Positions 1 to 64,000 of a DNA stretch of 64,000 bases are shown piece after piece. The DNA is from Pseudomonas sp. ISL-84. GTDB taxonomy: Bacteria > Bacillota > Bacilli > Bacillales > Cytobacillaceae. The position numbers and the translations under genes are program-made. Under the pieces are notes generated by a model, which saw only the letters and a program-made list of their open reading frames with translations, made no database searches and was not told the origin of the DNA. The stretch lies in contig JAGGRA010000017.1 of NCBI GenBank assembly GCA_018613035.1, positions 1 through 64,000 of the forward strand, read 5' to 3'. Position 1 is the stretch's first letter. Each line of letters begins with the position of its first letter.

Positions 1-29
1 TGGGTTTTGTCCCAGCCTCTTCATTTTGA

Positions 30-1466
30 TTAAGCAGCTTTTAACTTCGCTTCATTTTTACTTGTTTGTTTATTTTTTATAATTTGGTAAATATACCAGC
101 CTGCTACAGTTACTGTAATAACCGATCCGATGATCATGGACAACTGATAATCCATCTGAAATCCCTCTGGCGCATAGAAGATGTAAGTAGAAACGACGCC
201 TGTCATAAACATAGCTGGTACGCCGCAAATCCAATGGAACTTCTTGTTTTTCAAAAGGTACATAGCACCTGTCCAGAGCATAACCGTAGCAACAACCTGG
301 TTTGTCCATCCTACATATCTCCATAAGAAAGAGTAATCAATTGTAGAAAGGTATAAAGTCGGAATTGCTACAGGCAGGGTAGTTAAGATTACCTTCCACT
401 TGCCTTCCATATTCATGAAGGAGGATAGTAATTCTGTCAGCATCATTCTAGAAGAACGGAGAGCAGTGTCACCTGTTGTAATCGGGAGAATGATCACGCC
501 TAATATTGCCAGGATCCCTCCTAGAGTGCCAAGCAGGCTTTTGGAAATTTCATTGACCGCTCCAGCAGGACCGCCGGCTGCGAGTGCCTCCTGAAGTCCT
601 CCTGTACCTCCGAAAAAGGTCATTCCCGCTGCGGCCCAAATGAGTGCGATAACGCCTTCCGCGATCATGGCACCATAGAAGACCTTTCTTCCATCGCTTT
701 CTTTCTTTAACGTTCTGGCCACAATTGGGCTTTGTGTCGAATGAAATCCTGAAATGGCTCCGCATGAAATCGTAACCATTAATAATGGCCAGATCGGAAG
801 CTCCCCTGGATGGAAATTAGCCAATGTCACATTAGGAATCGACTTTCCGCTGAAAAGCAATGCAATGGCAATTGATACAGCCATAAAGATTAGAATGGCT
901 CCAAAAAGAGGATAGATCTTTCCAATAATACGATTTACAGGCAAAACGGCAGCCAGTAAAAAGTATGCAAAAATGGCAAGCAGCGAGGCCATAAAGCTTA
1001 AGGGCGTTAAGCTGGAAATTAGCTGTGCAGGACCCGCGGTAAACGCCGCAGCCACCAATACCATTAATATTAGGGAAATAATATTTATTGTCGTTTTAGC
1101 AGCCTTGCCCAAATATCTGCCAACAAGGCTTGGATATTGCTCACCTTTGTGTCTCAATGAAAGCATTCCTGAAAAATAATCATGAACTGCGCCTGCAAAA
1201 ATGGAACCTGCCACAATCCAGATAAACGCTACAGGTCCGTATAAAGCTCCCATAATTGCACCAAAGATTGGACCAAGTCCAGCAATATTCAATAATTGAA
1301 TTAAGCTTCCTTTCCACCAGCTCATCGGAACATAATCCATTCCGTCTTTTTCTGTATATGCCGGTGTTTGGCTGCTGTCATCTATTCCAAAAATTCGCTC
1401 TACCACCTTTGAGTAAACAGCGTACCCCGCCAAAAGCAAGACAATTGAGCCTAAAAATGTCACCAT
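30..1466 (-). CDS. cstA: CstA-family carbon starvation protein (peptide/pyruvate transporter)
   Basis: This is a 478-residue polytopic membrane protein of the short CstA family. It takes up peptides or pyruvate when preferred carbon runs out (family knowledge). The N-terminus is a membrane helix leading to the conserved HDYFSGM and RHKGEQYP segments, and many Gly/Ala-rich helices follow. The reading frame stays open further upstream to 1634, but ATG at 1466 is preceded by AGGAGG at a 9-base spacing, and the extra N-terminal residues look like untranslated leader. A promoter at 1534-1563 and a cre site at 1598-1611 lie upstream, which suggests CcpA control. The substrate cannot be decided from sequence. 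Confidence 0.88.
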   Translation of the reverse strand: MVTFLGSIVLLLAGYAVYSKVVERIFGIDDSSQTPAYTEKDGMDYVPMSWWKGSLIQLLNIAGLGPIFGAIMGALYGPVAFIWIVAGSIFAGAVHDYFSGMLSLRHKGEQYPSLVGRYLGKAAKTTINIISLILMVLVAAAFTAGPAQLISSLTPLSFMASLLAIFAYFLLAAVLPVNRIIGKIYPLFGAILIFMAVSIAIALLFSGKSIPNVTLANFHPGELPIWPLLMVTISCGAISGFHSTQSPIVARTLKKESDGRKVFYGAMIAEGVIALIWAAAGMTFFGGTGGLQEALAAGGPAGAVNEISKSLLGTLGGILAILGVIILPITTGDTALRSSRMMLTELLSSFMNMEGKWKVILTTLPVAIPTLYLSTIDYSFLWRYVGWTNQVVATVMLWTGAMYLLKNKKFHWICGVPAMFMTGVVSTYIFYAPEGFQMDYQLSMIIGSVITVTVAGWYIYQIIKNKQTSKNEAKLKAA

Positions 1467-1533
1467 GCTAACATGCCTCCTGTTGTAAAAAATATCTCCA
1501 TAAAAGTATCTGAAACTTATGAATATGTGGAAT

Positions 1534-1563
1534 ATTGTACTAGCAAAAGAGATTAAAAAGCAA
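1534..1563 (-). promoter_or_regulatory. Sigma-A-type promoter for cstA
   Basis: On the minus strand there is TTGCTT (1558-1563), an 18-base spacer and TACAAT (1534-1539). The start codon lies about 70 bases downstream. This is inferred from the match to consensus only. Confidence 0.5.
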
Positions 1564-1597
1564 GATATTTTCAGAAAAAAAAGATATTTTACAAAAA

Positions 1598-1611
1598 TAA
1601 AAACGCTTTCA
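1598..1611 (-). promoter_or_regulatory. cre (CcpA) site upstream of cstA
   Basis: The minus strand reads TGAAAGCGTTTTTA, which fits the catabolite-responsive element consensus TGNAANCGNTNNCA at all but one defined position. It lies about 35 bases upstream of the -35 box rather than over the promoter. That position is typical of CcpA activation or looping rather than simple blocking (inference). Confidence 0.6.
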
Positions 1612-1831
1612 AATAAAAAAATAGTAGCACACATGTCTAATCGGATTTGGGAAAAGATACTGGAAAAGGAAAGAAAGGGAGACCGAAGGCAAGGAATGCT
1701 GGAGGAATCGACTCAAAATGGAGACAGAAACAAGCATATAATTATTCAGCTCATGGCTAAACCATTTTGGTGGAACCCTCCTGTAAAAGAATCCATAAGC
1801 TACTATAAGTTCTTTTGAAGGGGGGAAAACG

Positions 1832-2572
1832 ATGATTGTCCTTTCGAATAATCAGAATAAACCTGGGATTGCCCGCTTTTTCGGAGTTCAGCGTGAAATA
1901 TATTTTGCCCTGGAGAACAGTCCTGAGATTCATCAATATGATTCGATGCATGAATTGCTGTTCGATATCCTCTTAAGGGAGAATATCATCAAAGCAGCAA
2001 GGCAGCTGCATGCAAGTCCTATTGAATTTGCACCCTTTGCCACATCCCGTTTTAATCCGCGCATTTGGAGAAGAACAAAATATGGATATCTTCTTAATCC
2101 TTCGGTAATGCCGTCCGATGCCATCATGGATGTGTTTACTAACGCCAGGGAATATGCTTTTGAATGTACAACAGCTATTGTGCTGATTTTTTATAAAGCA
2201 GTATTGGATTCGATTTCTGTCAGCCGGTTCAACACCCTTTTCCAGGGCCTTCTTGTGTGGGACTGGAATTATGATTACGATCTGTCTATCATTACAAAAA
2301 AAGGAAGAAACTTTATCCCTGGTGATGTGGTTTATTTTTATAATCCTGATTATGACCACCCTGTTTGGATGGGAGAGAATACTGTGTATCTGGGCGGAGG
2401 TTTGTTCTATGGAAATGGGATTGGAATAGAAACAGAAGCGGGAATGATAAGGGCCTTAAACACATTAAGAAAAATAGGTGCGACAAGAGATGCGTATCTG
2501 ATTTCCCAGCATAGCAGATTAAATGTAAGATATTTATCCCAGTTTGCAAAGCGGCCTTTATCCATAGCGTAA
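1832..2572 (+). CDS. tgl: Spore coat protein-glutamine gamma-glutamyltransferase (Tgl)
   Basis: This 246-residue protein has the size and character of Bacillus Tgl, the spore transglutaminase that cross-links coat proteins such as GerQ. The AFECTTAI segment carries the catalytic Cys112 (Cys116 in B. subtilis numbering, from memory), and Glu182 in MGEN matches the catalytic Glu. In the following glycine motif (FYGNGIGIE) residue 195 is Asn where I remember His200 in B. subtilis. The ribosome binding site is a G-rich run just before ATG 1832. The string CATATAATT at 1735 could be a mother-cell sigma -10 box, but no convincing -35 pairs with it. The gene stands alone. Confidence 0.9.
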   Translation: MIVLSNNQNKPGIARFFGVQREIYFALENSPEIHQYDSMHELLFDILLRENIIKAARQLHASPIEFAPFATSRFNPRIWRRTKYGYLLNPSVMPSDAIMDVFTNAREYAFECTTAIVLIFYKAVLDSISVSRFNTLFQGLLVWDWNYDYDLSIITKKGRNFIPGDVVYFYNPDYDHPVWMGENTVYLGGGLFYGNGIGIETEAGMIRALNTLRKIGATRDAYLISQHSRLNVRYLSQFAKRPLSIA

Positions 2573-2795
2573 AAATATGGATAAACAATAATTTCAATAG
2601 GGTGAATCGCTTATTTTTTAAAGCCGTTCACCCATATTTATCCTCAAGCCTAGGATGTTTTAACGATTTTGCGTTCCGCCGTTTTTTGTCTTTGTTCTGA
2701 GGGCATATTTCCTGTAAAAGAGGGAAAATAAAAGATAACGAATCTAGACTTATATACAGAAAATCTGAAGTTTAAACATAAAAGGAGACAGAAAT

Positions 2796-4259
2796 ATGAG
2801 ATTATCCCAGGTTATTAAATGCCTAAAGGATAGCGGGGAGATGGATTTAGTTACGAATGATCCGGAAATTACAGGGATTGAAATGGACTCACGCCATGTG
2901 GGGAAAGGGAGCTTGTTTGTAGCGATAAAAGGGTTTCAGGCTGACGGCCATTCTTTTATTGAACAAGCTGTCCAAAAGGGCGCAGCTGCAATAGTAGGTG
3001 AAGAGGATTTGCAATTGGATATTCCATATATAAGAGTGGCAGACAGCAGGACAAGTTTAGGAAAGCTTGCAAGCTGTTTTTATGGTCACCCATCCAGAGA
3101 ACATAAAATAGTTGGCATTACAGGAACAAATGGCAAAACGACTACCTCATATATTCTAAAGCACATATTGGAGACTGCCGGCCGGACATGCTCGTTGCTT
3201 GGGACTGTTTCATATGTGATTAATAATGAGGTGTACAAGCCCACCAATACAACGCCGGACGCTTTACAGATCCAAAAAATGTTAAGCAAAAGCATGGATG
3301 AATTTGTTGTGATGGAAATTTCCTCTCATGCACTCGAACAATCTAGAACTGAAGGCTTGGAAATTGACTATGGGCTTTTTACAAATCTTGCCCATGACCA
3401 CCTTGATTATCATGAAAATATGGACAGTTATTTTAATGATAAGAAGAAGATTTTTTCCCTTTTAAAAGATGAGGGAAAAGCTGTTGTTAATCTTTATAAT
3501 TCATGGGGAGAAAAAATGGCAGAAGACCTGAAGATAGAGAAAGTCCCATTAATCATGCTTGGAGATGATAAGTGCTGTTCCATTGAGGACGTACAGTTGA
3601 ACGGCCAAACAGTTTTCACATTGAAAATGGAGGATAAACGTTATAAAATCAAATTTCCTCTTCCCGGTTATCATAATGTCTATAATGCCGCCATGGCTTT
3701 CTTAACGGGTAAGGATATGGGGATCGAGTCCGATGACATGATTAAAGCCCTTGCGTCTTTCCCAGGAATACCTGGACGGTTTGAAACGATCACACATCCA
3801 ACCGGTGCAAAATTTGTTGTTGATTATGCCCATACGAAGGATGCGTTTGAGTACTGCCTGGAAACAGCGAGGCAGCAGGGAGCTGAAAGGATTTTTCATA
3901 TTTACGGCTTCCGAGGGGGCAGGGATCAATCCAAACGGGAAGAAATGATTAAGGTTTCAGCAAGATACAGCAGCCAATTTTATTTGACTGCCGATGATTT
4001 AAATGATGAAACAGAGGAAAAGATGATCAGTGATCTGCACAAGCTGAATGAACAATTCGGAAACGGCAAGGGACAGGTCATTGCCGACCGGACATTGGCC
4101 ATTCAAAAAGCATGGCAGCAAGCGAAAAAGAATGATTGGATCTTTATCACGGGTAAAGGGCCGGAATCCTATAAAAAACCGTTTAAACTTGCGGCGGAAA
4201 GCGATTTAGAGACACTTAAGCTTTTACAGAATTCGGAGAGACAGCAAGGAGTTATATGA
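2796..4259 (+). CDS. MurE-like UDP-MurNAc-tripeptide synthetase, stand-alone paralogue
   Basis: This 487-residue protein has the full Mur ligase layout: N-terminal UDP-binding domain with DSR (31-33), central ATPase with GITGTNGKTTT (107-117), NTTPD, EISSHAL and a C-terminal domain with GFRGGRD (371-377). It resembles MurE, which adds the third amino acid of the peptidoglycan stem peptide in the cytoplasm. The DNPR motif that selects meso-diaminopimelate is replaced by DDLN (400-403), so the amino acid added may differ. It is not beside mraY, murF or other dcw genes but between a spore coat gene and a phosphodiesterase. ATG 2796 has AAGGAG upstream. It is probably a second, specialised ligase (inference). 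Confidence 0.82.
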   Translation: MRLSQVIKCLKDSGEMDLVTNDPEITGIEMDSRHVGKGSLFVAIKGFQADGHSFIEQAVQKGAAAIVGEEDLQLDIPYIRVADSRTSLGKLASCFYGHPSREHKIVGITGTNGKTTTSYILKHILETAGRTCSLLGTVSYVINNEVYKPTNTTPDALQIQKMLSKSMDEFVVMEISSHALEQSRTEGLEIDYGLFTNLAHDHLDYHENMDSYFNDKKKIFSLLKDEGKAVVNLYNSWGEKMAEDLKIEKVPLIMLGDDKCCSIEDVQLNGQTVFTLKMEDKRYKIKFPLPGYHNVYNAAMAFLTGKDMGIESDDMIKALASFPGIPGRFETITHPTGAKFVVDYAHTKDAFEYCLETARQQGAERIFHIYGFRGGRDQSKREEMIKVSARYSSQFYLTADDLNDETEEKMISDLHKLNEQFGNGKGQVIADRTLAIQKAWQQAKKNDWIFITGKGPESYKKPFKLAAESDLETLKLLQNSERQQGVI

Positions 4260-4297
4260 ACAAAGGAGCAGCCCTTCAGGTCTGCTCCTTTGTTATT
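4260..4297. terminator. Bidirectional terminator between the MurE-like gene and the phosphodiesterase
   Basis: An 11-bp perfect stem (4261-4271 with 4282-4292) around a 10-base loop is flanked by T-rich sequence on both strands. It lies between two convergent genes. Confidence 0.8.
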
Positions 4298-5096
4298 ATT
4301 CAATAAGATCCAAATAGTCAGCAACAATTCCATCCAAAGGATAATGCTTTAATTTCTCAGCTTCTCTTTTCGATCTGACAGTCCAGGATACTGCCTTCAT
4401 ACCATTTGAATGGATAAGATTAATCACACGCTTATTTACCACAGTCCACTTTGGATTTACATAACTAGCAAATTTCGCTAACTTTTTAATTTCAATTTTG
4501 TCGGGCGGATAATTAATCAGGATGCCGACCGGCACTTCAGGGAGCAGTTCATGAAATTTTTTCATGGACTGGGTTTCAAATGATTGAACGATAATATGAT
4601 CTCCTCCTTTGAGATGAAGGCTCCGTTTTTTTAGTTCCTTTGCGATAAGTTCCTCGATTCCCGGGTAAATTGATGGCTTTTTCAATTCAATTAAGAGCCC
4701 AACCTGATTGGCATATGCATCCAAAACCTCTTCAAACGAGGGAATGGAAGCACCGCGGTATTTTTGAGAAAACCAGCTTCCTGCATCCATCTTCCTCAGC
4801 TCATCAAAGGTATAATCTGAGACCTTCCCTTTATGGTCGGTTGTACGGTCTACCAGCGTATCATGAATTACGACAAGTTTTCCATCCTTGCTCAATTGGA
4901 CATCTATTTCAAGATAGTCCGCACCCATTTCAAGTGCACGGTCATATGAAGGGAATGTATTTTCAGGACAATACCCGGCTGCACCCCGATGACCAATTTT
5001 TTTAATTTTATGAGTAGAGCTGGCAATTTTTTTTATGCCGAAAAATGAGATAACTGTTGCCAAAGCTGTAAAAAAAGCATTTTTCATTCCCTTCAC
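4296..5096 (-). CDS. Glycerophosphodiester phosphodiesterase family protein
   Basis: The GP-PDE TIM-barrel signatures are all present: HRGAAGYCPENT, the metal-binding EID (LEIDVQLS) and HD (VIHDTLVDRTT), and a late ELKKP. The enzyme would hydrolyse glycerophosphodiesters to glycerol-3-phosphate and an alcohol. A single hydrophobic segment near the N-terminus (FFTALATVISFFGI) suggests membrane anchoring or export. An upstream ATG at 5126 has no ribosome binding site. GAGGAG sits 8 bases before GTG 5096, so I chose that start (266 residues); the in-frame ATG at 5102 is too close to it. It is convergent with the MurE-like gene and shares its terminator. Confidence 0.83.
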   Translation of the reverse strand: MKGMKNAFFTALATVISFFGIKKIASSTHKIKKIGHRGAAGYCPENTFPSYDRALEMGADYLEIDVQLSKDGKLVVIHDTLVDRTTDHKGKVSDYTFDELRKMDAGSWFSQKYRGASIPSFEEVLDAYANQVGLLIELKKPSIYPGIEELIAKELKKRSLHLKGGDHIIVQSFETQSMKKFHELLPEVPVGILINYPPDKIEIKKLAKFASYVNPKWTVVNKRVINLIHSNGMKAVSWTVRSKREAEKLKHYPLDGIVADYLDLIE

Positions 5097-5351
5097 AGTC
5101 ATTTCTCCTCGCAATTTTTTGCTCATCTTAAAGGATACGAAAAGAACTTGTCAAATATTCTTCTCTCTAAAATAGATTTTTCGTGTAATTGAACCCTTTG
5201 ACCTGATACTTTTTAAGCAAATAGTTATTTAGGAGTAGTTCTATTGATACAAAATAAATAGAATGGCTTATTGATATTTTCTGAATATTTTAAATATACT
5301 TAACATACATCAGGTGAGACGGAAATTTTACAAATTGAGAGGAGAGAAGGA

Positions 5352-6596
5352 ATGAAGAAAAAAAGAGTTTTGGGAGCAGCCTTGCTTAGTATGACAATGG
5401 GATTATCAATGTTTTCAGCCGGTGCATTTGGTCAGGCCCCGGAGACAAAGGAGGATTACCGTGTTTGGGTTCAGGGCTCTTCCGCTGAAAACAACAAACT
5501 GAAAACCCAATATGAAGCCAGGTGGGACTTTGGCGATAAAGGTTTTACAACCAATGTGAACAGCAAGCAATATCAAGCATTGCTTAAAAATAAAAATCTG
5601 AAAATACAGCTTGTTCGGGAACATACAATTGATGCAAAACCAGGAACTGGGACTGAAGCAGCTCCATCTGATGAAACACCTTGGGGAATTGAAGCGATTT
5701 ATAATGACAGCAGCATCCAGGCTACTTCCGGCGGAAACGGCATAAAAGTGGCTGTCCTTGATACAGGGGTATATACCGGGCATGCCGATTTGACGGGAAG
5801 CGACGAGCAATGCAAGGATTTCACACAAAGAAAAAACCCGCTTGTAAACGGCTCCTGCAATGATAAGAATGGCCATGGAACCCATGTGGCGGGTACGGTG
5901 CTCGCACATGGCGGGGCGAATGGCCAGGGTGTTTATGGCGTTGCACCGGAAGCAGACCTATGGGCCTATAAAGTACTGAATGACCGCGGATCAGGCTATT
6001 CTGATGATATTGCCGGTGCTATCAGGCATGCTGCTGACGAAGCAGAACGGACAGGTTCGAAGGTAATCATATCAATGTCCCTGGGATCCAGCAGTAAAGA
6101 TTCCATGATTGCAAGCGCCGTCGACTATGCATACGGCAAAGGTGTCCTGGTCGTAGCCGCAGCAGGAAACAGTGGTCCTGGCAGCAATACAATTGGCTAT
6201 CCGGGAGCCCTAACAAATGCGATTGCAGTAGCCGCGCTCGAAGATGTTCAGGTAAACGGTACATACCGGGTGGCGGATTTCTCTTCACGGGGCAACCCTC
6301 TTACAGATGGCGACTATGCCATCCAGGAACGGGATGTGGAAGTCTCTGCTCCAGGACGTGCCATCGAATCAACCTGGTATAACGGCTCCTATAATACGAT
6401 CAGCGGAACTTCTATGGCTACTCCACACGTTTCCGGGCTTGCTGCAAAAATCTGGGCATCCAATACTAATATGAGCAACACTCAGCTTCGCACTGAACTC
6501 CAAAACCGTGCAAAGTTAAACGATATAAAAGGCGGAAGCGGAACTGCAGCCGGTGATGACTATGCATCAGGATTTGGCTTCCCGAAGGTAAAATAA
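5352..6596 (+). CDS. Secreted subtilisin-like serine protease (TA39/TA41/sphericase type)
   Basis: This 414-residue S8 peptidase has a signal peptide (Lys-rich start, hydrophobic core, cleavage near AFG-QA at about 27-28), a propeptide to about residue 108 and a catalytic domain. Catalytic Asp137 (AVLDTGV), His175 (HGTHVAG), Ser354 (GTSMATPH) and oxyanion Asn273 are all present. Cys154 and Cys169 could form the disulfide known in this subgroup. The sequence strongly recalls subtilisins of Antarctic bacilli TA39/TA41 and sphericase, including the conserved C-terminal GDDYASGFGF. The start has a GAGGAGAG ribosome binding site and the gene stands alone. Confidence 0.93.
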   Translation: MKKKRVLGAALLSMTMGLSMFSAGAFGQAPETKEDYRVWVQGSSAENNKLKTQYEARWDFGDKGFTTNVNSKQYQALLKNKNLKIQLVREHTIDAKPGTGTEAAPSDETPWGIEAIYNDSSIQATSGGNGIKVAVLDTGVYTGHADLTGSDEQCKDFTQRKNPLVNGSCNDKNGHGTHVAGTVLAHGGANGQGVYGVAPEADLWAYKVLNDRGSGYSDDIAGAIRHAADEAERTGSKVIISMSLGSSSKDSMIASAVDYAYGKGVLVVAAAGNSGPGSNTIGYPGALTNAIAVAALEDVQVNGTYRVADFSSRGNPLTDGDYAIQERDVEVSAPGRAIESTWYNGSYNTISGTSMATPHVSGLAAKIWASNTNMSNTQLRTELQNRAKLNDIKGGSGTAAGDDYASGFGFPKVK

Positions 6597-6609
6597 AACT
6601 TTAGTATTT

Positions 6610-6641
6610 AGCCGGCCACCCTTAAGGATAGCCGGTTTTTT
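6610..6641 (+). terminator. Rho-independent terminator of the subtilase gene
   Basis: AGCCGGC (6610-6616) pairs with GCCGGTT (6631-6637, including one G-U pair) and a T run follows. Confidence 0.7.
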
Positions 6642-6737
6642 ATCGTATTGGAAATGATAAATTTTCTCGTTTTGGGAGGAGGTTTGAAGCATTCATAAAA
6701 TCTGTCATTGTTGATAGTCCTGTCTTTAAATCAATCA

Positions 6738-6795
6738 GAGCTATACATTTAAAAGTTTTATATGAGTTACTAAATTTGAGCTATACGTATAAAAA
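6738..6795 (+). repeat. Imperfect direct repeat, 40-base spacing
   Basis: GAGCTATAC followed by an A/T-rich TAAAA recurs at 6738 and 6778, exactly 40 bases apart, in a gene-free stretch (6642-6940) where I see no other gene. It may be a decayed example of the 20-21-bp arrays found elsewhere in the window. Confidence 0.35.
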
Positions 6796-6965
6796 ATATC
6801 CGCAAATAAAAGCTCAAAACTTGTGTGCCCACGCAAATCTGCCACACGTCAAGGTGGAACAGACATTAAAATATTCATTTCGAAAAAAACCTCTTTAAGA
6901 TAGTGAAAATGCAGATTTTCCTTCTGAGTGTGATGCCCCTCACTTCATAACGTCTCTTGAGTTTC

Positions 6966-6990
6966 TATAATGAGAATAAATCTCATTATA
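6966..6990 (+). promoter_or_regulatory. Perfect 10-bp inverted repeat over the yitW -10 box
   Basis: TATAATGAGA (6966-6975) and TCTCATTATA (6981-6990) are perfect inverted copies around ATAAA. The left arm begins with an ideal TATAAT -10 box and the right arm ends just before the ribosome binding site, so a bound repressor would block transcription. It does not match the PerR or Fur box exactly. Confidence 0.55.
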
Positions 6991-7007
6991 AATGGAGGCA
7001 TCAGATT

Positions 7008-7319
7008 ATGAGTTCTCAGCTTAAAGATAAGGTTTTTGAAGCATTAGAAGAGGTTATTGATCCTGAACTTGGAATAGATATTGTAAATTTGGGCTTGATT
7101 TATGAAGTAAACATCGAAGAAGATAAGGCGCATATTGTTATGACGATGACTTCTATGGGCTGTCCACTGGCTGGGCAAATCATGGCAGGCGTGAAAGCTA
7201 GTATCCTGGAAAATGTAGAAAAAATCAAGACTGTGGATGTGGATATTGTCTGGAGTCCGCCTTGGACAAAAGAAAGAATGTCCCGGTACGCACAGCTTGC
7301 TCTAGGAGTTCACATATAA
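7008..7319 (+). CDS. yitW: MIP18/DUF59-family Fe-S cluster assembly factor (YitW-like)
   Basis: This 103-residue protein covers the whole DUF59 domain: an N-terminal helix, DPELGIDIVNLGLIY, and MTSMGCPL with the conserved Cys. Members help deliver or mature iron-sulfur clusters (SufT/PaaD/YitW group). ATG 7008 follows GGAGG at a 9-base spacing; the longer reading frame back to 6957 runs through the operator and was rejected. It is a single gene with its own promoter region and terminator. Confidence 0.88.
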   Translation: MSSQLKDKVFEALEEVIDPELGIDIVNLGLIYEVNIEEDKAHIVMTMTSMGCPLAGQIMAGVKASILENVEKIKTVDVDIVWSPPWTKERMSRYAQLALGVHI

Positions 7320-7325
7320 TGATTT

Positions 7326-7358
7326 AAAAAGGAAGAAGGGAGCCTCTTCCTTTTTTTT
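7326..7358 (+). terminator. Terminator of yitW
   Basis: An 11-bp stem (7326-7336 with 7345-7355) is followed by a run of T. Confidence 0.85.
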
Positions 7359-7451
7359 ATTCTAAAGAGACAATAACCCATTCCCATTCTGGAAAATTGC
7401 ATATGATTTAGTGGGTATTTTTATCTGCATTCCACTTGAGGAGGAAAAAGG

Positions 7452-7664
7452 GTGAATCATATGCCACCAGAGTTTTCGATGGTTGACCAAAGAATAAGAC
7501 CATTTGGTTTTGGAAGAAGGCCTTTTTACGGAGGATTTGGATTTCCGTTCGTCGGAGGTCTGTTAGGAGGATTGGCGTTAGGTGCTTTGGCAAGGCCGCC
7601 TTTTTATGGGCCATACTATTACCCGCCATATCCATATTACGGTTACCCAGGGTTTTACTACTAG
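7452..7664 (+). CDS. Small Gly/Tyr/Pro-rich protein
   Basis: This 70-residue protein has a glycine-rich hydrophobic middle (GGLLGGLALGAL) and a Tyr/Pro-rich tail (YYYPPYPYYGYPGFYY). GAGGAGG at 7438-7444 sits 7 bases from GTG 7452 and 16 from ATG 7461, which favours the GTG. Such tails occur in spore-coat or surface-associated proteins of bacilli, but I do not recognise the family and assign no function. It shares a strong terminator with the convergent gene downstream. Confidence 0.7.
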   Translation: MNHMPPEFSMVDQRIRPFGFGRRPFYGGFGFPFVGGLLGGLALGALARPPFYGPYYYPPYPYYGYPGFYY

Positions 7665-7672
7665 AATAAATG

Positions 7673-7704
7673 AAGCTCTGCCCTAATTTGGGGCAGAGCT
7701 TTTA
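7673..7704. terminator. Bidirectional terminator
   Basis: An 11-bp GC-rich stem (7673-7683 with 7691-7701) lies between convergent genes, followed by T-rich sequence on the + strand. Confidence 0.8.
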
Positions 7705-7714
7705 TTTAGGCTTA

Positions 7715-8020
7715 TTATTCCCATTCCTCATAAACAATAATACCACCAGTCAGGTCCAGTGTATTTCTTTCCCCTTTGTAAAAAAGCTTTCCTTCTTCTT
7801 TTACAATCAGATTTTCATATGTAAAGACGCTTTTTCCAGAAGGAAGCTGAATGACGATTTTCTGACCAAGGTCTTTCTTTGGCGCTTCAATGGTTATAAG
7901 GCTTTGAGAATAAAAATAAAGTGCTGTAAAGAGTGCGATTAAACAACTGCCACATAGGATAATTGACACCATCAAGAAATTACTTCTTGGCTTTTCCAAG
8001 TGAAGATCAGTTCTTGTCAT
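7715..8020 (-). CDS. Single-pass membrane protein of unknown function
   Basis: This 101-residue protein has a short charged N-terminus, one transmembrane helix (about 15-38: FLMVSIILCGSCLIALFTAL) and an extracytoplasmic domain of about 60 residues with beta-like alternation. GGAGGG precedes ATG 8020 at 9 bases; the longer frame to 8143 has no ribosome binding site. I do not recognise it. It is divergent from the yuaF-floT operon. Confidence 0.65.
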   Translation of the reverse strand: MTRTDLHLEKPRSNFLMVSIILCGSCLIALFTALYFYSQSLITIEAPKKDLGQKIVIQLPSGKSVFTYENLIVKEEGKLFYKGERNTLDLTGGIIVYEEWE

Positions 8021-8233
8021 ATTCCTTATCCCTCCGCTAATTAAGTATATATCTCTATTCCACCAATTCTCAGCATTTAATCCTATAAAATTGGTTTTTT
8101 TATCCCTGAATAAGTTATGCAGGAGGGGAAATGAAAATGACAAAAATGGGCTAAAAGATAGACAAGCTATTTAAAACACAAATTTAGATATCTTACTGGA
8201 AACTATTTTATATGCATAGATATTCCAGAAAAA

Positions 8234-8260
8234 TGAAACATTTTAAAGTCATTACACGTA
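8234..8260 (+). promoter_or_regulatory. Sigma-W-type ECF promoter of yuaF-floT
   Basis: TGAAAC (8234-8239), a 17-base spacer and CGTA (8257-8260) match the sigma-W consensus. The B. subtilis yuaF-floT-yuaI operon is a known sigma-W target, so consensus and context agree. Confidence 0.8.
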
Positions 8261-8300
8261 AATAAATTATTCCAGTAATAGAATTAACAGGAAAAGGAGG

Positions 8301-8369
8301 ATGGCATTTAACATCTTTAAGGCGATGCAGGAAAGAGTGCGGTTTGCCGCCAAAAAAACATATGGATAA
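8301..8369 (+). CDS. Possible 22-residue leader peptide before yuaF
   Basis: An ATG directly after AGGAGG opens a 22-codon frame encoding a basic amphipathic peptide (MAFNIFKAMQERVRFAAKKT followed by YG). Its stop codon overlaps the AAGGA ribosome binding site of yuaF. The lack of spacing between Shine-Dalgarno and ATG argues against efficient translation. This is a weak call, kept because of its position inside the sigma-W transcript. Confidence 0.3.
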   Translation: MAFNIFKAMQERVRFAAKKTYG

Positions 8370-8381
8370 GGATGCTTGCCC

Positions 8382-8906
8382 ATGGAATTATTCGGATTGC
8401 CTATTCAAACCATTTACCTCTACACACTTATTTTTTCAGGAATTTTAATTACTTTGTATATCTTTTTCGGCGATATGGCCGAGGGAATTGGCGAGGCAAC
8501 GAGCTTTCTAAATCCGGTGCTGATCCTTGCCTTTATCACGTTTACTTCAGCTGCGGGTTATATTTTGGAAATGCTGACTTCCCTTAGTAGTCTGGTTATC
8601 CTTTTGATAGGAATTGCGATTGCTTTGATTTTGGACACACTGCTTAATGTTTTTGTCCTTGTTCCTTTGTCTTCAGCTGAGGAATCCCTTGTCTATACAG
8701 AGGAATCATTAAGGGGAAGGGTAGGTACTGTTTTAATTCCCATACCAGAAAACGGTTTCGGCGAAGTGATGATTGAGAATATTAGCGGAAGGATATCGAA
8801 ACCGGCCGAAAGCTATGAAAATACTTTTATTGCAGAAGGAAAAAAAGTACTGATTGTCGATGTGAACAATGGGGTCATACAAGTTATGGAACATGAACAA
8901 TTATAG
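8382..8906 (+). CDS. yuaF: NfeD-family membrane protein YuaF
   Basis: This 174-residue protein has three or four membrane helices in the first 95 residues, the conserved LNVFVLVPLSSAEESL stretch and a C-terminal soluble OB-fold (GRVGTVL...GFGEVMI). It closely recalls B. subtilis YuaF, the partner of flotillin FloT in membrane-microdomain organisation and fluidity under envelope stress. An upstream TTG at 8376 is possible, but ATG 8382 with AAGGA nine bases before it matches the remembered YuaF N-terminus MELFG. It is first in a two-gene operon with floT, 15 bases apart. Confidence 0.9.
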   Translation: MELFGLPIQTIYLYTLIFSGILITLYIFFGDMAEGIGEATSFLNPVLILAFITFTSAAGYILEMLTSLSSLVILLIGIAIALILDTLLNVFVLVPLSSAEESLVYTEESLRGRVGTVLIPIPENGFGEVMIENISGRISKPAESYENTFIAEGKKVLIVDVNNGVIQVMEHEQL

Positions 8907-8921
8907 ATAGGAGGAAACAAA

Positions 8922-10478
8922 ATGATAATGGTGTGGATCGTTGTCGGCATTGCCGCGTTTTTTTTGATAGCATTATTGGGTGTATTCATCACAAAGTACC
9001 GGACAGCAGGACCGGATGAAGCTTTAATCGTAACAGGAAGCTACTTGGGCAGTAAAAATGTCCATATTGATGAATCTGGTAACAAAATAAAAATAATCAG
9101 GGGGGGAGGAGCCTTTGTCCTTCCTGTATTCCAGCAGGCAGAGCCGTTAAGTCTGCTATCAAGCAAACTGGAGGTAACAACTCCGGAGGTATATACCGAG
9201 CAGGGAGTTCCAGTAATGGCTGACGGAACTGCGATTATTAAAATAGGCGGAAGCATCGGTGAAATTGCCACCGCCGCAGAACAATTCCTCGGCAAGTCAA
9301 AAGAAGACCGCGAGAATGAAGCGAAGGAAGTTCTTGAAGGCCATTTAAGATCAATTCTTGGTTCTATGACCGTAGAAGAAATATACAAGAACCGCGATAA
9401 ATTTTCCCAGGAGGTCCAGAGGGTTGCTTCACAGGATTTGGCCAAGATGGGTCTGATTATTGTTTCTTTTACGATTAAGGATGTCCGTGATAAAAATGGC
9501 TATCTGGATTCACTCGGAAGGCCGAGAATTGCCCAGGTTAAACGGGATGCCGATATTGCAACTGCAGAAGCTGAAAAGGAAACAAGGATTAAGCGGGCTG
9601 AAGCGGATAAAGATGCGAAAAAAGCCGAGCTTGAAAGAGCAACGGAAATAGCAGAAGCAGAGAAAGAAAATCAAATGAAAATGGCTGACTATAGAAGGGA
9701 CCAGGACATCGCCAAGGCTCGTGCCGATCAAGCGTATGATCTGGAAACTGCCCGTGCCAAGCAGGAAGTAACTGAGCATGAAATGCAAATCCGTATCATT
9801 GAGCGCCAAAAACAAATCGAGCTTGAAGAAAAAGAAATTTTAAGAAGAGAACGACAATATGATTCCGAAGTAAAGAAGAAGGCTGACGCGGATCGATACG
9901 CAGTTGAACAGGCAGCTGAGGCAGAAAAGAAGAAACAAATTGCAGAAGCAGATGCCAACCAGTATCGAATCGAATCGCAGGCCAGGGCTGAAGCAGAACG
10001 TGTAAGGGCAGATGGGTTAGCGAAGGCGGATTCCGAGCGTGCACAAGGTGAAACAGAAGCAGAAATCATCCGTCTCAAAGGTCTTGCAGAGGCAGAAGCC
10101 AAACGAAAAATTGCCGAAGCATTTGAACAGTATGGGCAGGCAGCGATTATGGATATGGTCATCAAAATGCTTCCAGAATATGCGAAACAGCTTGCGAGCC
10201 CATTAACTAATATTGATAAAATTACGGTCGTCGATACAGGCAGTGACGGAAAAAATGGCGGTGCCAACAAGGTGACCGGCTATGCTATCAATCTGATGTC
10301 CACGATGCAGGAAAGCCTAAAAGCTTCATCTGGAATCGATGTGAAGGAACTTCTGCAGAACTTTTCAGGCAAAGGGAACGTCCGTCAAAGCCTTGACCAG
10401 CTGACAGAAGAATTAACAGTTAGTAAACAGGAGTCAGCTCACATAGAAGCTGAAGCAAAAACAACAGATGAAAAATAA
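8922..10478 (+). CDS. floT: Flotillin-like protein FloT
   Basis: This 518-residue protein (about 509 in B. subtilis) has a membrane-inserting N-terminal helix (4-24), an SPFH/PHB domain (about 30-200) and a long Ala/Glu/Lys-rich coiled coil (about 205-400) with the repeated EA pairs typical of flotillins. It scaffolds membrane microdomains and affects fluidity and signalling-protein assembly. AGGAGG precedes ATG 8922. Apparent open frames on the opposite strand here are by-products of the EA-rich codons. The third B. subtilis gene, yuaI, is absent; spore peptide genes follow. Confidence 0.94.
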   Translation: MIMVWIVVGIAAFFLIALLGVFITKYRTAGPDEALIVTGSYLGSKNVHIDESGNKIKIIRGGGAFVLPVFQQAEPLSLLSSKLEVTTPEVYTEQGVPVMADGTAIIKIGGSIGEIATAAEQFLGKSKEDRENEAKEVLEGHLRSILGSMTVEEIYKNRDKFSQEVQRVASQDLAKMGLIIVSFTIKDVRDKNGYLDSLGRPRIAQVKRDADIATAEAEKETRIKRAEADKDAKKAELERATEIAEAEKENQMKMADYRRDQDIAKARADQAYDLETARAKQEVTEHEMQIRIIERQKQIELEEKEILRRERQYDSEVKKKADADRYAVEQAAEAEKKKQIAEADANQYRIESQARAEAERVRADGLAKADSERAQGETEAEIIRLKGLAEAEAKRKIAEAFEQYGQAAIMDMVIKMLPEYAKQLASPLTNIDKITVVDTGSDGKNGGANKVTGYAINLMSTMQESLKASSGIDVKELLQNFSGKGNVRQSLDQLTEELTVSKQESAHIEAEAKTTDEK

Positions 10479-10539
10479 TGAATATGCCTATTTTTTCTTG
10501 AAAAATAGATTAAAAAAGCTGTTATATCAAGAAAAATTT

Positions 10540-10570
10540 GAAGCCTCTCCTGGAGGGGCTTCTTTTTTGC
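10540..10570 (+). terminator. Terminator of the yuaF-floT operon
   Basis: GAAGCCTCTC pairs with GAGGGGCTTC (one G-U pair) around a three-base loop and is followed by TTTTTT. Confidence 0.85.
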
Positions 10571-10654
10571 GGTTAAAAACTGTGTATTCGTCTATCGCAC
10601 AAATTGGGTGAATTGAATAGGATATATTGAATCAAACAAAGGAGGTAATTGACT

Positions 10655-10762
10655 ATGTCAGACGGATGCGGATACGGCGGAGGTTTCGCCCTTCTAGTTG
10701 TATTGTTTATTTTGCTAATTATCATCGGTGCTTCTTGGGGTTACGGTGGATACGGATATTAA
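10655..10762 (+). CDS. YjcZ-family sporulation peptide (35 aa)
   Basis: The peptide has a Gly/Tyr-rich start, one hydrophobic helix ([16 protein letters not shown]) and a GYGGYGY tail, the hallmark of the YjcZ family of small membrane peptides in spore formers. AAGGAGG lies upstream of ATG 10655. A near-copy follows 45 bases downstream, so this is a tandem duplication. Confidence 0.85.
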   Translation: MSDGCGYGGGFALLVVLFILLIIIGASWGYGGYGY

Positions 10763-10807
10763 AAAGTATCAGAGACAGATTTTTCTGGTAAAGGAGGGGA
10801 TTCTATA

Positions 10808-10930
10808 ATGTACGGCTACGGATATGGCGGCTACGGCTATGGTGGAGCTGGATATGGCGGCGGTTTTGCATTAATCGTTGTTCTATTTATCTTGCTTATT
10901 ATCGTAGGCGCTGCTTGCTTTAAGTGGTAA
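10808..10930 (+). CDS. YjcZ-family sporulation peptide (40 aa)
   Basis: This second YjcZ peptide has a longer Gly/Tyr repeat at the N-terminus and a hydrophobic helix ([19 protein letters not shown]) that differs from its neighbour by a few conservative changes. AAAGGAGGGG precedes the ATG. It is probably co-transcribed with the first copy and ends at the terminator just downstream. Confidence 0.85.
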
Positions 10931-10936
10931 TAGAGT

Positions 10937-10972
10937 AAAAGAAAAGCAGGGTCTGCCTGCTTTTCTTTTGTT
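10937..10972 (+). terminator. Terminator after the yjcZ pair
   Basis: A 14-bp stem (10937-10950 with 10956-10969) around a five-base loop ends in a T-rich arm. Confidence 0.85.
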
Positions 10973-10999
10973 TAGGGATACATATTTTGGGGCTGGGGA

Positions 11000-11105
11000 G
11001 TGAGGTATGCATAAAGGTTCGGCTGGAGCGTAAAGAAGAAAAAACGCGTGTAAAAGCATGGCCCGCGCTAAAAGTGGGTAAAACCGCGTGTAAAACCCCC
11101 GGTTC
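11000..11105. repeat. Degenerate ~20-bp-period array with GCG..TAAA units
   Basis: TAAA preceded by a G/C-rich word recurs at 11012, 11031, 11051, 11069, 11079 and 11091. CGCGTGTAAAA occurs twice, exactly 40 bases apart. No gene covers it. It resembles the 21-bp array at 28279 in layout, not in core sequence. Confidence 0.5.
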
Positions 11106-11220
11106 CCGAATCAAATACCATTCCTGCTCTTAAAATTTTAACTAGCCTCTTATCTGTGTTTCCAACCACTCAAATTGGGGAAATGAATAACATCTAATTC
11201 TAAATGGGAGGTTGGCTGAC

Positions 11221-11421
11221 ATGGCTGAGTTTAAAACGCAGGGTCGAGAAAATACGATGCGAGAGATTTATTCCATATTGGAGGGCGGACTGCAGCGTGA
11301 TATGCATCAAAAGGAGTATAAACTAGTGTCAGAGTGGGTTAGCGGATTTAATCAGGAAGAGCGTGCAACTGTCTTAAATATGCTTAAAGAACTGACTAAC
11401 AAGCATATCCGTATTGACTAA
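11221..11421 (+). CDS. Small conserved-looking protein of unknown function (66 aa)
   Basis: The protein is soluble and helical with charged and hydrophobic heptads (MREIYSILEGGLQRDMHQKE, NQEERATVLNMLKELTN). GGGAGG lies 9 bases before ATG 11221; a TTG at 11212 is too close to the ribosome binding site. I do not recognise the family. It stands between the YjcZ pair and the ABC-F leader. Confidence 0.7.
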   Translation: MAEFKTQGRENTMREIYSILEGGLQRDMHQKEYKLVSEWVSGFNQEERATVLNMLKELTNKHIRID

Positions 11422-11474
11422 TCACCCCTGGAAGCTGAACGGCCACACATGTTCACAACCTGGTAAAAAGCCTA

Positions 11475-11504
11475 TTGACAAAAATAGCCACTTAAATTTA
11501 TACT
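11475..11504 (+). promoter_or_regulatory. Sigma-A promoter of the ABC-F leader transcript
   Basis: TTGACA (11475-11480), an 18-base spacer and TATACT (11499-11504) give a near-consensus promoter. The expected transcript starts near 11511, leaving a leader of about 250 bases before the coding start. Confidence 0.75.
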
Positions 11505-11526
11505 ACAATCAAATCGTTTGAAAGGG

Positions 11527-11577
11527 ATGATTCAGGGGCATGAAGTTCTAATCTTATTTTTTCTGGTATCTTTTTAA
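11527..11577 (+). CDS. Candidate leader peptide of the ABC-F attenuator (16 aa)
   Basis: ATG 11527 opens a 16-codon frame encoding MIQGHEVLILFFLVSF. It covers the 5' arm of the first leader hairpin. An AAAGGG run touches the ATG with almost no spacing, so translation is uncertain. Leader peptides on which drug-stalled ribosomes act are usual upstream of antibiotic-resistance ABC-F genes. Confidence 0.4.
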   Translation: MIQGHEVLILFFLVSF

Positions 11578-11626
11578 ATTTTAAAAAGCTTAACCCGGAG
11601 AACATAGGATTAGTGTGCCCTTTTTT
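11536..11626 (+). terminator. First leader terminator (T1) of the ABC-F gene
   Basis: GGGCA and CTAATC (11536-11553) pair with GATTAG and TGCCC (11608-11620), followed by TTTTTT. The inner sequence adds an A/T-rich palindrome. The 5' arm lies inside the candidate leader-peptide frame. Confidence 0.5.
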
Positions 11627-11736
11627 AATCACCCCTTTTATCGTTATAAAGGATAATCTTTATGGTTATTGGCGGATTAATGTTTGTTTAGGCTCGTTTT
11701 TTTATGTTTGCACCATTCTAAAGATGGGTGCACAAT

Positions 11737-11764
11737 CCTCTCCGGGTATCGGGGAGGTTTTTTT
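11737..11764 (+). terminator. Second leader terminator/RBS-sequestering hairpin (T2) of the ABC-F gene
   Basis: CCTCTCCG (11737-11744) pairs with CGGGGAGG (11750-11757) around GGTAT, and seven T run directly into ATG 11765. The 3' arm is the ribosome binding site itself, so the same hairpin could stop transcription and hide translation initiation. This fits leader attenuation. Confidence 0.7.
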
Positions 11765-13549
11765 ATGGGTGAAAATAAGCGTTTAAACACGGATAAGCAC
11801 AATAGAAATTTGCATTTGCCTGTTCTTAAGGCGAGAGGAATAGAAAAATCGTATGCTGATAAAACAGTGTTTTCCAATCTGCAATTTGATATCTTTCAGC
11901 GGGATCGTATCGGCCTTGTTGGTTTGAATGGAACTGGAAAAACCACTTTGGCCAATATCCTATTCGGAAGCATCGAGGCGGATAAAGGGTCAATCGAGCG
12001 GATGAAAGAACCATTCAGAATCGGTTACCTTCATCAATCAGCAGATTATTCAGTCGGTGAGTTTCAGGAGTTTGAAACGATTCTCGATAAAGACATGCTT
12101 TATCAGGCGAGCAAGCTGGGTTTGTCGAAAATCCAGGAGTGGGAGCAGGAAAGGCTTAAATCTTTGAGTGACGGGGAAAGGCTTAAACTGTCTTTAGCAA
12201 AGGTTTGGACTTCCAAACCAGATATGCTGATTTTGGATGAACCGACCAACCATTTGGATTCAAAGGGGATTGAGTGGCTTATAAACCAAATCAGCGCCTT
12301 CAGCGGGCCTGTTCTGATGATATCCCATGACCGCTATTTTCTTGATGAGACTGCTCAGCAAATCTTCGAACTGCAGAATGGCACTCTTTCCATCTACGAC
12401 GGAAATTACACTTCATATCGAGAGCAAAAAGAAAAGAATTACGAAGATCAGCTACATCAATACAATACCCAGCAGCGGGATATTGAGCGGATCGAAAACC
12501 AAATGGCCAACTTGAAAAAATGGTCTGAGAAAGCCCACCGGGAATCAACGAAAGGCGGGAGCCCCTCGGAAAATAGGCAAATTGGCTTTAAGGAATATAA
12601 TCGTGTCAAAGCAAAGAGGATGGACCAGCAGATTAAGTCCAAAATGAAGAGACTTGAGCAGGAGCTTGAAAAGAACAAAATCGAAAAACCAGAAGGAGAG
12701 GCAAAAGTACATTTTCAATTTGATGCCTCTGGCAAAAGAGGAAAGAGAATTATTGAAGCGAAAAACTTATCGAAAAGATTCGGAGACAGAGTCCTTTTCA
12801 AGGATAGCCACTTTTATATAAAGCACGGTGAAAAAATAGGTATTCTAGGAGGAAATGGGGCAGGCAAAACTACATTTATCCGAATGCTCCTGAATGAAAT
12901 TCCCGTATCTGAGGGAGAGCTTTGGAGAAGTGACACTTTAAAGATTGCCTACTTAAGCCAGGATGTAAGTGATCTTCCTTTGGCAAAGAGTCCGGTTGAA
13001 GCCCTTAATCTTACAGACCGTGAAACCATATTCAGAGCAAGGACTCTTTTAGCAAATTTGGGATTGAAAGAAGCGATGATCAACCAGCCCATTGAGAATC
13101 TGAGCATGGGGGAACGCATAAGAATCAATCTCACAGATATGCTTTTAAGAGAGTATGATGTCCTCATACTGGATGAACCGACGAATCATTTGGATTTGCC
13201 AAGCAGGGAGCAGTTTGAAAAAACGCTGAAGGATTTTACTGGTACACTTATTATTATTTCGCATGATCGATATTTTATGGAGAAGTTAAGCAGCAAAATG
13301 CTTGTCTTTGAAAATAACAGAATCGCAAGGTATGAAATGGGGCTTAGGGAATTTGGTGTAAAATCAAAGAAGGCCACCCCCCTTGAAAATGGAGATAACA
13401 GGAAAGAGGAAATGATGGTTATTGAAAATCGGATTACCGCAATACTGGGAGAGCTGAGCCTGCTTTCTCCAGGAGAACCTAAATATTCGGAGCTTGATCA
13501 AAAATTTAAAGAATTACTGAAGGAAAAGAAAGAGCTGACAGATTTATAA
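11765..13549 (+). CDS. ABC-F ribosome-protection ATPase (VmlR/Vga-like)
   Basis: This 594-residue protein has two nucleotide-binding domains and no membrane helices. The first has Walker A GLNGTGKT (53-60), signature LSDGE (134-138) and Walker B LILDEP; the second has GGNGAGKTT, LSMGE and LILDEP, each followed by SHDRYF. A charged linker (about 205-320) corresponds to the antibiotic-resistance domain that reaches the ribosomal peptidyl-transferase centre. Members such as VmlR, VgaC and MsrC displace lincosamides, streptogramin A or pleuromutilins. The attenuator-type leader supports a resistance role. The start is ATG 11765 within T2; the frame is open further upstream. Confidence 0.85.
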   Translation: MGENKRLNTDKHNRNLHLPVLKARGIEKSYADKTVFSNLQFDIFQRDRIGLVGLNGTGKTTLANILFGSIEADKGSIERMKEPFRIGYLHQSADYSVGEFQEFETILDKDMLYQASKLGLSKIQEWEQERLKSLSDGERLKLSLAKVWTSKPDMLILDEPTNHLDSKGIEWLINQISAFSGPVLMISHDRYFLDETAQQIFELQNGTLSIYDGNYTSYREQKEKNYEDQLHQYNTQQRDIERIENQMANLKKWSEKAHRESTKGGSPSENRQIGFKEYNRVKAKRMDQQIKSKMKRLEQELEKNKIEKPEGEAKVHFQFDASGKRGKRIIEAKNLSKRFGDRVLFKDSHFYIKHGEKIGILGGNGAGKTTFIRMLLNEIPVSEGELWRSDTLKIAYLSQDVSDLPLAKSPVEALNLTDRETIFRARTLLANLGLKEAMINQPIENLSMGERIRINLTDMLLREYDVLILDEPTNHLDLPSREQFEKTLKDFTGTLIIISHDRYFMEKLSSKMLVFENNRIARYEMGLREFGVKSKKATPLENGDNRKEEMMVIENRITAILGELSLLSPGEPKYSELDQKFKELLKEKKELTDL

Positions 13550-13553
13550 TCCG

Positions 13554-13592
13554 AAAAGGCAGGCCCAAATGAAGCTGGGCCTGCCTTTTTTT
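13554..13592. terminator. Bidirectional terminator between the ABC-F gene and bpr
   Basis: A 13-bp GC-rich stem (13554-13566 with 13577-13589) with T runs on both sides lies between convergent genes. Confidence 0.9.
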
Positions 13593-16500
13593 AATTGCCT
13601 TTCTTCTTCTTCTTCTTCTTTTTCTCGTTAATCCACAGCTTTCCGTCAGCAGTCTTTCTTGTTTCATTGCCGTATTCATCCGTTGCTTTCACTTCAATTT
13701 CTGCTCCAGGCGCTTTTACATTGGATGTGGCTGTGTAGTAGCCGACATAATGGCCTGGAGATTCTTCCATCATTGGAAGATCGATAGCGTTTGTCAGCTG
13801 TGCACCTGTATTGGTTAACGGCATTCTAATGGCAAAGACAGCCGTTAATCCTGGTTCGCTGTCAAATTCAATTTTTACAGATTCACCTTTCTTAATTTCT
13901 TTGTCTTCTGAAGGCAGAAGATTTCCAATCTCTGGGGCAGTGTATTTTGCATCAATGGTGACTGTTTTTTCCTCAGTATTTTCCGCTTTATCCTTTGCTG
14001 TAACGGTGATGACATTTTCACCTTCATCCAATAGGATACGGAGAGAATATTTGCCTTCTGCAACCTGTGCAGGTTGGCCATTTACTTTAACCCAGTCAAG
14101 GTTTTCGTCCGATACAGATCCTTCAACTGTCACTGTTTCTTTGTTTGTTTTTGTCTCATCAGCAGGACTTGTAATGGCCAATTCCGGTTTAGTCTGATCA
14201 AATATTACTTTTACAGGCTCCGAAGCATCCGTTGAACCAGCTTCAGTCGATGCTTTGGCAGTAAGGATATTTTCTCCTTCGGCTAGTGAAATTTCCGCTG
14301 AGAATGTCCCTTCATCTGTTGTTTCTGCTGAAGAGATTTCCTCTCCATTATTGAATATATTGACAGTTGTTGTTGGAGCGGAGGTACCTTCAATAGTAAC
14401 GGTGCCCTGGTTTGTGAACGTTCCGTCAGCTGGAGAGATGATCACAGGTGCAGTTACTTCATAGTTCACTGTTGCTCGAATCATATAGTTGCCTTCATCC
14501 TCAGGTGAAGGTGACCATGCTCCACCAACCATTTGCCAGCTCCGTCCAGCATTCCCGCCGTCTTCATCTGTTCCTAGTCCTGGTGCGTTCGGATTTGGTG
14601 CCGATTGGATATACACCATGTAGAAGTCCCCGTTTACCAGGATGCCTTCCTCACTTAAGTCAACATGTGTCCATTCTCCGTTTCTTAAAGCAGTGGCATC
14701 ATAAGGACCTGCAAGCTTTTTGCCAGGTGCTCCATCTGGACCGCTTGCATCATAGACTTCCACCTTGAAATCTGTTCCGCCTGGATTTGGCCAGGATGTA
14801 TCCCAGAAGCGGAATAATCCGCCTGTTACCATTGCACGATCATGGCCCGAAGCCAGGGACATTTTAACAGCCCAGCCATTGCCGGCATCATAGAATGCAC
14901 GTGCATTTTCAGCTGTTCCATCGTCATAGCCAATTTCACCTGGATACCCAATAAATGGCTTTAAATCAATGTTAAGTTCCTCTGAAGATTCGCCCTCAAT
15001 TGTAATACTTTGCTCTTTGCTATAGAAGGAAGGAGCCATCGTTTTTAATGTGTATGTGCCTTCATAGGCTGTAAGCGTATATTCTCCGTTTTCATTTGTG
15101 ATGACAGGCTGAACGGCAGCATCTTCTATTAATAAAAGAGTGGAACCCGCTACAGGTTCGCCTGTGACTTCATTCGTAACTACACCAGTTACTGTTCCCT
15201 TTGGAATTTCTTCTAAAATAAAGTTTGCAGTAACTTCTCCGTCTTGTGGAATATTAACGCTTTGAGTCTGTGAACGGAATCCGTAAGCTTCTGCCTGGAC
15301 AGTGTATTCCCCTGAAGCGTGAACGAATTCATAAGATCCATCCTGGGGATTGGTAAACACAGATCTACCTGATTCCAGTACGCTTACTTCTGCCTGTAAA
15401 GGTAAAACGGAAGGGGCAGGCTGCTGCTGATTTGCTTCATTCTTTGCAGGAGCGTCCTTTTTAGGAGTAATTTTGTCAGGGTTTACTGCGTCTTTCCTTA
15501 ATTCAGCTGAAGCTTCATCCTTTTCGACGCCCAGCTGAGCTTTGCGGGCTGGTTCGATCGGTGCATCTGATAACTGGACATCATCCAGATACCATCCTTG
15601 CTTTAACACAGAACCATCTGTAGTAACATTAAAGGCTACATAGATTCTTTGGCCTGCATAAGCACTTAAATCTACTTCACCATCAATCCATCCTGTTGTA
15701 GTGCCATTGACTCGAAGGACCTGTTCCCAGTTCTCCATATCTGTTGACACAAAGACATGGCCATAATCATAACGGTTCTCAAGTTCATGCCATTGCTTGA
15801 ATTGTAGGTATGCATTTCCCTCAGGCAAGTCGATCGGCGGCATTTGCAGGTTCATATTGGCTCTGTTCGCATAAGTTCCGGCAAGGTTTGTTGCATATAC
15901 TTTCTCACCTGAAGCTGCATTTCCAGGGCCGGAAGCAGGCACACCCCATTCCCAGCTGTTTTCAGGACCATATGAAGTCCACCCTACCGGCTGCGATTCA
16001 AAATTTTGAGAGTAGCCGATACTAATACCCGGTCTAACCCCTACTTCAAATGAATCGGTTTCGGTTAGATTTCCGCCGAAATCGATTACTTTCCATTTAT
16101 ATGTCACAGAAGGCTCAGCAATATCTGAACCAGGAATAACTGCCTGGTATGTGCCATCTTTATAGTTTCCAGCTGTTCGTTCGGCCTCAACTGTTCCCCA
16201 GCTGCCGTCAGCTCTTAAGTATTCGAGATCCACTCTAGTGACGCTTACATTATCTGCTGCAGATAAATCCAATACAAGATCCATTCCTGCATATGTTTCC
16301 TGAGGTGCTTCATGATTGACTTCAGGAGCTTCGGTGTCGTCTCCCTCTTTTGCTACCTGACCATTAATTTTACCAAGGCCAGTCATTACGGAAGAAACCG
16401 CATCAAAAGCATTGACTAAGCCATATCCAAAGCCGTTATTTGGACTCTCAGGATAAGTACCATTTGTTAACGGAGTAGAGGTGGTTAATAAAATTTCCTC

Positions 16501-17931
16501 CATTTCCTCAACAGTCAAGCTTGAATCAACTTGGCGAAGCAATGCTGCAACCGCAGAAACGTGCGGGCCTGCCATGGATGTTCCGTTCCAGCCGCCTTCA
16601 TATCCGCTGCCAGGAACGGAGGAACGAATGTTAACTCCAGGTGCAGATACATCAGGCTTAATTTCTTCGTATGGAGATGGTCCCTGCAGTGAGAAGCTTG
16701 CTAAACCATTGTTTATATCAGTCGCACCAGTTGCGAATGATTCTGGATAGTTAGCTGGTGTGGCAACAGATCCCGGTCCTCCCGGATTAAATAATGTTGT
16801 GTTGCCCGCAGAAAACTCAGGGAAAATTTCAGCTGCACGCCAAGCCTGCACCATAGGGCGGTACCATTCATCAAGCCCTGGTCCGCCGCCCCATGAGTTA
16901 TTGACGACGTCTGGCGCCTTTTCTGGATGAGGATTTCCTTCAGCATCCTTCGGAGCTAAAATCCATTCGCCAGCTTCCAGCAGGTCTACGTCAGTTCCAC
17001 CGGATGCAGTGAATGCTTTAACTGCAATCCATTTTGCACCGGGAGCGACTCCAACCTGATTGGCACCGTTTGGTTCAGAACCAACCATTGTTCCAGTTAC
17101 ATGGGTTCCGTGGCCTTGATCATCATAGGGAGCTGTTTGCCCGGCAGTAGCATCGAACCAGTTGTATTCATGGGATGGAGAATCCGGTTCTGCTGCATTA
17201 TAGCCGAGGTATTTTTCTTTTAAAGCAGGATGGTTCCACTGAACGCCTGTATCAATGGAAGCAACGACAGTACCGGAACCGTCGATACCCATTTCCCAGA
17301 CGGCAGGAGCGCCAACACGGTTAATATTCCACTCTATAGAGTTTGTTTCTGCTTGTGTCTGGAGAGCTTTCTCAGCTTCTTTTGTTGGCTTATGAAGCTG
17401 TCTTGTCTCGTTTGGAAGGATTTTTTCTACTTCAGGGAATGTTGCAATTTGTTCCATTACATCCTTTGAAGATGTAACAGCCATGGCATTGACAATGTAG
17501 AAGGATTGAACATTTTTCGCCTTGCCGGCTTTTTCCTGCTTTTGAAGGAAATCAGCGACATGACCTTGAGTTTCAATAGCTGTAGATCGTAGTGAGGATA
17601 GGACTGCAGATCGTTTCATGTACTTTAATTTGGAGGCAGTTAGCTTTTGTGATTGAGCCTCTTTTTCAGCCTTCTTGGCCGCTTGGGCTGTATCAGCTTG
17701 TTCTTTAAACTTGATTAAGTATGTTACGTTATCCTCTTTCTCGAATTGTTCCATCAATGAACGGTTTATTTTATTTTTTGCAGTCTCAAGTGAAGCCTTC
17801 TTAACCGATGTATGAGGGGAGCTTTTGCTTTCAGCAGATCCCATGCTTGGTAACATCAGCGGTAGAATTAAAAATGTTGTCAACATAATATAGAGAAACT
17901 TGTTAAAAGCGATTCTTTTTCTTTTTTTCAA
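13591..17931 (-). CDS. bpr: Bacillopeptidase F-like secreted S8 protease
   Basis: This 1446-residue protein matches Bpr in length and order: signal peptide (about 1-33), inhibitor-like propeptide to about 195, and an S8 domain with Asp227 (SIDTGV), His274 (HGTHVTGT), Asn377 (SAGN) and Ser452 (GTSMAGPH). A beta-rich C-terminal half follows with an M6/MAM-like domain (about 660-800), carboxypeptidase-regulatory-like domains and Ig-like repeats (about 1170-1370). The last 17 residues include eight consecutive Lys. The start is TTG 17931 with GAGGAGG at 8 bases; no better ATG is close. It is a monocistronic exoenzyme, and the open frames on the other strand are shadows. Confidence 0.93.
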   Translation of the reverse strand: MKKRKRIAFNKFLYIMLTTFLILPLMLPSMGSAESKSSPHTSVKKASLETAKNKINRSLMEQFEKEDNVTYLIKFKEQADTAQAAKKAEKEAQSQKLTASKLKYMKRSAVLSSLRSTAIETQGHVADFLQKQEKAGKAKNVQSFYIVNAMAVTSSKDVMEQIATFPEVEKILPNETRQLHKPTKEAEKALQTQAETNSIEWNINRVGAPAVWEMGIDGSGTVVASIDTGVQWNHPALKEKYLGYNAAEPDSPSHEYNWFDATAGQTAPYDDQGHGTHVTGTMVGSEPNGANQVGVAPGAKWIAVKAFTASGGTDVDLLEAGEWILAPKDAEGNPHPEKAPDVVNNSWGGGPGLDEWYRPMVQAWRAAEIFPEFSAGNTTLFNPGGPGSVATPANYPESFATGATDINNGLASFSLQGPSPYEEIKPDVSAPGVNIRSSVPGSGYEGGWNGTSMAGPHVSAVAALLRQVDSSLTVEEMEEILLTTSTPLTNGTYPESPNNGFGYGLVNAFDAVSSVMTGLGKINGQVAKEGDDTEAPEVNHEAPQETYAGMDLVLDLSAADNVSVTRVDLEYLRADGSWGTVEAERTAGNYKDGTYQAVIPGSDIAEPSVTYKWKVIDFGGNLTETDSFEVGVRPGISIGYSQNFESQPVGWTSYGPENSWEWGVPASGPGNAASGEKVYATNLAGTYANRANMNLQMPPIDLPEGNAYLQFKQWHELENRYDYGHVFVSTDMENWEQVLRVNGTTTGWIDGEVDLSAYAGQRIYVAFNVTTDGSVLKQGWYLDDVQLSDAPIEPARKAQLGVEKDEASAELRKDAVNPDKITPKKDAPAKNEANQQQPAPSVLPLQAEVSVLESGRSVFTNPQDGSYEFVHASGEYTVQAEAYGFRSQTQSVNIPQDGEVTANFILEEIPKGTVTGVVTNEVTGEPVAGSTLLLIEDAAVQPVITNENGEYTLTAYEGTYTLKTMAPSFYSKEQSITIEGESSEELNIDLKPFIGYPGEIGYDDGTAENARAFYDAGNGWAVKMSLASGHDRAMVTGGLFRFWDTSWPNPGGTDFKVEVYDASGPDGAPGKKLAGPYDATALRNGEWTHVDLSEEGILVNGDFYMVYIQSAPNPNAPGLGTDEDGGNAGRSWQMVGGAWSPSPEDEGNYMIRATVNYEVTAPVIISPADGTFTNQGTVTIEGTSAPTTTVNIFNNGEEISSAETTDEGTFSAEISLAEGENILTAKASTEAGSTDASEPVKVIFDQTKPELAITSPADETKTNKETVTVEGSVSDENLDWVKVNGQPAQVAEGKYSLRILLDEGENVITVTAKDKAENTEEKTVTIDAKYTAPEIGNLLPSEDKEIKKGESVKIEFDSEPGLTAVFAIRMPLTNTGAQLTNAIDLPMMEESPGHYVGYYTATSNVKAPGAEIEVKATDEYGNETRKTADGKLWINEKKKKKKKKGN

Positions 17932-18634
17932 AAAATTACCTCCTCATTTGGATTAATCACTTATTCAGAAAGACAACTCTTTGACTCAGAAAACAATCAC
18001 CCCCTTAAGGTTATAATAGAGATGGAAATCCTTTCCTACACAAGTACTTTAGCGAATTAATTAGGGGGAAGGTTGTCGAAAGAAAAAGAAAAATGCTGGG
18101 GTTTTGTAAAATAGAGAGAAGGTTGCAGCACCGGCAAAAAGTTACAGTCCGAAAGTTTCATTTATTACATGTGCTGAGTGGAGTAAAGGAACCATTTAAA
18201 AAAATACAGAAAGTATTTGATTAAATACATGGAAAAAATAAGGAAATGGGGGGAGGCAGTATTTTTCGTGAATGGTAAAATAAATAAAAAGAGGGGCGGG
18301 CAGGATCAGCTTACCATTTAACATGAAGAGGATTTAAGCCAAAAATAATTAATAATATAGGCAATATGCAGTGTAACTTCTACGATATTCTTTTATTTTT
18401 GCTCCCTATCGAAATGTTTCAGTCCATTAATCTCGTTTTATGTTTGAATTGAAAAATGAAGCAATATGACTAAAGAGGAATAGAAAAATAGGTATATTGA
18501 TTAAATTTTGCATTTTAATACATAAATGCAGATGTACCAATAGGAGAGTCCTTGAACCTCCGCTTGTAAAATGGAAAAATAGTGTTTCTTTTTTTCATCT
18601 GATTCGTCTAATAATATGCGAGGGGGCGCCACTA
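17932..18634. other. 703-base intergenic region between bpr and the ECF sigma gene
   Basis: The two genes are transcribed divergently. Near bpr the minus strand shows a possible TATTAT -10 box around 18010-18016 with TTGTGT about 19 bases upstream, a weak match. I searched for an ECF-type AAC/CGT promoter before the sigma gene and found no convincing pair. No gene-sized frame with a ribosome binding site is visible. Confidence 0.5.
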
Positions 18635-19150
18635 ATGGAGAGAATTTCCGCAGAAACATTTGAAGAAATGTACAATGAATATAGCGATCGCATTTATGGA
18701 TACATATTTCTTCTCGTAAATGATAAAGAGGTTGCAGAAGATTTAACCCAGGATACCTTTATTAAAGCCTATAAATATATGAACCAATTTAATGGGGAGT
18801 CACAAATCTTTACGTGGCTTGTACGGATATCCAGAAATGTTGCTATTGATTATTTGCGCAAGAAAAACAGATTTAAATTTTTTTCTATTGAAAAATTCCA
18901 TTTGCCTTCAGATGAAGATACTCCCACGGAAATTATTATTAAGGGAGAAAAAGCCGCACTCTTATATGAAGCAATCCGTCATTTGAAATTAACCTATCAA
19001 GAAGTGCTAATTTTAAGAAAAATAAAGGAGTTTTCCATAAAGGAAACAGCTGAGATTTTGAATTGGAATGAGAATAAAGTAAAAATCACCACTTCCCGTG
19101 CACTCGCCGCGCTAAAAAAAGAACTGGAGAAAAGGGGGGGAGATCCATGA
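18635..19150 (+). CDS. ECF-family RNA polymerase sigma factor
   Basis: This 171-residue protein has region 2 at about 5-75 (EDLTQDTFIKAYKYM, FTWLVRISRNVAIDYLR) and region 4 at about 110-165 (EVLILRKIKEFSIKETAEIL, KVKITTSRALAALKKEL). It directs RNA polymerase to a small set of promoters, usually after release from a partner anti-sigma. GAGGGGG lies 8 bases before ATG 18635; an upstream extension to 18497 lacks a ribosome binding site. It overlaps the next gene by 4 bases, the usual sign of a sigma/anti-sigma couple. It resembles SigX/YlaC-type factors, but I cannot name the orthologue. Confidence 0.88.
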   Translation: MERISAETFEEMYNEYSDRIYGYIFLLVNDKEVAEDLTQDTFIKAYKYMNQFNGESQIFTWLVRISRNVAIDYLRKKNRFKFFSIEKFHLPSDEDTPTEIIIKGEKAALLYEAIRHLKLTYQEVLILRKIKEFSIKETAEILNWNENKVKITTSRALAALKKELEKRGGDP

Positions 19151-19761
19151 AGAACTCATCCGGATTCGATAATTCATTCAGTGAATTAAACCGGATCCCA
19201 CGCCCGCAAAAACAAAAACAAGAGAGTTTTCGGAAAATTATTAATGAAATAGAACGAAAACCAGCTATGAATAGATACATGTTCCCAAGATTTCTAACTG
19301 CTGCCGCTGCATTGGCTGCCTGTGTTCTTTTTGCTTTCATCATTTATTCTGAGGTTGACATGACACATGGCAGCAATAGCGAATCCATGGCAGGAATAGG
19401 CAATAGTATTATTACCCAGACAGCTATTTCTTTATCGGAATCAGAAAAGACTTTTTCAGCAGAACGGACTGATTCAGCAAAATCAGCGATTGTACAAGAT
19501 GAAAAGTGGGAAAATACAGTGAGAAATGCTGTTGATTCAGCACAGCCGGCAGATGCTGTCCTCTCATCGAAACCGCTGTTTGATGTACAAATCATGTTAA
19601 AAGGCAAAGAGCCGATCAAACTTAAAATCTGGGAAGAGGATGGCGAAGTATTTATCCGTCCAATGGCAAGCGAAAAGATGTACAAAGTGTCATCTGAAGA
19701 AAGCGGCCTTTTCCTGCAATACTTAAAAGCCATATCTGATAGCCTTCAAAAGACTCCTTAA
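19147..19761 (+). CDS. Probable membrane anti-sigma factor
   Basis: This 204-residue protein has a cytoplasmic N-terminus of about 46 residues, one transmembrane helix (about 48-67, Ala-rich) and an extracytoplasmic domain ending in a compact segment (VQIMLKGKEPIKLKIWEED). The ATGA overlap with the ECF sigma gene makes it the likely anti-sigma partner; function is inferred from context and topology, not from a recognised zinc anti-sigma motif. Its stop codon lies inside the terminator stem. Confidence 0.75.
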   Translation: MKNSSGFDNSFSELNRIPRPQKQKQESFRKIINEIERKPAMNRYMFPRFLTAAAALAACVLFAFIIYSEVDMTHGSNSESMAGIGNSIITQTAISLSESEKTFSAERTDSAKSAIVQDEKWENTVRNAVDSAQPADAVLSSKPLFDVQIMLKGKEPIKLKIWEEDGEVFIRPMASEKMYKVSSEESGLFLQYLKAISDSLQKTP

Positions 19762-19788
19762 TCTGACTCCAATAAGGAGTCTTTTTTT
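19749..19788 (+). terminator. Terminator of the sigma/anti-sigma operon
   Basis: AAAGACTCCTTA (19749-19760) pairs with TAAGGAGTCTTT (19773-19784), then a T run. The left arm includes the stop codon. Confidence 0.85.
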
Positions 19789-19910
19789 GTCTTTCATTCC
19801 TATATCTTTACAAATTCCGAGAAAAATTTCAAAAAAATGTTTAAAACCTGAATGTCAGGGGTACTTCTATCCTTGTTAATAAATTATTTTACTATCTGGC
19901 CAGAATCATT

Positions 19911-19924
19911 CCTTTGCGCAAAGG
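19911..19924 (+). promoter_or_regulatory. 14-bp perfect palindrome upstream of the sugar ABC operon
   Basis: CCTTTGCGCAAAGG is self-complementary, with the TTGCGCAA centre common in LacI-family operators. It lies 52 bases before the start of the solute-binding protein gene. No LacI-type regulator is encoded in the window. Confidence 0.5.
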
Positions 19925-19975
19925 TATAGGCAGTTTCTTAAAAACTAAAGATATAAATCTCATAGGGGGAGCATC

Positions 19976-21271
19976 ATGAAAAAAGGAATTATCTTTATTA
20001 TTTCAGCAATCCTGCTTTTAGGGACCTTGGCGGGATGCTCTGGGGAAGAGAGTGCACAGGCAGAAAAAACAAAAGACGGCAAGGTGATCGTTGATTTTTG
20101 GAGTTTCTGGGGTTCTGAAACAAGAAGGCCTATTATCGAAAAAATAATAGATGATTTTAACCAGTCACAGGATGAGGTTTTTGTAAAGCATACATATTTG
20201 CCATGGGGCGATATATGGACTAAAAACCTTGCATCTGTTGCTGCCGGGAACCCCGCGGATGTTATTATCAATGATATCAATTCGGTAGCACAACGTGCAG
20301 AAAATGAGCAGGTTGAAGATTTAAGCAAATATATGGATGACTCATTTAAAGACCAATTCTATCCGCATTTATGGGAAACAGTCATGTATGAGGATAAGCC
20401 TTACGCTGTTCCATTTAACACAGATACGAGATTGCTATTTTATAATAAAGACGCATTTAAAGAAGCGGGGCTTGATCCTGAAAAACCGCCTGCTACATGG
20501 GATGAGCTGGAAGAATATGCTCAAAGTCTGGATATTAAAAAGGGAGACCGATATGAGCGTGTAGGCTTCTATCCGCTTTGGGGCAGCATTGGCGCACCTA
20601 GCTGGATGACAAGTGCAGATGGCGGAAAAGGATTTATTAAAGAAGGCGAATTATATATCGATACTCCTAAAAAGAAAGAAGCTCTTGAGTGGCTTTTAGG
20701 CTGGAAGGATCGCCTTGGTGAAAAAACAGTTCAATCCTTCGAAGCAGAGTTTGGCAGTGAACAATCAAATCCGTTCATCGCAGGAAAGGTAGCGATGTGG
20801 ATTGACGTCGGTACATTCTATACGCAAATCCGTGATTATGGGAAAGATATGAATTTCGGCGTTGCCCCGATTCCTGCTTATGAAGAAGGGTCAGGCAACT
20901 GGAGCGATGGCGGCGGTTTTGTGGCTGAAGTTCCAAAAGGCGCCAAGCATCCTGAGGAAGCAATGAAATTTATTGAGTATTTAACAGGCCCGAAAGCACA
21001 GAAGTACTGGGCAATGGAAAACTATGATAACGTCGCAAACATAGAAGCGGCAGAAGCTGCGGTGGAAGAGCTTCAAGGTGATGATAGATATGTTTATGAA
21101 GCTTCCGTGAAAAACCTTGAACAAACACAATTGTTCCCGGTTCCGGTTGAGTACCCGGATTATCAAAGCCGGATCAATCCGCATATAGACAATGTGCTGT
21201 TAGGGAAAACAACACCTGAAAAAGCGCTCGAAGAAGCAGAACAAGATGTAGAAAAACTGAAAAGAAAGTAA
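19976..21271 (+). CDS. CUT1-type sugar ABC transporter, solute-binding lipoprotein
   Basis: This 431-residue lipoprotein has lipobox LAGC with Cys21 and a type-1 extracellular solute-binding fold (VIVDFWSFWGSETRR, AAGNPADVIINDINSV, PYAVPFNTDTRLLFYNK, IAGKVAMWIDVG). It would capture an oligosaccharide for the two permeases that follow. GGGGGA precedes ATG 19976. No ATPase gene is present, which fits CUT1 systems of bacilli that share MsmX. No adjacent glycosidase reveals the substrate. Confidence 0.9.
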   Translation: MKKGIIFIISAILLLGTLAGCSGEESAQAEKTKDGKVIVDFWSFWGSETRRPIIEKIIDDFNQSQDEVFVKHTYLPWGDIWTKNLASVAAGNPADVIINDINSVAQRAENEQVEDLSKYMDDSFKDQFYPHLWETVMYEDKPYAVPFNTDTRLLFYNKDAFKEAGLDPEKPPATWDELEEYAQSLDIKKGDRYERVGFYPLWGSIGAPSWMTSADGGKGFIKEGELYIDTPKKKEALEWLLGWKDRLGEKTVQSFEAEFGSEQSNPFIAGKVAMWIDVGTFYTQIRDYGKDMNFGVAPIPAYEEGSGNWSDGGGFVAEVPKGAKHPEEAMKFIEYLTGPKAQKYWAMENYDNVANIEAAEAAVEELQGDDRYVYEASVKNLEQTQLFPVPVEYPDYQSRINPHIDNVLLGKTTPEKALEEAEQDVEKLKRK

Positions 21272-21327
21272 AGGAAAGAGAGAAGGGCGCGTCCTTCTCT
21301 CTTTAAAATACAGCAAAAAGAGGGTGT

Positions 21328-22317
21328 ATGGGGTTGAAATCTTATGATACAACGATAGCGCGCCGCGGGACGGACATTGCAGGCGAAAAAGAGAAAAAGA
21401 AAACGGCCCGCAAGCGGCTGTCCCGCCAAACAAGAGAGAATATTTTTGGCTATCTATTCATCAGTCCTTGGATTTTTGGTTTCTTGGGACTTACACTTGG
21501 ACCGCTTTTATTTTCTTTATTTGCAAGTTTTACAGATTATAATATTACTTCAAAAATGAATTTTATTGGACTCGATAATTTTAAAAGAATGTTTACCATT
21601 GATGACCTTTTTAAAACTTCTTTATGGAATACTCTTTATTATGTGTTATTTTCTGTTCCGCTGACAACTGCTGGAGCAATCTTCCTGTCAGTTCTATTAA
21701 ATCAGAAGATAAAAGGGATGAAATTTTTCCGAACGCTTTATTATTTGCCGGCAATTCTCTCCGGTGTAGCAGTTTATTTTTTGTGGATGCAGCTCTTGAG
21801 TCCTTCGACAGGACTTGTAAACACTTTTCTTGGATGGTTGGGCATTGAGGGTCCCGCCTGGCTGTTCGATCCGGAATGGACGAAACCTGCATTGCTCCTG
21901 ATGAAAATGTGGAGTGTTGGAGGAGGAATGCTTCTCTACCTTGCAAGTTTACAGGGAGTGTCTTCCTCCATGTATGAAGCTGCCGAACTTGATGGGGCAG
22001 GTGCCATGCAAAAATTCTTTTATATTACACTGCCAATGATATCACCAATCATCTTTTTTGATGTGCTTACAAGTACGATTGGTTCATTCCAAATCTTTCA
22101 GGAAGCTTACGTTATGACAGAAAACGGAAGCGGTGGACCAGGAAACTCACTATTATTTTATAACCTTCATATGTGGAATAATGCATTTGAAGTATTTGAC
22201 ATGGGATATGCATCTGCGATGGCATGGCTTCTTTTTATAGTAGTTATGATTCTGACCGTAATCAATATGAAGCTGGGCAAAAAATGTGTACATTACGAGG
22301 GGGGAGACAATAAATGA
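21328..22317 (+). CDS. Sugar ABC transporter permease (MalF type)
   Basis: This 329-residue protein has six predicted membrane helices after a basic cytoplasmic N-terminus. The permease EAA loop is visible at SSMYEAAELDGAGAMQKFFY followed by ITLPMI. It forms the translocation pore with the next gene product, overlapping it by 4 bases. The start at ATG 21328 follows AGAGGG. Confidence 0.92.
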   Translation: MGLKSYDTTIARRGTDIAGEKEKKKTARKRLSRQTRENIFGYLFISPWIFGFLGLTLGPLLFSLFASFTDYNITSKMNFIGLDNFKRMFTIDDLFKTSLWNTLYYVLFSVPLTTAGAIFLSVLLNQKIKGMKFFRTLYYLPAILSGVAVYFLWMQLLSPSTGLVNTFLGWLGIEGPAWLFDPEWTKPALLLMKMWSVGGGMLLYLASLQGVSSSMYEAAELDGAGAMQKFFYITLPMISPIIFFDVLTSTIGSFQIFQEAYVMTENGSGGPGNSLLFYNLHMWNNAFEVFDMGYASAMAWLLFIVVMILTVINMKLGKKCVHYEGGDNK

Positions 22318-23183
22318 GAGCGGCTGCCGCACCAAGGTTTTATGAAACGAAAAAGTTTAAAGAGAAAGTCAAGCAGACTATTGTTTTCACCGTATTATTA
22401 GCAGGAAGTGTTCTAATCCTTTCGCCGATATGGTGGATGATTTCAACCTCCTTGAAATCTCCCGCGGAGATTGCCCAGTATCCGCCTACTTTTATACCAA
22501 GTGAATTTCATTTTTCTAATTATGCGGAAGCCTGGAAGACAGCTCCGTTTACACGCTGGGCAATGAATACTTTCTTTATTGCTTTTTGTGGGATGGCTGG
22601 AAGTGTACTTGTTAACTCATTAGTTGCCTATGCGTTTGCAAAAATCCGTTTTAAAGGAAGAAATTCGTTGTTTGTGGTTGTATTGTCAACGATGCTGATT
22701 CCCGGTTTTGTTACGATGGTTCCGCAATATATCTTATTTTCCAAGCTAGGCTGGGTAAATACGTATTTGCCGCTAATCGTTCCTGCCTTTTTGGGAAGTG
22801 CTTTTTTTATTTTCCTTTTGCGTCAGTTCATGATGACCATACCGAATGAACTGATTGAAGCAGCTGTGCTCGATGGCGCAAACCATTTACAAATCTGGTG
22901 GCATATCATGCTTCCGCTTACGAAGCCTGCTCTCATTACAGTGGCCATTTTCTCATTTAATGGAGCATGGAATGACCTGCTCGGACCATTGTTGTATTTA
23001 AATGATGAAAGTTTATACACCCTGCAAATCGGACTTCAAACATTTAAAGGTACAGTGCAAACCCAGTGGCATTACTTAATGGCCATGTCAGTAATGGTAT
23101 TGCTCCCCGTTGTGCTGTTATTCTTTTTCTTCCAAAAGCACTTTATTGAAGGTTCAAATATAGCATCAGGTACAAAGGGATAA
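22314..23183 (+). CDS. Sugar ABC transporter permease (MalG type)
   Basis: This 289-residue protein has the MalG-type pattern: cytoplasmic N-terminus, IWWMISTSLKSPAEI and the EAA loop NELIEAAVLDGANHLQIWWH followed by IMLPL. It partners the MalF-type permease, whose stop overlaps its start (ATGA). It is the last gene of the three-gene operon and ends at a strong hairpin. Confidence 0.92.
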   Translation: MRAAAAPRFYETKKFKEKVKQTIVFTVLLAGSVLILSPIWWMISTSLKSPAEIAQYPPTFIPSEFHFSNYAEAWKTAPFTRWAMNTFFIAFCGMAGSVLVNSLVAYAFAKIRFKGRNSLFVVVLSTMLIPGFVTMVPQYILFSKLGWVNTYLPLIVPAFLGSAFFIFLLRQFMMTIPNELIEAAVLDGANHLQIWWHIMLPLTKPALITVAIFSFNGAWNDLLGPLLYLNDESLYTLQIGLQTFKGTVQTQWHYLMAMSVMVLLPVVLLFFFFQKHFIEGSNIASGTKG

Positions 23184-23219
23184 AAAAATCGGCTAAGCTG
23201 CTGCTTAGCCGATTTTTTT
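23182..23219. terminator. Bidirectional terminator after the sugar ABC operon
   Basis: A perfect 17-bp stem (23182-23198 with 23203-23219) around a four-base loop has A/T tracts at both ends. It serves the ABC operon and the convergent secreted-protein gene. Confidence 0.9.
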
Positions 23220-23961
23220 ATTGTATCGGGCAGTAGGTTCTCCATTCTCCTTGAACGCAAACCTTGTGGCGTGGGACATAGCATTCAGCCATGACGGCAT
23301 CTGCATTTAAATCGTTTGCAGCCAGTTGCGAAGTGACAGAAGTTTCAGATCCCATGGCAGCTGGAGCACAAGAGTAACCGCCGCGCCATTCATATTTTGT
23401 ACAGTAGTAGCAGAGTTCACCTGCAGCTCTATTTTCTTCAGAAATGGCCTCTTTATTTTTGGCTGCATCCTCAAGTATCTGCTTCTTTTTTACTTCCACC
23501 TCAGCCAGATACTCTTGAAACATGCTATCTTCAGAAACCTCTATTTTGCTTTCTTCACCTGTACCCAGGTCTTTTACATAAAAGGCCTTATCGTCCATAA
23601 GCCTGCTATAGTCAACAAGGCGGGCTTTTAATCCGCTGCCGTCAAACTCGTATGAAAAGGATAAGAGGGAGGAGAAATTTACTATTGCATCATCATCCAG
23701 AAAAAAACTTTTTTCATTGTATTCCATTTCATATTGAACAGCCCATCCGTACTGGCTGCCACTTACATCTATAAGAGGCTTTGGCTGCATGGGAGCATCC
23801 TTTAGGAAGTAAGATTTAAATGTCTTATACTCATCAGCCTTCTTTACTTTCTTTATAAATTCTTTTTCACTCAAATGTTCAGCACCGCTCTTGGGCTGTG
23901 CAAATACATTGCCAGAGAAAGCTAGTAAAATAGTCAATAGCAAGAAAATATACTTTTTCAA
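23218..23961 (-). CDS. Secreted protein of unknown function with Cys-rich C-terminus
   Basis: This 247-residue protein has a signal peptide (1-21, NVFA-Q cleavage), a Lys/Glu-rich mixed domain and a C-terminal segment of about 65 residues with six Cys (CYYC pair, then single Cys before AP, YV, VQG and PIQ). The spacing suggests disulfides or metal binding outside the cell. I do not recognise the family. It is a single gene with G-rich sequence before ATG 23961, convergent with the sugar transporter. Confidence 0.75.
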   Translation of the reverse strand: MKKYIFLLLTILLAFSGNVFAQPKSGAEHLSEKEFIKKVKKADEYKTFKSYFLKDAPMQPKPLIDVSGSQYGWAVQYEMEYNEKSFFLDDDAIVNFSSLLSFSYEFDGSGLKARLVDYSRLMDDKAFYVKDLGTGEESKIEVSEDSMFQEYLAEVEVKKKQILEDAAKNKEAISEENRAAGELCYYCTKYEWRGGYSCAPAAMGSETSVTSQLAANDLNADAVMAECYVPRHKVCVQGEWRTYCPIQ

Positions 23962-24101
23962 ATTTATACCCCCTAAAAGTATCGTCCAATATAAGAATAA
24001 CCCATATTTCCAAAATAAGGAATGGTGCGAAGTGATTATATTTATCTAGTTTATTAATACTATTCTGATAATTTTTAAGCCGAGAGTTGATCAGCAGTTA
24101 G

Positions 24102-24242
24102 GGCTCAAACGGAAATAATAGAGATGCTATTAATTATTCCGGCCGAATCAGCATCCACAACATCTATGGGAAAAGGGAAGAAGTGGCAGTAAAGGTTGCC
24201 ATTGAAGAAAGCTCTCCACTAAAGATAGAAGAAGACGCATAA
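24102..24242 (+). pseudogene. Possible gene remnant (46 codons, no start)
   Basis: A frame without an ATG reads GSNGNNRDAINYSGRISIHN onward and ends EESSPLKIEEDA-stop. The composition looks protein-like (alternating V/I/K/E), but there is no ribosome binding site and a stop lies immediately upstream. It may be the 3' end of a decayed gene. I see nothing else between 23962 and 24244. Confidence 0.25.
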
Positions 24243-24243
24243 A

Positions 24244-24271
24244 AACGGCCATTTGATCTCAAATGGCCGTC
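24244..24271 (-). terminator. Terminator of the thi transport operon
   Basis: A 12-bp stem (ACGGCCATTTGA with its complement) around a two-base centre is followed on the minus strand by TTTTTA, 40 bases after the TatD-family stop codon. Confidence 0.75.
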
Positions 24272-24312
24272 CATTCAAAAATGTTTTCCCGGTTTGTAAG
24301 CAGAAAATAAAA

Positions 24313-25098
24313 TCATATATTATAGAAGCTTTTGGTATTTTCGAAAAGCTGTTTATAAACACTTCCTAAAGAAGGTTTCTTTTTAATATCTGCCAAGATT
24401 CTGATGGAATGCTGCATCATTGCTGGATGGGTAGGCTGGCTTTTGAATGGTCCTTCAAATGGCCATGGACCATCCGTTTCTGCCATCATCCTTTTCAGCG
24501 GATAGGTACGGACAAGTTCCTGAATTTCCTTTTCATAGACGATATCTGGAGTAAAGGATATGTAATATCCGTTTGAGATTAACCTGCTGACTGTTGCCTG
24601 GTCACCTTTAAACCAATGAAAGTGGGCCTTTTGAACAGAATGCTTTTCTAATAGAGTGCACACAATTGGTGCATCATCATACACAGCGTGAAGGGCAATG
24701 GGTTTATTCCATTGTTTAGCAAATTTAATAAATTCTTCCAGAAGAACTAAGTAACCTTCAATCTGAAAGGTGTCTCTAGCATGCTTTTTCCTTAAATAGT
24801 AGGGCAGCCCTACCTCTCCCACAGCTATCATTTGATCTTTATGAGTCTCCATCCACTTAAAGAGATCTGAAAGTTCCTGATCGTTTGGCAAGTCTTGTTC
24901 AGGATGAAAACCGAAGGCAGGTTTTACATTAGGATATTCGTTTGAAAGCAAGAGATTCCGTTTGCAGGACTCCAAATCAAACGAAACCGTAATGACTGAT
25001 AGCTGGAATGGCGAATCTTTAAAAATTTCTTTTATTTCTTCATCACTATATTTATCAAGATGAATATGGGCATCAACTATCTTATCCAAAATATTCAC
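24313..25098 (-). CDS. TatD-family metal-dependent hydrolase in the thi operon
   Basis: This 261-residue TIM-barrel protein has the TatD metal ligands: DAHIHLD near the N-terminus, GEVGLPYY, ALHA, HFHWFKGD and AETDGPWPF. TatD proteins are usually described as nucleases, but the superfamily is amidohydrolase-like. It is the last gene of a TPP-riboswitch operon for pyrimidine/thiamine uptake, starting 3 bases after the ATPase gene. A role in processing an imported thiamine precursor or breakdown product is possible (inference). Confidence 0.8.
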   Translation of the reverse strand: MNILDKIVDAHIHLDKYSDEEIKEIFKDSPFQLSVITVSFDLESCKRNLLLSNEYPNVKPAFGFHPEQDLPNDQELSDLFKWMETHKDQMIAVGEVGLPYYLRKKHARDTFQIEGYLVLLEEFIKFAKQWNKPIALHAVYDDAPIVCTLLEKHSVQKAHFHWFKGDQATVSRLISNGYYISFTPDIVYEKEIQELVRTYPLKRMMAETDGPWPFEGPFKSQPTHPAMMQHSIRILADIKKKPSLGSVYKQLFENTKSFYNI

Positions 25099-25101
25099 CC
25101 T

Positions 25102-25836
25102 CTATTGATTTTTTAACGCCGTATGTATTTCTCTTTTGCATGCAAGGAATTTTTCATCGAGCAGAAGCTCTCCTCTTCTAGGCCGGGAAAAGGGCACGTT
25201 AAATTCATGAACCACCTTAGCGGGTTTACTGCTGAGAATTAATATACGGTCGGACAGATAAATGGCTTCTTCTATATTATGTGTAACAAATAGGATGGTC
25301 GGCTTATGTTCACTCCATATATCAAGCAGCCATTTTTGCATATCGTGGCGGGTTAGTTCATCCAATGCCGAAAAAGGTTCATCCAGCAGGATCACTGGCT
25401 GCGGGCTTAAGAGTGCCCGAATAAAAGCTGCTCTTTGCTTCATGCCCCCAGAAAGCTCATGAGGATAGGCATTCTCATAGTCTGCGAGCCCTGCTTTATG
25501 AAGCATATCCCTAGCTGTATCAGGATCTGAATTCCCTTTAAGCTCCTGTCCCAGGAGGACATTTTGGAGAATTGTTCTCCATGGCATTAAGGAGGGTGTT
25601 TGAGGCATATAGCTGATAGACCCTCGTTTGCCGTTGATTTTCTCACCACTCAGCTGAATCGTGCCATCGTCTGGCAAAAGTAAACCGCCAATCAGATTAA
25701 AAATGGTGCTTTTTCCGCTTCCGGATGGACCCAGGATCGAGACAAATTCTCCTTCGTTTATATGAAAGCTCAGATTGCTAAGAACCAGATTTGAATCAAA
25801 GCTTTTTGTTAAATGCTCAAGGGATAATTGTATCAT
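25102..25836 (-). CDS. thiZ: ABC transporter ATPase for thiamine pyrimidine precursor (ThiZ-like)
   Basis: This 244-residue ATPase has Walker A GPSGSGKST, a Q-loop at SYMPQ, signature LSGGMKQR, Walker B VILLDEP and the H-loop THNIEEA. It belongs to the nitrate/taurine/NMT1 class that pairs with ThiX and ThiY. It overlaps the permease gene by 4 bases and is followed by the TatD-family gene. The TPP riboswitch at the operon head gives the substrate class. Confidence 0.85.
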   Translation of the reverse strand: MIQLSLEHLTKSFDSNLVLSNLSFHINEGEFVSILGPSGSGKSTIFNLIGGLLLPDDGTIQLSGEKINGKRGSISYMPQTPSLMPWRTILQNVLLGQELKGNSDPDTARDMLHKAGLADYENAYPHELSGGMKQRAAFIRALLSPQPVILLDEPFSALDELTRHDMQKWLLDIWSEHKPTILFVTHNIEEAIYLSDRILILSSKPAKVVHEFNVPFSRPRRGELLLDEKFLACKREIHTALKNQ

Positions 25837-26600
25837 TTCCTAACACCGTCCTGTGTTTTCCATTTGACCAGCAAGCGCTCTGCCAAAAGAATAGCTCCAA
25901 AAAACAGCAGGCTGAGCACCATGATGGCAAATATGGCTACAAATACACGGTCCGTCCTAAACGAAGAGGAGGCGAGTGTCATATACACGCCTATACCGTT
26001 CTTTGCGCCTAGCCATTCCGAAATTACAGATCCCATTACACTGTAGGTTGCAGAAATTTTCAGGCCGGAAAATAAAGACGGAAGTGAATATGGAAGTTCC
26101 AATTTCCAAAACAGCTGTCCTTTGTTTGCTCCTGCCATTAGCATATAGTGCTTAAGTTCTCGGGGTGTTTGCCTGAAGCCATCCAAAGCGGCAACTGTAA
26201 TCGGGAAAAAGCAAACCAATGTGATGACGATCAGTTTTGGAAGAATGCCGAATCCAAACCACACAACCAGCAAAGGGGCCAGAACAATGATGGGTACATT
26301 TTGCGATAGAATGAGGAGCGGGTAAATCGACTCCCTTAAAAAAGGCAATAAGTGCAGCAATACGGCTGTAAGCAAGCCGATTCCCGTACCAATCGCAAAC
26401 CCCAGTAATGAAAGCATGACAGTGGATTGAAGGTGAAGGAGAAAGCCATCCCATCCGGCAACCGCTTCCTGAAAAATTTCAGTCGGCGGCGGCAGCAGCC
26501 ATGCAGGGACTTCAGCCAGCATGATTGCCAGCTCCCACAGAATGAATAAAAGGAGGAGAACCGCAGCCGGTCTCCATCCTTTCATTAAAACATTTTTCAT
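25833..26600 (-). CDS. thiX: ABC transporter permease for thiamine pyrimidine precursor (ThiX-like)
   Basis: This 255-residue protein has about six membrane helices and the permease EAA-like loop (GFRQTPRELKHYMLMAGANK followed by GQLFWKLELP). It is of the same family as SsuC/TauC. It is translationally coupled on both sides by 4-base overlaps, with the thiamine-binding protein gene before and the ATPase gene after. Confidence 0.85.
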   Translation of the reverse strand: MKNVLMKGWRPAAVLLLLFILWELAIMLAEVPAWLLPPPTEIFQEAVAGWDGFLLHLQSTVMLSLLGFAIGTGIGLLTAVLLHLLPFLRESIYPLLILSQNVPIIVLAPLLVVWFGFGILPKLIVITLVCFFPITVAALDGFRQTPRELKHYMLMAGANKGQLFWKLELPYSLPSLFSGLKISATYSVMGSVISEWLGAKNGIGVYMTLASSSFRTDRVFVAIFAIMVLSLLFFGAILLAERLLVKWKTQDGVRK

Positions 26601-26890
26601 GGACGGTATTTCTCCGTTAAATCATTCATTTCAATTCCAGTTGGCTGATATAGGATCTTCACCTGTGAAATAACATTGCTGCTTCCTTTTTCAATCATTT
26701 TGGTATTCATTTCTGCGACGATTTTCAATAAATGTTCCAGATCGCCCTCCATTGTTGTTTCCAGGGGGTGAACCTCATATTTAACCCCGGATTCCTGTAT
26801 TACGCTGATGGCTTCGTCAACATATGGTATAACATTTTCCCCATTTTTTGTTTTCGGTATGATTTGAATGCTTACAAGTGCGTTTGCCAT
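26597..26890 (-). CDS. Thiamine-binding MTH1187/YkoF-type protein
   Basis: This 97-residue single-domain protein has the ferredoxin-like fold pattern of the Thiamine_BP/DUF77 family: VSIQIIPK, IQESGVKYEVHPLETTMEG and VISQVKILYQPTG. YkoF of B. subtilis carries two such domains and binds thiamine or its pyrimidine moiety. It sits between the solute-binding protein and permease genes under the TPP riboswitch. A role as cytoplasmic sensor or chaperone is inferred. Confidence 0.82.
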   Translation of the reverse strand: MANALVSIQIIPKTKNGENVIPYVDEAISVIQESGVKYEVHPLETTMEGDLEHLLKIVAEMNTKMIEKGSSNVISQVKILYQPTGIEMNDLTEKYRP

Positions 26891-26904
26891 TTCATTAACT
26901 CTCC

Positions 26905-27906
26905 TTATTCCGGCAGGAAGTCATTTGTGAAAGCTTTGCCGGCATCTAATTCTTTATCTAAAAGGCCATTTTCATGCATCCACTTTGCATAGTTTTCCCA
27001 AACCTCAAGCTTTTGTTCACCCCATCTGGCTGCATCGTCCTGATAACGGGGAGAAAGCCATTCCTGGCTCCTTTTAACCAGTTCGCTATCAAGGTCTGGA
27101 GCGTTCTCGAGAAGAATATCAGCTGCTTCATCAGGGTTCTCAATAGCATATTCATAGCCTTTGGATGCCGCTTTGACAAATGCTTTTACGGTATCCGGAT
27201 TAGTTTGTATCATTTTCTCATTGGTAGCCAATACAGGTGTGTAATAGTCCAGTTTTTCCGAGTAGTCAGTCAGGTAGACCATATTAATCTTTTCCCCTCG
27301 CAGCTCGGCTTCTACACCTGTCCAGCCATAATAAATCCATGCAAAATCTATATCTCTCTTAACAGCCGTAAAAAAATCAGCGTCCCCCATGTTGACAATC
27401 GAAACTTTCTCAACATCTGCATTCTCTGTTTTCATCAATGACTCGATTACTGATTTTTCAACCGGCGCTCCCCAGCCACCATAAGTTTTCCCTTCAAAAT
27501 CCTTTGGTGTTTTAATATTTTTATCTGCTGGGGAAGCAAAGCCGGATGTATTATGCTGAATAACAGCAGCGACCGATACGAGCGGAACACCCTGTACCCG
27601 GGCTTCCGTGATGCTTTCCTGATAGCTGACACCGAAATCCGCCTTACCCGATGCCGTCAGCTGGTCTGCACCAGCTTCTCCAGGCATAATGATTTCCACG
27701 TCAAGTCCTTCCTCTTCAAAATAGCCTTTGTCCTTAGCTGCGTATAAGCCTGTATGATTGGTATTTGGTGTCCAGTCCAGAACAACTGTGACTTTCTTCA
27801 ATTCTTCTTTGGCCTTTTCTTCGTTTCCCGGCTGTGTTTCTTGCCCATTCCCGGCACAGCCAGCGAGCATTAGGACAGAACAAACAGCTGCCATCCATCT
27901 TTTCAT
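26905..27906 (-). CDS. thiY: NMT1/THI5-like pyrimidine precursor-binding lipoprotein (ThiY-like)
   Basis: This 333-residue lipoprotein has lipobox MLAGC with Cys17 and an NMT1/THI5 domain (VTVVLDWTPNTNHTGLYAAK, MPGEAGADQLTASGKADFGV). That domain binds formylaminopyrimidine or HMP. The reading frame extends up to 28014, but those codons overlap the riboswitch terminator. GGAGGG lies 6 bases before ATG 27906, with an adjacent ATG at 27909. It is first in the five-gene operon. Confidence 0.88.
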   Translation of the reverse strand: MKRWMAAVCSVLMLAGCAGNGQETQPGNEEKAKEELKKVTVVLDWTPNTNHTGLYAAKDKGYFEEEGLDVEIIMPGEAGADQLTASGKADFGVSYQESITEARVQGVPLVSVAAVIQHNTSGFASPADKNIKTPKDFEGKTYGGWGAPVEKSVIESLMKTENADVEKVSIVNMGDADFFTAVKRDIDFAWIYYGWTGVEAELRGEKINMVYLTDYSEKLDYYTPVLATNEKMIQTNPDTVKAFVKAASKGYEYAIENPDEAADILLENAPDLDSELVKRSQEWLSPRYQDDAARWGEQKLEVWENYAKWMHENGLLDKELDAGKAFTNDFLPE

Positions 27907-27967
27907 CATTAACCCTCCTGTTTGTTTTATGTAGTCTTTTTCCGGAAAGATAATTATAGCTTGCCCT

Positions 27968-28004
27968 GAAAAAATAAAAACGCCCCGGCATAGATACCAG
28001 AGCG
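27968..28004 (-). terminator. Expression-platform terminator of the TPP riboswitch
   Basis: On the minus strand CGCTCTGG pairs with CCGGGGCG (with G-U pairs) around an eight-base loop, then a T-rich tract. It sits between the aptamer and thiY, as expected for transcriptional control by TPP. Confidence 0.85.
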
Positions 28005-28036
28005 CATATAACAAACATTTTTATGTTTAAGAATAT

Positions 28037-28122
28037 GTTCCCTACGCTGGTATGAGCCAGATCAGGTTCAAAGGGTCAACATCTTATGATGAAGTCTCAA
28101 CCGGCTAAACCAGTTCCCCTAC
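28037..28122 (-). promoter_or_regulatory. TPP (THI-box) riboswitch
   Basis: The minus strand carries the conserved THI-box words GGTTGAGA, ACCCTTTGAACCTGATCTGG and CTCATACCAGCGTAGGGAA. TPP binding would favour the downstream terminator and switch the thi transport operon off. Confidence 0.97.
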
Positions 28123-28215
28123 AATTCTTGCTATTCAATTTTAGACAAACAATCTGCAAAAATAAATACCTTCATGAGGCGTTCTATTTTAAAGCTTCTA
28201 TGACTTTCCTTCACC

Positions 28216-28224
28216 ATTATAACA
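28216..28224 (-). promoter_or_regulatory. Extended -10 promoter of the thi operon
   Basis: The minus strand reads TGTTATAAT, an extended -10 element about 95 bases before the riboswitch. A -35 box is weak (TGTCCA region). Confidence 0.5.
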
Positions 28225-28278
28225 AAAGGAATAAAAATGGACAGCAAAAAGTTTATAGTTCGTCGGCAAACTTTCGTT

Positions 28279-28475
28279 TTGGCCGATCCCTCCCCTTATT
28301 TGGCCGATAAAATGGCGGTTTTGGCCGTTAAAAAACAGAGATTGGCCGTTTAAACGGTATTTTGCTAAAATTGGCCGGTAAATCAACCGGTTTGGCCGGT
28401 ATTTTGCTAAAATTGGCCGGTAAATCAAACAGTTTGGCCGGTATTTTACTAAAATCGGCCGATAAACCCTTTTCT
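28279..28475. repeat. Array of nine 21-bp TTGGCCG units
   Basis: TTGGCCG (TCGGCCG in the last) starts at 28279, 28300, 28321, 28342, 28371, 28392, 28413, 28434 and 28455. The spacing is exactly 21 bases except for one of 29. Later units alternate between TTGGCCGGTAAATCAA and TTGGCCGGTATTTT followed by GCTAAAA, giving a 42-bp higher-order repeat. It lies just upstream of the thi promoter. An apparent frame on the minus strand with YRPILAKYRPN repeats is a by-product. Confidence 0.9.
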
Positions 28476-28648
28476 GGAAGCTGCAGCCTCCAAGCCATGG
28501 CTGATAAAGCCTGCAGTCCAATATCTAAAAAAGCAGTAAATGAAGCATTGTATGACAGGTCATGATTCCATATCTTTTAACCCTGACGAAACAAGGAAAT
28601 GACTGCGTACAAAAACGGTTTCGACTGAGGTCGGCAATCACCGTTTCC

Positions 28649-28682
28649 ATAATAAAAACCTCCTGTATGAGGTTTTTATTAT
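28649..28682. terminator. A/T-rich 14-bp hairpin after the YkvA-family gene
   Basis: ATAATAAAAACCTC (28649-28662) pairs perfectly with its complement (28669-28682) around a six-base loop. It probably terminates the minus-strand gene upstream. On the minus strand its 3' arm also contains AGGAGG placed before an ATG at 28650 that opens 41 codons. Confidence 0.6.
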
Positions 28683-28744
28683 CTTCCTTTCCAAACCTTC
28701 GCAAAAACAAGTGGTTCTGTATAATCCGGCAGTTTCAAGTTTTT

Positions 28745-29158
28745 TTATTCCATTTCAATCGCCCGGCTTTCCTTCCAGATTTTAAATTTTTCAAGCTCTC
28801 CTGTAATTTGGCTTACAGCAAATCCAAGCACAGCTGCATCATCAATGATCCCCATTCCTGCTAAAAAATCGGGTACAAGGTCCACTGGTGAAACAAAGTA
28901 CAAGATTGAAGCGATAATAAATAGGATCGATTTTTTTGAAATGTGCCTGTAATCTCCTTTTGACCAGGATTTAACCAAGTCAATCAATAGCTGGAAATTT
29001 TCCCATATATCACTTAATGAAGATTTATTCTGATTAGCTTTTGTTGTCGCTTTGCTTAGCAATCCTCTTGTTTTTACAGGATCTTCCGCATATCTCTTGG
29101 CTCTAGAAGAGAACCTTTTAAAGCCTTCCCGGTAATCTTTTGTTTCCGTCTCTGGCAT
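28745..29158 (-). CDS. YkvA-family (DUF1232) membrane protein
   Basis: This 137-residue protein has the DUF1232 core with a helix containing LYFVSPVDLVPDF and the DDAAVLGFAV tail. The family function is not established. AGGAGTG lies upstream of ATG 29158; the longer frame to 29221 lacks a ribosome binding site. It is divergent from the sirtuin gene and ends at the hairpin at 28649-28682. Confidence 0.85.
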   Translation of the reverse strand: MPETETKDYREGFKRFSSRAKRYAEDPVKTRGLLSKATTKANQNKSSLSDIWENFQLLIDLVKSWSKGDYRHISKKSILFIIASILYFVSPVDLVPDFLAGMGIIDDAAVLGFAVSQITGELEKFKIWKESRAIEME

Positions 29159-29301
29159 TGCAATCACTCCTATATTGATAAATGGCGTAAACACATATAA
29201 TCTATTATTTACCGCATACATAGGAAGACATAAACATTTTATCCTTTGAAAAAGATGGAAATAGTATTTTAGAGGAATAATATATTTCGGAGATGATAAC
29301 T

Positions 29302-30012
29302 ATGCTTGAAAAATGGCTGAAGGAATCAAGGTATACCGTTATTTTAACTGGAGCAGGTATGTCCACGGAGAGCGGTTTGCCTGATTTCAGGTCTGCTGAT
29401 AATGGAATGTGGAAAAAGAAGGATCCTGGGAAAATAGCCAGTACAGAAGCTTTAAATCATAATGTGAATGAGTTTATTGAATTTTACCGGCACAGGGTCA
29501 CAGGCTTAAAGGAATGTAAGCCTCATAAAGGGCACTATATTCTCGCAAATTGGGAAAAAAGGGGCATTCTCCAAAGCATCATTACCCAGAATGTAGATGG
29601 ATTCCATAGGCTGGCCGGCAGCTGTAATATGGCTGAGCTTCACGGGAACCTGCAAACACTCCATTGCCAGGTATGCAAAAAAGAATATCCGAGTGAGGAA
29701 TATCTGCACGACCATTATCATTGTACATGCGGGGGAATGCTTCGCCCTTCAATCGTCCTCTTTGGTGAAATGCTTCCTGAACTGGCATTGGATTTTGCTG
29801 CAGATGCATCAGAGAAGGCTGAGCTTTTTATTGTGCTTGGTTCATCCTTGACCGTTACTCCGGCCAACCAGTTCCCGTTAATAGCCAAACAAAACGGTGC
29901 AAAGCTCGTAATTGTTAACATGGAGCCTACAGATTTTGATTTTTATGCAGATGAAGTTATTCATAACCGGAAAATTGGAGAGGTGCTAGAAGAAATAGAT
30001 AGAGTCATCTAA
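29302..30012 (+). CDS. Sir2-family NAD-dependent protein deacylase
   Basis: This 236-residue sirtuin has GAGMSTESGLPDFRS, the NAD motif TQNVDGFHRLAG and catalytic His in LHGN. The zinc-binding Cys are present as CQVC and CTC, followed by RPSIVLFGEMLP and GSSLTVTPAN. It removes acyl groups from protein lysines using NAD (SrtN/CobB group). An ATG at 29293 touches GGAG, so ATG 29302, nine bases downstream of it, is the better start. Confidence 0.92.
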   Translation: MLEKWLKESRYTVILTGAGMSTESGLPDFRSADNGMWKKKDPGKIASTEALNHNVNEFIEFYRHRVTGLKECKPHKGHYILANWEKRGILQSIITQNVDGFHRLAGSCNMAELHGNLQTLHCQVCKKEYPSEEYLHDHYHCTCGGMLRPSIVLFGEMLPELALDFAADASEKAELFIVLGSSLTVTPANQFPLIAKQNGAKLVIVNMEPTDFDFYADEVIHNRKIGEVLEEIDRVI

Positions 30013-30139
30013 GTCTAAAAAGTAAAACTCCGGCTATGCTTTTTTCATTCTTTCTACTATAATGGACAGTGAACCTTGATTTTGCCTATTGTCTTTTCGA
30101 ATGTTCCTCATGCGATTCGATATAGAAGGAGTGTATATA

Positions 30140-30325
30140 ATGTTAACAAACATTGGAATTCCAGGTTTAATCCTGATTTTGGTCCTGGCACTTATTATTT
30201 TTGGTCCAAAGAAGCTGCCTGAGATAGGGAAAGCTTTTGGAGAAACCTTAAAGGAATTTAAAAAGTCTACTCGTGAATTAACAAATGATGATGACGATGA
30301 TAAAAAGAAAGAGCAGCTTAAATAA
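30140..30325 (+). CDS. tatA: Twin-arginine translocase subunit TatA
   Basis: This 61-residue protein has a short N-terminus, one membrane helix ([20 protein letters not shown], with the conserved [11 protein letters not shown] hinge) and an amphipathic helix, followed by an acidic DDDDDKKK tail. TatA forms the protein-conducting part of the Tat pathway with TatC, which is not in this window. AAGGAGTG precedes ATG 30140; the longer frame has no ribosome binding site. Confidence 0.93.
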
Positions 30326-30332
30326 GAATGAT

Positions 30333-30374
30333 AGCCGGCTTCAGACCATTTAGGTCTGGGAGCCGGCTTTTTTG
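30333..30374 (+). terminator. Terminator of tatA
   Basis: AGCCGGCT and CAGACC arms (30333-30347) pair with GGTCTG and AGCCGGCT (30353-30368), then a T run. Confidence 0.88.
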
Positions 30375-30433
30375 TTGTTTCAAAGCTTTTCTAGGTATAT
30401 ATAAAATGGAAAGTAACGGCAAAGAAAAAATAG

Positions 30434-30463
30434 TTGACGAAACATGTATATACAAGATAAAAT
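30434..30463 (+). promoter_or_regulatory. Sigma-A promoter of the tre operon
   Basis: TTGACG (30434-30439), an 18-base spacer and TAAAAT (30458-30463). The first TreR-type operator fills the spacer. Confidence 0.75.
30444..30455 (+). promoter_or_regulatory. TreR operator 1
   Basis: ATGTATATACAA differs by one base from the perfect palindrome TTGTATATACAA bound by TreR of B. subtilis. It lies between the -35 and -10 boxes. Confidence 0.8.
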
Positions 30464-30476
30464 GAAAGCGTAAACA
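30463..30476 (+). promoter_or_regulatory. cre (CcpA) site of the tre operon
   Basis: TGAAAGCGTAAACA fits the cre consensus except for one position. It lies between the two TreR operators, just downstream of the -10 box, where CcpA would block transcription. Confidence 0.65.
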
Positions 30477-30480
30477 GTTC

Positions 30481-30492
30481 ATGTATATACAA
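30481..30492 (+). promoter_or_regulatory. TreR operator 2
   Basis: This is a second copy of ATGTATATACAA, 37 bases from the first. Paired operators around the promoter are expected for TreR repression. Confidence 0.8.
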
Positions 30493-30630
30493 GTTGTTTT
30501 TCAATAGTCTGAATAACGTCTTTTACTATCCAAGAAAATGGATAGATATGTAGTGAACGAGAAGAATATAGAAGAACCTTACAGCTGTTTTTTCAGAAGA
30601 ATGAAAACGGTAACAGGAGGAGAGAGAAGA

Positions 30631-32037
30631 ATGAGTGCAAATAAACAGTCAGCCGAGCAAATAGTAGAAGCAATTGGCGGCAAAGAGAATATCGCAGCTG
30701 CCACTCATTGTGTGACACGATTACGATTTGCTTTAAAAGATGAAGGAAAAGTCGATAAGGAAAAACTCGAAAATATAGATGTTGTAAAAGGCTCGTTTTC
30801 CTCCAACGGTCAGTTCCAGGTTGTCATTGGACAAGGACTCGTTGATAAAGTTTATAAAGAAATGACAGAAGCAACAGGTATTGGGGAATCATCAAAAGAA
30901 GAAACAAAAAGTGCAGCTGCCGAGAACTTGAATCCATTGCAGCGAGGCATTAAAACGCTGGCGGATATCTTTATTCCAATCTTGCCCGCCATCGTAACAG
31001 CAGGTTTGTTAATGGGTATAAACAATATTATGACAGCGCCTGATATTTTCTTTGATGATCAGTCGTTTGTTGAGGTTTATACGAACTGGGCTGATTTGGC
31101 GAGCATCATTAACTTGATTGCCAATACAGCATTCGTATTTCTGCCAGGCTTGATTGGCTGGAGTGCTGTGAATCGATTTGGCGGAAGCCCGCTCTTAGGT
31201 ATGGTATTAGGTTTAATGCTTGTTCACCCGGATCTTTTAAATGCCTGGGGCTATGGTGCGGCCGAGGAAGTTCCTAAATGGAATCTATTCGGACTTGAAG
31301 TAGAAAAGGTAGGCTATCAGGGCCAAGTGCTGCCAGTATTATTTGCTTCATATGTGCTTGCGAAGATTGAAGTGTTTTTACGAAAAAGAATTCCGGATGC
31401 ATTTCAGCTATTGACTGTTGCTCCAATTGCTTTATTGGTTACAGGTTTCTTATCATTTATTGCTATTGGACCAATCACATTTACAATCGGAAGCTGGATT
31501 ACAAATGGTGTTGTTGGAATCTTTGATGCTGTTCCAGCCCTTGGCGGTCTTATTTACGGCGGATTATACGCTCCACTGGTTATCACGGGGATGCATCACA
31601 CATTCCTTGCGGTCGACTTACAGTTAATTGGCAGCATCGGCGGTACATTTTTATGGCCAATGGTTGCCCTGTCCAATATCGCACAGGGGTCAGCAGCATT
31701 AGCCATGATGCTGTTAAGTAAAGGAAACGAAAAGGTAAAGGGCCTCGCACTTACTTCATCAATTTCAGCATACTTGGGTGTAACGGAACCGGCAATGTTC
31801 GGGGTTAACCTTCGCTTTAAATATCCGTTTTTTGCAGCTATTATCGGATCTGCGATTGCCGGAATATTTATCACAATCAATGGAGTTAAAGCACCATCCA
31901 TCGGTGTAGGCGGTTTGCCGGCATTCTTCTCTATTTTTGCAGAAAACTGGGGAGCATTCTTCATTGGAATGGGAATTGCACTAGTCGTACCGTTCGTTCT
32001 GACAATGGTCTTTTCAAAATTTAAAAAAGCTGAATAA
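30631..32037 (+). CDS. treP: PTS trehalose-specific EIIBC component
   Basis: This 468-residue protein has an EIIB domain with phospho-accepting Cys27 (ATHCVTRLRF), a Glu/Lys/Ala linker and a ten-helix EIIC domain (GMHHTFLAVDLQL, TEPAMFGVNLRFKYPF). It imports trehalose as trehalose-6-phosphate; no EIIA domain is fused, so another EIIA must supply phosphate. AGGAGGAGAG precedes ATG 30631; the longer frame from 30538 starts in the leader. It is first in an operon with two glucosidases and lies behind TreR operators. Confidence 0.94.
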   Translation: MSANKQSAEQIVEAIGGKENIAAATHCVTRLRFALKDEGKVDKEKLENIDVVKGSFSSNGQFQVVIGQGLVDKVYKEMTEATGIGESSKEETKSAAAENLNPLQRGIKTLADIFIPILPAIVTAGLLMGINNIMTAPDIFFDDQSFVEVYTNWADLASIINLIANTAFVFLPGLIGWSAVNRFGGSPLLGMVLGLMLVHPDLLNAWGYGAAEEVPKWNLFGLEVEKVGYQGQVLPVLFASYVLAKIEVFLRKRIPDAFQLLTVAPIALLVTGFLSFIAIGPITFTIGSWITNGVVGIFDAVPALGGLIYGGLYAPLVITGMHHTFLAVDLQLIGSIGGTFLWPMVALSNIAQGSAALAMMLLSKGNEKVKGLALTSSISAYLGVTEPAMFGVNLRFKYPFFAAIIGSAIAGIFITINGVKAPSIGVGGLPAFFSIFAENWGAFFIGMGIALVVPFVLTMVFSKFKKAE

Positions 32038-32128
32038 ACTTTTGATGCCATGGAATATTTTTGATTCCATGGTATCGCCATTTTTTTTGGTGTACCAATG
32101 GAAATTATAAAAATATCGGGGGTGTCAA

Positions 32129-33811
32129 ATGAAGAAGCAATGGTGGAAGGAAAGTGTAGTTTACCAAATCTATCCGCGCAGCTTCATGGATAGCAATGGC
32201 GATGGAATAGGAGATCTTCAGGGAATCATTTCGAGGCTTGATTACTTAAAGGAGCTAGGAATTGATGTTGTATGGCTTTCGCCGGTTTATAAATCACCCA
32301 ATGATGATAATGGCTATGATATTAGCGATTATCAGGGGATTATGAGTGAGTTTGGAACAATGGAAGATTGGGAAGAACTTCTTGAACAGATGCATAAGAG
32401 GGGCATTAAGCTCATTATGGATTTGGTTGTAAACCATAGTTCTGACGAGCATATTTGGTTTGCTGAAGCCATTAAATCGAAAGACAATCCATACAGGGAT
32501 TACTACATATGGCGCCAAGGACAGAATGGAGGAGAGCCCAATAACTGGGGCAGCAATTTTGGCGGCTCGGCCTGGGAATTTGATGAAAATACCGGCGAAT
32601 ACTATTTGCATCTATTTTCGAAAAAGCAGCCAGATTTGAATTGGGAAAATCCTAAACTAAGGAATGAGATCTATAACATGATGACATGGTGGCTTGATAA
32701 AGGCATTGATGGATTCAGAATGGATGTTATCAACTTCATATCCAAAGTGGACGGCCTGCCTAATGATAAACCAAAGACTGGCAAAAAATTTGCTTCAGGC
32801 AGCAAGTATTACCGTAATGGACCAAGAATCCACGAATATTTGCAGGAAATGAACAAAAAAGCTTTATCCCATTATGATGTGATGACTGTGGGGGAAATGC
32901 CGGGCGTTACCCCCGAATGGGCCAGACAGTATACAAGCGAAGACCGGAACGAATTAAATATGGTCTTCCAATTTGAACATGTCAGCCTCGATAACGGGCC
33001 AAAGGGCAAATGGGATCTGATGCCTCTTAATTTGCGGGATTTAAAAATGAATCTTACCAAATGGCAAAATGAACTGGATGAGGTTGGCTGGAACAGTCTT
33101 TATTTTAATAACCATGATCAGCCGCGCTCCGTTTCACGATTCGGCAATGACAGCAAGTACCGGGAAAAGTCTGCTCAGATGCTTGCAACACTGCTTCACA
33201 TGATGAAGGGGACTCCCTATATTTATCAGGGGGAGGAAATCGGCATGACAAATGTCCGGTTTGAAAGCATTGATGAGTATAAAGATATTGAAACCCTTCA
33301 TTTTTATAAAGAAGCGCTCCATGATGGCTGGTCTGAACAGGAGGCCATGAAAAGCATTTATGCAAAAGGGCGTGACAACGCTCGAACACCGATGCAATGG
33401 GATTCGTCTAAACATGGCGGATTTACTGAAGGCACTCCCTGGATAAAAGTGAATCCAAATTATAAAAATATTAATGCAGAGAAGGCGCTGAAAGATCCAA
33501 ACTCTGTTTTTCATTATTATAAAAAACTCATTGAACTCAGAAAGCAATATGACATCATTGTGTACGGCAAATATAACTTAATCCTGGAGGACCATCCAGA
33601 AGTTTATGCATTTACAAGATCTCTTGGCGATCAAACACTTCTAGTAGTATGCAACTTCTATGAGGGAAATCCTGAAGTTATCATCCCGGAAGGTTTACTG
33701 GAAAGCGAGCATAAGGTGCTGATTGGGAACTATGAAGGTTTGCAGGGGACCGGGGAGATGAGCCTGCGGCCATATGAAGCCCAGGTACTACTTTTTGATA
33801 AAAAATACTAA
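32129..33811 (+). CDS. Alpha-glucosidase, oligo-1,6-glucosidase type (GH13)
   Basis: This 560-residue GH13 protein has nucleophile Asp199 (GFRMDV), acid/base Glu256 (VGEMPG) and Asp330 (NNHDQPR). The residue after the nucleophile is Val200, which in this subfamily marks alpha-1,6 specificity (isomaltase/MalL group). Its overall sequence is closer to B. subtilis MalL than to TreA (from memory). A GGGGGTG ribosome binding site lies upstream. It stands between treP and treA and should be induced by trehalose, which is unusual. Confidence 0.88.
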   Translation: MKKQWWKESVVYQIYPRSFMDSNGDGIGDLQGIISRLDYLKELGIDVVWLSPVYKSPNDDNGYDISDYQGIMSEFGTMEDWEELLEQMHKRGIKLIMDLVVNHSSDEHIWFAEAIKSKDNPYRDYYIWRQGQNGGEPNNWGSNFGGSAWEFDENTGEYYLHLFSKKQPDLNWENPKLRNEIYNMMTWWLDKGIDGFRMDVINFISKVDGLPNDKPKTGKKFASGSKYYRNGPRIHEYLQEMNKKALSHYDVMTVGEMPGVTPEWARQYTSEDRNELNMVFQFEHVSLDNGPKGKWDLMPLNLRDLKMNLTKWQNELDEVGWNSLYFNNHDQPRSVSRFGNDSKYREKSAQMLATLLHMMKGTPYIYQGEEIGMTNVRFESIDEYKDIETLHFYKEALHDGWSEQEAMKSIYAKGRDNARTPMQWDSSKHGGFTEGTPWIKVNPNYKNINAEKALKDPNSVFHYYKKLIELRKQYDIIVYGKYNLILEDHPEVYAFTRSLGDQTLLVVCNFYEGNPEVIIPEGLLESEHKVLIGNYEGLQGTGEMSLRPYEAQVLLFDKKY

Positions 33812-33828
33812 AAACAGGTGTGATTCAA

Positions 33829-35514
33829 ATGAAACAACCTTGGTGGAAAAAAGCAGTCGTATATCAGATTTATCCGAAAAGCTTTAACGATACAACAGGC
33901 AATGGGGTGGGGGATATTCCCGGCATCATCGCCAAACTGGATTACTTAAAGGAATTGGGTGTGGACGTCGTTTGGCTCACACCGATTTATAAGTCTCCGC
34001 AGCGTGATAATGGCTATGATATTAGCGACTATTTTAGCATCCATGAAGAATATGGAACGATGGAGGACTTCGATAAGCTTCTGGAAGAGGCACATAAACG
34101 CGATATTAAAATCATTATGGACATTGTTGTCAACCACACTTCAACAGAGCATGAATGGTTCCGGGAAGCAAAAAAATCAAAAGACAACCCGTACAGGGAT
34201 TTTTATATTTGGAAGGACCCAAAAGCTGATGGAACTGAACCAACAAACTGGGAATCCAAATTTGGCGGAAATGCATGGGAATATGATGAAACAACAGAAC
34301 AATACTACTTGCATCTCTTTGACGTGACCCAGGCTGATTTAAATTGGGAAAATGAAGAGCTTCGACGCAAAGTCTATGACATGATGAAGTTCTGGTTTGA
34401 TAAAGGGGTTGATGGTTTTAGGCTTGATGTAATCAACCTGATTTCCAAGGACCAGCGCTTTCCGGATGATGACGGGGCTATACCGCCAGGCGATGGCAGA
34501 AGGTTTTATACAGATGGACCGCGTGCCCATGAATTCATGCACGAAATGAACGAGAAAGTATTCTCTAAATATGACAGCATGACGGTTGGCGAAATGTCCT
34601 CCACAACAATCGACCATTGCATCAAATATTCGAATCCTGAGCGTGAAGAACTAAGTATGACATTTAATTTCCATCATTTAAAAGTGGATTATCCTAATGG
34701 CGAGAAATGGGCTTTGGCAGACTTTGATTTCGGAGCATTGAAACAGATTTTGTCCAAGTGGCAAGCTGAAATGCATAAAGGCGGCGGATGGAATGCACTT
34801 TTCTGGTGTAACCATGACCAGCCCCGGGTTGTCTCAAGATATGGAGATGACCAAAAATATCATCGTGAATCTGCAAAAATGCTGGCAACTACAATCCATA
34901 TGATGCAGGGAACTCCATACATTTATCAGGGGGAAGAGTTTGGCATGACAAACCCTGGCTTTGACAGCATTGATGAGTACCGTGATGTAGAATCATTGAA
35001 CATTTATAATATTCTTCGAGAAAAGGGGAAGTCTGACAGGGAGATTATCGAGATTTTAAAAAGCAAATCCCGTGATAACTCCCGTACGCCTGTCCAATGG
35101 GATACAACTGAAAATGCTGGCTTTACAGAAGGAACCCCGTGGATTAATGTAGCTTCCAATTACACGGAAATCAATGCAGAAAATGCGATAAAAGACCTGG
35201 ACTCTGTTTTTTATCATTATAAAAAACTAATCCAGCTCCGAAAGCAATATGACATAATCACTTCTGGTGATTATGAATTAATTTCCGAGGAGCACCCTGA
35301 TGTATTTGCCTATATTCGTAACGGTGAAAATGAGAAGCTCCTTGTGATAAATAATTTTTATGGTAAAGAAACCTCATTTAAAATGCCGGATGCAGTTAAT
35401 TTAGAAGGATACAATTCAGAAATATTGCTATCTAATTACGAGGGTTCACCTTCGGCAGCGGACGAAATCAAATTGCGTCCATATGAATCAGTGACTTACT
35501 ACTTGAAAAGATAA
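33829..35514 (+). CDS. treA: Trehalose-6-phosphate hydrolase
   Basis: This 561-residue protein has the same length as B. subtilis TreA and the same motifs (YQIYPKSFNDTTGNGVGD, GFRLDVINLISKDQRFP, GEMSSTT, WCNHDQPRVVSRYGDD). Catalytic residues are Asp200, Glu255 and Asp330. It splits trehalose-6-phosphate into glucose and glucose-6-phosphate. AGGTG lies 8 bases before ATG 33829; GTG 33820 is too close. It is the last gene of the operon; treR is not adjacent. Confidence 0.93.
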   Translation: MKQPWWKKAVVYQIYPKSFNDTTGNGVGDIPGIIAKLDYLKELGVDVVWLTPIYKSPQRDNGYDISDYFSIHEEYGTMEDFDKLLEEAHKRDIKIIMDIVVNHTSTEHEWFREAKKSKDNPYRDFYIWKDPKADGTEPTNWESKFGGNAWEYDETTEQYYLHLFDVTQADLNWENEELRRKVYDMMKFWFDKGVDGFRLDVINLISKDQRFPDDDGAIPPGDGRRFYTDGPRAHEFMHEMNEKVFSKYDSMTVGEMSSTTIDHCIKYSNPEREELSMTFNFHHLKVDYPNGEKWALADFDFGALKQILSKWQAEMHKGGGWNALFWCNHDQPRVVSRYGDDQKYHRESAKMLATTIHMMQGTPYIYQGEEFGMTNPGFDSIDEYRDVESLNIYNILREKGKSDREIIEILKSKSRDNSRTPVQWDTTENAGFTEGTPWINVASNYTEINAENAIKDLDSVFYHYKKLIQLRKQYDIITSGDYELISEEHPDVFAYIRNGENEKLLVINNFYGKETSFKMPDAVNLEGYNSEILLSNYEGSPSAADEIKLRPYESVTYYLKR

Positions 35515-35520
35515 ATGGGA

Positions 35521-35556
35521 AAATCCTCCTGCAAATGAGGCTGCAGGAGGATTTTT
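35521..35556 (+). terminator. Terminator of the tre operon
   Basis: A 13-bp stem (35521-35533 with 35542-35554) around eight bases, then TTT. Confidence 0.88.
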
Positions 35557-35572
35557 GTTATGGAAAGGCACT

Positions 35573-35604
35573 TATCAACGAAATTTTTGATATATCAACG
35601 AAAT
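35573..35604. repeat. Two copies of TATCAACGAAAT, 20 bases apart
   Basis: The 12-base word occurs at 35573 and 35593 between the tre terminator and the end of the nucleoside transporter gene. It may be a minimal two-unit member of the 20-21-bp-period class. Confidence 0.4.
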
Positions 35605-35638
35605 CATTTTTATAGCAAATGCTACGCCCGGAAGCAGT

Positions 35639-36856
35639 TTAAAATAGCATGCCGGCAATCGCGGCACTTAGCATGGATGCGAGGGCTCCGGCTGCAACAG
35701 CTTTAAGCCCAAGACGTGCAATGTCCGGTCTGCGATTAGGAGCTAATCCTCCAAGTCCTCCGAGAAGGATTCCCAATGAAGAGATATTGGCAAATCCGCA
35801 AAGGGCAAAGCTGATAATTGCCACAGTTTTGTCAGATAAATTTGGAATTTCCGGTGCAAAAGCGGAGTAAGCGACGAATTCATTCAAAATTAATTTTTGC
35901 CCGATAAAGTTTCCTGCCTGAACGGCTTCCTCCCATGGGACCCCGATCGCAAATGCAAGCGGAGAAAAAATATAGCCGAGAATGGTTTCAAGGGTCAAGC
36001 CGCCAAATCCAAACAATCCGCCAACCCAGCCTAGCAGCCCGTTAATTAAGGCAACCAGAGCAATAAACGCCAGCAGCATTGCACCAATATTCAAAGCAAG
36101 TTCCAGGCCAACACTGGCTCCTTTTGCCGCTGCGTCAATAACATTGGCGGAGTCGCTGTCCACTTCCATATCGAACTCCTTTGGTTCTTCTTTTTCTTCT
36201 GTTTCAGGAAGCATTATTTTTGCCAAAATTAATCCCGCTGGAGCAGCCATAAAGCTGGCTGCAAGCAGATATTCCAATGGCACTCCAAGCAGGGAGTAAC
36301 CAATCAGAACTGAACCGGCAACAGATGCAAGGCCACCGGTCATGACAGCAAATAACTCTGATTTCGTCATATTTGCGATGTAAGGGCGTACGACGAGCGG
36401 GGCCTCCGTTTGCCCCACAAAAATGTTCGCTGCAGCTGACATGGATTCAGCCTTTCTGGTTCCTAGAAGCCACGAAAGTGCGCCACCCAAAATTTTAATG
36501 AAAAACTGCATGATCCTTAAATAATAAAGGACAGAGATTAATGAGGAAAAAAAGATAACGACCGGCAGAACCTGAAAGGCAAACACAAATGCAATTCCTG
36601 ACTCTTCTGTAAATAGGCCGCCAAATAAGAAGTTAATTCCCTGATTGGCATAATTTATAATGTCATTTACTTTCATAGTCAGCCAGTTCAGTGCATTTTT
36701 GCCGGCTTCCCACTTTAATACCAGGAAGGCAAAAATCAGCTGAATCGCAAGCCCGCCGGCAACAGTCCGCAAATTAATTGCCTTTTTATTGTTCGAAAGC
36801 AGGAATGCGATACCCAAAACGACAATGATGCCGAAAATTCCCCAAAGAAAATTCAT
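35639..36856 (-). CDS. CNT-family nucleoside transporter (NupC/NupG/YutK type)
   Basis: This 405-residue protein has the concentrative nucleoside transporter plan: N-terminal helices, the ILNEFVAYS segment with the substrate-binding Asn/Glu, the VGQTEAPLVVRPY re-entrant loop and CGFANISSLGILLGGLGG. It is a proton- or sodium-coupled nucleoside importer. Its length and sequence are nearer to NupG/YutK than to NupC. AGGTG precedes ATG 36856. It is a single gene, convergent with treA. Confidence 0.9.
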   Translation of the reverse strand: MNFLWGIFGIIVVLGIAFLLSNNKKAINLRTVAGGLAIQLIFAFLVLKWEAGKNALNWLTMKVNDIINYANQGINFLFGGLFTEESGIAFVFAFQVLPVVIFFSSLISVLYYLRIMQFFIKILGGALSWLLGTRKAESMSAAANIFVGQTEAPLVVRPYIANMTKSELFAVMTGGLASVAGSVLIGYSLLGVPLEYLLAASFMAAPAGLILAKIMLPETEEKEEPKEFDMEVDSDSANVIDAAAKGASVGLELALNIGAMLLAFIALVALINGLLGWVGGLFGFGGLTLETILGYIFSPLAFAIGVPWEEAVQAGNFIGQKLILNEFVAYSAFAPEIPNLSDKTVAIISFALCGFANISSLGILLGGLGGLAPNRRPDIARLGLKAVAAGALASMLSAAIAGMLF

Positions 36857-37030
36857 TTTTTTACACCTCTTATACTATGTAGTATTTCTTGCACGAGACT
36901 GGACGGATTGAGTCAGCAGTACTCCTATTCCCAAAAAACTCCGCCTTGAAGCTTAATAGTTGTATTATGTGCAAAAGGTGCAAAATCATGAATAATAAAA
37001 TAATGCCTATATAGTGGCTATTAAACAAAA

Positions 37031-37220
37031 GGCTCTGTTAAATCGGCCTTCGACTTCCGCTCCCAGGTACTAAGAAACAGCGGACGGTCCGGTAGCCTTC
37101 TCGGCGTGAACACCTGCGGGTCCCCTTTGACTCGCGCTTCCCGCATTAATTTTAATAAGCATCCTTGAATAAACAACACCGCACGAAGAAAATGCAAGTA
37201 CATGTTCGAGGATTTCGTGC
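37031..37220 (-). repeat. Mosaic intergenic repeat, copy 1
   Basis: Read on the minus strand it contains GCATTTTCTTCGTGCGGTG, ATTCAAGGATGCTTATT and GGGAGCGGAAGTCGAAGG, and ends in ATTTAACAGAGCC. These words recur in the copies at 45.5, 46.5 and 56.8 kb. No protein signature is visible in its frames. Confidence 0.7.
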
Positions 37221-37298
37221 CTTCTTCTCCAATCAACAGTGTTCCAAAATCAATAATGAAATGGAACATAGCAAAAAAAAGATGAGCCCCATGACTCA

Positions 37299-38171
37299 TC
37301 ACTTAGTATTTTTTTCGATATATTCAAATAAAAAAGACTGCCCGTTTCTATAAAAACGGGGATCATAAATCCCAAGCCGTTCATCATCATCAACGAGTAC
37401 GACAAACGGGGACCATTCATAAAGGGTTTTAGCTTCAGGGCGCTGCGAGAACAATTTGTCCAAATCGGCGGTTTCGTTTGATTGCAGTACGTACTGTTTT
37501 TCTTTTTCTTGAAACAAATTATCATTATATATGATAACTTCATCTTCATTTTTGGTAATGACTGAATACGTCCATGGAACAAAACCAGCAGACAAGGCTA
37601 TTTGATGGTATTGGCCATCGTATTGTTTATATAGTAAGAAGCCTTGCGTGCTTTGGACAATTACATGCAGAAGGATGAATGCCCACGCCATTTTGTAATA
37701 GTAGGGTGATTTTAGCTTATTTCTTTTTGAAAAGATAAAGGCTGTTCCCATTATGATCCAAATGACTAAATCGACAATTGGAATTGTGCCAAACGTAATC
37801 CGCATATTTGAAAAAGGTTCCAAATAGCCAGTTCCCCAAGCATTGAACAAATCACTGGTATTATGTATGAAAACGGCTAGCAATCCAAGCAGGAAAAGCT
37901 TCTTATCCTTTACTTTGAAAAGCAAAAGGGATAAAAGGAAAAATAAAAATGCCCAAATGGGAGTCAGAAAAACAGAATGGGTAATCCCCCTGTGCCACAT
38001 TTGATACAGCCCCTCAGTGTCCCAGAGACGTGAAATAACATCTATATCAGGAATTTGGCTGGCACCGACAGCAGTCAGCAAGTAAGCCCTTTTATGATTT
38101 TTGTCCATGGTTCTTTTATCCACTGCACCGTAAAGGCTCAGGCCGAATAATGTATGTGTAATCGTATCCAT
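37299..38171 (-). CDS. yfhP: YfhP/YdjM-family membrane metal-dependent hydrolase
   Basis: This 290-residue protein starts MDTITHTLFGLSLYGA and has SQIPDIDV, HRGITHS and HNTSDLFNAWGT. This is the His/Asp pattern of the YdjM/DUF457 family of membrane-embedded putative hydrolases, with about four membrane helices. A soluble domain of about 110 residues follows. B. subtilis YfhP has been called a regulator of yfhQ, but the biochemical activity is unknown. It is a single gene. Confidence 0.82.
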   Translation of the reverse strand: MDTITHTLFGLSLYGAVDKRTMDKNHKRAYLLTAVGASQIPDIDVISRLWDTEGLYQMWHRGITHSVFLTPIWAFLFFLLSLLLFKVKDKKLFLLGLLAVFIHNTSDLFNAWGTGYLEPFSNMRITFGTIPIVDLVIWIIMGTAFIFSKRNKLKSPYYYKMAWAFILLHVIVQSTQGFLLYKQYDGQYHQIALSAGFVPWTYSVITKNEDEVIIYNDNLFQEKEKQYVLQSNETADLDKLFSQRPEAKTLYEWSPFVVLVDDDERLGIYDPRFYRNGQSFLFEYIEKNTK

Positions 38172-38259
38172 GATTCCGCCTCCTTTGCTATCATATTTGT
38201 TTTAATTATTATAATCCTGAAAATGGAATATAAAAAGAAATAAGCAAATCTTAAATGCA

Positions 38260-38288
38260 TTGCAAACTTTACTCGCGCGCGATAGAAT
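38260..38288 (+). promoter_or_regulatory. Sigma-A promoter of prfC
   Basis: TTGCAA (38260-38265), a 17-base spacer containing CGCGCGCG and TAGAAT (38283-38288). Confidence 0.6.
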
Positions 38289-38371
38289 TGAAGGTATTGC
38301 AATAATTAACATAGATTTACCCAATCATTGCTTTTATAACAAATTTTCATATAAGTAAGAGAGGAACTAAT

Positions 38372-39949
38372 ATGTCCAAAAATTTTAATGATGAAGTTTT
38401 ATCCCGCCGCACTTTTGCGATTATCTCCCACCCGGATGCCGGGAAAACAACGCTGACTGAAAAACTTCTGTTATTCGGGGGAGCCATTCGGGATGCTGGT
38501 ACGGTAAAAGGTAAAAAGACTGGTAAATATGCGACAAGTGACTGGATGGAAATCGAAAAGCAGCGTGGAATTTCGGTTACCTCCAGTGTGATGCAGTTTG
38601 AATATGAAGGTGCCCGTGTAAATATCCTGGATACTCCTGGCCACCAGGATTTCAGTGAAGATACGTATCGTACATTGACTGCTGTTGACAGCGCAGTAAT
38701 GATAATTGATTCTGCTAAAGGAATTGAGGAGCAGACGCTCAAGCTGTTCAAAGTCTGCCGTATGAGAGGTATTCCAATCTTTACCTTTATGAATAAGTTG
38801 GACCGCCAGGGGAAGCCGCCTTTGGAATTGCTAGCTGAATTGGAAGAAGTAATGGGGATTGAGTCATATCCTATGAACTGGCCAATTGGGATGGGAAAAG
38901 AGTTCCTTGGCATTTATGACCGATTTAACAACCGAATTGAACAATTCCGTGTGGACGAAGAGGACCGCTTTGTCACCTTGAACGAAGAAGGTGAAATCGA
39001 GGGGGATCATTCCTTAAAGGACTCAGGCCTGTATGATCAAACTCTTGAAGAAATTATGCTTTTAAATGAAGCGGGCAATGAATTTTCCAGAGAGCGCATT
39101 GCTAACGGGGAACTGACACCTGTATTTTTCGGAAGTGCCTTGACCAACTTTGGTGTACAGACGTTTTTGGAATCATACCTTCAATTTGCACCGCCGCCTC
39201 AGCCGCGGAATTCAACAGCAGGTGAAATTGATCCGCTATCAGAAGAGTTTTCCGGCTTTATATTTAAGATTCAGGCAAATATGAACCCTGCACATCGCGA
39301 CAGGATTGCATTTTTAAGAATCTGCTCCGGGCAATTTGAACGAGGTATGGCAGTTAATATTCCAAGGATCGGAAAATCCATCAAGCTAGCACAGTCCACA
39401 CAATTTATGGCGGATGACAGAAGCACCGTGGATTCGGCTGTAAGCGGAGATATTATCGGCATTTATGATCCGGGAACATACCAGATCGGGGACACCTTAA
39501 CAGTCGGGAAAAATAACTTTCAATATGAACGTCTTCCGCAGTTTACACCGGAGCTCTTTGTAAAAGTAACTGCAAAGAATGTTATGAAGCAAAAACACTT
39601 TCATAAAGGCATTCAGCAGCTGGTGCAAGAAGGTGCAATCCAGCTCTTCAAAACTGTAAAAATGGAAGAATACCTATTGGGAGCAGTCGGACAGCTGCAA
39701 TTCGAAGTGTTTGAGCACCGCATGAAAAATGAATACAACACAGAAGTGTATATGGAAAGACTCGGCTCAAAAATTGCACGCTGGGTGGAAGGCGATGACG
39801 TAAACGAAAATCTCTCCAGTGGAAGAAGCCTGCTTGTCAACGACCGCTATGACAAAAAAGTCTTCCTATTTGAAAATGACTTTGCACTAAGATGGTTCCA
39901 AGAAAAAAATCCGAATGTCAAATTATATAATCCAATGGATTCACAATAA
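38372..39949 (+). CDS. prfC: Peptide chain release factor 3 (RF3)
   Basis: This 525-residue translational GTPase has G1 SHPDAGKTT (19-27), [26 protein letters not shown] and MNKLDR, as in RF3. It recycles RF1/RF2 after peptide release and has a role in post-peptidyl-transfer quality control. B. subtilis lacks it, while many other Bacillaceae have it. GAGGA precedes ATG 38372. It is a single gene with its own promoter and terminator. Confidence 0.95.
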
Positions 39950-39955
39950 GAAAGC

Positions 39956-39982
39956 GGGTCTCTTAAGGGGGCCCTTTTTTCC
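39956..39982 (+). terminator. Terminator of prfC
   Basis: GGGTCTC pairs with GGGGCCC (two G-U pairs) around TTAAG, followed by TTTTTT. Confidence 0.7.
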
Positions 39983-40159
39983 TTTGAGTCCGGATTGGGT
40001 GGGGAAATTAGAGAGGTAGAGTTAGCAAAACTGGCGCTTAAAGAAGCTGAAAATCGCGCACCCCAGAACGCCCGGGCGAAAACGAAAGAAAGCCGCGAAT
40101 AAAGGGAGCCTCCCCGTATGAAATCCATTCAATTCCTATATATTCCTCTAACAGTACAC

Positions 40160-40188
40160 TTGACATTGCCTCAAATAGATAATATATT
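40160..40188 (+). promoter_or_regulatory. Sigma-A promoter of the nhaC T-box leader
   Basis: TTGACA (40160-40165), a 17-base spacer and TATATT (40183-40188), about 75 bases before T-box stem I. A small hairpin (AACGCT with AGCGTT near 40207-40222) lies at the 5' end of the leader. Confidence 0.7.
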
Positions 40189-40263
40189 ATTAACACATAC
40201 GCTTTAACGCTAAAAAGCGTTTAAGTTTAAAAGTCGTATACTCAATTAAAAGAAAATAAATCT

Positions 40264-40464
40264 TGTCCGCAGATCACGAGACTAATTGCCGGCAGCAAAT
40301 AGAGACTGGATGGGTGCTGAAAATCCAGGCAGCAATTGGTTGAATTACAACTGCATTGAAAAGGGCAAAGTTTTTTAAAGAGGATAAGCTATATTTTGGG
40401 GCTTATCAATTAGGGTGGTACCGCGGAGCTCCTTCGTCCCTATAGGCGAGAGGGCTCTTTTTGT
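40264..40464 (+). promoter_or_regulatory. T-box riboswitch, probably tyrosine-specific
   Basis: The conserved T-box AGGGTGGTACCGCG is at 40412-40425, followed by a terminator region ending in TTTTT. Stem I is visible: CTAATTGC pairs with GCAATTGG, and below it an internal loop whose 3' side reads GAATTACAA. The codon in specifier position is TAC (40346-40348), tyrosine. Uncharged tRNA-Tyr would allow read-through into nhaC. Confidence 0.9.
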
Positions 40465-40502
40465 TTGCTTAAACTTACAGTTATGCATAGGAGGAATACA
40501 TC

Positions 40503-41900
40503 ATGCACCAAGATCAAGCAGCATTGCGTTTGAAGCCGTTGGAGGCATTAATTGTTACTTTAATTATTTTGGGCGGTATCAGTTATTCTATTATTTTTGC
40601 AGGGGCAGTACCGCATATTCCGGTAGTTTTGGCGATTATGGGGTTATTTGCTTTTGGGTTATTAAAAAAGGTATCTGTGAAAGAGCTCGAGAAGGGGCTA
40701 GTTGAAGGAGCCAAGTCCGGGCTAGGAGCAATTTTCATCTTTTTCTTCATCGGAATGCTAATCAGCAGCTGGATGGCGAGCGGAACCATTCCTACTTTTA
40801 TATACATGGCTCTTGAAGCTGTTAATGGAAAGTTCTTTTATGCAATTGTATTTGTGGTAGCATCTGTGATAGGGATGAGCATTGGAAGCTCGCTGACAAC
40901 AGCTGCTACATTGGGCGTTGCCTTTATGGGCGTCAGCACAGCTTTAGGACTTTCAGAAGCTATTACCGCAGGAGCTGTTATTTCCGGAGCGTTTTTTGGG
41001 GATAAAATGTCGCCATTATCTGATACAACCAATCTGGCATCATCAACTGTAAAGGTGGACTTATTTGACCACATTAAAAATATGGCATGGACGACAGTTC
41101 CTGCTTTCACTATTTCCCTGGTGCTTTTCGCTGTATTGTCACCAGGTGAGGCTGCGTCAGATTTCACAAAAATTTCTCACCTGAAAGCAACTTTGCTGGA
41201 TCAGGGGCTGATTCACTGGTATTCTCTGTTGCCATTTGCCATCCTGACTGTTATGGCCATAAAAAAAATATCAGCAATCATCACACTTTCAGCAGGAATT
41301 TTATCTGCGCTGCTAATAGCAGCTTTCGTACAAAATAGCTTTGGAGTTCAAAAAGTAATGTCATTGCTTTTTTCAGGATATGTTTCAGAGAGCGGTTCAG
41401 AGGAAGTCGATACATTATTATCAAGGGGCGGAATGGAAAGTATGATGTTTTCTATTTCTCTTGTATTGCTTGCTCTTTCTATGGGTGGATTATTCTTTAA
41501 GCTGGGTATTCTGCCAGCATTGCTGGAGGGAATCAAAGTCATGTTGAATCGTGTGCCTGCACTGATTGCTTCTGCAGCCGGAACAGCAATCGGTATTAAT
41601 TTCCTGCTTGGCGAGCAGTATCTTTCCATTCTTTTGACAGGCAATGCCTTCCGGGAGCCATTTGAAAAAGCAGGCCTGCATACGAAGAATCTATCCAGAA
41701 TTCTTGAAGACGCGGGAACTGTGGTTAATCCTTTGGTGCCATGGAGTGTTTGCGGTGTTTTCCTTACAGGCGTCTTAGGGGTGGAGACAGCTGTCTATCT
41801 TCCGTTTGCATTCTTCTGTATGCTAAGCCCAATTATAACTTTAATTTACGGGTTGACTGGTATAAAAATTACTAGAACCAATGAAAAAGCAGCTGCATAA
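40503..41900 (+). CDS. nhaC: NhaC-family Na+/H+ antiporter, likely amino-acid (tyrosine) transporter
   Basis: This 465-residue protein has about twelve membrane helices with the NhaC motifs GMSIGSSLTTAATLGVA, FFGDKMSPLSDTTNLA and EDAGTVVNPLVPWSVCG. The family is annotated as sodium/proton antiporter. The upstream T-box with a TAC specifier says expression follows tyrosine starvation, so tyrosine import or exchange is the more likely role (comparative genomics has proposed this for T-box-linked NhaC proteins). AGGAGG precedes ATG 40503. The stop codon lies in the terminator. Confidence 0.9.
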   Translation: MHQDQAALRLKPLEALIVTLIILGGISYSIIFAGAVPHIPVVLAIMGLFAFGLLKKVSVKELEKGLVEGAKSGLGAIFIFFFIGMLISSWMASGTIPTFIYMALEAVNGKFFYAIVFVVASVIGMSIGSSLTTAATLGVAFMGVSTALGLSEAITAGAVISGAFFGDKMSPLSDTTNLASSTVKVDLFDHIKNMAWTTVPAFTISLVLFAVLSPGEAASDFTKISHLKATLLDQGLIHWYSLLPFAILTVMAIKKISAIITLSAGILSALLIAAFVQNSFGVQKVMSLLFSGYVSESGSEEVDTLLSRGGMESMMFSISLVLLALSMGGLFFKLGILPALLEGIKVMLNRVPALIASAAGTAIGINFLLGEQYLSILLTGNAFREPFEKAGLHTKNLSRILEDAGTVVNPLVPWSVCGVFLTGVLGVETAVYLPFAFFCMLSPIITLIYGLTGIKITRTNEKAAA

Positions 41901-41914
41901 AGCTGCTTTTTTCA
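41883..41914 (+). terminator. Terminator of nhaC
   Basis: GAAAAAGCAGCT (41883-41894) pairs with AGCTGCTTTTTTC; the 5' arm includes the last codons. Confidence 0.85.
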
Positions 41915-41933
41915 ATTTTCAAAGAAGGAATGG

Positions 41934-41953
41934 TGTGTCACTTTTTTGACACA
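41934..41953 (+). promoter_or_regulatory. 7-bp inverted repeat upstream of the RND pump promoter
   Basis: TGTGTCA and TGACACA flank six bases, about 20 bases before the -35 box. This could be a repressor or activator site; the regulator is unknown. Confidence 0.4.
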
Positions 41954-41973
41954 TTTCAGAGCACACTCATTGC

Positions 41974-42002
41974 TTGCATCGTGTTAATAGCTCTTATATA
42001 GT
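41974..42002 (+). promoter_or_regulatory. Sigma-A promoter of the RND pump
   Basis: TTGCAT (41974-41979), a 17-base spacer and TATAGT (41997-42002), about 120 bases before the start codon. Confidence 0.55.
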
Positions 42003-42129
42003 TAAAATGGGAATATCCGTATATTTGTTTTCCATTATGTAAATCGTAAAATCCGAAATTCACTAAACAGGATCCGTACAGGCAGCGGGTACTGTCATTT
42101 AGCTAGTGCCAACGAAAGGAGCAGCATGA

Positions 42130-45100
42130 GTGCGTATAAGTGATTTTTCTATAAGAAGGCCAATTTTTACATTGGTATCGATGTTTTTAGTACTTATTTT
42201 AGGGGTTGTGTCCCTTTTAAATATTCCATTAAAACTCATACCTGATATCAATCCGCCAGTTGGTGTCGTTGTTACTTCCTACCCGGGGGCAAGCCCTGAG
42301 GAGGTTGTTGAAAAAGTAACGAAGCCATTGGAAGAAAACTTGGCTACATTGCCGGGAATTAAAACGCTGACCTCCACCTCGCAGGAAAGCGCCAATTTTA
42401 TCTTAATGCAGTTTTCATGGACAACGGATATTGATGAAACCCAAAGTGAGGTCATCCAAAGGCTGGATCAAACACAGCTGCCGGAAGATGCAGATGATCC
42501 GCGGTTTATGAAATTTGATCCATCACAGTTTCCTATTATTCAATTATCTTTGAGTGCGGATGAAGAATCCCAGACTTTAAGAAAACTTGCTGAGGAACTG
42601 AACCTGGAATTGACGAAGGTTGAAGGTGTGGCCAGTGTCAATATGTCAGGTACAGCCATTAAAGAAGTCCGGGTGGAGCTTGACCAGGAAAAATTAAAAG
42701 ATTACAAACTAAGCCAGGCTGATGTTGTTGATGTTATTCAGTCAAATAATATTTCCATGCCAGGTGATCCGGTATTAACAGAAGGTAAAGAGCTGACCAC
42801 AAGAATCATCAGCAGTTTAGATTCACTTGATATATTGAAAGAACTTACTGTTACTGTTAATCCTGCTACTGGTGATAAAGTAAGTCTGCAGGATATAGCG
42901 GAGGTACAATTAACCAATCAGGACGATAGAACGATTACGCGGACTAATCAGTCACCATCTGTTTTATTAAGTGTTCTTCAGCAATCTGATGCAAATACAG
43001 CAGAAGTTTCAGAAGAGTTTATTAAGAAACTGGATGATCTTTTGGATCAGGAACAATATGAAGGCATTGATTCTGAAGTCCTTTTTGACCAGGGAGATTA
43101 CATCAATTTGGCAATAGGGAATATTTCTAACTCGCTGCTTCTGGGCGGACTTTTTGCCATGATTGTGCTCTTTTTCTTTTTGAAAAATGTTAAAAGTCCG
43201 CTAATCATTGGCATATCTATTCCTTATTCAGTTATTTTTACGTTTGTCCTGATGTACTTTTCAGATTTCACATTGAATATTATGACTTTAGGCGGTTTGG
43301 CGCTTGGAATCGGAATGCTTGTCGATAACGCAATCGTGGTTATCGAAAATATTTACCGACATTTATCTATGGGGAAGGATCCGAAAACGGCCGCAAGCGA
43401 TGGCGCGAAAGAAGTTGGCTCTGCAATCACTGCTTCTACTTTGACTACTGTTGCCGTGTTCCTTCCTGTTGTCTTTATAACAGGAATCATTGGGGAATTG
43501 TTTACAGAATTTGCGCTGACCATCTCCTTTAGCCTCTTTGCTTCTTTAGTAGTGGCTCTAACGGTTGTCCCTACGCTTGCCAGCCGTTTACTTAAAGCGC
43601 CTAAAACGAACCTTGAAGCTAAAAGGCAGGAATCTGGCTTAATGCGTTTACTTGAAAGATCCATCAAATGGTCATTGCGGAACCGCGCTGTGGTTATTGC
43701 GATTACAATGTTGCTCTTGGCAGCAGGAAGCTTTGGATTAACAACAGTCGGAACGCAGTTTCTTCCTAATACGGATGAAGGATTTTTTACTGTCCGTATG
43801 GAACTTGAAAACGGAACAGCTTTGTCCGAAACAGAGAAAGTCATTGATGCTGTAGAGGAAGCAATAAAGGATGAGGATGAGGTTGATACATATGTCAGCC
43901 TGATTGGAACCACACAGGAGGGTTCCTTCCGCGGCTCTACGAATGCCAATATTGCGGAGCTCTATATTAAAATGAAAGAATTGGATGAGCGCGATAGATC
44001 AACATTTGAATTTGTTGACGATGTGAAAAAGGATTTGGAAAAAGCAGCATCCAAAGTAAATGAAAGTGCAGACCTTTCATTCAATATGCAGTCCTCATCA
44101 GGAACTGCACCAAATACTTTAACCTTTAGTGTGAGGGATACGAATCCAAATCGCTTAAATGAGAATGTAAACAAAATATATAGTGCCTTAAAAGACCTTG
44201 ACGATGTTACAGAATTGACTACTGATCTTATGGATACCGTTGAGGAAATCCAAATAACGGTGGACCGCGAAAAGGCGCTGGAGCAAGGTTTGGCTCCTGC
44301 TCAAATCGCTATGGCCGTAAATGATGTGACGCGCGGCAATCGTGCAACACAAATGATAGATGATGAAAACAATATTTATGGCGTATTTGTTGAATATGAT
44401 AAAGAAATAACACAGGATATCGATAACCTGAAGACGTTGCTTATTAAAAAAACAGATGGTAATTATGTTGCTTTAGATGAAGTAACGAATATTGAGCGGG
44501 GAGAAGGGCCGGTCAATATCCAGAGGATCAACCAGCAGGATGCTGTCCAATTCACGTTGAAATATAAATCCTCGACAAATATGGGGGCCATTTCAAAAGA
44601 GGTGGATAAAGAAATTGCCGATCTCGAACTGCCTGAAGAAACAGAAGTTGTATTTAGCGGGGACCGGGAGTTGCTTGAATCCTCTATTGATGACATGGCA
44701 CTGGCCTTTATCCTGGCAATCGTATTTATTTACCTTGTCATGGCAGCTCAGTTTGAGTCATTGAAATATCCGTTTGTGATAATGTTTACTGTTCCTCTTA
44801 TGATTATTGGTGTGGCCGTCGCTCTGACAGCAACTCGCACACCAATTAGCTTAACGGCAATCATTGGGATTATTGTACTTGCAGGTATTGTAGTCAATAA
44901 TGCGATTGTCATTGTAGACTATATTAATCAAAAGAAAGAAAGTGGCCTTAAGACCTATGATGCCATTGTTGTATCAGTGAAAGACCGGGCAAGGCCAATC
45001 CTTATGACAGCTTTAACAACTATTCTTGGTTTGGTTCCTCTTGCCTTGGGAATTGGTGAAGGAACAGAAATCAACCAGCCAATGGGAATCACTGTCATAG

Positions 45101-45423
45101 GCGGTTTAATCAGCAGTACCTTCCTTACATTGTTTGTCATACCAGTTGTATACAGCTTCTTTGACAAAGATACAAGACGATTAAATAAAATGTATGCGAC
45201 ACCTGAAGGCCATTTAGTGCCGGCGTATTTGCTTGAAGAAAGGGTGGAACGCGAAGAACGGCAAGAAAGAGATTCAGAACAGGATAGCAAACAGCTTCCC
45301 GCTGCGGAGACTCGGCCATACAGCAGAAACGATATGGCGGCTATGCTAGAAGAACTATTGAAAATTGTAAAAGAGGAAGAAAAAGAACAAAAAAATCAGG
45401 ACCGGGAGGAAGAATCTCGATAA
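42130..45423 (+). CDS. RND-family efflux transporter (SwrC/YerP-like)
   Basis: This 1097-residue protein has a helix at 13-35, a first large extracytoplasmic loop and five clustered helices with LGIGMLVDNAIVVIENIYRH. A second large loop and the mirror-image second half (GIVVNNAIVIVDYIN) follow. RND pumps use the proton gradient to export hydrophobic compounds; SwrC exports surfactin in B. subtilis. The C-terminus has an extra charged Glu/Arg/Gln-rich tail of about 60 residues. The start is GTG 42130, 8 bases after AAAGGAG. No membrane-fusion or outer-membrane partner is adjacent. Confidence 0.92.
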   Translation: MRISDFSIRRPIFTLVSMFLVLILGVVSLLNIPLKLIPDINPPVGVVVTSYPGASPEEVVEKVTKPLEENLATLPGIKTLTSTSQESANFILMQFSWTTDIDETQSEVIQRLDQTQLPEDADDPRFMKFDPSQFPIIQLSLSADEESQTLRKLAEELNLELTKVEGVASVNMSGTAIKEVRVELDQEKLKDYKLSQADVVDVIQSNNISMPGDPVLTEGKELTTRIISSLDSLDILKELTVTVNPATGDKVSLQDIAEVQLTNQDDRTITRTNQSPSVLLSVLQQSDANTAEVSEEFIKKLDDLLDQEQYEGIDSEVLFDQGDYINLAIGNISNSLLLGGLFAMIVLFFFLKNVKSPLIIGISIPYSVIFTFVLMYFSDFTLNIMTLGGLALGIGMLVDNAIVVIENIYRHLSMGKDPKTAASDGAKEVGSAITASTLTTVAVFLPVVFITGIIGELFTEFALTISFSLFASLVVALTVVPTLASRLLKAPKTNLEAKRQESGLMRLLERSIKWSLRNRAVVIAITMLLLAAGSFGLTTVGTQFLPNTDEGFFTVRMELENGTALSETEKVIDAVEEAIKDEDEVDTYVSLIGTTQEGSFRGSTNANIAELYIKMKELDERDRSTFEFVDDVKKDLEKAASKVNESADLSFNMQSSSGTAPNTLTFSVRDTNPNRLNENVNKIYSALKDLDDVTELTTDLMDTVEEIQITVDREKALEQGLAPAQIAMAVNDVTRGNRATQMIDDENNIYGVFVEYDKEITQDIDNLKTLLIKKTDGNYVALDEVTNIERGEGPVNIQRINQQDAVQFTLKYKSSTNMGAISKEVDKEIADLELPEETEVVFSGDRELLESSIDDMALAFILAIVFIYLVMAAQFESLKYPFVIMFTVPLMIIGVAVALTATRTPISLTAIIGIIVLAGIVVNNAIVIVDYINQKKESGLKTYDAIVVSVKDRARPILMTALTTILGLVPLALGIGEGTEINQPMGITVIGGLISSTFLTLFVIPVVYSFFDKDTRRLNKMYATPEGHLVPAYLLEERVEREERQERDSEQDSKQLPAAETRPYSRNDMAAMLEELLKIVKEEEKEQKNQDREEESR

Positions 45424-45496
45424 TAACAAGCCCCCTTTCATTTGGATTTTTTGGTTTTTCTGGGGAGACCTGAATGAATTAGTTAAGTAGCACTAG

Positions 45497-45705
45497 GTTG
45501 ATTGGAGCGGAAGGTGCGTGATCCTCGAAAATGCATTCGCATTTTCTTCGTGCGGTGAATATTCGAGGATGCTTATTCAAAGTCCTGCGGGAGGAGAGGG
45601 ACAGGTGACCCCACAGGCGCTTAAGCGCCGAGGAGGCTCACCGCACGCCCCGCAGTTCGCTGAGCATCCTGGAGTGGAAATCAACTGGCTAGTTTAACAA
45701 AGGCT
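45497..45705 (+). repeat. Mosaic intergenic repeat, copy 2 (most complete)
   Basis: It runs from GGTTGATTGGAGCGGAAGG to GGAGTGGAAATCAACTGG, then AGTTTAACAAAGGC. Ends GTTGATT and AATCAAC are inverted. Inside are GAAAATGC/GCATTTTC and GGCGCTTAAGCGCC hairpins and a G/C-rich block. It shares words with copies at 37.0, 46.5 and 56.8 kb. Confidence 0.75.
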
Positions 45706-45728
45706 GTCCTTAAAGGACTTTTTAAGTG

Positions 45729-45758
45729 GCCTCTTCAACTGAAAGGGGCTTTTTTTTT
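45729..45758 (+). terminator. Terminator downstream of the RND pump and repeat copy 2
   Basis: GCCTCTT (45729-45735) pairs with AAGGGGC (45743-45749) and a long T run follows. It is separated from the RND stop codon by the repeat, suggesting the repeat was inserted between gene and terminator (inference). Confidence 0.65.
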
Positions 45759-45773
45759 TGAAGCAGTTTGTGA

Positions 45774-45820
45774 CCGGTAAATCAATCCAATAGTCCGGTA
45801 TATACATGATTATCCGGTAA
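45774..45820. repeat. Three-unit array of CCGGTA words, ~20-bp period
   Basis: CCGGTA starts at 45774, 45795 and 45814 (spacing 21 and 19). The first unit contains CCGGTAAATCAA, identical to a word in the array at 28371 and 28413, 17 kb away. Confidence 0.65.
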
Positions 45821-45982
45821 AATAACACCTCATTTGTTACTAGCTACTACATGAATGATTTTTCTTTATAATGGCATAATACTTGTCAATACGCTTTTAG
45901 GAAAATAATTGGAAATAAAACAGATAATTGGCTTATGAAAAGAGCACAATAATACTATCGACTTGTAGCTGGTGATAAATGA

Positions 45983-46459
45983 ATGAAAAAACTCAGTAAA
46001 CTAGAAGCGGTTTTATGGAGCATTGCCTTGCCCGGTTTTAGCCAATTATTAATTGGGCAGCTTTGGAAAGGAACCTTATTTGTCGCTCTTGAATTTATCA
46101 TAAATGTATACAGTCATTTTAATTCCGCCATTATGTACAGTTTTATGTGGGAAATTGACAAGGCTGAACATGTACTTAATTTTCAATGGCTTATGTTTTA
46201 TCCTTGTCTGTATATGTTTGCGATGTGGGATGCTTACCGAAGTGCAATGCCAGAAAAAGAACAATTATCTTTTCTTCCATTTGTGTTCGGTGCTTATTTT
46301 GTAACTGTAGGCCTAATGTACTCAACCAAGCTTACCATCTTTGGTATACGATTTGGACCAGTCTTTCTGCCTATGCTTTTTGTTATTCCAGGTCTATTAA
46401 CAGGGTTTATCATTAGATGGATTCTTTTAAGATGGAGGAAGGATCCTGTCCAAAATTAA
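45983..46459 (+). CDS. Polytopic membrane protein of unknown function
   Basis: This 158-residue protein has about four membrane helices. Its N-terminus (PGFSQLLIGQLWKGTLFVAL) looks like a family of small membrane proteins seen in many Bacillaceae, but I know no function. The ribosome binding site is weak (GGTGA), and the neighbouring ATG four bases upstream is out of frame. It is a single gene after the CCGGTA array with its own terminator. Confidence 0.7.
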   Translation: MKKLSKLEAVLWSIALPGFSQLLIGQLWKGTLFVALEFIINVYSHFNSAIMYSFMWEIDKAEHVLNFQWLMFYPCLYMFAMWDAYRSAMPEKEQLSFLPFVFGAYFVTVGLMYSTKLTIFGIRFGPVFLPMLFVIPGLLTGFIIRWILLRWRKDPVQN

Positions 46460-46485
46460 GGCTGGAAGGCCAATCCTAATTAAGG

Positions 46486-46528
46486 GCTTTAACACACCAT
46501 TCACAGAGGTGCTGTTAAAGCTTTTTTA
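46486..46528 (+). terminator. Terminator of the 45983 gene
   Basis: GGCTTTAACA pairs with TGTTAAAGC with an inner CACC/GGTG pair, then TTTTTT. Confidence 0.8.
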
Positions 46529-46533
46529 TATTT

Positions 46534-46662
46534 GGGCTCTGTTAAATTTGCCTATTGAGTTCACTCCAGAAGCTCAGCGAACCGCGGGCAGCCCGAGGAT
46601 CTCGCTCTCCAGACGGTTCGATCAACAGAGGTGCCAAATTAACAATGAGCTTTAACAGATCC
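46534..46662 (+). repeat. Mosaic intergenic repeat, copy 3 (short)
   Basis: It is bounded by GGGCTCTGTTAAATTTG and, inverted, GCTTTAACAGATCC. The left end matches the end of copy 1 (GGCTCTGTTAAAT). The centre is G/C-rich (GAACCGCGGGCAGCCCGAGG). It looks like a shortened derivative with the outer ends preserved. Confidence 0.65.
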
Positions 46663-46771
46663 TATTTTTAAAAAATAAAAATTTTTAACACCCCCACAAA
46701 CACCCCTCCCACTTCCGTACACTTGTAATGAATAAAGCGGGCCGCTTAAAAAAATCATGAGGTGAAAGACA

Positions 46772-48067
46772 TTGAAATTTTTATCCAATAAAGAAATGAA
46801 TAAAATCGCTAAAAGTACACTGGCATTAGTAATTGCAGGTACATTCACATTCTCAGCTACAAGTGCATTTGCAAATGAAAATAATAATGAAACTAATCTT
46901 GAGACAGTTGAGTTAAATAGCGAAACTGCAGCAGAAGCAGAGGTTACGACTGTAACTGAAACTGACGCAGCTGAAGCAATAGAAAAAGCGGAAGGACAGC
47001 TGGAAGAGATTGAAGCTGAAACTCCATCCCTATTACCTGGAAGCTTCTTCTACTTTGCGAAGCTTACATTGGAAAAAATTAAGCTTGCCCTTACTTTTGA
47101 TGAAGTAAAAGAAGCTAAGTTACTCGCTACATATGCTGCTGAGCGTCTAGCAGAAGCAGAAGCCCTTTTTGCTGAAGGCAAAGAAGAAGAAGCTCTTGAA
47201 GCAATAGAAAAAGCATTAGAACATATTGAAAATGCAGATAGCATTGTTGATGATGAGAAAGAGTCAGACAGCGAAGAACCAAAATCAGACGAAGAAAATT
47301 CTGATGATGAAAATAAAGAAGACGAACCAGCTAATGAAGATGAACCAGCTGATGAAGATGAAACAGTTGAAGAAGATGTTGCAGTTGAAGAAGATGTTGC
47401 AGTTGCAGAAGATGAAACAGTTGAAGAAGATGTTGCTTTAGATGATGAAGTAGTTGCAGAAGAAGATTCAGTGGAAGAGGTTAAAGAGATTCTTGCTCAG
47501 AATATTATTTCCCTCAAAGCAAATTTGGCTAAATTTACAGAAAGATTTGATGAAAATCACCCTGCGATTCTGGCAATGGAAAAGAATATTGCAAAGTTCA
47601 CTAAAAAATGGGCTGATAAGTTAGCAAAAATAGAAGAAGAGTCAGAAGAAGTAACGGAAGAAGAGCCGGTAACAGTTGAAGAACCAGCAACAGATGATGT
47701 TGCAGTTGATACTGAAACAGAAGAAACAGTAACTGAAGAGACAGTCACTGAAGAGGAAGAAACTGTTGTTGCACCAGTAAAGGTATCAAAAGCAGAAAAG
47801 GATGCTGCTAAGGCTGAAAAGAAACAAGCCCATGCTGAAGAAAAAGCTCTAGAAGCTAAAAAGAGAGAAGAAGCCAAGCAAGCTCGTGCAGAGGCTAGAA
47901 AAGCAGAAAAAGAAGCACGCGAAGCAGCTAAAAAAGCGGCAAAGGAACAGCAAGCTAAAAAAGTCCAAGCAAAACAAGATGAAGCAAAGAGCAATGGCAG
48001 CAAAGGGAAAGAAAAAGCAGAAGAAGCTAAGGGCCAAGGGAAAGAGAACAAAGGAAACAAGCAATAA
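46772..48067 (+). CDS. Secreted, largely disordered DUF5667-type protein
   Basis: This 431-residue protein has a signal peptide (SATSAFA-N, about residue 35) and a helical DUF5667-like block at about 85-150 (SLLPGSFFYFAKLTLEKIKL followed by ALTFDEVKEAKLL). A very acidic repeat (DEDETVEEDVAVEEDVAVAE type), a second short helical block (about 235-290) and a Lys/Ala/Glu-rich tail follow. The start is TTG 46772 with GAGGTG at 8 bases. The sigI-rsgI pair starts 122 bases downstream of its stop. Its composition resembles the disordered outer part of RsgI, so a shared envelope-stress function is possible (inference). Confidence 0.75.
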   Translation: MKFLSNKEMNKIAKSTLALVIAGTFTFSATSAFANENNNETNLETVELNSETAAEAEVTTVTETDAAEAIEKAEGQLEEIEAETPSLLPGSFFYFAKLTLEKIKLALTFDEVKEAKLLATYAAERLAEAEALFAEGKEEEALEAIEKALEHIENADSIVDDEKESDSEEPKSDEENSDDENKEDEPANEDEPADEDETVEEDVAVEEDVAVAEDETVEEDVALDDEVVAEEDSVEEVKEILAQNIISLKANLAKFTERFDENHPAILAMEKNIAKFTKKWADKLAKIEEESEEVTEEEPVTVEEPATDDVAVDTETEETVTEETVTEEEETVVAPVKVSKAEKDAAKAEKKQAHAEEKALEAKKREEAKQARAEARKAEKEAREAAKKAAKEQQAKKVQAKQDEAKSNGSKGKEKAEEAKGQGKENKGNKQ

Positions 48068-48080
48068 AAGCATGAACAAA

Positions 48081-48118
48081 AAGGAAAAGAAAGCACATGG
48101 AGGCTTTCTTTTCCTTAT
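48081..48118 (+). terminator. Hairpin terminator between the DUF5667 gene and sigI
   Basis: A perfect 14-bp stem (48081-48094 with 48103-48116) around eight bases; the 3' arm is T-rich but no separate T tract follows. Confidence 0.6.
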
Positions 48119-48127
48119 CCTATAGCC

Positions 48128-48165
48128 ACCCTTAAAAAAACAGTCTGGACATCGTATGATATAAT
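48128..48165 (+). promoter_or_regulatory. Overlapping candidate promoters of sigI
   Basis: An extended -10 element TGATATAAT (48157-48165) suggests sigma-A. Overlapping it, ACCCTT (48128-48133) and CGTA (48153-48156), 19 bases apart, resemble a sigma-I-type ACCCCC/CGAA promoter. Autoregulation of sigI is known in B. subtilis; the element here is inferred. Confidence 0.4.
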
Positions 48166-48189
48166 GTGTTTTGAAAAGAGGTGAGGCTA

Positions 48190-48936
48190 ATGCTAAGTTT
48201 ATTGTTCATGGCGAAAAAGCGTAAAAGAACGCTGGAAGAAACGGTAGAGTTAATACAGCAGGGGGATACAGTATTACATAATGAGCTAATCGAGTCGTAT
48301 AAGCCGTTTATTGCTAAAACAGTTTCGTCGGTTTGCAAGAGATATATTCATGAATCTGATGATGAATTTAGCATTGGCCTCATTGCTTTTAATGAGGCGA
48401 TCCAAAAATATAGTCAGGATAAAGGCAGTTCACTGATCAGTTTTTCAGAAGTACTGATAAAAAGACGAGTGATTGATTATATTCGCAAACAATCCAAATA
48501 TCAAAACCTTAGTTTTAATGGAGGGGCAAATTTGGATGAAGACGAAACAGCAGGTTCAACGATTGAAGATGAATTGTCTATTGAAGACTTCAGGAAGAAA
48601 ACGGATGAGGAGCTCAGAAGAGAAGAAATCCTCCAGTTTACCCAAATTCTTCAGCAATTTGATCTTTCCTTCGCCGACCTGATTGAGCAGTCGCCGAAAC
48701 ATGCTGATGCACGGAAAAATGCAATGGCTGTTGCCGGGATTCTCGTTGAAAATGATGAACTTAAAACCATCCTTCTTGAAAAGAAACGGCTTCCGATTAA
48801 GCAGTTGGAAGGGTATGTATCGCTTAGCAGGAAGACAATAGAGAGAAACAGAAAGTACATAATTGCCATCTCACTTATATTAGCTGGTGATTATGTTTAT
48901 TTAAAGGATTATATCAAAGGGGTGTTGGAAACGTGA
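48190..48936 (+). CDS. sigI: RNA polymerase sigma factor SigI
   Basis: This 248-residue protein matches SigI: KPFIAKTVSSVCKRYI, DDEFSIGLIAFNEAI (region 2), VIDYIRKQS, SPKHADARKNA and the C-terminal VSLSRKTIERNRKYIIAISL helix-turn-helix. SigI controls heat and cell-wall stress genes and is held inactive by RsgI. GAGGTGAGG lies just before ATG 48190; GTG 48181 falls inside that ribosome binding site. It overlaps rsgI by 4 bases. Confidence 0.95.
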   Translation: MLSLLFMAKKRKRTLEETVELIQQGDTVLHNELIESYKPFIAKTVSSVCKRYIHESDDEFSIGLIAFNEAIQKYSQDKGSSLISFSEVLIKRRVIDYIRKQSKYQNLSFNGGANLDEDETAGSTIEDELSIEDFRKKTDEELRREEILQFTQILQQFDLSFADLIEQSPKHADARKNAMAVAGILVENDELKTILLEKKRLPIKQLEGYVSLSRKTIERNRKYIIAISLILAGDYVYLKDYIKGVLET

Positions 48937-50015
48937 AAACAGGTATTATTATGGAAATTAACGAACGTTTTTTAACGCTGTTAACCCCGGAAGGAGAATT
49001 TCTGCGTGCTCGTAAACAGGATCGGGCATACGTAATTGGACAGGAAATTGATTTCTTCCCAATCGAACAAAAAAGCGGAAAAAAGTCATCTTCTCTATCT
49101 ATTTTTAATGTATTTAGAGGTAAGGCCGTGTTTGCAGCAGCTTTTGCGATCATGTTAGCAGTCGTTTCTTTTCTGCCTTTTTATCAAAGCAATGAAGTTT
49201 ATGCCTACATGTCGATTGACGTTAATCCAAGCATTGAATTAGGGGTCAATGAGAAGTATCAGGTAATCGAGCTCGTGCCTTACAATGAAGATGGAGAGCG
49301 CATTATCCAAAAGATTCAAGACTGGAAAAAGGAAGACATCCAGTCTGTAACAGACAAGATCCTCTTTCAATTAAAGGACCAGGGCTACTTGGGGGAAAAT
49401 AAAGAGATTGTTATTGCAGCCGTTTATACAGAGGAGAAAATAGAAGAGGATGACCGCTTGCAGGCAGAGTTAATAGAAATAAAAAAAGCTGCACAAAAAG
49501 AGCAGCTAGAAGTTACGTTATTTGAAGCAAGTGAAGAAGATAGAAATACGGCAATTGAAAAAGGGCTGACAACTGGGGTATATAAAGAAAATAAATTAAA
49601 GGCTGACAGTAAGAAGCCATCAGAAAAAGATAAACCGGCGTCTGCCAATCAGCCAAAAGAGAAAAACAGCATCTCTAACAATAGTAAGAAACCTGCTGAA
49701 ATTCCGCCTGGCCAATTAAAGAAGCAGGAAAAACCTGCAGTAAATGAGGGAAAGCTGAATGAAAAGAAAGAAAAGACAGCTGCTCCGGGACAGACAAAGA
49801 AAAATGAGAAGCAGGAAAGTAAGCAAAATACCAGCAGAAGTAATAATGGGAATAATGATTTAGAGTATAAAAGCAAAGCAAACAGTAAAAAAGGAAATGA
49901 CGAAAAAAAAAATAAACAAAACGAACGGTCCAAACATAACGAAAATAACGGAAACGGGAATAACCCTGAGAAACAACAAAAAGATAAAGAAAAAGATAAT
50001 CATGGTAAAAAGTAA
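48933..50015 (+). CDS. rsgI: Anti-sigma-I factor RsgI
   Basis: This 360-residue protein has the RsgI_N cytoplasmic domain (1-55, MKTGIIMEINERFLTLLTPE), a membrane helix (about 63-84), the conserved juxtamembrane domain with SIDVNPSIELGVN (94-106) and a C-terminal disordered Lys/Asn/Glu-rich tail (about 215-360). RsgI proteins self-cleave at the Asn-Pro bond of that motif, and the outer disordered tail senses wall defects in B. subtilis (published work, from memory). The GTG start overlaps the sigI stop. Confidence 0.92.
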   Translation: MKTGIIMEINERFLTLLTPEGEFLRARKQDRAYVIGQEIDFFPIEQKSGKKSSSLSIFNVFRGKAVFAAAFAIMLAVVSFLPFYQSNEVYAYMSIDVNPSIELGVNEKYQVIELVPYNEDGERIIQKIQDWKKEDIQSVTDKILFQLKDQGYLGENKEIVIAAVYTEEKIEEDDRLQAELIEIKKAAQKEQLEVTLFEASEEDRNTAIEKGLTTGVYKENKLKADSKKPSEKDKPASANQPKEKNSISNNSKKPAEIPPGQLKKQEKPAVNEGKLNEKKEKTAAPGQTKKNEKQESKQNTSRSNNGNNDLEYKSKANSKKGNDEKKNKQNERSKHNENNGNGNNPEKQQKDKEKDNHGKK

Positions 50016-50041
50016 AGTCCGGAATTCTCCGGACTTTTTTC
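50014..50041 (+). terminator. Terminator of sigI-rsgI
   Basis: AAAGTCCGGA pairs with TCCGGACTTT around ATTC, then a T run; the stem begins in the stop codon. Confidence 0.88.
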
Positions 50042-50057
50042 CATTTATATGAAGTTT

Positions 50058-50258
50058 TTATTGATTGTTTTGGCCGGACATTTGAGCCTGAGCTTGCTGA
50101 ACAAGTCTCTTAGTAATTTCTCCGCCCACAGATCCGTTTGCCCGGGATACTGTATCAGAGCCTAATTGAACACCAAATTCCTGGGCAATTTCATATTTTA
50201 CCTGGTCCATGTATTGCTCGATTCCAGGAACTAATAGTTTATTGCTGCTTCTTGCCAT
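50058..50258 (-). CDS. Alpha/beta-type small acid-soluble spore protein
   Basis: This 66-residue protein has the SASP signatures: [29 protein letters not shown] (GPR protease site region) and [20 protein letters not shown]. These proteins coat and protect spore DNA and are digested at germination. AAGGAG lies 9 bases before ATG 50258. A sigma-G-type -10 box lies 55 bases upstream. Confidence 0.95.
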
Positions 50259-50312
50259 CGTATTCAACTCCTTTTTATTGGTCTACAGAGTTTTCTATTG
50301 CCTCTGTATTTG

Positions 50313-50319
50313 TAGTATG
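50313..50319 (-). promoter_or_regulatory. Sigma-G -10 box of the SASP gene
   Basis: The minus strand reads CATACTA, identical to the sigma-G -10 consensus. The -35 region about 16 bases upstream (TTATGA) is a weaker match. Confidence 0.6.
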
Positions 50320-50370
50320 AATAAAAAGGGGAGTTTCATAAGTGGTAATATTTCGGCATAAACAGCTTTT

Positions 50371-51699
50371 CTATTTTTCGCCTGCCGCTTCTAAAAGAAC
50401 ATCTGCTATATGGACCGCATTAACCTTGCCGGTTAGCCCTTCACGTTCAATACCAAGCTTCATTTGCAAAAGACAGCCAGGATTAGCGGTAACAATGGCT
50501 GCAGCGTTTGATGATTTTGCATGTACCATTTTATGATCAAGTATTTGCATAGACATCTCAGATTCGACAATATTATAAATGCCAGCAGAACCGCAGCATC
50601 TGTCAGAATCCTTCATCTCTGTAAACTCAATCCCTCTGATTGCTTTTAGCAGGGTGCGGGGAGCTTTGTCGGTCTTCATAACGTTCCGCAGATGGCAAGA
50701 ATCCTGATAGGTAATCACCTGGCTTGGGAGTTCAAGCTTAACATTCTTATGGAAGTCAAGTTCATAGAGAACCTCGCTGATATCCTTTAGCTTTGCAGAA
50801 AAATCCCTAGCCCTGTCAGCCCATTGCGGATCATCCTGGAGAAGATGTCCATAATCAATAAGGAAAGCCCCGCAGCCGCCAGCATTAGTTATAATATAAT
50901 CCACATCCAGCTTTTCAAAAGCTTCGATATTCCTTTTTGCAAGCTCTTTGGCAGATTGCTTTTCACCGCTATGTCCATGAAGCGCTCCGCAGCACGCCTG
51001 ATCTTCCGGGATAATCATTTCACAGCCAGCGAGCTGAAGAAGCCTCAATGTTGCATGATTGGTTTTCATAAACATAGTATCCATCAAACAGCCGGTAAAA
51101 AAAGCGGCTGTCTTTTTGGGAACACCTGAGGCTGAAAGATAGGAAGATCTATTTTTCAGTTCTTTCATAGTAGGAACTTCAGGCAGCACTTTTTCCATCG
51201 CCGCGAGATTTTCCGGCAGCCATTTAAGCATTCCTGTTTTTCTAGCGAATGATTGGAGCCCTGACCGCTGATAGAAACCCAAAAGCCCTGTAGCCGCCCG
51301 CATCCGGTTCTGATGGGGGAAGAGCTCATTGAAAACAAGATTCCGGACTGCTTTTGCGGCGAGTGAGTGTTTTTTATTCTGATTTATAATATCTCTGGCT
51401 TCCTCCAGCAGATGGCCATATTTCACACCTGATGGGCATACAGGTTCACATGCGCGGCAGCCAAGACAAAGGTCAAGTGAGCGCTCAACATCTTCATCAG
51501 GTTCAATCAGTCCATCCGCTACAGCTTTCATCAGGGCAATCCTGCCTCTCGGGGAATGTGTTTCTTTAAAACCGGACTCAACATAAGTAGGGCAGGAAGG
51601 AAGGCAAAACCCACAGCGCATACAATTTAATAGCTCATCCTCATTCATGCGGTTCTTAAATTCTTCCTGAATGATTGTTTGTTCTTTTGCCGTCGTCAT
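50371..51699 (-). CDS. glcF: Glycolate oxidase iron-sulfur subunit GlcF
   Basis: This 442-residue protein has two 4Fe-4S motifs near the N-terminus (CMRCGFCLPSCP at 26-37 and CLGCRACEPVCP at about 78-89), then two CCG domains (DQACCGALHG, DRCCGSAG). It passes electrons from the FAD subunit. It overlaps glcD by 4 bases and corresponds to ysfD of B. subtilis. Ends without an obvious strong terminator before the SASP gene. Confidence 0.93.
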   Translation of the reverse strand: MTTAKEQTIIQEEFKNRMNEDELLNCMRCGFCLPSCPTYVESGFKETHSPRGRIALMKAVADGLIEPDEDVERSLDLCLGCRACEPVCPSGVKYGHLLEEARDIINQNKKHSLAAKAVRNLVFNELFPHQNRMRAATGLLGFYQRSGLQSFARKTGMLKWLPENLAAMEKVLPEVPTMKELKNRSSYLSASGVPKKTAAFFTGCLMDTMFMKTNHATLRLLQLAGCEMIIPEDQACCGALHGHSGEKQSAKELAKRNIEAFEKLDVDYIITNAGGCGAFLIDYGHLLQDDPQWADRARDFSAKLKDISEVLYELDFHKNVKLELPSQVITYQDSCHLRNVMKTDKAPRTLLKAIRGIEFTEMKDSDRCCGSAGIYNIVESEMSMQILDHKMVHAKSSNAAAIVTANPGCLLQMKLGIEREGLTGKVNAVHIADVLLEAAGEK

Positions 51700-53108
51700 T
51701 TTGTAACCACCACTCGTTTTCTGCTATCCTTGGCAAATACCTTGCCGGGATTCAAGATATTATTTGGGTCAAGGGCAGCCTTTACAGCCTTCATCGCTGC
51801 AATTCCTTCTTGGCCAAGTTTGAGTTCAAGATAAGGTGCTTTCATAACGCCCACTCCATGTTCACCTGTTATCGTACCGCCAAGTTCAATAGCTTTGATG
51901 AAAATCTCTTCAAATGCTTTCTCTACTCGCTCCATTTCGTCGTGATCTCTGGCATCTGCAGGGCAGGTTGGATGCAGGTTTCCATCGCCTGCGTGGCCGA
52001 AAGTGCAGATAGATAGCCTATATTTATCTGAGATTTCATTTATGGCTTTAACCATTTTGGCGATTTCCGATCTTGGGACTGTCGCATCTTCGAGAATGGT
52101 TGTCGGTTTTAGCCGGGCTAGGGCTGATAAAGCAGCCCGGCGTGCAGTTCTCAACGCTTCAGCCTCTATTTCGGATTGAGCCACCTGGACTGAAACAGCT
52201 CCTTGCTCTTTGCAGATTTTAGCCATTTTCTGCACATCTCTTTCTACAACCTCAAGAGGACCGTCCTGTTCAATCAAAAGGACTGCTTGAACGTCTGTTG
52301 GCAATCCAATTTGAGCAAAGTCCTCCACTACTTTTAATGTAGGCTGATCTAAAAATTCCAGTGTTGCCGGAATTATTTTTTGTGAAATGATTTTAGATAC
52401 TGACTTGGCCGCAGCCTCTAAGTCCTGATATAGTGCCAGCATGGTCTTTTTTGTTTCAGGCAGCGGTATTAATTTTAAGGTTGCTTCCGTAATAATTCCC
52501 AGAGTCCCTTCAGAACCGACTAATAAGCGGGTGAAATCATAGCCTGCCACATCCTTTGCAAGCTTTCCGCCTGTTTTGATGATGTCTCCATTAGCCAGCA
52601 CAGCTTCAAGCCCCATTACATAATCCCTGGTTACCCCATATTTTAAGCCGCGCAGCCCGCCAGAATTTTCGTTGATGTTTCCGCCGATCGTGCTAATTTT
52701 CATTGAACTCGGGTCAGGAGGATAAAAAAGCCCTCTTGCTTCTGCCTGGTTAATCATATCCAAGGTAATAGCACCTGGCTGCACCGTTACAGTGAGGTTC
52801 TCTTCATCTATTTCAAGAATTCTGTTCATATGCCTGAAAAGGAGAACAATTCCCCCCTCAGTTGGACAAGTTCCTGCACAAAGGTTGGTGCCAGACCCTC
52901 TAGGCACGATGGGTATGCTGCTGCTGTTGCAGATTTTTACGACTTCAGCAATTTCCTGAGCATTTCGAGGACTTATGACAGCATCAGGCATCGCTTGAAA
53001 GTTCGGAGTTGCATCATATGAATAAACCAGCCGGCCTGCTTTTGAGTCGTCATAGTTTTCAGTCCCAACAATGGCTGTTAATCTTTCTTTAATCTGTCTT
53101 TCAATCAT
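51696..53108 (-). CDS. glcD: Glycolate oxidase FAD subunit GlcD
   Basis: This 470-residue FAD-binding PCMH/lactate-dehydrogenase-type protein has VPRGSGTNLCAGT, STIGGNINENSGGLRGLKYG, VGSEGTLGIITEATLKL and the C-terminal GHAGDGNLHPT and GEHGVG. It oxidises glycolate (or a related 2-hydroxyacid) to glyoxylate. It is first gene of glcD-glcF (ysfC-ysfD in B. subtilis), downstream of the regulator gene in the same direction. Confidence 0.94.
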   Translation of the reverse strand: MIERQIKERLTAIVGTENYDDSKAGRLVYSYDATPNFQAMPDAVISPRNAQEIAEVVKICNSSSIPIVPRGSGTNLCAGTCPTEGGIVLLFRHMNRILEIDEENLTVTVQPGAITLDMINQAEARGLFYPPDPSSMKISTIGGNINENSGGLRGLKYGVTRDYVMGLEAVLANGDIIKTGGKLAKDVAGYDFTRLLVGSEGTLGIITEATLKLIPLPETKKTMLALYQDLEAAAKSVSKIISQKIIPATLEFLDQPTLKVVEDFAQIGLPTDVQAVLLIEQDGPLEVVERDVQKMAKICKEQGAVSVQVAQSEIEAEALRTARRAALSALARLKPTTILEDATVPRSEIAKMVKAINEISDKYRLSICTFGHAGDGNLHPTCPADARDHDEMERVEKAFEEIFIKAIELGGTITGEHGVGVMKAPYLELKLGQEGIAAMKAVKAALDPNNILNPGKVFAKDSRKRVVVTK

Positions 53109-53173
53109 TTAAATACCTCTCCCTTTAGTTTTATACGCTCGGAACTGTAAAGTTTCTCTATATAATTCAGTAT

Positions 53174-53196
53174 AAAAAAAGCAGGGAACCCCTGCT
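53174..53196 (-). terminator. Terminator after the CdaR-type regulator gene
   Basis: On the minus strand AGCAGGG pairs with CCCTGCT around three bases and is followed by a T run, so glcD-glcF probably has its own promoter in the 53109-53173 gap. Confidence 0.75.
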
Positions 53197-53227
53197 ATGG
53201 ATAAATATATGAAAAATGACAAAGATG

Positions 53228-54346
53228 TCAGCTGTTTTTTGTACCTTCCTCTAAAAGTCTTATAGCTAGATACAATTTTATTAAATCATCAAGATCTGAG
53301 GTATTTAACCCTGATAACTCATAGATTTTCTTAAGCCGATAGTGAAGTGTATTAATATGTATGTGAAGCGCCTCAGCTGTATTTTTCAAGGAGTGATTTT
53401 GTTTAAATAATTCCTGTAGTGTTAACAGTAAATCCTTTTCAGTCATTATAGATCCAACCGTTCTATCAATAAAATCAATTTTTGTTTCAGCTGAAAGGTC
53501 CTCAAATATCATCTCCATTGTCAAATCTTCGTCGAATATTATTTTATCCCGGTCTTTTGCTATTTTTAAAGCCCTTTCTGCTTGCCTGAATGCATCGGGC
53601 AAATTTGAAGGGGACATCGGTTTACCGGTGCCTATACAAACCTGTACAGATAGCAGGCTCTCTAAAAACCGATGGAAGCGAATGACTTTATCCTTTGAAG
53701 TGAGATCATTGTTCGAAATGGATACTCCAGATAATAATACAATTCTGTCATTTCCCCAGCGAATGATTAAATCCTGCTCGCTGGCTTCATTCCAAGACAG
53801 GATCCTATTCCAGAGGTCCCTATGCATCAGTAATGGATTTTCTTTAAATTCAGCAATGGAAACTTGTCTATTTATAGACAGGTTAATTTTAAGCAAATGT
53901 GCGCGCTCTCTAAAAGAGGGATCCCATTCTTTTGACTGAAGCCAGTCAAACATAAAGCCTTCCAGCGCTCTGGCCTGCCAATCCAGCTGCTCTGCATAAT
54001 AGCTTTCGCTTATAAATAACTCTGTCATTTTACGGATGATTTCCCCGAATGGAGAAATCTTATCGGGATCCCCGGTAATTCCTATGACTCCAGCAGTTTC
54101 TCCCTTAAAAAAGATCGGAAGGTTAATGCCCGCCTTTACCCCCTGGAGTCTTGATTGATCATCCTTTGTGATAATCATCTTATCTTTATTTTTCGCCGTA
54201 ATGAATGCACCCTCGTGTAAGGTGCCGATTCTTCTTGGATCTGTACCAGCAATGATCACTCCAGATGTATTGGCAACAATAATATCTTCATGAAGAAATT
54301 TACGTACTTCAGCAATAATCTTCTCAGCAAGATCAGGCAATAACAT
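53228..54346 (-). CDS. CdaR/PucR-type regulator (YsfB-like)
   Basis: This 372-residue protein has an N-terminal sugar-diacid recognition domain (about 1-130: DIIVANTSGVIIAGTDPRRI, GVIGITGDP), a middle GGDEF-like region and a C-terminal PucR HTH (SLKNTAEALHIHINTLHYRL followed by KKI). It is expected to activate glcD-glcF in response to glycolate or glycerate, as suggested by the ysfB-ysfC-ysfD order of B. subtilis. AGGAGG precedes ATG 54346. It is divergent from the potassium channel gene. Confidence 0.88.
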   Translation of the reverse strand: MLLPDLAEKIIAEVRKFLHEDIIVANTSGVIIAGTDPRRIGTLHEGAFITAKNKDKMIITKDDQSRLQGVKAGINLPIFFKGETAGVIGITGDPDKISPFGEIIRKMTELFISESYYAEQLDWQARALEGFMFDWLQSKEWDPSFRERAHLLKINLSINRQVSIAEFKENPLLMHRDLWNRILSWNEASEQDLIIRWGNDRIVLLSGVSISNNDLTSKDKVIRFHRFLESLLSVQVCIGTGKPMSPSNLPDAFRQAERALKIAKDRDKIIFDEDLTMEMIFEDLSAETKIDFIDRTVGSIMTEKDLLLTLQELFKQNHSLKNTAEALHIHINTLHYRLKKIYELSGLNTSDLDDLIKLYLAIRLLEEGTKNS

Positions 54347-54484
54347 GTAATACCTCCTGATTTATTTTGTTTCCATTATATAAAAATAAAAAACTTCCTG
54401 CGAATTATCTTATATCCCTTTAAAAAACAGGGTATATTCATTATGATAAGGGTTAGGAAAAATTTCGAAAGGGACAGGTACAAT

Positions 54485-55849
54485 ATGTGGAAAGACTTTA
54501 GACTCTGGCTGGATAAACTAACACCTGCCCAAGTAATATCAGGCTATTATTTATTGGCAGTCTCTGTATCAGTTCTATTATTAAGAATACCTGGTGTACA
54601 TAAACCAGGTGTTGAAATCGCGTTTATCGACACAGTTTTTACTGCAGTCAGCGCGGTAAGTGTAACAGGGCTGACTGTGGTTAATATTTCAGAAACTTAT
54701 AGCGTTTTCGGCTATTTTGTTATCATGTTTATTTTGCAGTTTGGCGGAATAGGAATTATGGCCTTGGGCACCTTTTTTTGGCTATTGCTTGGCCGAAAAA
54801 TTGGTTTGCGGGGCCGGCGCCTGATCATGGTGGATCATAATCAGTATGCACTTTCAGGACTTGTTAACTTAATTAGGGAAATTATAAAAATCATCCTAGT
54901 GATCGAGGCGCTGGGTGCTTTAATTCTTGGCTTCCATTTTCTAAAATATTATCCCACGTGGGAGGAAGCCTTTCTCCATGCTCTATTTGCCTCTGTAAGT
55001 GCAACAACCAACGGAGGGATGGATATAACAGGTGCATCTCTGCAGCCTTATGCTGGCGATTACTTTGTCCAGCTCATTCATATCATTTTAATTACATTAG
55101 GGGCTATCGGCTTCCCGGTTCTTATTGAAACAAAGGCTTATTTGTTCAGAAATAAATGGGATAATGAACAACCGTTCCGTTTTTCCTTATTTGCTAAGCT
55201 GACAACTGTTACGTATGCTGTTCTTTTAGTAATCGGTACTGTTATCCTGCTATTGTTTGAATACGGCCATTACTTTAAGAGTATGAGCTGGCATGAAAGC
55301 TTTTTTTACGCGTTTTTTCAATCAGCTACGACAAGAAGCGGCGGACTTTCAACTATGGATGTGAGTGAATTTTCTATGCCTACGCTTCTTGTAATGAGTA
55401 TTCTGATGTTTATCGGAGCGTCTCCTAGCTCGGTTGGAGGAGGAATAAGAACGACTACATTTGCAGTAAATATTTTGTTCATTTATCACTTTGCCAAGGG
55501 GAATCGTGATATTAAAGTTTTTAAGCGGGAAATTCACGAGGACGATATTCTTAAATCGCTGGCAATCACCTTGCTTGCAGTAGGGATGTGCTTTATCTCT
55601 GTTGTGACCCTCAGTATTACTGAACAAGATCATCACATCATAGAGATAATATTTGAGGTTTGTTCTGCCTTCGGAACAACAGGCTTATCAATGGGGATAA
55701 CCCCGGAATTATCAAATATTGGAAAATGCATTATTATGGCATTAATGTTTATCGGAAGGATAGGGCTGACTTCATTCTTATATATTATTGGCGGGAAAGA
55801 AAAGCAGCCTAATTTTCACTATCCAAAAGAACGAGTTATTATTGGCTAA
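54485..55849 (+). CDS. Ktr/Trk-type potassium uptake channel subunit (KtrB/KtrD)
   Basis: This 454-residue protein has four M1-P-M2 repeats with pore signatures at SVTGL, TTNGG, TTRSGG and GTTGLS. This is the Ktr integral membrane subunit, which needs a KtrA/KtrC regulatory ring encoded elsewhere. The absence of an adjacent ktrA fits KtrD. I chose ATG 54485 after GGGACAGG over ATG 54443, which lacks a ribosome binding site. It is a single gene. Confidence 0.92.
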   Translation: MWKDFRLWLDKLTPAQVISGYYLLAVSVSVLLLRIPGVHKPGVEIAFIDTVFTAVSAVSVTGLTVVNISETYSVFGYFVIMFILQFGGIGIMALGTFFWLLLGRKIGLRGRRLIMVDHNQYALSGLVNLIREIIKIILVIEALGALILGFHFLKYYPTWEEAFLHALFASVSATTNGGMDITGASLQPYAGDYFVQLIHIILITLGAIGFPVLIETKAYLFRNKWDNEQPFRFSLFAKLTTVTYAVLLVIGTVILLLFEYGHYFKSMSWHESFFYAFFQSATTRSGGLSTMDVSEFSMPTLLVMSILMFIGASPSSVGGGIRTTTFAVNILFIYHFAKGNRDIKVFKREIHEDDILKSLAITLLAVGMCFISVVTLSITEQDHHIIEIIFEVCSAFGTTGLSMGITPELSNIGKCIIMALMFIGRIGLTSFLYIIGGKEKQPNFHYPKERVIIG

Positions 55850-55890
55850 AAAAAGCAGCCCGGAAGAGCTTTTCCGGGCTGCTTTTATAT
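55850..55890. terminator. Bidirectional terminator after the ktr gene
   Basis: A 16-bp GC-rich stem (55850-55865 with 55872-55886) is bounded by A and T runs. It is shared with the convergent DUF3905 gene. Confidence 0.88.
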
Positions 55891-55897
55891 TTATTGC

Positions 55898-56248
55898 TTA
55901 ATCAGTACCGCGGCTGACATCCTTTGTCGGGTGCATGAAAGGATACCCTTGAGGCGGTTTTTTGCTTTCAAGCAGTTCTTTGTTTTCAGTTGTGTTCCAG
56001 CCAATATCATTGGTCGGATGAACCCATTCATCGCCAGCCATTACTGCAGGATCTGTTTCATCGCTCCATTTTTCCAGAGGCGAGCTGTCTGAGGAGTAAA
56101 AACTGTCCCCGATCGTAACGCCGAACGAATTCTCAAACGGCGGCTGCAGCTCCATGCCAGTGTCCTTAAAGCTTGGTGCCTCAATTTGGTGTGGAAGTGT
56201 CTCATCAATACCAATGTTCTTCTTGTTTTTACTGTTCTTTTTTGTCAT
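55898..56248 (-). CDS. DUF3905-type small protein
   Basis: This 116-residue soluble protein is rich in Pro, Asp, Glu and Trp, with HPTNDIGWNTTENKELLE and PFMHPTKDVSRG. It recalls the DUF3905 family of Bacillaceae, whose function is unknown. AAGGAATG lies upstream of ATG 56248. It is divergent from a pair of tiny spore-like genes. Confidence 0.7.
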   Translation of the reverse strand: MTKKNSKNKKNIGIDETLPHQIEAPSFKDTGMELQPPFENSFGVTIGDSFYSSDSSPLEKWSDETDPAVMAGDEWVHPTNDIGWNTTENKELLESKKPPQGYPFMHPTKDVSRGTD

Positions 56249-56399
56249 AGCGGCTCATTCCTTTTTTACTTATTTTTTACTGAGTGTGTTATTTTATTGA
56301 ATTTTTTCAGCAGTAAAATAAGGAAAATGAATTTAGGAATGAAACCCGTTTTTTTACGAAAAATATAAAAGTAAATTTTCTTTCCAGGAGGAGATTAGG

Positions 56400-56561
56400 A
56401 TGGCTAAACGCAAAGCTGAATATAATGCGGTTGAGAAATATAGCAAAACACCTAAGAAAAACTTGCAGGAATCGGAATTTTCGGCGGAATTCAGCCAGGG
56501 CGAAAACCCAATGAAAAATGCAAACCGCAACTCCAAACATGGGAGAGAGGGAAGATCCTAG
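56400..56561 (+). CDS. Small hydrophilic, possibly spore-associated protein (53 aa)
   Basis: AGGAGGAG precedes ATG 56400. The peptide is Lys/Asn/Glu-rich with ESEFSAEFSQGENP, which vaguely resembles gamma-type or minor small acid-soluble spore proteins. There is no clear family match. Its TAG overlaps the GTG of the next gene by one base (TAGTG), so the two are translationally coupled. Confidence 0.65.
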   Translation: MAKRKAEYNAVEKYSKTPKKNLQESEFSAEFSQGENPMKNANRNSKHGREGRS

Positions 56562-56713
56562 TGGAGAAAAAAAAGCTAAAGAACGCCAAGCAAAGCGATT
56601 CTTCCAATGTTGAATTTGGCATGGAGTTTGGCGATATAAATGCAAATAAATTATATGAACTGCCTTTTATGAACCGGGAAAAAAATAAGAAAAAAAATAA
56701 TGATAAATGCTAG
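56561..56713 (+). CDS. Small hydrophilic, possibly spore-associated protein (50 aa)
   Basis: The GTG start overlaps the previous stop and has GAGAGGG upstream. The product is Lys/Asn-rich with EFGMEFGDINANK, echoing the EF-x-x-EF pattern of its neighbour, and ends in Cys. I do not recognise it. A clean terminator directly follows, which supports a real two-gene operon. Confidence 0.6.
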   Translation: MEKKKLKNAKQSDSSNVEFGMEFGDINANKLYELPFMNREKNKKKNNDKC

Positions 56714-56741
56714 AAAAACCGGCGAAGAGGCCGGTTTTTTG
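56714..56741 (+). terminator. Terminator of the small-gene pair
   Basis: AAAAACCGGC pairs with GCCGGTTTTT around six bases, then TT. Confidence 0.85.
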
Positions 56742-56789
56742 CTGTTCTTATTATTGACTATGTTTAAAACTTAAAGATTAACTTAGCAC

Positions 56790-56956
56790 GTTAATAGGAG
56801 CGGCAGCCGCGAGACTCCCCAAGGATGCATCCTTACTTCCTTTGTTCGAGGTTAATTCACAAATGCTTATTCATATTTGGGAGCAGCGTACCCAAAGGGA
56901 ACCCCGCAGAAAGAGAGTGTTTGCAGCGGAAGTCAAAAGTCAAGGTTAACAGGACC
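56790..56956 (+). repeat. Mosaic intergenic repeat, copy 4 (degenerate)
   Basis: It starts GTTAATAGGAGCGGCAG with CGCGAGACTCC, carries AAGGATGCATCCTT and TGCTTATTCA internally, and ends GCAGCGGAAGTC and GGTTAACAGGACC. The word order follows copy 2. The end abuts the stop codon of the radical-SAM gene. Confidence 0.6.
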
Positions 56957-58704
56957 TATAATTTAAGAGATCCAAAAAAGATGGACACCTTTTCTGAACT
57001 CGAATCAAAATAGGCAAGAAGGGCAGTTTCTTGCCTTTCGAGTTTTCCTTCACCTAAATACTTCTCTATATCAAAAGACAATTTTTCAAGCAATGTGTGT
57101 TTGTATATATCCTTTTCGTTCAGCTTTAGGCTGGAGAAATGCTCTCCAAGCTGTGCTGGGTGTTCGAGCAAATGCTGATAAATCTTTGATCTATCTGCTC
57201 TTTCAAAGCTTGCCTGCCACCATGGCTTCCGAGGCTTGTATTTTTGCTTGGAAATATAATCATACTTCATTAGGCCTTCAACAATATCCAAGTCCGCGAT
57301 GTGGATGGATTGCAGGAATTCAAACAGGCGCCTGAAAAGATCCTCGAGCTGATGCCCGATTCTGGACCAGCCTTTTAGCTCCCAATAGCTGCCGAACTCC
57401 TGGAAGAAATCGAAAGGCGTTGGGAAAACTTTTGTGACCAAATATTCGATGGTGGCATCCATCCTGTGGTCATTCCAGTATTTCTCCAGTACGTCCTCAA
57501 CCTGTTTAATACGGATTATGTCATCAAAAGATAGAACATTATTCCCCAGTATTTCGTATGGTGAATGGTCCATATAGATATATTGATGGTCCTCAGCCCT
57601 TAGTCTGAGCCCTGTGCCCCGCAGCATTTTTAAAAATCCAAGCTGAAGCTCTTCAGGACGCATCGCAAATACATCATTGAATGTTTTCTTGAAGGAATGA
57701 TAATCTTCCTCTGGCAAACCGGCAATTAAATCAAGATGCTGGTCAATTTTTCCTCCGTCTTTAACCATTGTAACCGTCCTGCAAAGCTTATCAAAGTTTT
57801 GCTTTCTCATTACAAGTTCATTTGTATAGTCGTTTGTTGACTGTACGCCAATTTCAAAACGGAACAGTCCCGGAGGTGCTTCCTTATTTAAAAACTCAAT
57901 CACTTCAGGCCGCATGATATCAGCAGTGATTTCAAACTGAAATACAGTTCCGGGCAGATGCTCATCAATCAGAAACTGGAACATCTCCAAAGCATAGCTG
58001 CGGCTGATATTGAAAGTCCGGTCGACAAATTTAATGGTTTTCGCTCCGTTTTTCATTAAATATCTGATGTCTTCCTTAATCTTTTCTCTGTCAAAATAGC
58101 GAACACCAACTTCTATAGAGGAAAGGCAGAACTGGCAGCTGAAGGGACATCCTCGGCTTGTTTCTATATAAGTAACGCGCTTTGATAGATATGGAATATC
58201 TTCTTCAAAACGGAATGGAGAAGGCAGCTCACGCAGATCAAGCTTGTTTCGCTGAGGATTAATGTGCACCTGGCCATTTTTTCTGAAAGCGAGGCCATGT
58301 ACGTTGTCCATATTCATGCCGCTATCCAATTCTGTTAATAGTTGCTTAAAAGTTTGTTCACCCTCGCCAATAACGATGTAATCGAACTCTTTAACATTCT
58401 CCATCCATTCGGCAACATCATAAGTCACCTCAGGCCCTCCCGCTACAATATGAATGGAAGGGTCAATCTTTTTAATCATTTTAATAACCTTGATCGTTTC
58501 TTCAATATTCCAGATATAACAGCTGAAACCGATCACGGCCGGCTTTTTGCGGATAAGATCTGTAACAATATTCATAACAGGATCTTTTATGGTATACTCA
58601 GCCATTTCCACATTAAAATCTGGTTCAGCATATGCTTTCAAATAACGTATGGCTATATTTGTATGAATATATTTGGCATTCAGTGTACTCGCAATTACTT
58701 TCAT
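56956..58704 (-). CDS. B12-binding-domain radical SAM protein (DUF4080 type)
   Basis: This 582-residue protein has a cobalamin-binding-like N-terminal domain (about 1-140, VIGFSCYIWN, VAGGPEVTYD, IVIGEGE) and a radical SAM core with the CxxxCxxC cluster at Cys186, Cys190 and Cys193. A C-terminal DUF4080-like region of about 200 residues follows. It should perform a radical reaction, perhaps a methylation or rearrangement, on an unknown substrate. It is a single gene; ATG 58704 has AGGGAG in its leader. Confidence 0.88.
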   Translation of the reverse strand: MKVIASTLNAKYIHTNIAIRYLKAYAEPDFNVEMAEYTIKDPVMNIVTDLIRKKPAVIGFSCYIWNIEETIKVIKMIKKIDPSIHIVAGGPEVTYDVAEWMENVKEFDYIVIGEGEQTFKQLLTELDSGMNMDNVHGLAFRKNGQVHINPQRNKLDLRELPSPFRFEEDIPYLSKRVTYIETSRGCPFSCQFCLSSIEVGVRYFDREKIKEDIRYLMKNGAKTIKFVDRTFNISRSYALEMFQFLIDEHLPGTVFQFEITADIMRPEVIEFLNKEAPPGLFRFEIGVQSTNDYTNELVMRKQNFDKLCRTVTMVKDGGKIDQHLDLIAGLPEEDYHSFKKTFNDVFAMRPEELQLGFLKMLRGTGLRLRAEDHQYIYMDHSPYEILGNNVLSFDDIIRIKQVEDVLEKYWNDHRMDATIEYLVTKVFPTPFDFFQEFGSYWELKGWSRIGHQLEDLFRRLFEFLQSIHIADLDIVEGLMKYDYISKQKYKPRKPWWQASFERADRSKIYQHLLEHPAQLGEHFSSLKLNEKDIYKHTLLEKLSFDIEKYLGEGKLERQETALLAYFDSSSEKVSIFFGSLKL

Positions 58705-58855
58705 TTATTTTTAAACTCCCTTTATTTGCAACTTAAACATCATATTATTGTATCATATTTTTGCCTTAATAAAAGGAAGTAAAACATTGTCAGTTCAATG
58801 CTGTACCAAGTATTAAATGATAATAGAGACATTTTTCAAGAGAAAAACAAAAGCA

Positions 58856-58925
58856 CTTGGCTCCGCCTTCGCCAAGCGCGATGATAGCCCCGCATGCTAT
58901 CCCCACTACAAATAAGATAGCATGC
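58856..58925. repeat. Two consecutive hairpins in a gene-free stretch
   Basis: CTTGGC pairs with GCCAAG (58856-58876), and GCATGCTATC pairs perfectly with GATAGCATGC (58892-58925). There is no T tract, so these are not ordinary terminators. They lie between the radical-SAM gene and tRNA-Arg and resemble small intergenic hairpin repeats of bacilli. I see no gene in 58705-58988. Confidence 0.5.
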
Positions 58926-58988
58926 AAGTTTTATACTAGTGATAAATGCATGTAAAGATCTATTTAACTATTGTAAAAAAGAGGGATG

Positions 58989-59022
58989 AAAAAACGCCAA
59001 CCCTTGTAAAGGTTGGCGTTTT
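58989..59022 (-). terminator. Terminator of tRNA-Arg
   Basis: A 12-bp stem (58991-59002 with 59011-59022) is followed on the minus strand by TTTTTT, directly after the tRNA. Confidence 0.88.
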
Positions 59023-59030
59023 CTAAGCAG

Positions 59031-59104
59031 CGTCCCAGGCGAGATTCGAACTCACGACCTACAGCTTAGGAGGCTGTTGCTCTATCCAGCTGAGCTACTG
59101 AGAC
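59031..59104 (-). tRNA. tRNA-Arg (anticodon CCT)
   Basis: The minus strand folds as a cloverleaf: acceptor GTCTCAG/CTGGGAC, D-arm GCTC/GAGC, anticodon stem ACAGC/GCTGT with loop CTCCTAA, and T-arm with TTCGAAT. The anticodon is CCT, reading AGG. CCA is not encoded. It is 74 bases including the discriminator G. Confidence 0.97.
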
Positions 59105-59255
59105 ATGATAGTATGATCTTGTTTGCTTCTAACCCTGTTTTTTCTTTTGTCGGTTGCTTCAAGGACGTGCATGCGTCGAAACGTCCCGAACAAAGCTATC
59201 TGACATATTTACTTATTATAAGGCCTTAATCAGCTTTGGTCAATGGATATGCAAT

Positions 59256-59296
59256 AAGAAAGAATCGGCCACTTTAAAAATGGCCGATTCTTTCTT
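59256..59296 (-). terminator. Terminator of the acyltransferase gene
   Basis: A perfect 16-bp stem (59256-59271 with 59281-59296) with T-rich sequence on the minus strand begins at the stop codon. Confidence 0.85.
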
Positions 59297-60335
59297 AGTT
59301 TGTGAGCTTTTTACGATAAAATCGGACATATGCTCTTGTTCTATCTTTCAGCTTCTTAAGCTGAGAGGTCTTAAGTTCAATTATGGGCTGAGCAAATGAT
59401 GTAATCAGCTTGCTTGAAAGAAGCAGAGTCAGCAATAACGAAATACCTGCGAGCAGCAGGAAGGTTTCCGGTTTGTTAAAGTAGTTTTGTACATCGCTTT
59501 CCCTGAATACACGTACAAAAAAACCGTGCAGCAGGTAGACATAAAGTGTATTCTTCCCCAGGTTTGTAAAGAAGTACTGTTTCTGGGGTACGATGGAGTA
59601 AAAGCTAAATACCATGACTAAGCTAAGGATATAGAATCCCAGTCTGGTAAATACTGCTCCAATGGAAGCTGCGCCCATTTCTGTATATGGCTTGGACCCA
59701 AGGAGCCATTTATAATCAATATCCGGATAAAAGTAGAATCCGGTAAAGACAACCGCAAATACAAATAAGGCACTAATTCTGAACTTTGGTTTAATCAGGG
59801 CATAGAAGTGCTCTTTCTTTAAATAATACCCTAGTAAAAATAAAGGAAAGAAAACAAAAGTCCTTGATAAACTTAAATAGTTTGAGATCCAGTCGGCATA
59901 ACCGACAGCAAGGCCAATCAGCAGAGCGCCTGTCAATGAATAAACTGCTTTATGCTTGGCAAAGAAAAGGAGCATAATATTCCAGCAGAACATGCTGATC
60001 AGAAACCATAAAGACCAATGCGGGTTGAACGGATCCATCTCAAACGTTCCTTTATTATATAAAAAGTAATAGAAAACCGAATAAATAACCTGAAATATGA
60101 TATACGGCAAAATTAACTTTTTTGCAATCTTCTTTATATATCCTTTTTTATAGAACCCTTTTGCAAAAAAACCTGAAACTAATATAAATGCCGGCATATG
60201 AAAGGTGTAAATGACCTTATAAATGGTGTAAATCGTTTCATTATCTTCAATAAAAGAGCGGAGCAAATGTCCGAATACGACAAAGAAAATTAAAATAAAT
60301 TTGGCATTGTCGAAATAATAATCACGTTGTTTCAT
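59295..60335 (-). CDS. Acyltransferase-3 family membrane protein
   Basis: This 346-residue protein has about ten membrane helices. The N-terminus RDYYFDNAKFILIFFVVFGH carries the acyltransferase-3 His, and NPHWSLWFLISMF is typical of the fucose/glucan O-acetylase subgroup (YkrP-like). It would acetylate a cell-envelope polysaccharide using cytoplasmic acetyl-CoA. AGGAGGA precedes ATG 60335; the frame extends upstream to 60386 without a ribosome binding site. Confidence 0.85.
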   Translation of the reverse strand: MKQRDYYFDNAKFILIFFVVFGHLLRSFIEDNETIYTIYKVIYTFHMPAFILVSGFFAKGFYKKGYIKKIAKKLILPYIIFQVIYSVFYYFLYNKGTFEMDPFNPHWSLWFLISMFCWNIMLLFFAKHKAVYSLTGALLIGLAVGYADWISNYLSLSRTFVFFPLFLLGYYLKKEHFYALIKPKFRISALFVFAVVFTGFYFYPDIDYKWLLGSKPYTEMGAASIGAVFTRLGFYILSLVMVFSFYSIVPQKQYFFTNLGKNTLYVYLLHGFFVRVFRESDVQNYFNKPETFLLLAGISLLLTLLLSSKLITSFAQPIIELKTSQLKKLKDRTRAYVRFYRKKLTN

Positions 60336-60572
60336 AAATCCTCCTCTATTAAAGACCCCCAAAAAACTCTCTATTTCTTTACCCACTTTAACATGAAGTA
60401 AACTGCTTTTCTCGTGTAAAAAGAAGGTGGGATTTACAAATAAAGTAAAACAAAAACCGCTTGTTCAAACTGTTATATCACAATATGTAGTCTGTTATAT
60501 AATTATGAAAGCGGATTCGTCTCATATATTATAACGTTCCAATTGAATTTCTCAATTCTGTTTCAAATTTTT

Positions 60573-60599
60573 TCTGTGAAATATAACATTTGTCACAGA
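60573..60599 (+). promoter_or_regulatory. Inverted repeat upstream of the oxoacid oxidoreductase operon
   Basis: TCTGTGA (60573-60579) and TCACAGA (60593-60599) are perfect inverted copies 20 bases apart centre to centre. That gap is longer than FNR or Rex sites, but two full helical turns, so a dimeric regulator could bind. The rest of 60336-60681 shows no gene. Confidence 0.4.
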
Positions 60600-60681
60600 T
60601 AAATGGAAATAGTTCTTTTAGAATTGCTTTAGGGGATAACTTTACGGTGTTTTAACCGTTTACCATATGAGGGGGGAGAAC

Positions 60682-61695
60682 ATGTCAATCTTACCTAAAT
60701 CAAATGAATTAGGATTTTATGAAATAAGGCTGGAGTCGATTGGCGGCCTTGGTGCCAATCTTGCAGGTAAAATGCTCGCGGAGGCTGGTGTTTTGGGGCT
60801 TGGACTGAATGGGTCCAACTTTTCATCTTACGGATCTGAAAAAAAAGGCTCACCTGTAAAAGCATTTGTAAGATTTTGCGAAGGTGATACAGAAATACGG
60901 GCACACAGCCCAATTGAGCAGCCTCACGTAATCGGAGTTTTCCACGAAGCATTATATAAAATGGTGAATGTTGTCAGCGGTATGGAGCCTGACGGTATTC
61001 TGCTTGTTAATTCGGCCAGAGAATTTGATGATATTAAAAAAGATTTGAAACTGGAATATGGAACACTTGCCATTGTGGATGCCCTGCAGATTGCAGTAGA
61101 AGAAAAAACAAAAGTAAATACTGCGATGCTCGGAGCACTTTTTAGAATTTGCGATTTCCTTGATCCGGAGTCAATGAAAATGGTTATCCGCAAAACCTTT
61201 GAGAAAAAATATCCGCACCTTGTGGAGCCCAATATCCGTACCTTCGAAAGAGGATTTAATGAGGTGAAGTTCAAAACCTATGAAGCTCCTGATCATGCTG
61301 AGGGGAAAGAGTTTCATAGAACAGCACCTCAGCTGGGCTTTGAAACCCAGGAAATCGGTGGAGTGATCACTGCACAGGCAAATAGTATTCTGAAAGATCT
61401 AAGCGGTTCAAGGCAGGGGTTTCTGCCGCAATTTGAGCAGGAGCAATGCATCAACTGTGCAGCCTGCGATACAGTTTGCCCGGACTTTTGCTTTGTATGG
61501 CAGGAGGGGGAAGACAAAAAAGGCAGGAAGCAAATGTTCCTGCAGGGTATCGACTATCAGTACTGTAAAGGCTGCTTGAAATGTGTTGAGGCTTGCCCGA
61601 CAAGTGCTCTTAGTGAAATGCGGGAAACGATAGGGTTTGCGGATGCCCATAGGGTAAAGCAAAACTTTCCTTATGCAGCAGGGGGGATATTGTAA
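60682..61695 (+). CDS. 2-oxoacid:acceptor oxidoreductase, fused gamma-delta (ferredoxin) subunit
   Basis: In this 337-residue protein the N-terminal part (about 1-190) is the POR gamma domain (YEIRLESIGGLGANLAGKML, GLNGSNFSSYGSEKKGSPVK). The C-terminal part (about 255-320) is a two-cluster ferredoxin (CINCAACDTVCP and CKGCLKCVEACP). It is part of an enzyme that oxidatively decarboxylates pyruvate or another 2-oxoacid to acyl-CoA with ferredoxin. GGGGGGAG precedes ATG 60682. Its stop overlaps the next start by one base. Confidence 0.88.
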   Translation: MSILPKSNELGFYEIRLESIGGLGANLAGKMLAEAGVLGLGLNGSNFSSYGSEKKGSPVKAFVRFCEGDTEIRAHSPIEQPHVIGVFHEALYKMVNVVSGMEPDGILLVNSAREFDDIKKDLKLEYGTLAIVDALQIAVEEKTKVNTAMLGALFRICDFLDPESMKMVIRKTFEKKYPHLVEPNIRTFERGFNEVKFKTYEAPDHAEGKEFHRTAPQLGFETQEIGGVITAQANSILKDLSGSRQGFLPQFEQEQCINCAACDTVCPDFCFVWQEGEDKKGRKQMFLQGIDYQYCKGCLKCVEACPTSALSEMRETIGFADAHRVKQNFPYAAGGIL

Positions 61696-63989
61696 TGGCA
61701 ATTTTAGAAGACAACCTGAAAACAATGAAGGCAGCTGAACAGCTGACTACTTTCGAATCGGGAAATGAAATGGCTGCGATGGCAGCAGCACAGATTAATT
61801 ATCACATTATGGGCTATTTTCCGATCACTCCTTCAACTGAAGTTGCACAATACCTTGATCAGATGAAGGCAAGAGGGGAACATGATATTAAACTGATTCC
61901 CGCAGATGGCGAGCATGGCTCTGCAGGTATTTGCTATGGAGCTGCAGCCACAGGTGCACGTGTATTTAATGCGACAAGTGCCAATGGTTTAATGTATATG
62001 CTTGAACAGCTACCCGTTCAGGCAGGAACCCGCTTTCCGATGGTCATGAACCTTGTAACCCGTTCAATCAGCGGTCCATTGGACATTAGAGGGGATCATT
62101 CCGATTTGTATTTTGCACTGAATGCGGGCTGGGTTATTTTAACGGCCAAAACCCCTCAGGCAGTGTATGATATGAACATATTGGCGCTTAAAATTGCTGA
62201 GCATTCAAAAGTTCGCCTGCCTGTAATTGTTGCTTATGATGGCTTTTTCACCTCCCATCAAAAAAGGAAAGTAAATTATTTTAAAGACCGCAAAATTGTA
62301 CAGAAGTTTGTAGGTGAATGCCCGACAGATTATAACTTTGCCAGAGATCCTAAAAAGCCGGTTACAATCGGTGCCCACATGAATGGGGACGATTTAATCA
62401 ACAATCATTACCAGCAGTCAGAAGCGATGTATGCGGCTGGTGAAGTGTTTAAAGAAGCGGCCGAAGAATATGCCAAACTATCCGGCCGGGACTACCCTGT
62501 ACTCGATTTATATGGAATGGAAGATGCAGAGGTTGCACTGTTCCTGCTAAATTCAGCTGCAGAAACAGCAAAAGATACGGTTGACAGTCTTCGCAGGAAA
62601 GGTATTAAAGCAGGTGTGATTAGTCCCAATATTATCCGTCCATTCCCATCAGAGGAAATCCGCAAGGCTTTAAAGAATGTAAAAGCCCTTTTGATTGGGG
62701 AGCGGGCAGATTCTTATGGCGGCCATGGACCAAATCTTACACACGAAGTAAAATCAGCATTGCAGGAAGATCCTGAAAATCAAACCATTGTGTTAAGCAG
62801 AGTCTTTGGCCTAGGAGGAAAGGATTTCTATGCTGATGATGCAGAGGTATTTTTCTCAGCTGCAATGGAGGCCAAAGAACAGGGCTATGCCGAAAAAGCA
62901 TTTGATTATTATGGCCATATTCCCGGCAAGAAAGAGCAAAAGCTGCTGCCAGTAATCACTCCGCAGCATGGAGATGTATATAATACTGGATTGATTAAAA
63001 CGGAAAAAGACCCTGAAACCAATAAATTAAAAGTTAAAATACCACCCCTTCGTGCGCTTGCTTCAAAACCGAAGCGAATTGCTTCAGGGCATGGAGCTTG
63101 CCCGGGCTGCGGAATTTTTACAGGATTGGAATTATTCTTTAAAGGGATTGAAGGGGATATAGTTGTCTTGTTCCAAACGGGATGTGCTTATGTAACGACT
63201 ACCTCCTATCCTTATTCATCCCATAAGCAAACGATGATTCATAATCTCTTCCAAAACGGGGCTGCTACGTTATCTGGAACACTGGAAGCCTTTATGGAAT
63301 TAAAAGAACGAGGTGAAATTGATGTTTCAGATGATGCCACCTTTGTGATGGTAACCGGAGATGGAGGCATGGATATTGGTATGGGTTCCGCAATTGGCAC
63401 GGCTCTTCGCAATCATAAATTGATTATGCTTGAATATGATAACGAAGGCTATATGAATACTGGTTCACAATTGTCCTATTCAACACCTAAGGGCCATATG
63501 ACAAGTACAAGCAATGTAGGCCGCACTCAAAAAGGGAAGAGCTTCCACCATAAGGATACAGCACAAATTATGGCGTCCACGAATATTCCATATGTTTTTA
63601 CCGGGAGCGAAGCATTCCCGCAGGATTTAATCAAGAAGGCTGCAAAGGCACAATGGTACGCCCAGAATGTGGGTACAGTGTACGGGAAGATATTGATAAC
63701 CTGCCCGCTTAATTGGAAGTCAGAAGAACGATATGGTGAAAAAATCCTGGAAGCTGCTGTCAACTCTTGCTTCTTCCCTCTTTATGAAGTAGAGAATGGG
63801 GTTACAACCATAACTTATAATCCAGAGGATAAGAATAAACGAGTTGAGTTGTCTGAGTGGCTAAATTATATGGGCAAAACAAAGCATTTATTGAAAGAAG
63901 AAAACAAAATGCTTCTCAATGAACTTGAAGAAGAAATTGAATATAGATGGAAAAAAATTAAAGCCAAGCATGAGCATCCAGCACTTTAA
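61695..63989 (+). CDS. 2-oxoacid:acceptor oxidoreductase, fused alpha-beta subunit
   Basis: In this 764-residue protein the N-terminal half is POR alpha (GYFPITPSTEVAQYLDQM, TSANGLMYMLEQLP, RSISGPLDIRGDHSD). The C-terminal half is POR beta with the Cys motif HGACPGCG, TGCAYVTTTSYP and the TPP motif GDGGMDIGMGS followed by EYDNEGYMNTG. Fusion with the preceding gene product gives all four classical subunits in two polypeptides. The frame is complete, with its TAA at 63987-63989. Which 2-oxoacid is used cannot be read from sequence. Confidence 0.9.
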   Translation: MAILEDNLKTMKAAEQLTTFESGNEMAAMAAAQINYHIMGYFPITPSTEVAQYLDQMKARGEHDIKLIPADGEHGSAGICYGAAATGARVFNATSANGLMYMLEQLPVQAGTRFPMVMNLVTRSISGPLDIRGDHSDLYFALNAGWVILTAKTPQAVYDMNILALKIAEHSKVRLPVIVAYDGFFTSHQKRKVNYFKDRKIVQKFVGECPTDYNFARDPKKPVTIGAHMNGDDLINNHYQQSEAMYAAGEVFKEAAEEYAKLSGRDYPVLDLYGMEDAEVALFLLNSAAETAKDTVDSLRRKGIKAGVISPNIIRPFPSEEIRKALKNVKALLIGERADSYGGHGPNLTHEVKSALQEDPENQTIVLSRVFGLGGKDFYADDAEVFFSAAMEAKEQGYAEKAFDYYGHIPGKKEQKLLPVITPQHGDVYNTGLIKTEKDPETNKLKVKIPPLRALASKPKRIASGHGACPGCGIFTGLELFFKGIEGDIVVLFQTGCAYVTTTSYPYSSHKQTMIHNLFQNGAATLSGTLEAFMELKERGEIDVSDDATFVMVTGDGGMDIGMGSAIGTALRNHKLIMLEYDNEGYMNTGSQLSYSTPKGHMTSTSNVGRTQKGKSFHHKDTAQIMASTNIPYVFTGSEAFPQDLIKKAAKAQWYAQNVGTVYGKILITCPLNWKSEERYGEKILEAAVNSCFFPLYEVENGVTTITYNPEDKNKRVELSEWLNYMGKTKHLLKEENKMLLNELEEEIEYRWKKIKAKHEHPAL

Positions 63990-64000
63990 AATCCAAAGCA

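Follow-up and report, generated by a model that had tools for sequence, protein, structure and literature searches.

Phased 21-bp repeat arrays with GGCCG cores in Cytobacillus and relatives as candidate docking sites for DNA-binding proteins

We analysed a stretch of 64,000 nucleotides (the window) in which nine repeats on a 21-bp grid are flanked by a DUF1232 gene and by a thi operon with a TPP riboswitch, both on the minus strand, and we found related arrays at other loci of the same genome and in relatives. We judge the chances to be evenly balanced that the window array belongs to a family of chromosomal arrays on which one or more putative DNA-binding proteins dock, a reading based on comparison of sequences. 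A multi-site landing pad for a protein was among the possibilities raised when the window was read by itself (the sequence-only reading), and it now appears the most likely of them, since the phasing is conserved, the spacers change and other family members exist.

Layout of the array and of its family

The array had been described as nine units on an exact grid with one 8-base slip, and the starts and steps agreed with this description, one step being 29 bp (21 + 8) and all the others 21 bp (Table 1). The sequence TTGGCCG is present in eight of the nine units and the ninth carries TCGGCCG; each 21-bp unit combines an asymmetric 12-bp core, TTGGCCGNTAAA, with a spacer of about 9 bp. The nine units are real, but they form two blocks rather than the single array that had been proposed, the first with four GGCCG[A/T]-type units and the second with five units, mainly GGCCGG. 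In the second block GGCCGGTAAA and GGCCGGTATTTT alternate and the final unit is GGCCGATAAA. A 42-bp super-repeat, attributed earlier to alternating unit types, was recovered by Tandem Repeats Finder at 28355-28466 (score 189). Because the repeats come every 20-21 bp, the cores in one block face the same side of the helix. The earlier exclusion of CRISPR also stands, as units of 21 bp with spacers of about 9 bp do not have the repeat and spacer structure of such loci, and there was no Cas name among the family matches listed for the flanking proteins scanned. Two stretches elsewhere in the window (47314-47478 and 47660-47765) are tandemly repeated in units of 15, 18, 36 and 54 bp; GAA and GAT codons are frequent there, and the repeats are perhaps within coding sequence.

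Table 1. Features in and around the array (window coordinates)
Feature	Position	Strand	Basis or detail
First thi gene, ORF (NMT1/THI5-like substrate-binding protein)	26905..28014	-	ORF, Pfam PF09084
TPP riboswitch of the thi operon	28022..28130	-	Rfam RF00059, 73.2 bits
A/T-type block, four 21-bp units (starts 28279, 28300, 28321, 28342)	28279..28362	+	cores GGCCGAT, GGCCGAT, GGCCGTT, GGCCGTT
8-base slip separating the A/T-type and G-type blocks	28363..28370	+	
G-type block, five 21-bp units (starts 28371, 28392, 28413, 28434, 28455)	28371..28475	+	
Degenerate outlying (tenth) unit, ATGGCTGATAAA	28497..28517	+	42 bp past the last regular unit
Near-palindromic terminator-like hairpin between array and DUF1232 gene	28649..28682	+	consensus scan
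DUF1232 gene on the other side of the array	28745..29221	-	ORF, Pfam PF06803

When the whole genome was searched with GGCCGNNAAAN{9,12}GGCCG, 49 matches were obtained compared to 5 for the reversed pattern, and the spacing, read by eye from the list, was exactly 21 bp in 47 of the 49; at least one match (C11:54791) is probably a chance pair. Seventeen further loci were taken from this genome, and 16 of them held at least three units when one core mismatch was allowed, while with the exact core GGCCG[A/G/T]TA at least three units were present in 13, two in three and only degenerate units in one. The sequence-only reading had suggested a scan of the genome and of relatives for other members, and they were found, at 16 further loci here and in 16 of 25 genomes of the genus Cytobacillus. 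The other nine genomes of the genus gave no match, and the arrays are thus dispensable. A second array type with a 20-bp period, in which CTGACCGATA and GTGACCGATA units alternate, was found in the same genome (contigs C4, C25, C36 and C38), and full sites can be composite, with a GACCG block in 20-bp steps followed by a linker, a G block of five units, another linker and an A/T block. Arrays of the 20-bp CTGACCGATA/GTGACCGATA type were also seen in genome G005 (L316-L328), either separate from the 21-bp type or adjoining it.

The composition of the blocks was evaluated with 44 blocks (193 units) from this genome, G001 and G041. The commonest block size was five units (24 of 44 blocks). Mixing of G and non-G at position 8 occurred in only 8 of the 44 blocks, compared to a shuffled mean of 35.3 and a shuffled minimum of 25, and in G-type blocks TATT units stood side by side in 1 of 107 neighbouring pairs. 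Alternation, meaning that a unit resembles the next but one (i+2) more than its neighbour (i+1), was clear in six of the eight groups tested (at most 16 of 2,000 order shuffles as extreme), which bears out the alternating types behind the 42-bp super-repeat; it was weaker in G165 (145 of 2,000 shuffles) and absent in G321 (958 of 2,000). Of 35 G-blocks, six had a linker motif upstream, detected with a probe drawn from such linkers (0.5 on average and at most 3 in shuffles), and five of the six copies, from three sites, shared one offset; another linker probe matched 2 of the 35 (shuffled mean 0.2, maximum 2), both at one site. The recurrent linker suggests copies of one composite element, and it thereby favours the main rival to docking arrays, an ordinary dispersed non-coding repeat (REP/BIME- or MITE-like) that is copied among intergenic places and persists through renewed spread or through gene conversion, with no cellular function. 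We regard this rival as possible, if rather doubtful.

Two further explanations concern the repeats themselves. In one alternative, the array is a coding heptad repeat with seven codons per 21 bp, and a minus-strand ORF of 107 aa does cover it; the 8-base slip shifts the frame inside this ORF and many arrays have 20-bp steps, so that we rejected the proposal on frame and consider it scarcely credible. In another, the units are tandem sigma-28-like -10 elements that act as a decoy for a sigma factor. The -10 consensus of this class is GCCGATAA, with a spacing of about 15 nt, and it overlaps the core CCGATA found across the order. From TAAA to the next GCCGATAA there are 11-12 nt rather than about 15, and the GGCCGGTA and GGCCGTTA types depart from the consensus, leaving the decoy very improbable.

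Orthologous sites and divergence of cores and spacers

The sequence-only reading had placed the array 60-260 bp upstream of the -10 box of the thi operon. A TATAAT on the minus strand (28221-28216) fits this distance by eye, but it is absent from the promoter scan list; the true start of the first thi gene is probably further inside the ORF. In the 19 species examined at the thi site, the array was present in three (G000, G002 and G010, those of G002 and G010 being more degenerate than that of G000) and as a relic in G004, while 14 had a compact array-free spacer of 83-98 bp and G051 was left unassigned. Seven further thi-site loci, more distant or truncated, had zero units within the stretch read. 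Since 14 of the 19 species keep the operon with a compact spacer, the thi operon does not need the array, and the suggested role at the thi promoter was not supported. A site for a thi-specific regulator was likewise rejected, the orthologous site being mostly array-free. The same pattern of an array in three of 19 species and a decayed one in another is what a dispersed repeat might leave, and because sites come and go in this way such a repeat stays the main rival.

Sixteen of the 17 further loci have flanks in common with some other array-bearing locus (no shared flank was obtained for the window site in that comparison); at 15 of them, including L174 and L177, another species has an array in the same gap between genes, and at L184 the partner array lies just past the aligned flank. 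The gene purM was present in 35 of 36 genomes, and among the 30 purF-purM loci read, the gap between the two genes held an array in 19 and none in 11, a degree of retention that counts against a dispersed repeat. These 19 arrays were of G type in nine, of A/T type in eight and mixed in two. Both at purF-purM and beside the enolase gene, species differ in which of the two block types they carry, and by eye the spacers appear homologous, as if specificity had been switched whole. On the purM and purF trees the block types are intermingled (four changes on each, of which three and two, respectively, are forced by well-supported branches), and exchange across species at purF-purM is likely; recombination is as good an account as repeated switching of type. 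Another dispersed repeat, gtctagctccagcgcc ... aaggcgcttgcgcttttc with variants, was observed at purF-purM in several species, either after the array or alone (L219, L221, L223, L224, L230, L236, L239, L240 and L241).

Across nine orthologous sets, pairwise differences amounted to 0-9% at the cores (positions 3-7, 9 and 10) and 20-50% at the spacers (positions 13-21), with only rows that align unit for unit used at sites other than purF-purM, registers of small sets set by eye, and the pta and alt sets the least certain. In the purF-purM set, for which the first four units of 11 of the 19 array rows were compared (duplicates and others dropped by choice), spacers differed by 26% and cores by 7%. 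For comparison, purM from 10 of those 11 species (G009 was left out as its gene start was not found) differed by 25.5% at third codon positions and by 2.8% at first and second positions. This difference between cores and spacers is the strongest sign in these alignments that the cores are probably under sequence-specific constraint. Copying or gene conversion of a dispersed repeat should carry the spacers along, yet the spacers diverge like third codon positions and the cores do not.

Genomic placement and distribution in relatives

None of 74 arrays in eight genomes lay within an ORF as called by a simple gene caller of our own. Fifty-one were between co-directional, 17 between convergent and 4 between divergent genes, and 2 were at locus edges; the background gene pairs of the same loci were 233 co-directional, 31 convergent and 27 divergent. 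Avoidance of ORFs is shared with other extragenic repeats and is in keeping with a dispersed repeat. Another point in favor of that rival is that the proteins scanned beside arrays in G165 and G405 (20 in all) are named otherwise than the Cytobacillus ones; against it, no transposase name appeared among the family matches listed for flanking proteins. The arrays resemble REP/BIME elements in being dispersed, extragenic, composite and modular. They differ in being asymmetric direct repeats on a two-turn grid, whereas REPs are palindromes in alternating orientation, and the units here showed no palindromic character, folding no better than controls with swapped spacers. REPs are described as binding several proteins (PMC2817692).

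Arrays between co-directional genes ran in the same direction as these genes in 27 cases and in the opposite direction in 24. The absence of a strand preference speaks against an element that works in the transcript, as an RNA structure, attenuator or terminator, even though some arrays lie inside likely operons, e.g., purF-purM. Fold z-scores were negative against dinucleotide shuffles for 13 of 13 arrays on both strands, but when the cores were kept and the spacers swapped, real arrays folded no better (mean z −0.12 and −0.20 for the two strands, 20 blocks). As the spacer-swapped controls fold equally well, the fold signal lies in the core with its self-complementary GGCC; an RNA structure is disfavored by these controls, and we think a transcript-level element improbable. 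Bent DNA, another suggestion of the sequence-only reading, gained partial support; it would act through phased tracts that curve the helix without any dedicated protein. In all 13 arrays, the curvature predicted by a wedge model was above that of dinucleotide-shuffled sequence (z 1.9 to 23.6), an excess due mainly to the phasing, since a phased repeat of any kind scores high; compared to column-permuted arrays of equal periodicity the excess was small (mean z 0.86, 20 blocks), and curvature leaves the conservation of the CCG core and the block-specific position 8 unexplained. We therefore rejected curvature alone, given its small effect against the fair control, and hold it to be unlikely as the explanation of the arrays.

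To place the arrays relative to the origin, dnaA was taken as the origin, places within 5 kb were merged into clusters and single one-mismatch places were included; three of the Cytobacillus lists came from searches that allowed one mismatch, in which the control gave 4 to 9 matches per genome. Clusters fell in the origin half in 11 of 12 cases in G001, 13 of 15 in G041, 14 of 16 in G009 and 20 of 24 in G005 (KS p 4e-5 for G005, one of several tests, uncorrected), four genomes that belong to one genus, share sites and are not independent. Smaller sets gave 6 of 8 in G165 (p 0.024), 6 of 8 in G405 (p 0.029) and 4 of 4 in G349 (p 0.053), all uncorrected, and G378 was without origin bias (1 of 4 clusters), with 10 of its 14 matches resembling another repeat. 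In G321 the arrays lie 0.67-1.6 Mb from dnaA, and this genome was left out of the origin test, its contig being incomplete. The enrichment may reflect conserved gene order near the origin, the counts being uncontrolled for intergenic density and gene order.

Beyond Cytobacillus, the 16 more distant genomes gave one match, a different repeat, and the control pattern matched once in each of 5 of these 41 genomes. Three consecutive GGCCGNTA at 20-21 bp were found in 9 of 397 genomes of the order with 0 control matches, the match in G025 being a different repeat, whereas three CCGATA cores at 20-21 bp were found in 57 of the 397 genomes and 32 of 135 genera, compared to 12 matches in 7 genomes for the reversed CCGATA control (our own count of the table). 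Most of the 57 were judged from the listed matches, and a few, e.g., G172 and G378, may hold other repeats; G041 and G012 are probably one genome, and we deduced the name of the order, Bacillales, from relatives that bear names. The bases that precede CCGATA vary by lineage (GG, GA, CG, CC and others). By far the most three-CCGATA matches at 20-21 bp among the 397 genomes, 413, were counted in G108 (f30 g34, 3.4 Mb). In a sample of Bacillota, 7 of 398 genomes matched, including the genome of the window, and the 6 of 391 outside the order did so at one place each. Among the matches listed, arrays were read in Cytobacillus oceanisediminis, C. firmus, Cytobacillus sp. NCCP-133, Neobacillus notoginsengisoli, Bacillus sp. 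J33, FJAT-29790 and NTK034, a strain named Paenibacillus sp. FSL R5-0490, Ectobacillus antri and Sporolactobacillus putidus. Many of the contig-scan matches listed from other phyla resemble unrelated repeats. The three-unit pattern was also present in five viral contigs, whose sequence resembles other repeats.

A self-amplifying satellite had been put forward as well, and it may have been an origin of the arrays. In Cytobacillus, however, the predominance of five-unit blocks and the divergent spacers are unlike a homogenising satellite. The Ectobacillus antri arrays (L072, L082, L114 and L127), with about 16-21 near-identical units in mixed 20- and 21-bp steps, look homogenised and were apparently amplified recently.

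Arrays as candidate docking platforms

A protein docking on one face of the DNA would be consistent with the phasing at two helical turns, the conservation of the asymmetric cores, the near-neutral change in spacers, the lack of strand preference and the coherence of blocks. One or more proteins would dock with one protomer per core, every two turns, and would assemble cooperatively over a block; paralogues or variants would read the GGCCGG, GGCCG[A/T] and GACCG types, and several such complexes on origin-proximal DNA might compact, tether or otherwise organise that DNA. Protein binding has more support than any organisation of the chromosome, and none of the flanking proteins scanned points to a binding protein. 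We propose only tentatively, as a doubtful extension, that the arrays could belong to an unnamed chromosome-organising system of Bacillales, in which lineage-specific proteins would sit on phased CCGATA-core arrays near the origin and the unit types would form a specificity code that changes whole while spacers drift.

Several known systems share parts of this design. The ram sites of RacA in Bacillus subtilis are short GC-rich inverted repeats; they have in common with the arrays an origin-proximal enrichment (seen in four Cytobacillus genomes, weaker in G165, G405 and G349, and not found in G378), and they differ in being inverted repeats rather than phased arrays. Plasmid iterons are direct repeats about two helical turns apart that are bound by one protein, whereas the arrays described here are chromosomal and many per genome, and the flanking genes examined are metabolic or otherwise chromosomal, with no adjoining gene for a replication initiator. 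The window array had zero BLAST matches in plasmid and phage records at E 0.001, and we rejected a plasmid or phage origin. The binding motifs of RefZ are conserved across Bacillus in their position relative to oriC (PMC6657595); they are five nearly palindromic motifs, not arrays. Dispersed extragenic repeats are a known kind of element, and no published account of such phased, block-coded and origin-favoring arrays was found among the papers listed, judged by titles and abstract openings, with most subscription journals outside coverage.

Should they prove to be repeats and nothing more, the arrays would still offer an unusually clear example of cores under constraint between spacers that evolve freely. 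If they are binding platforms, they would represent a class of cis-acting chromosomal sites carried by about one in seven of the sampled genomes of the order (57 of 397), and their sequence would provide a handle for fishing out the protein. Origin-side enrichment would tie the arrays to chromosome segregation or sporulation, in genera that have been little studied for these processes.
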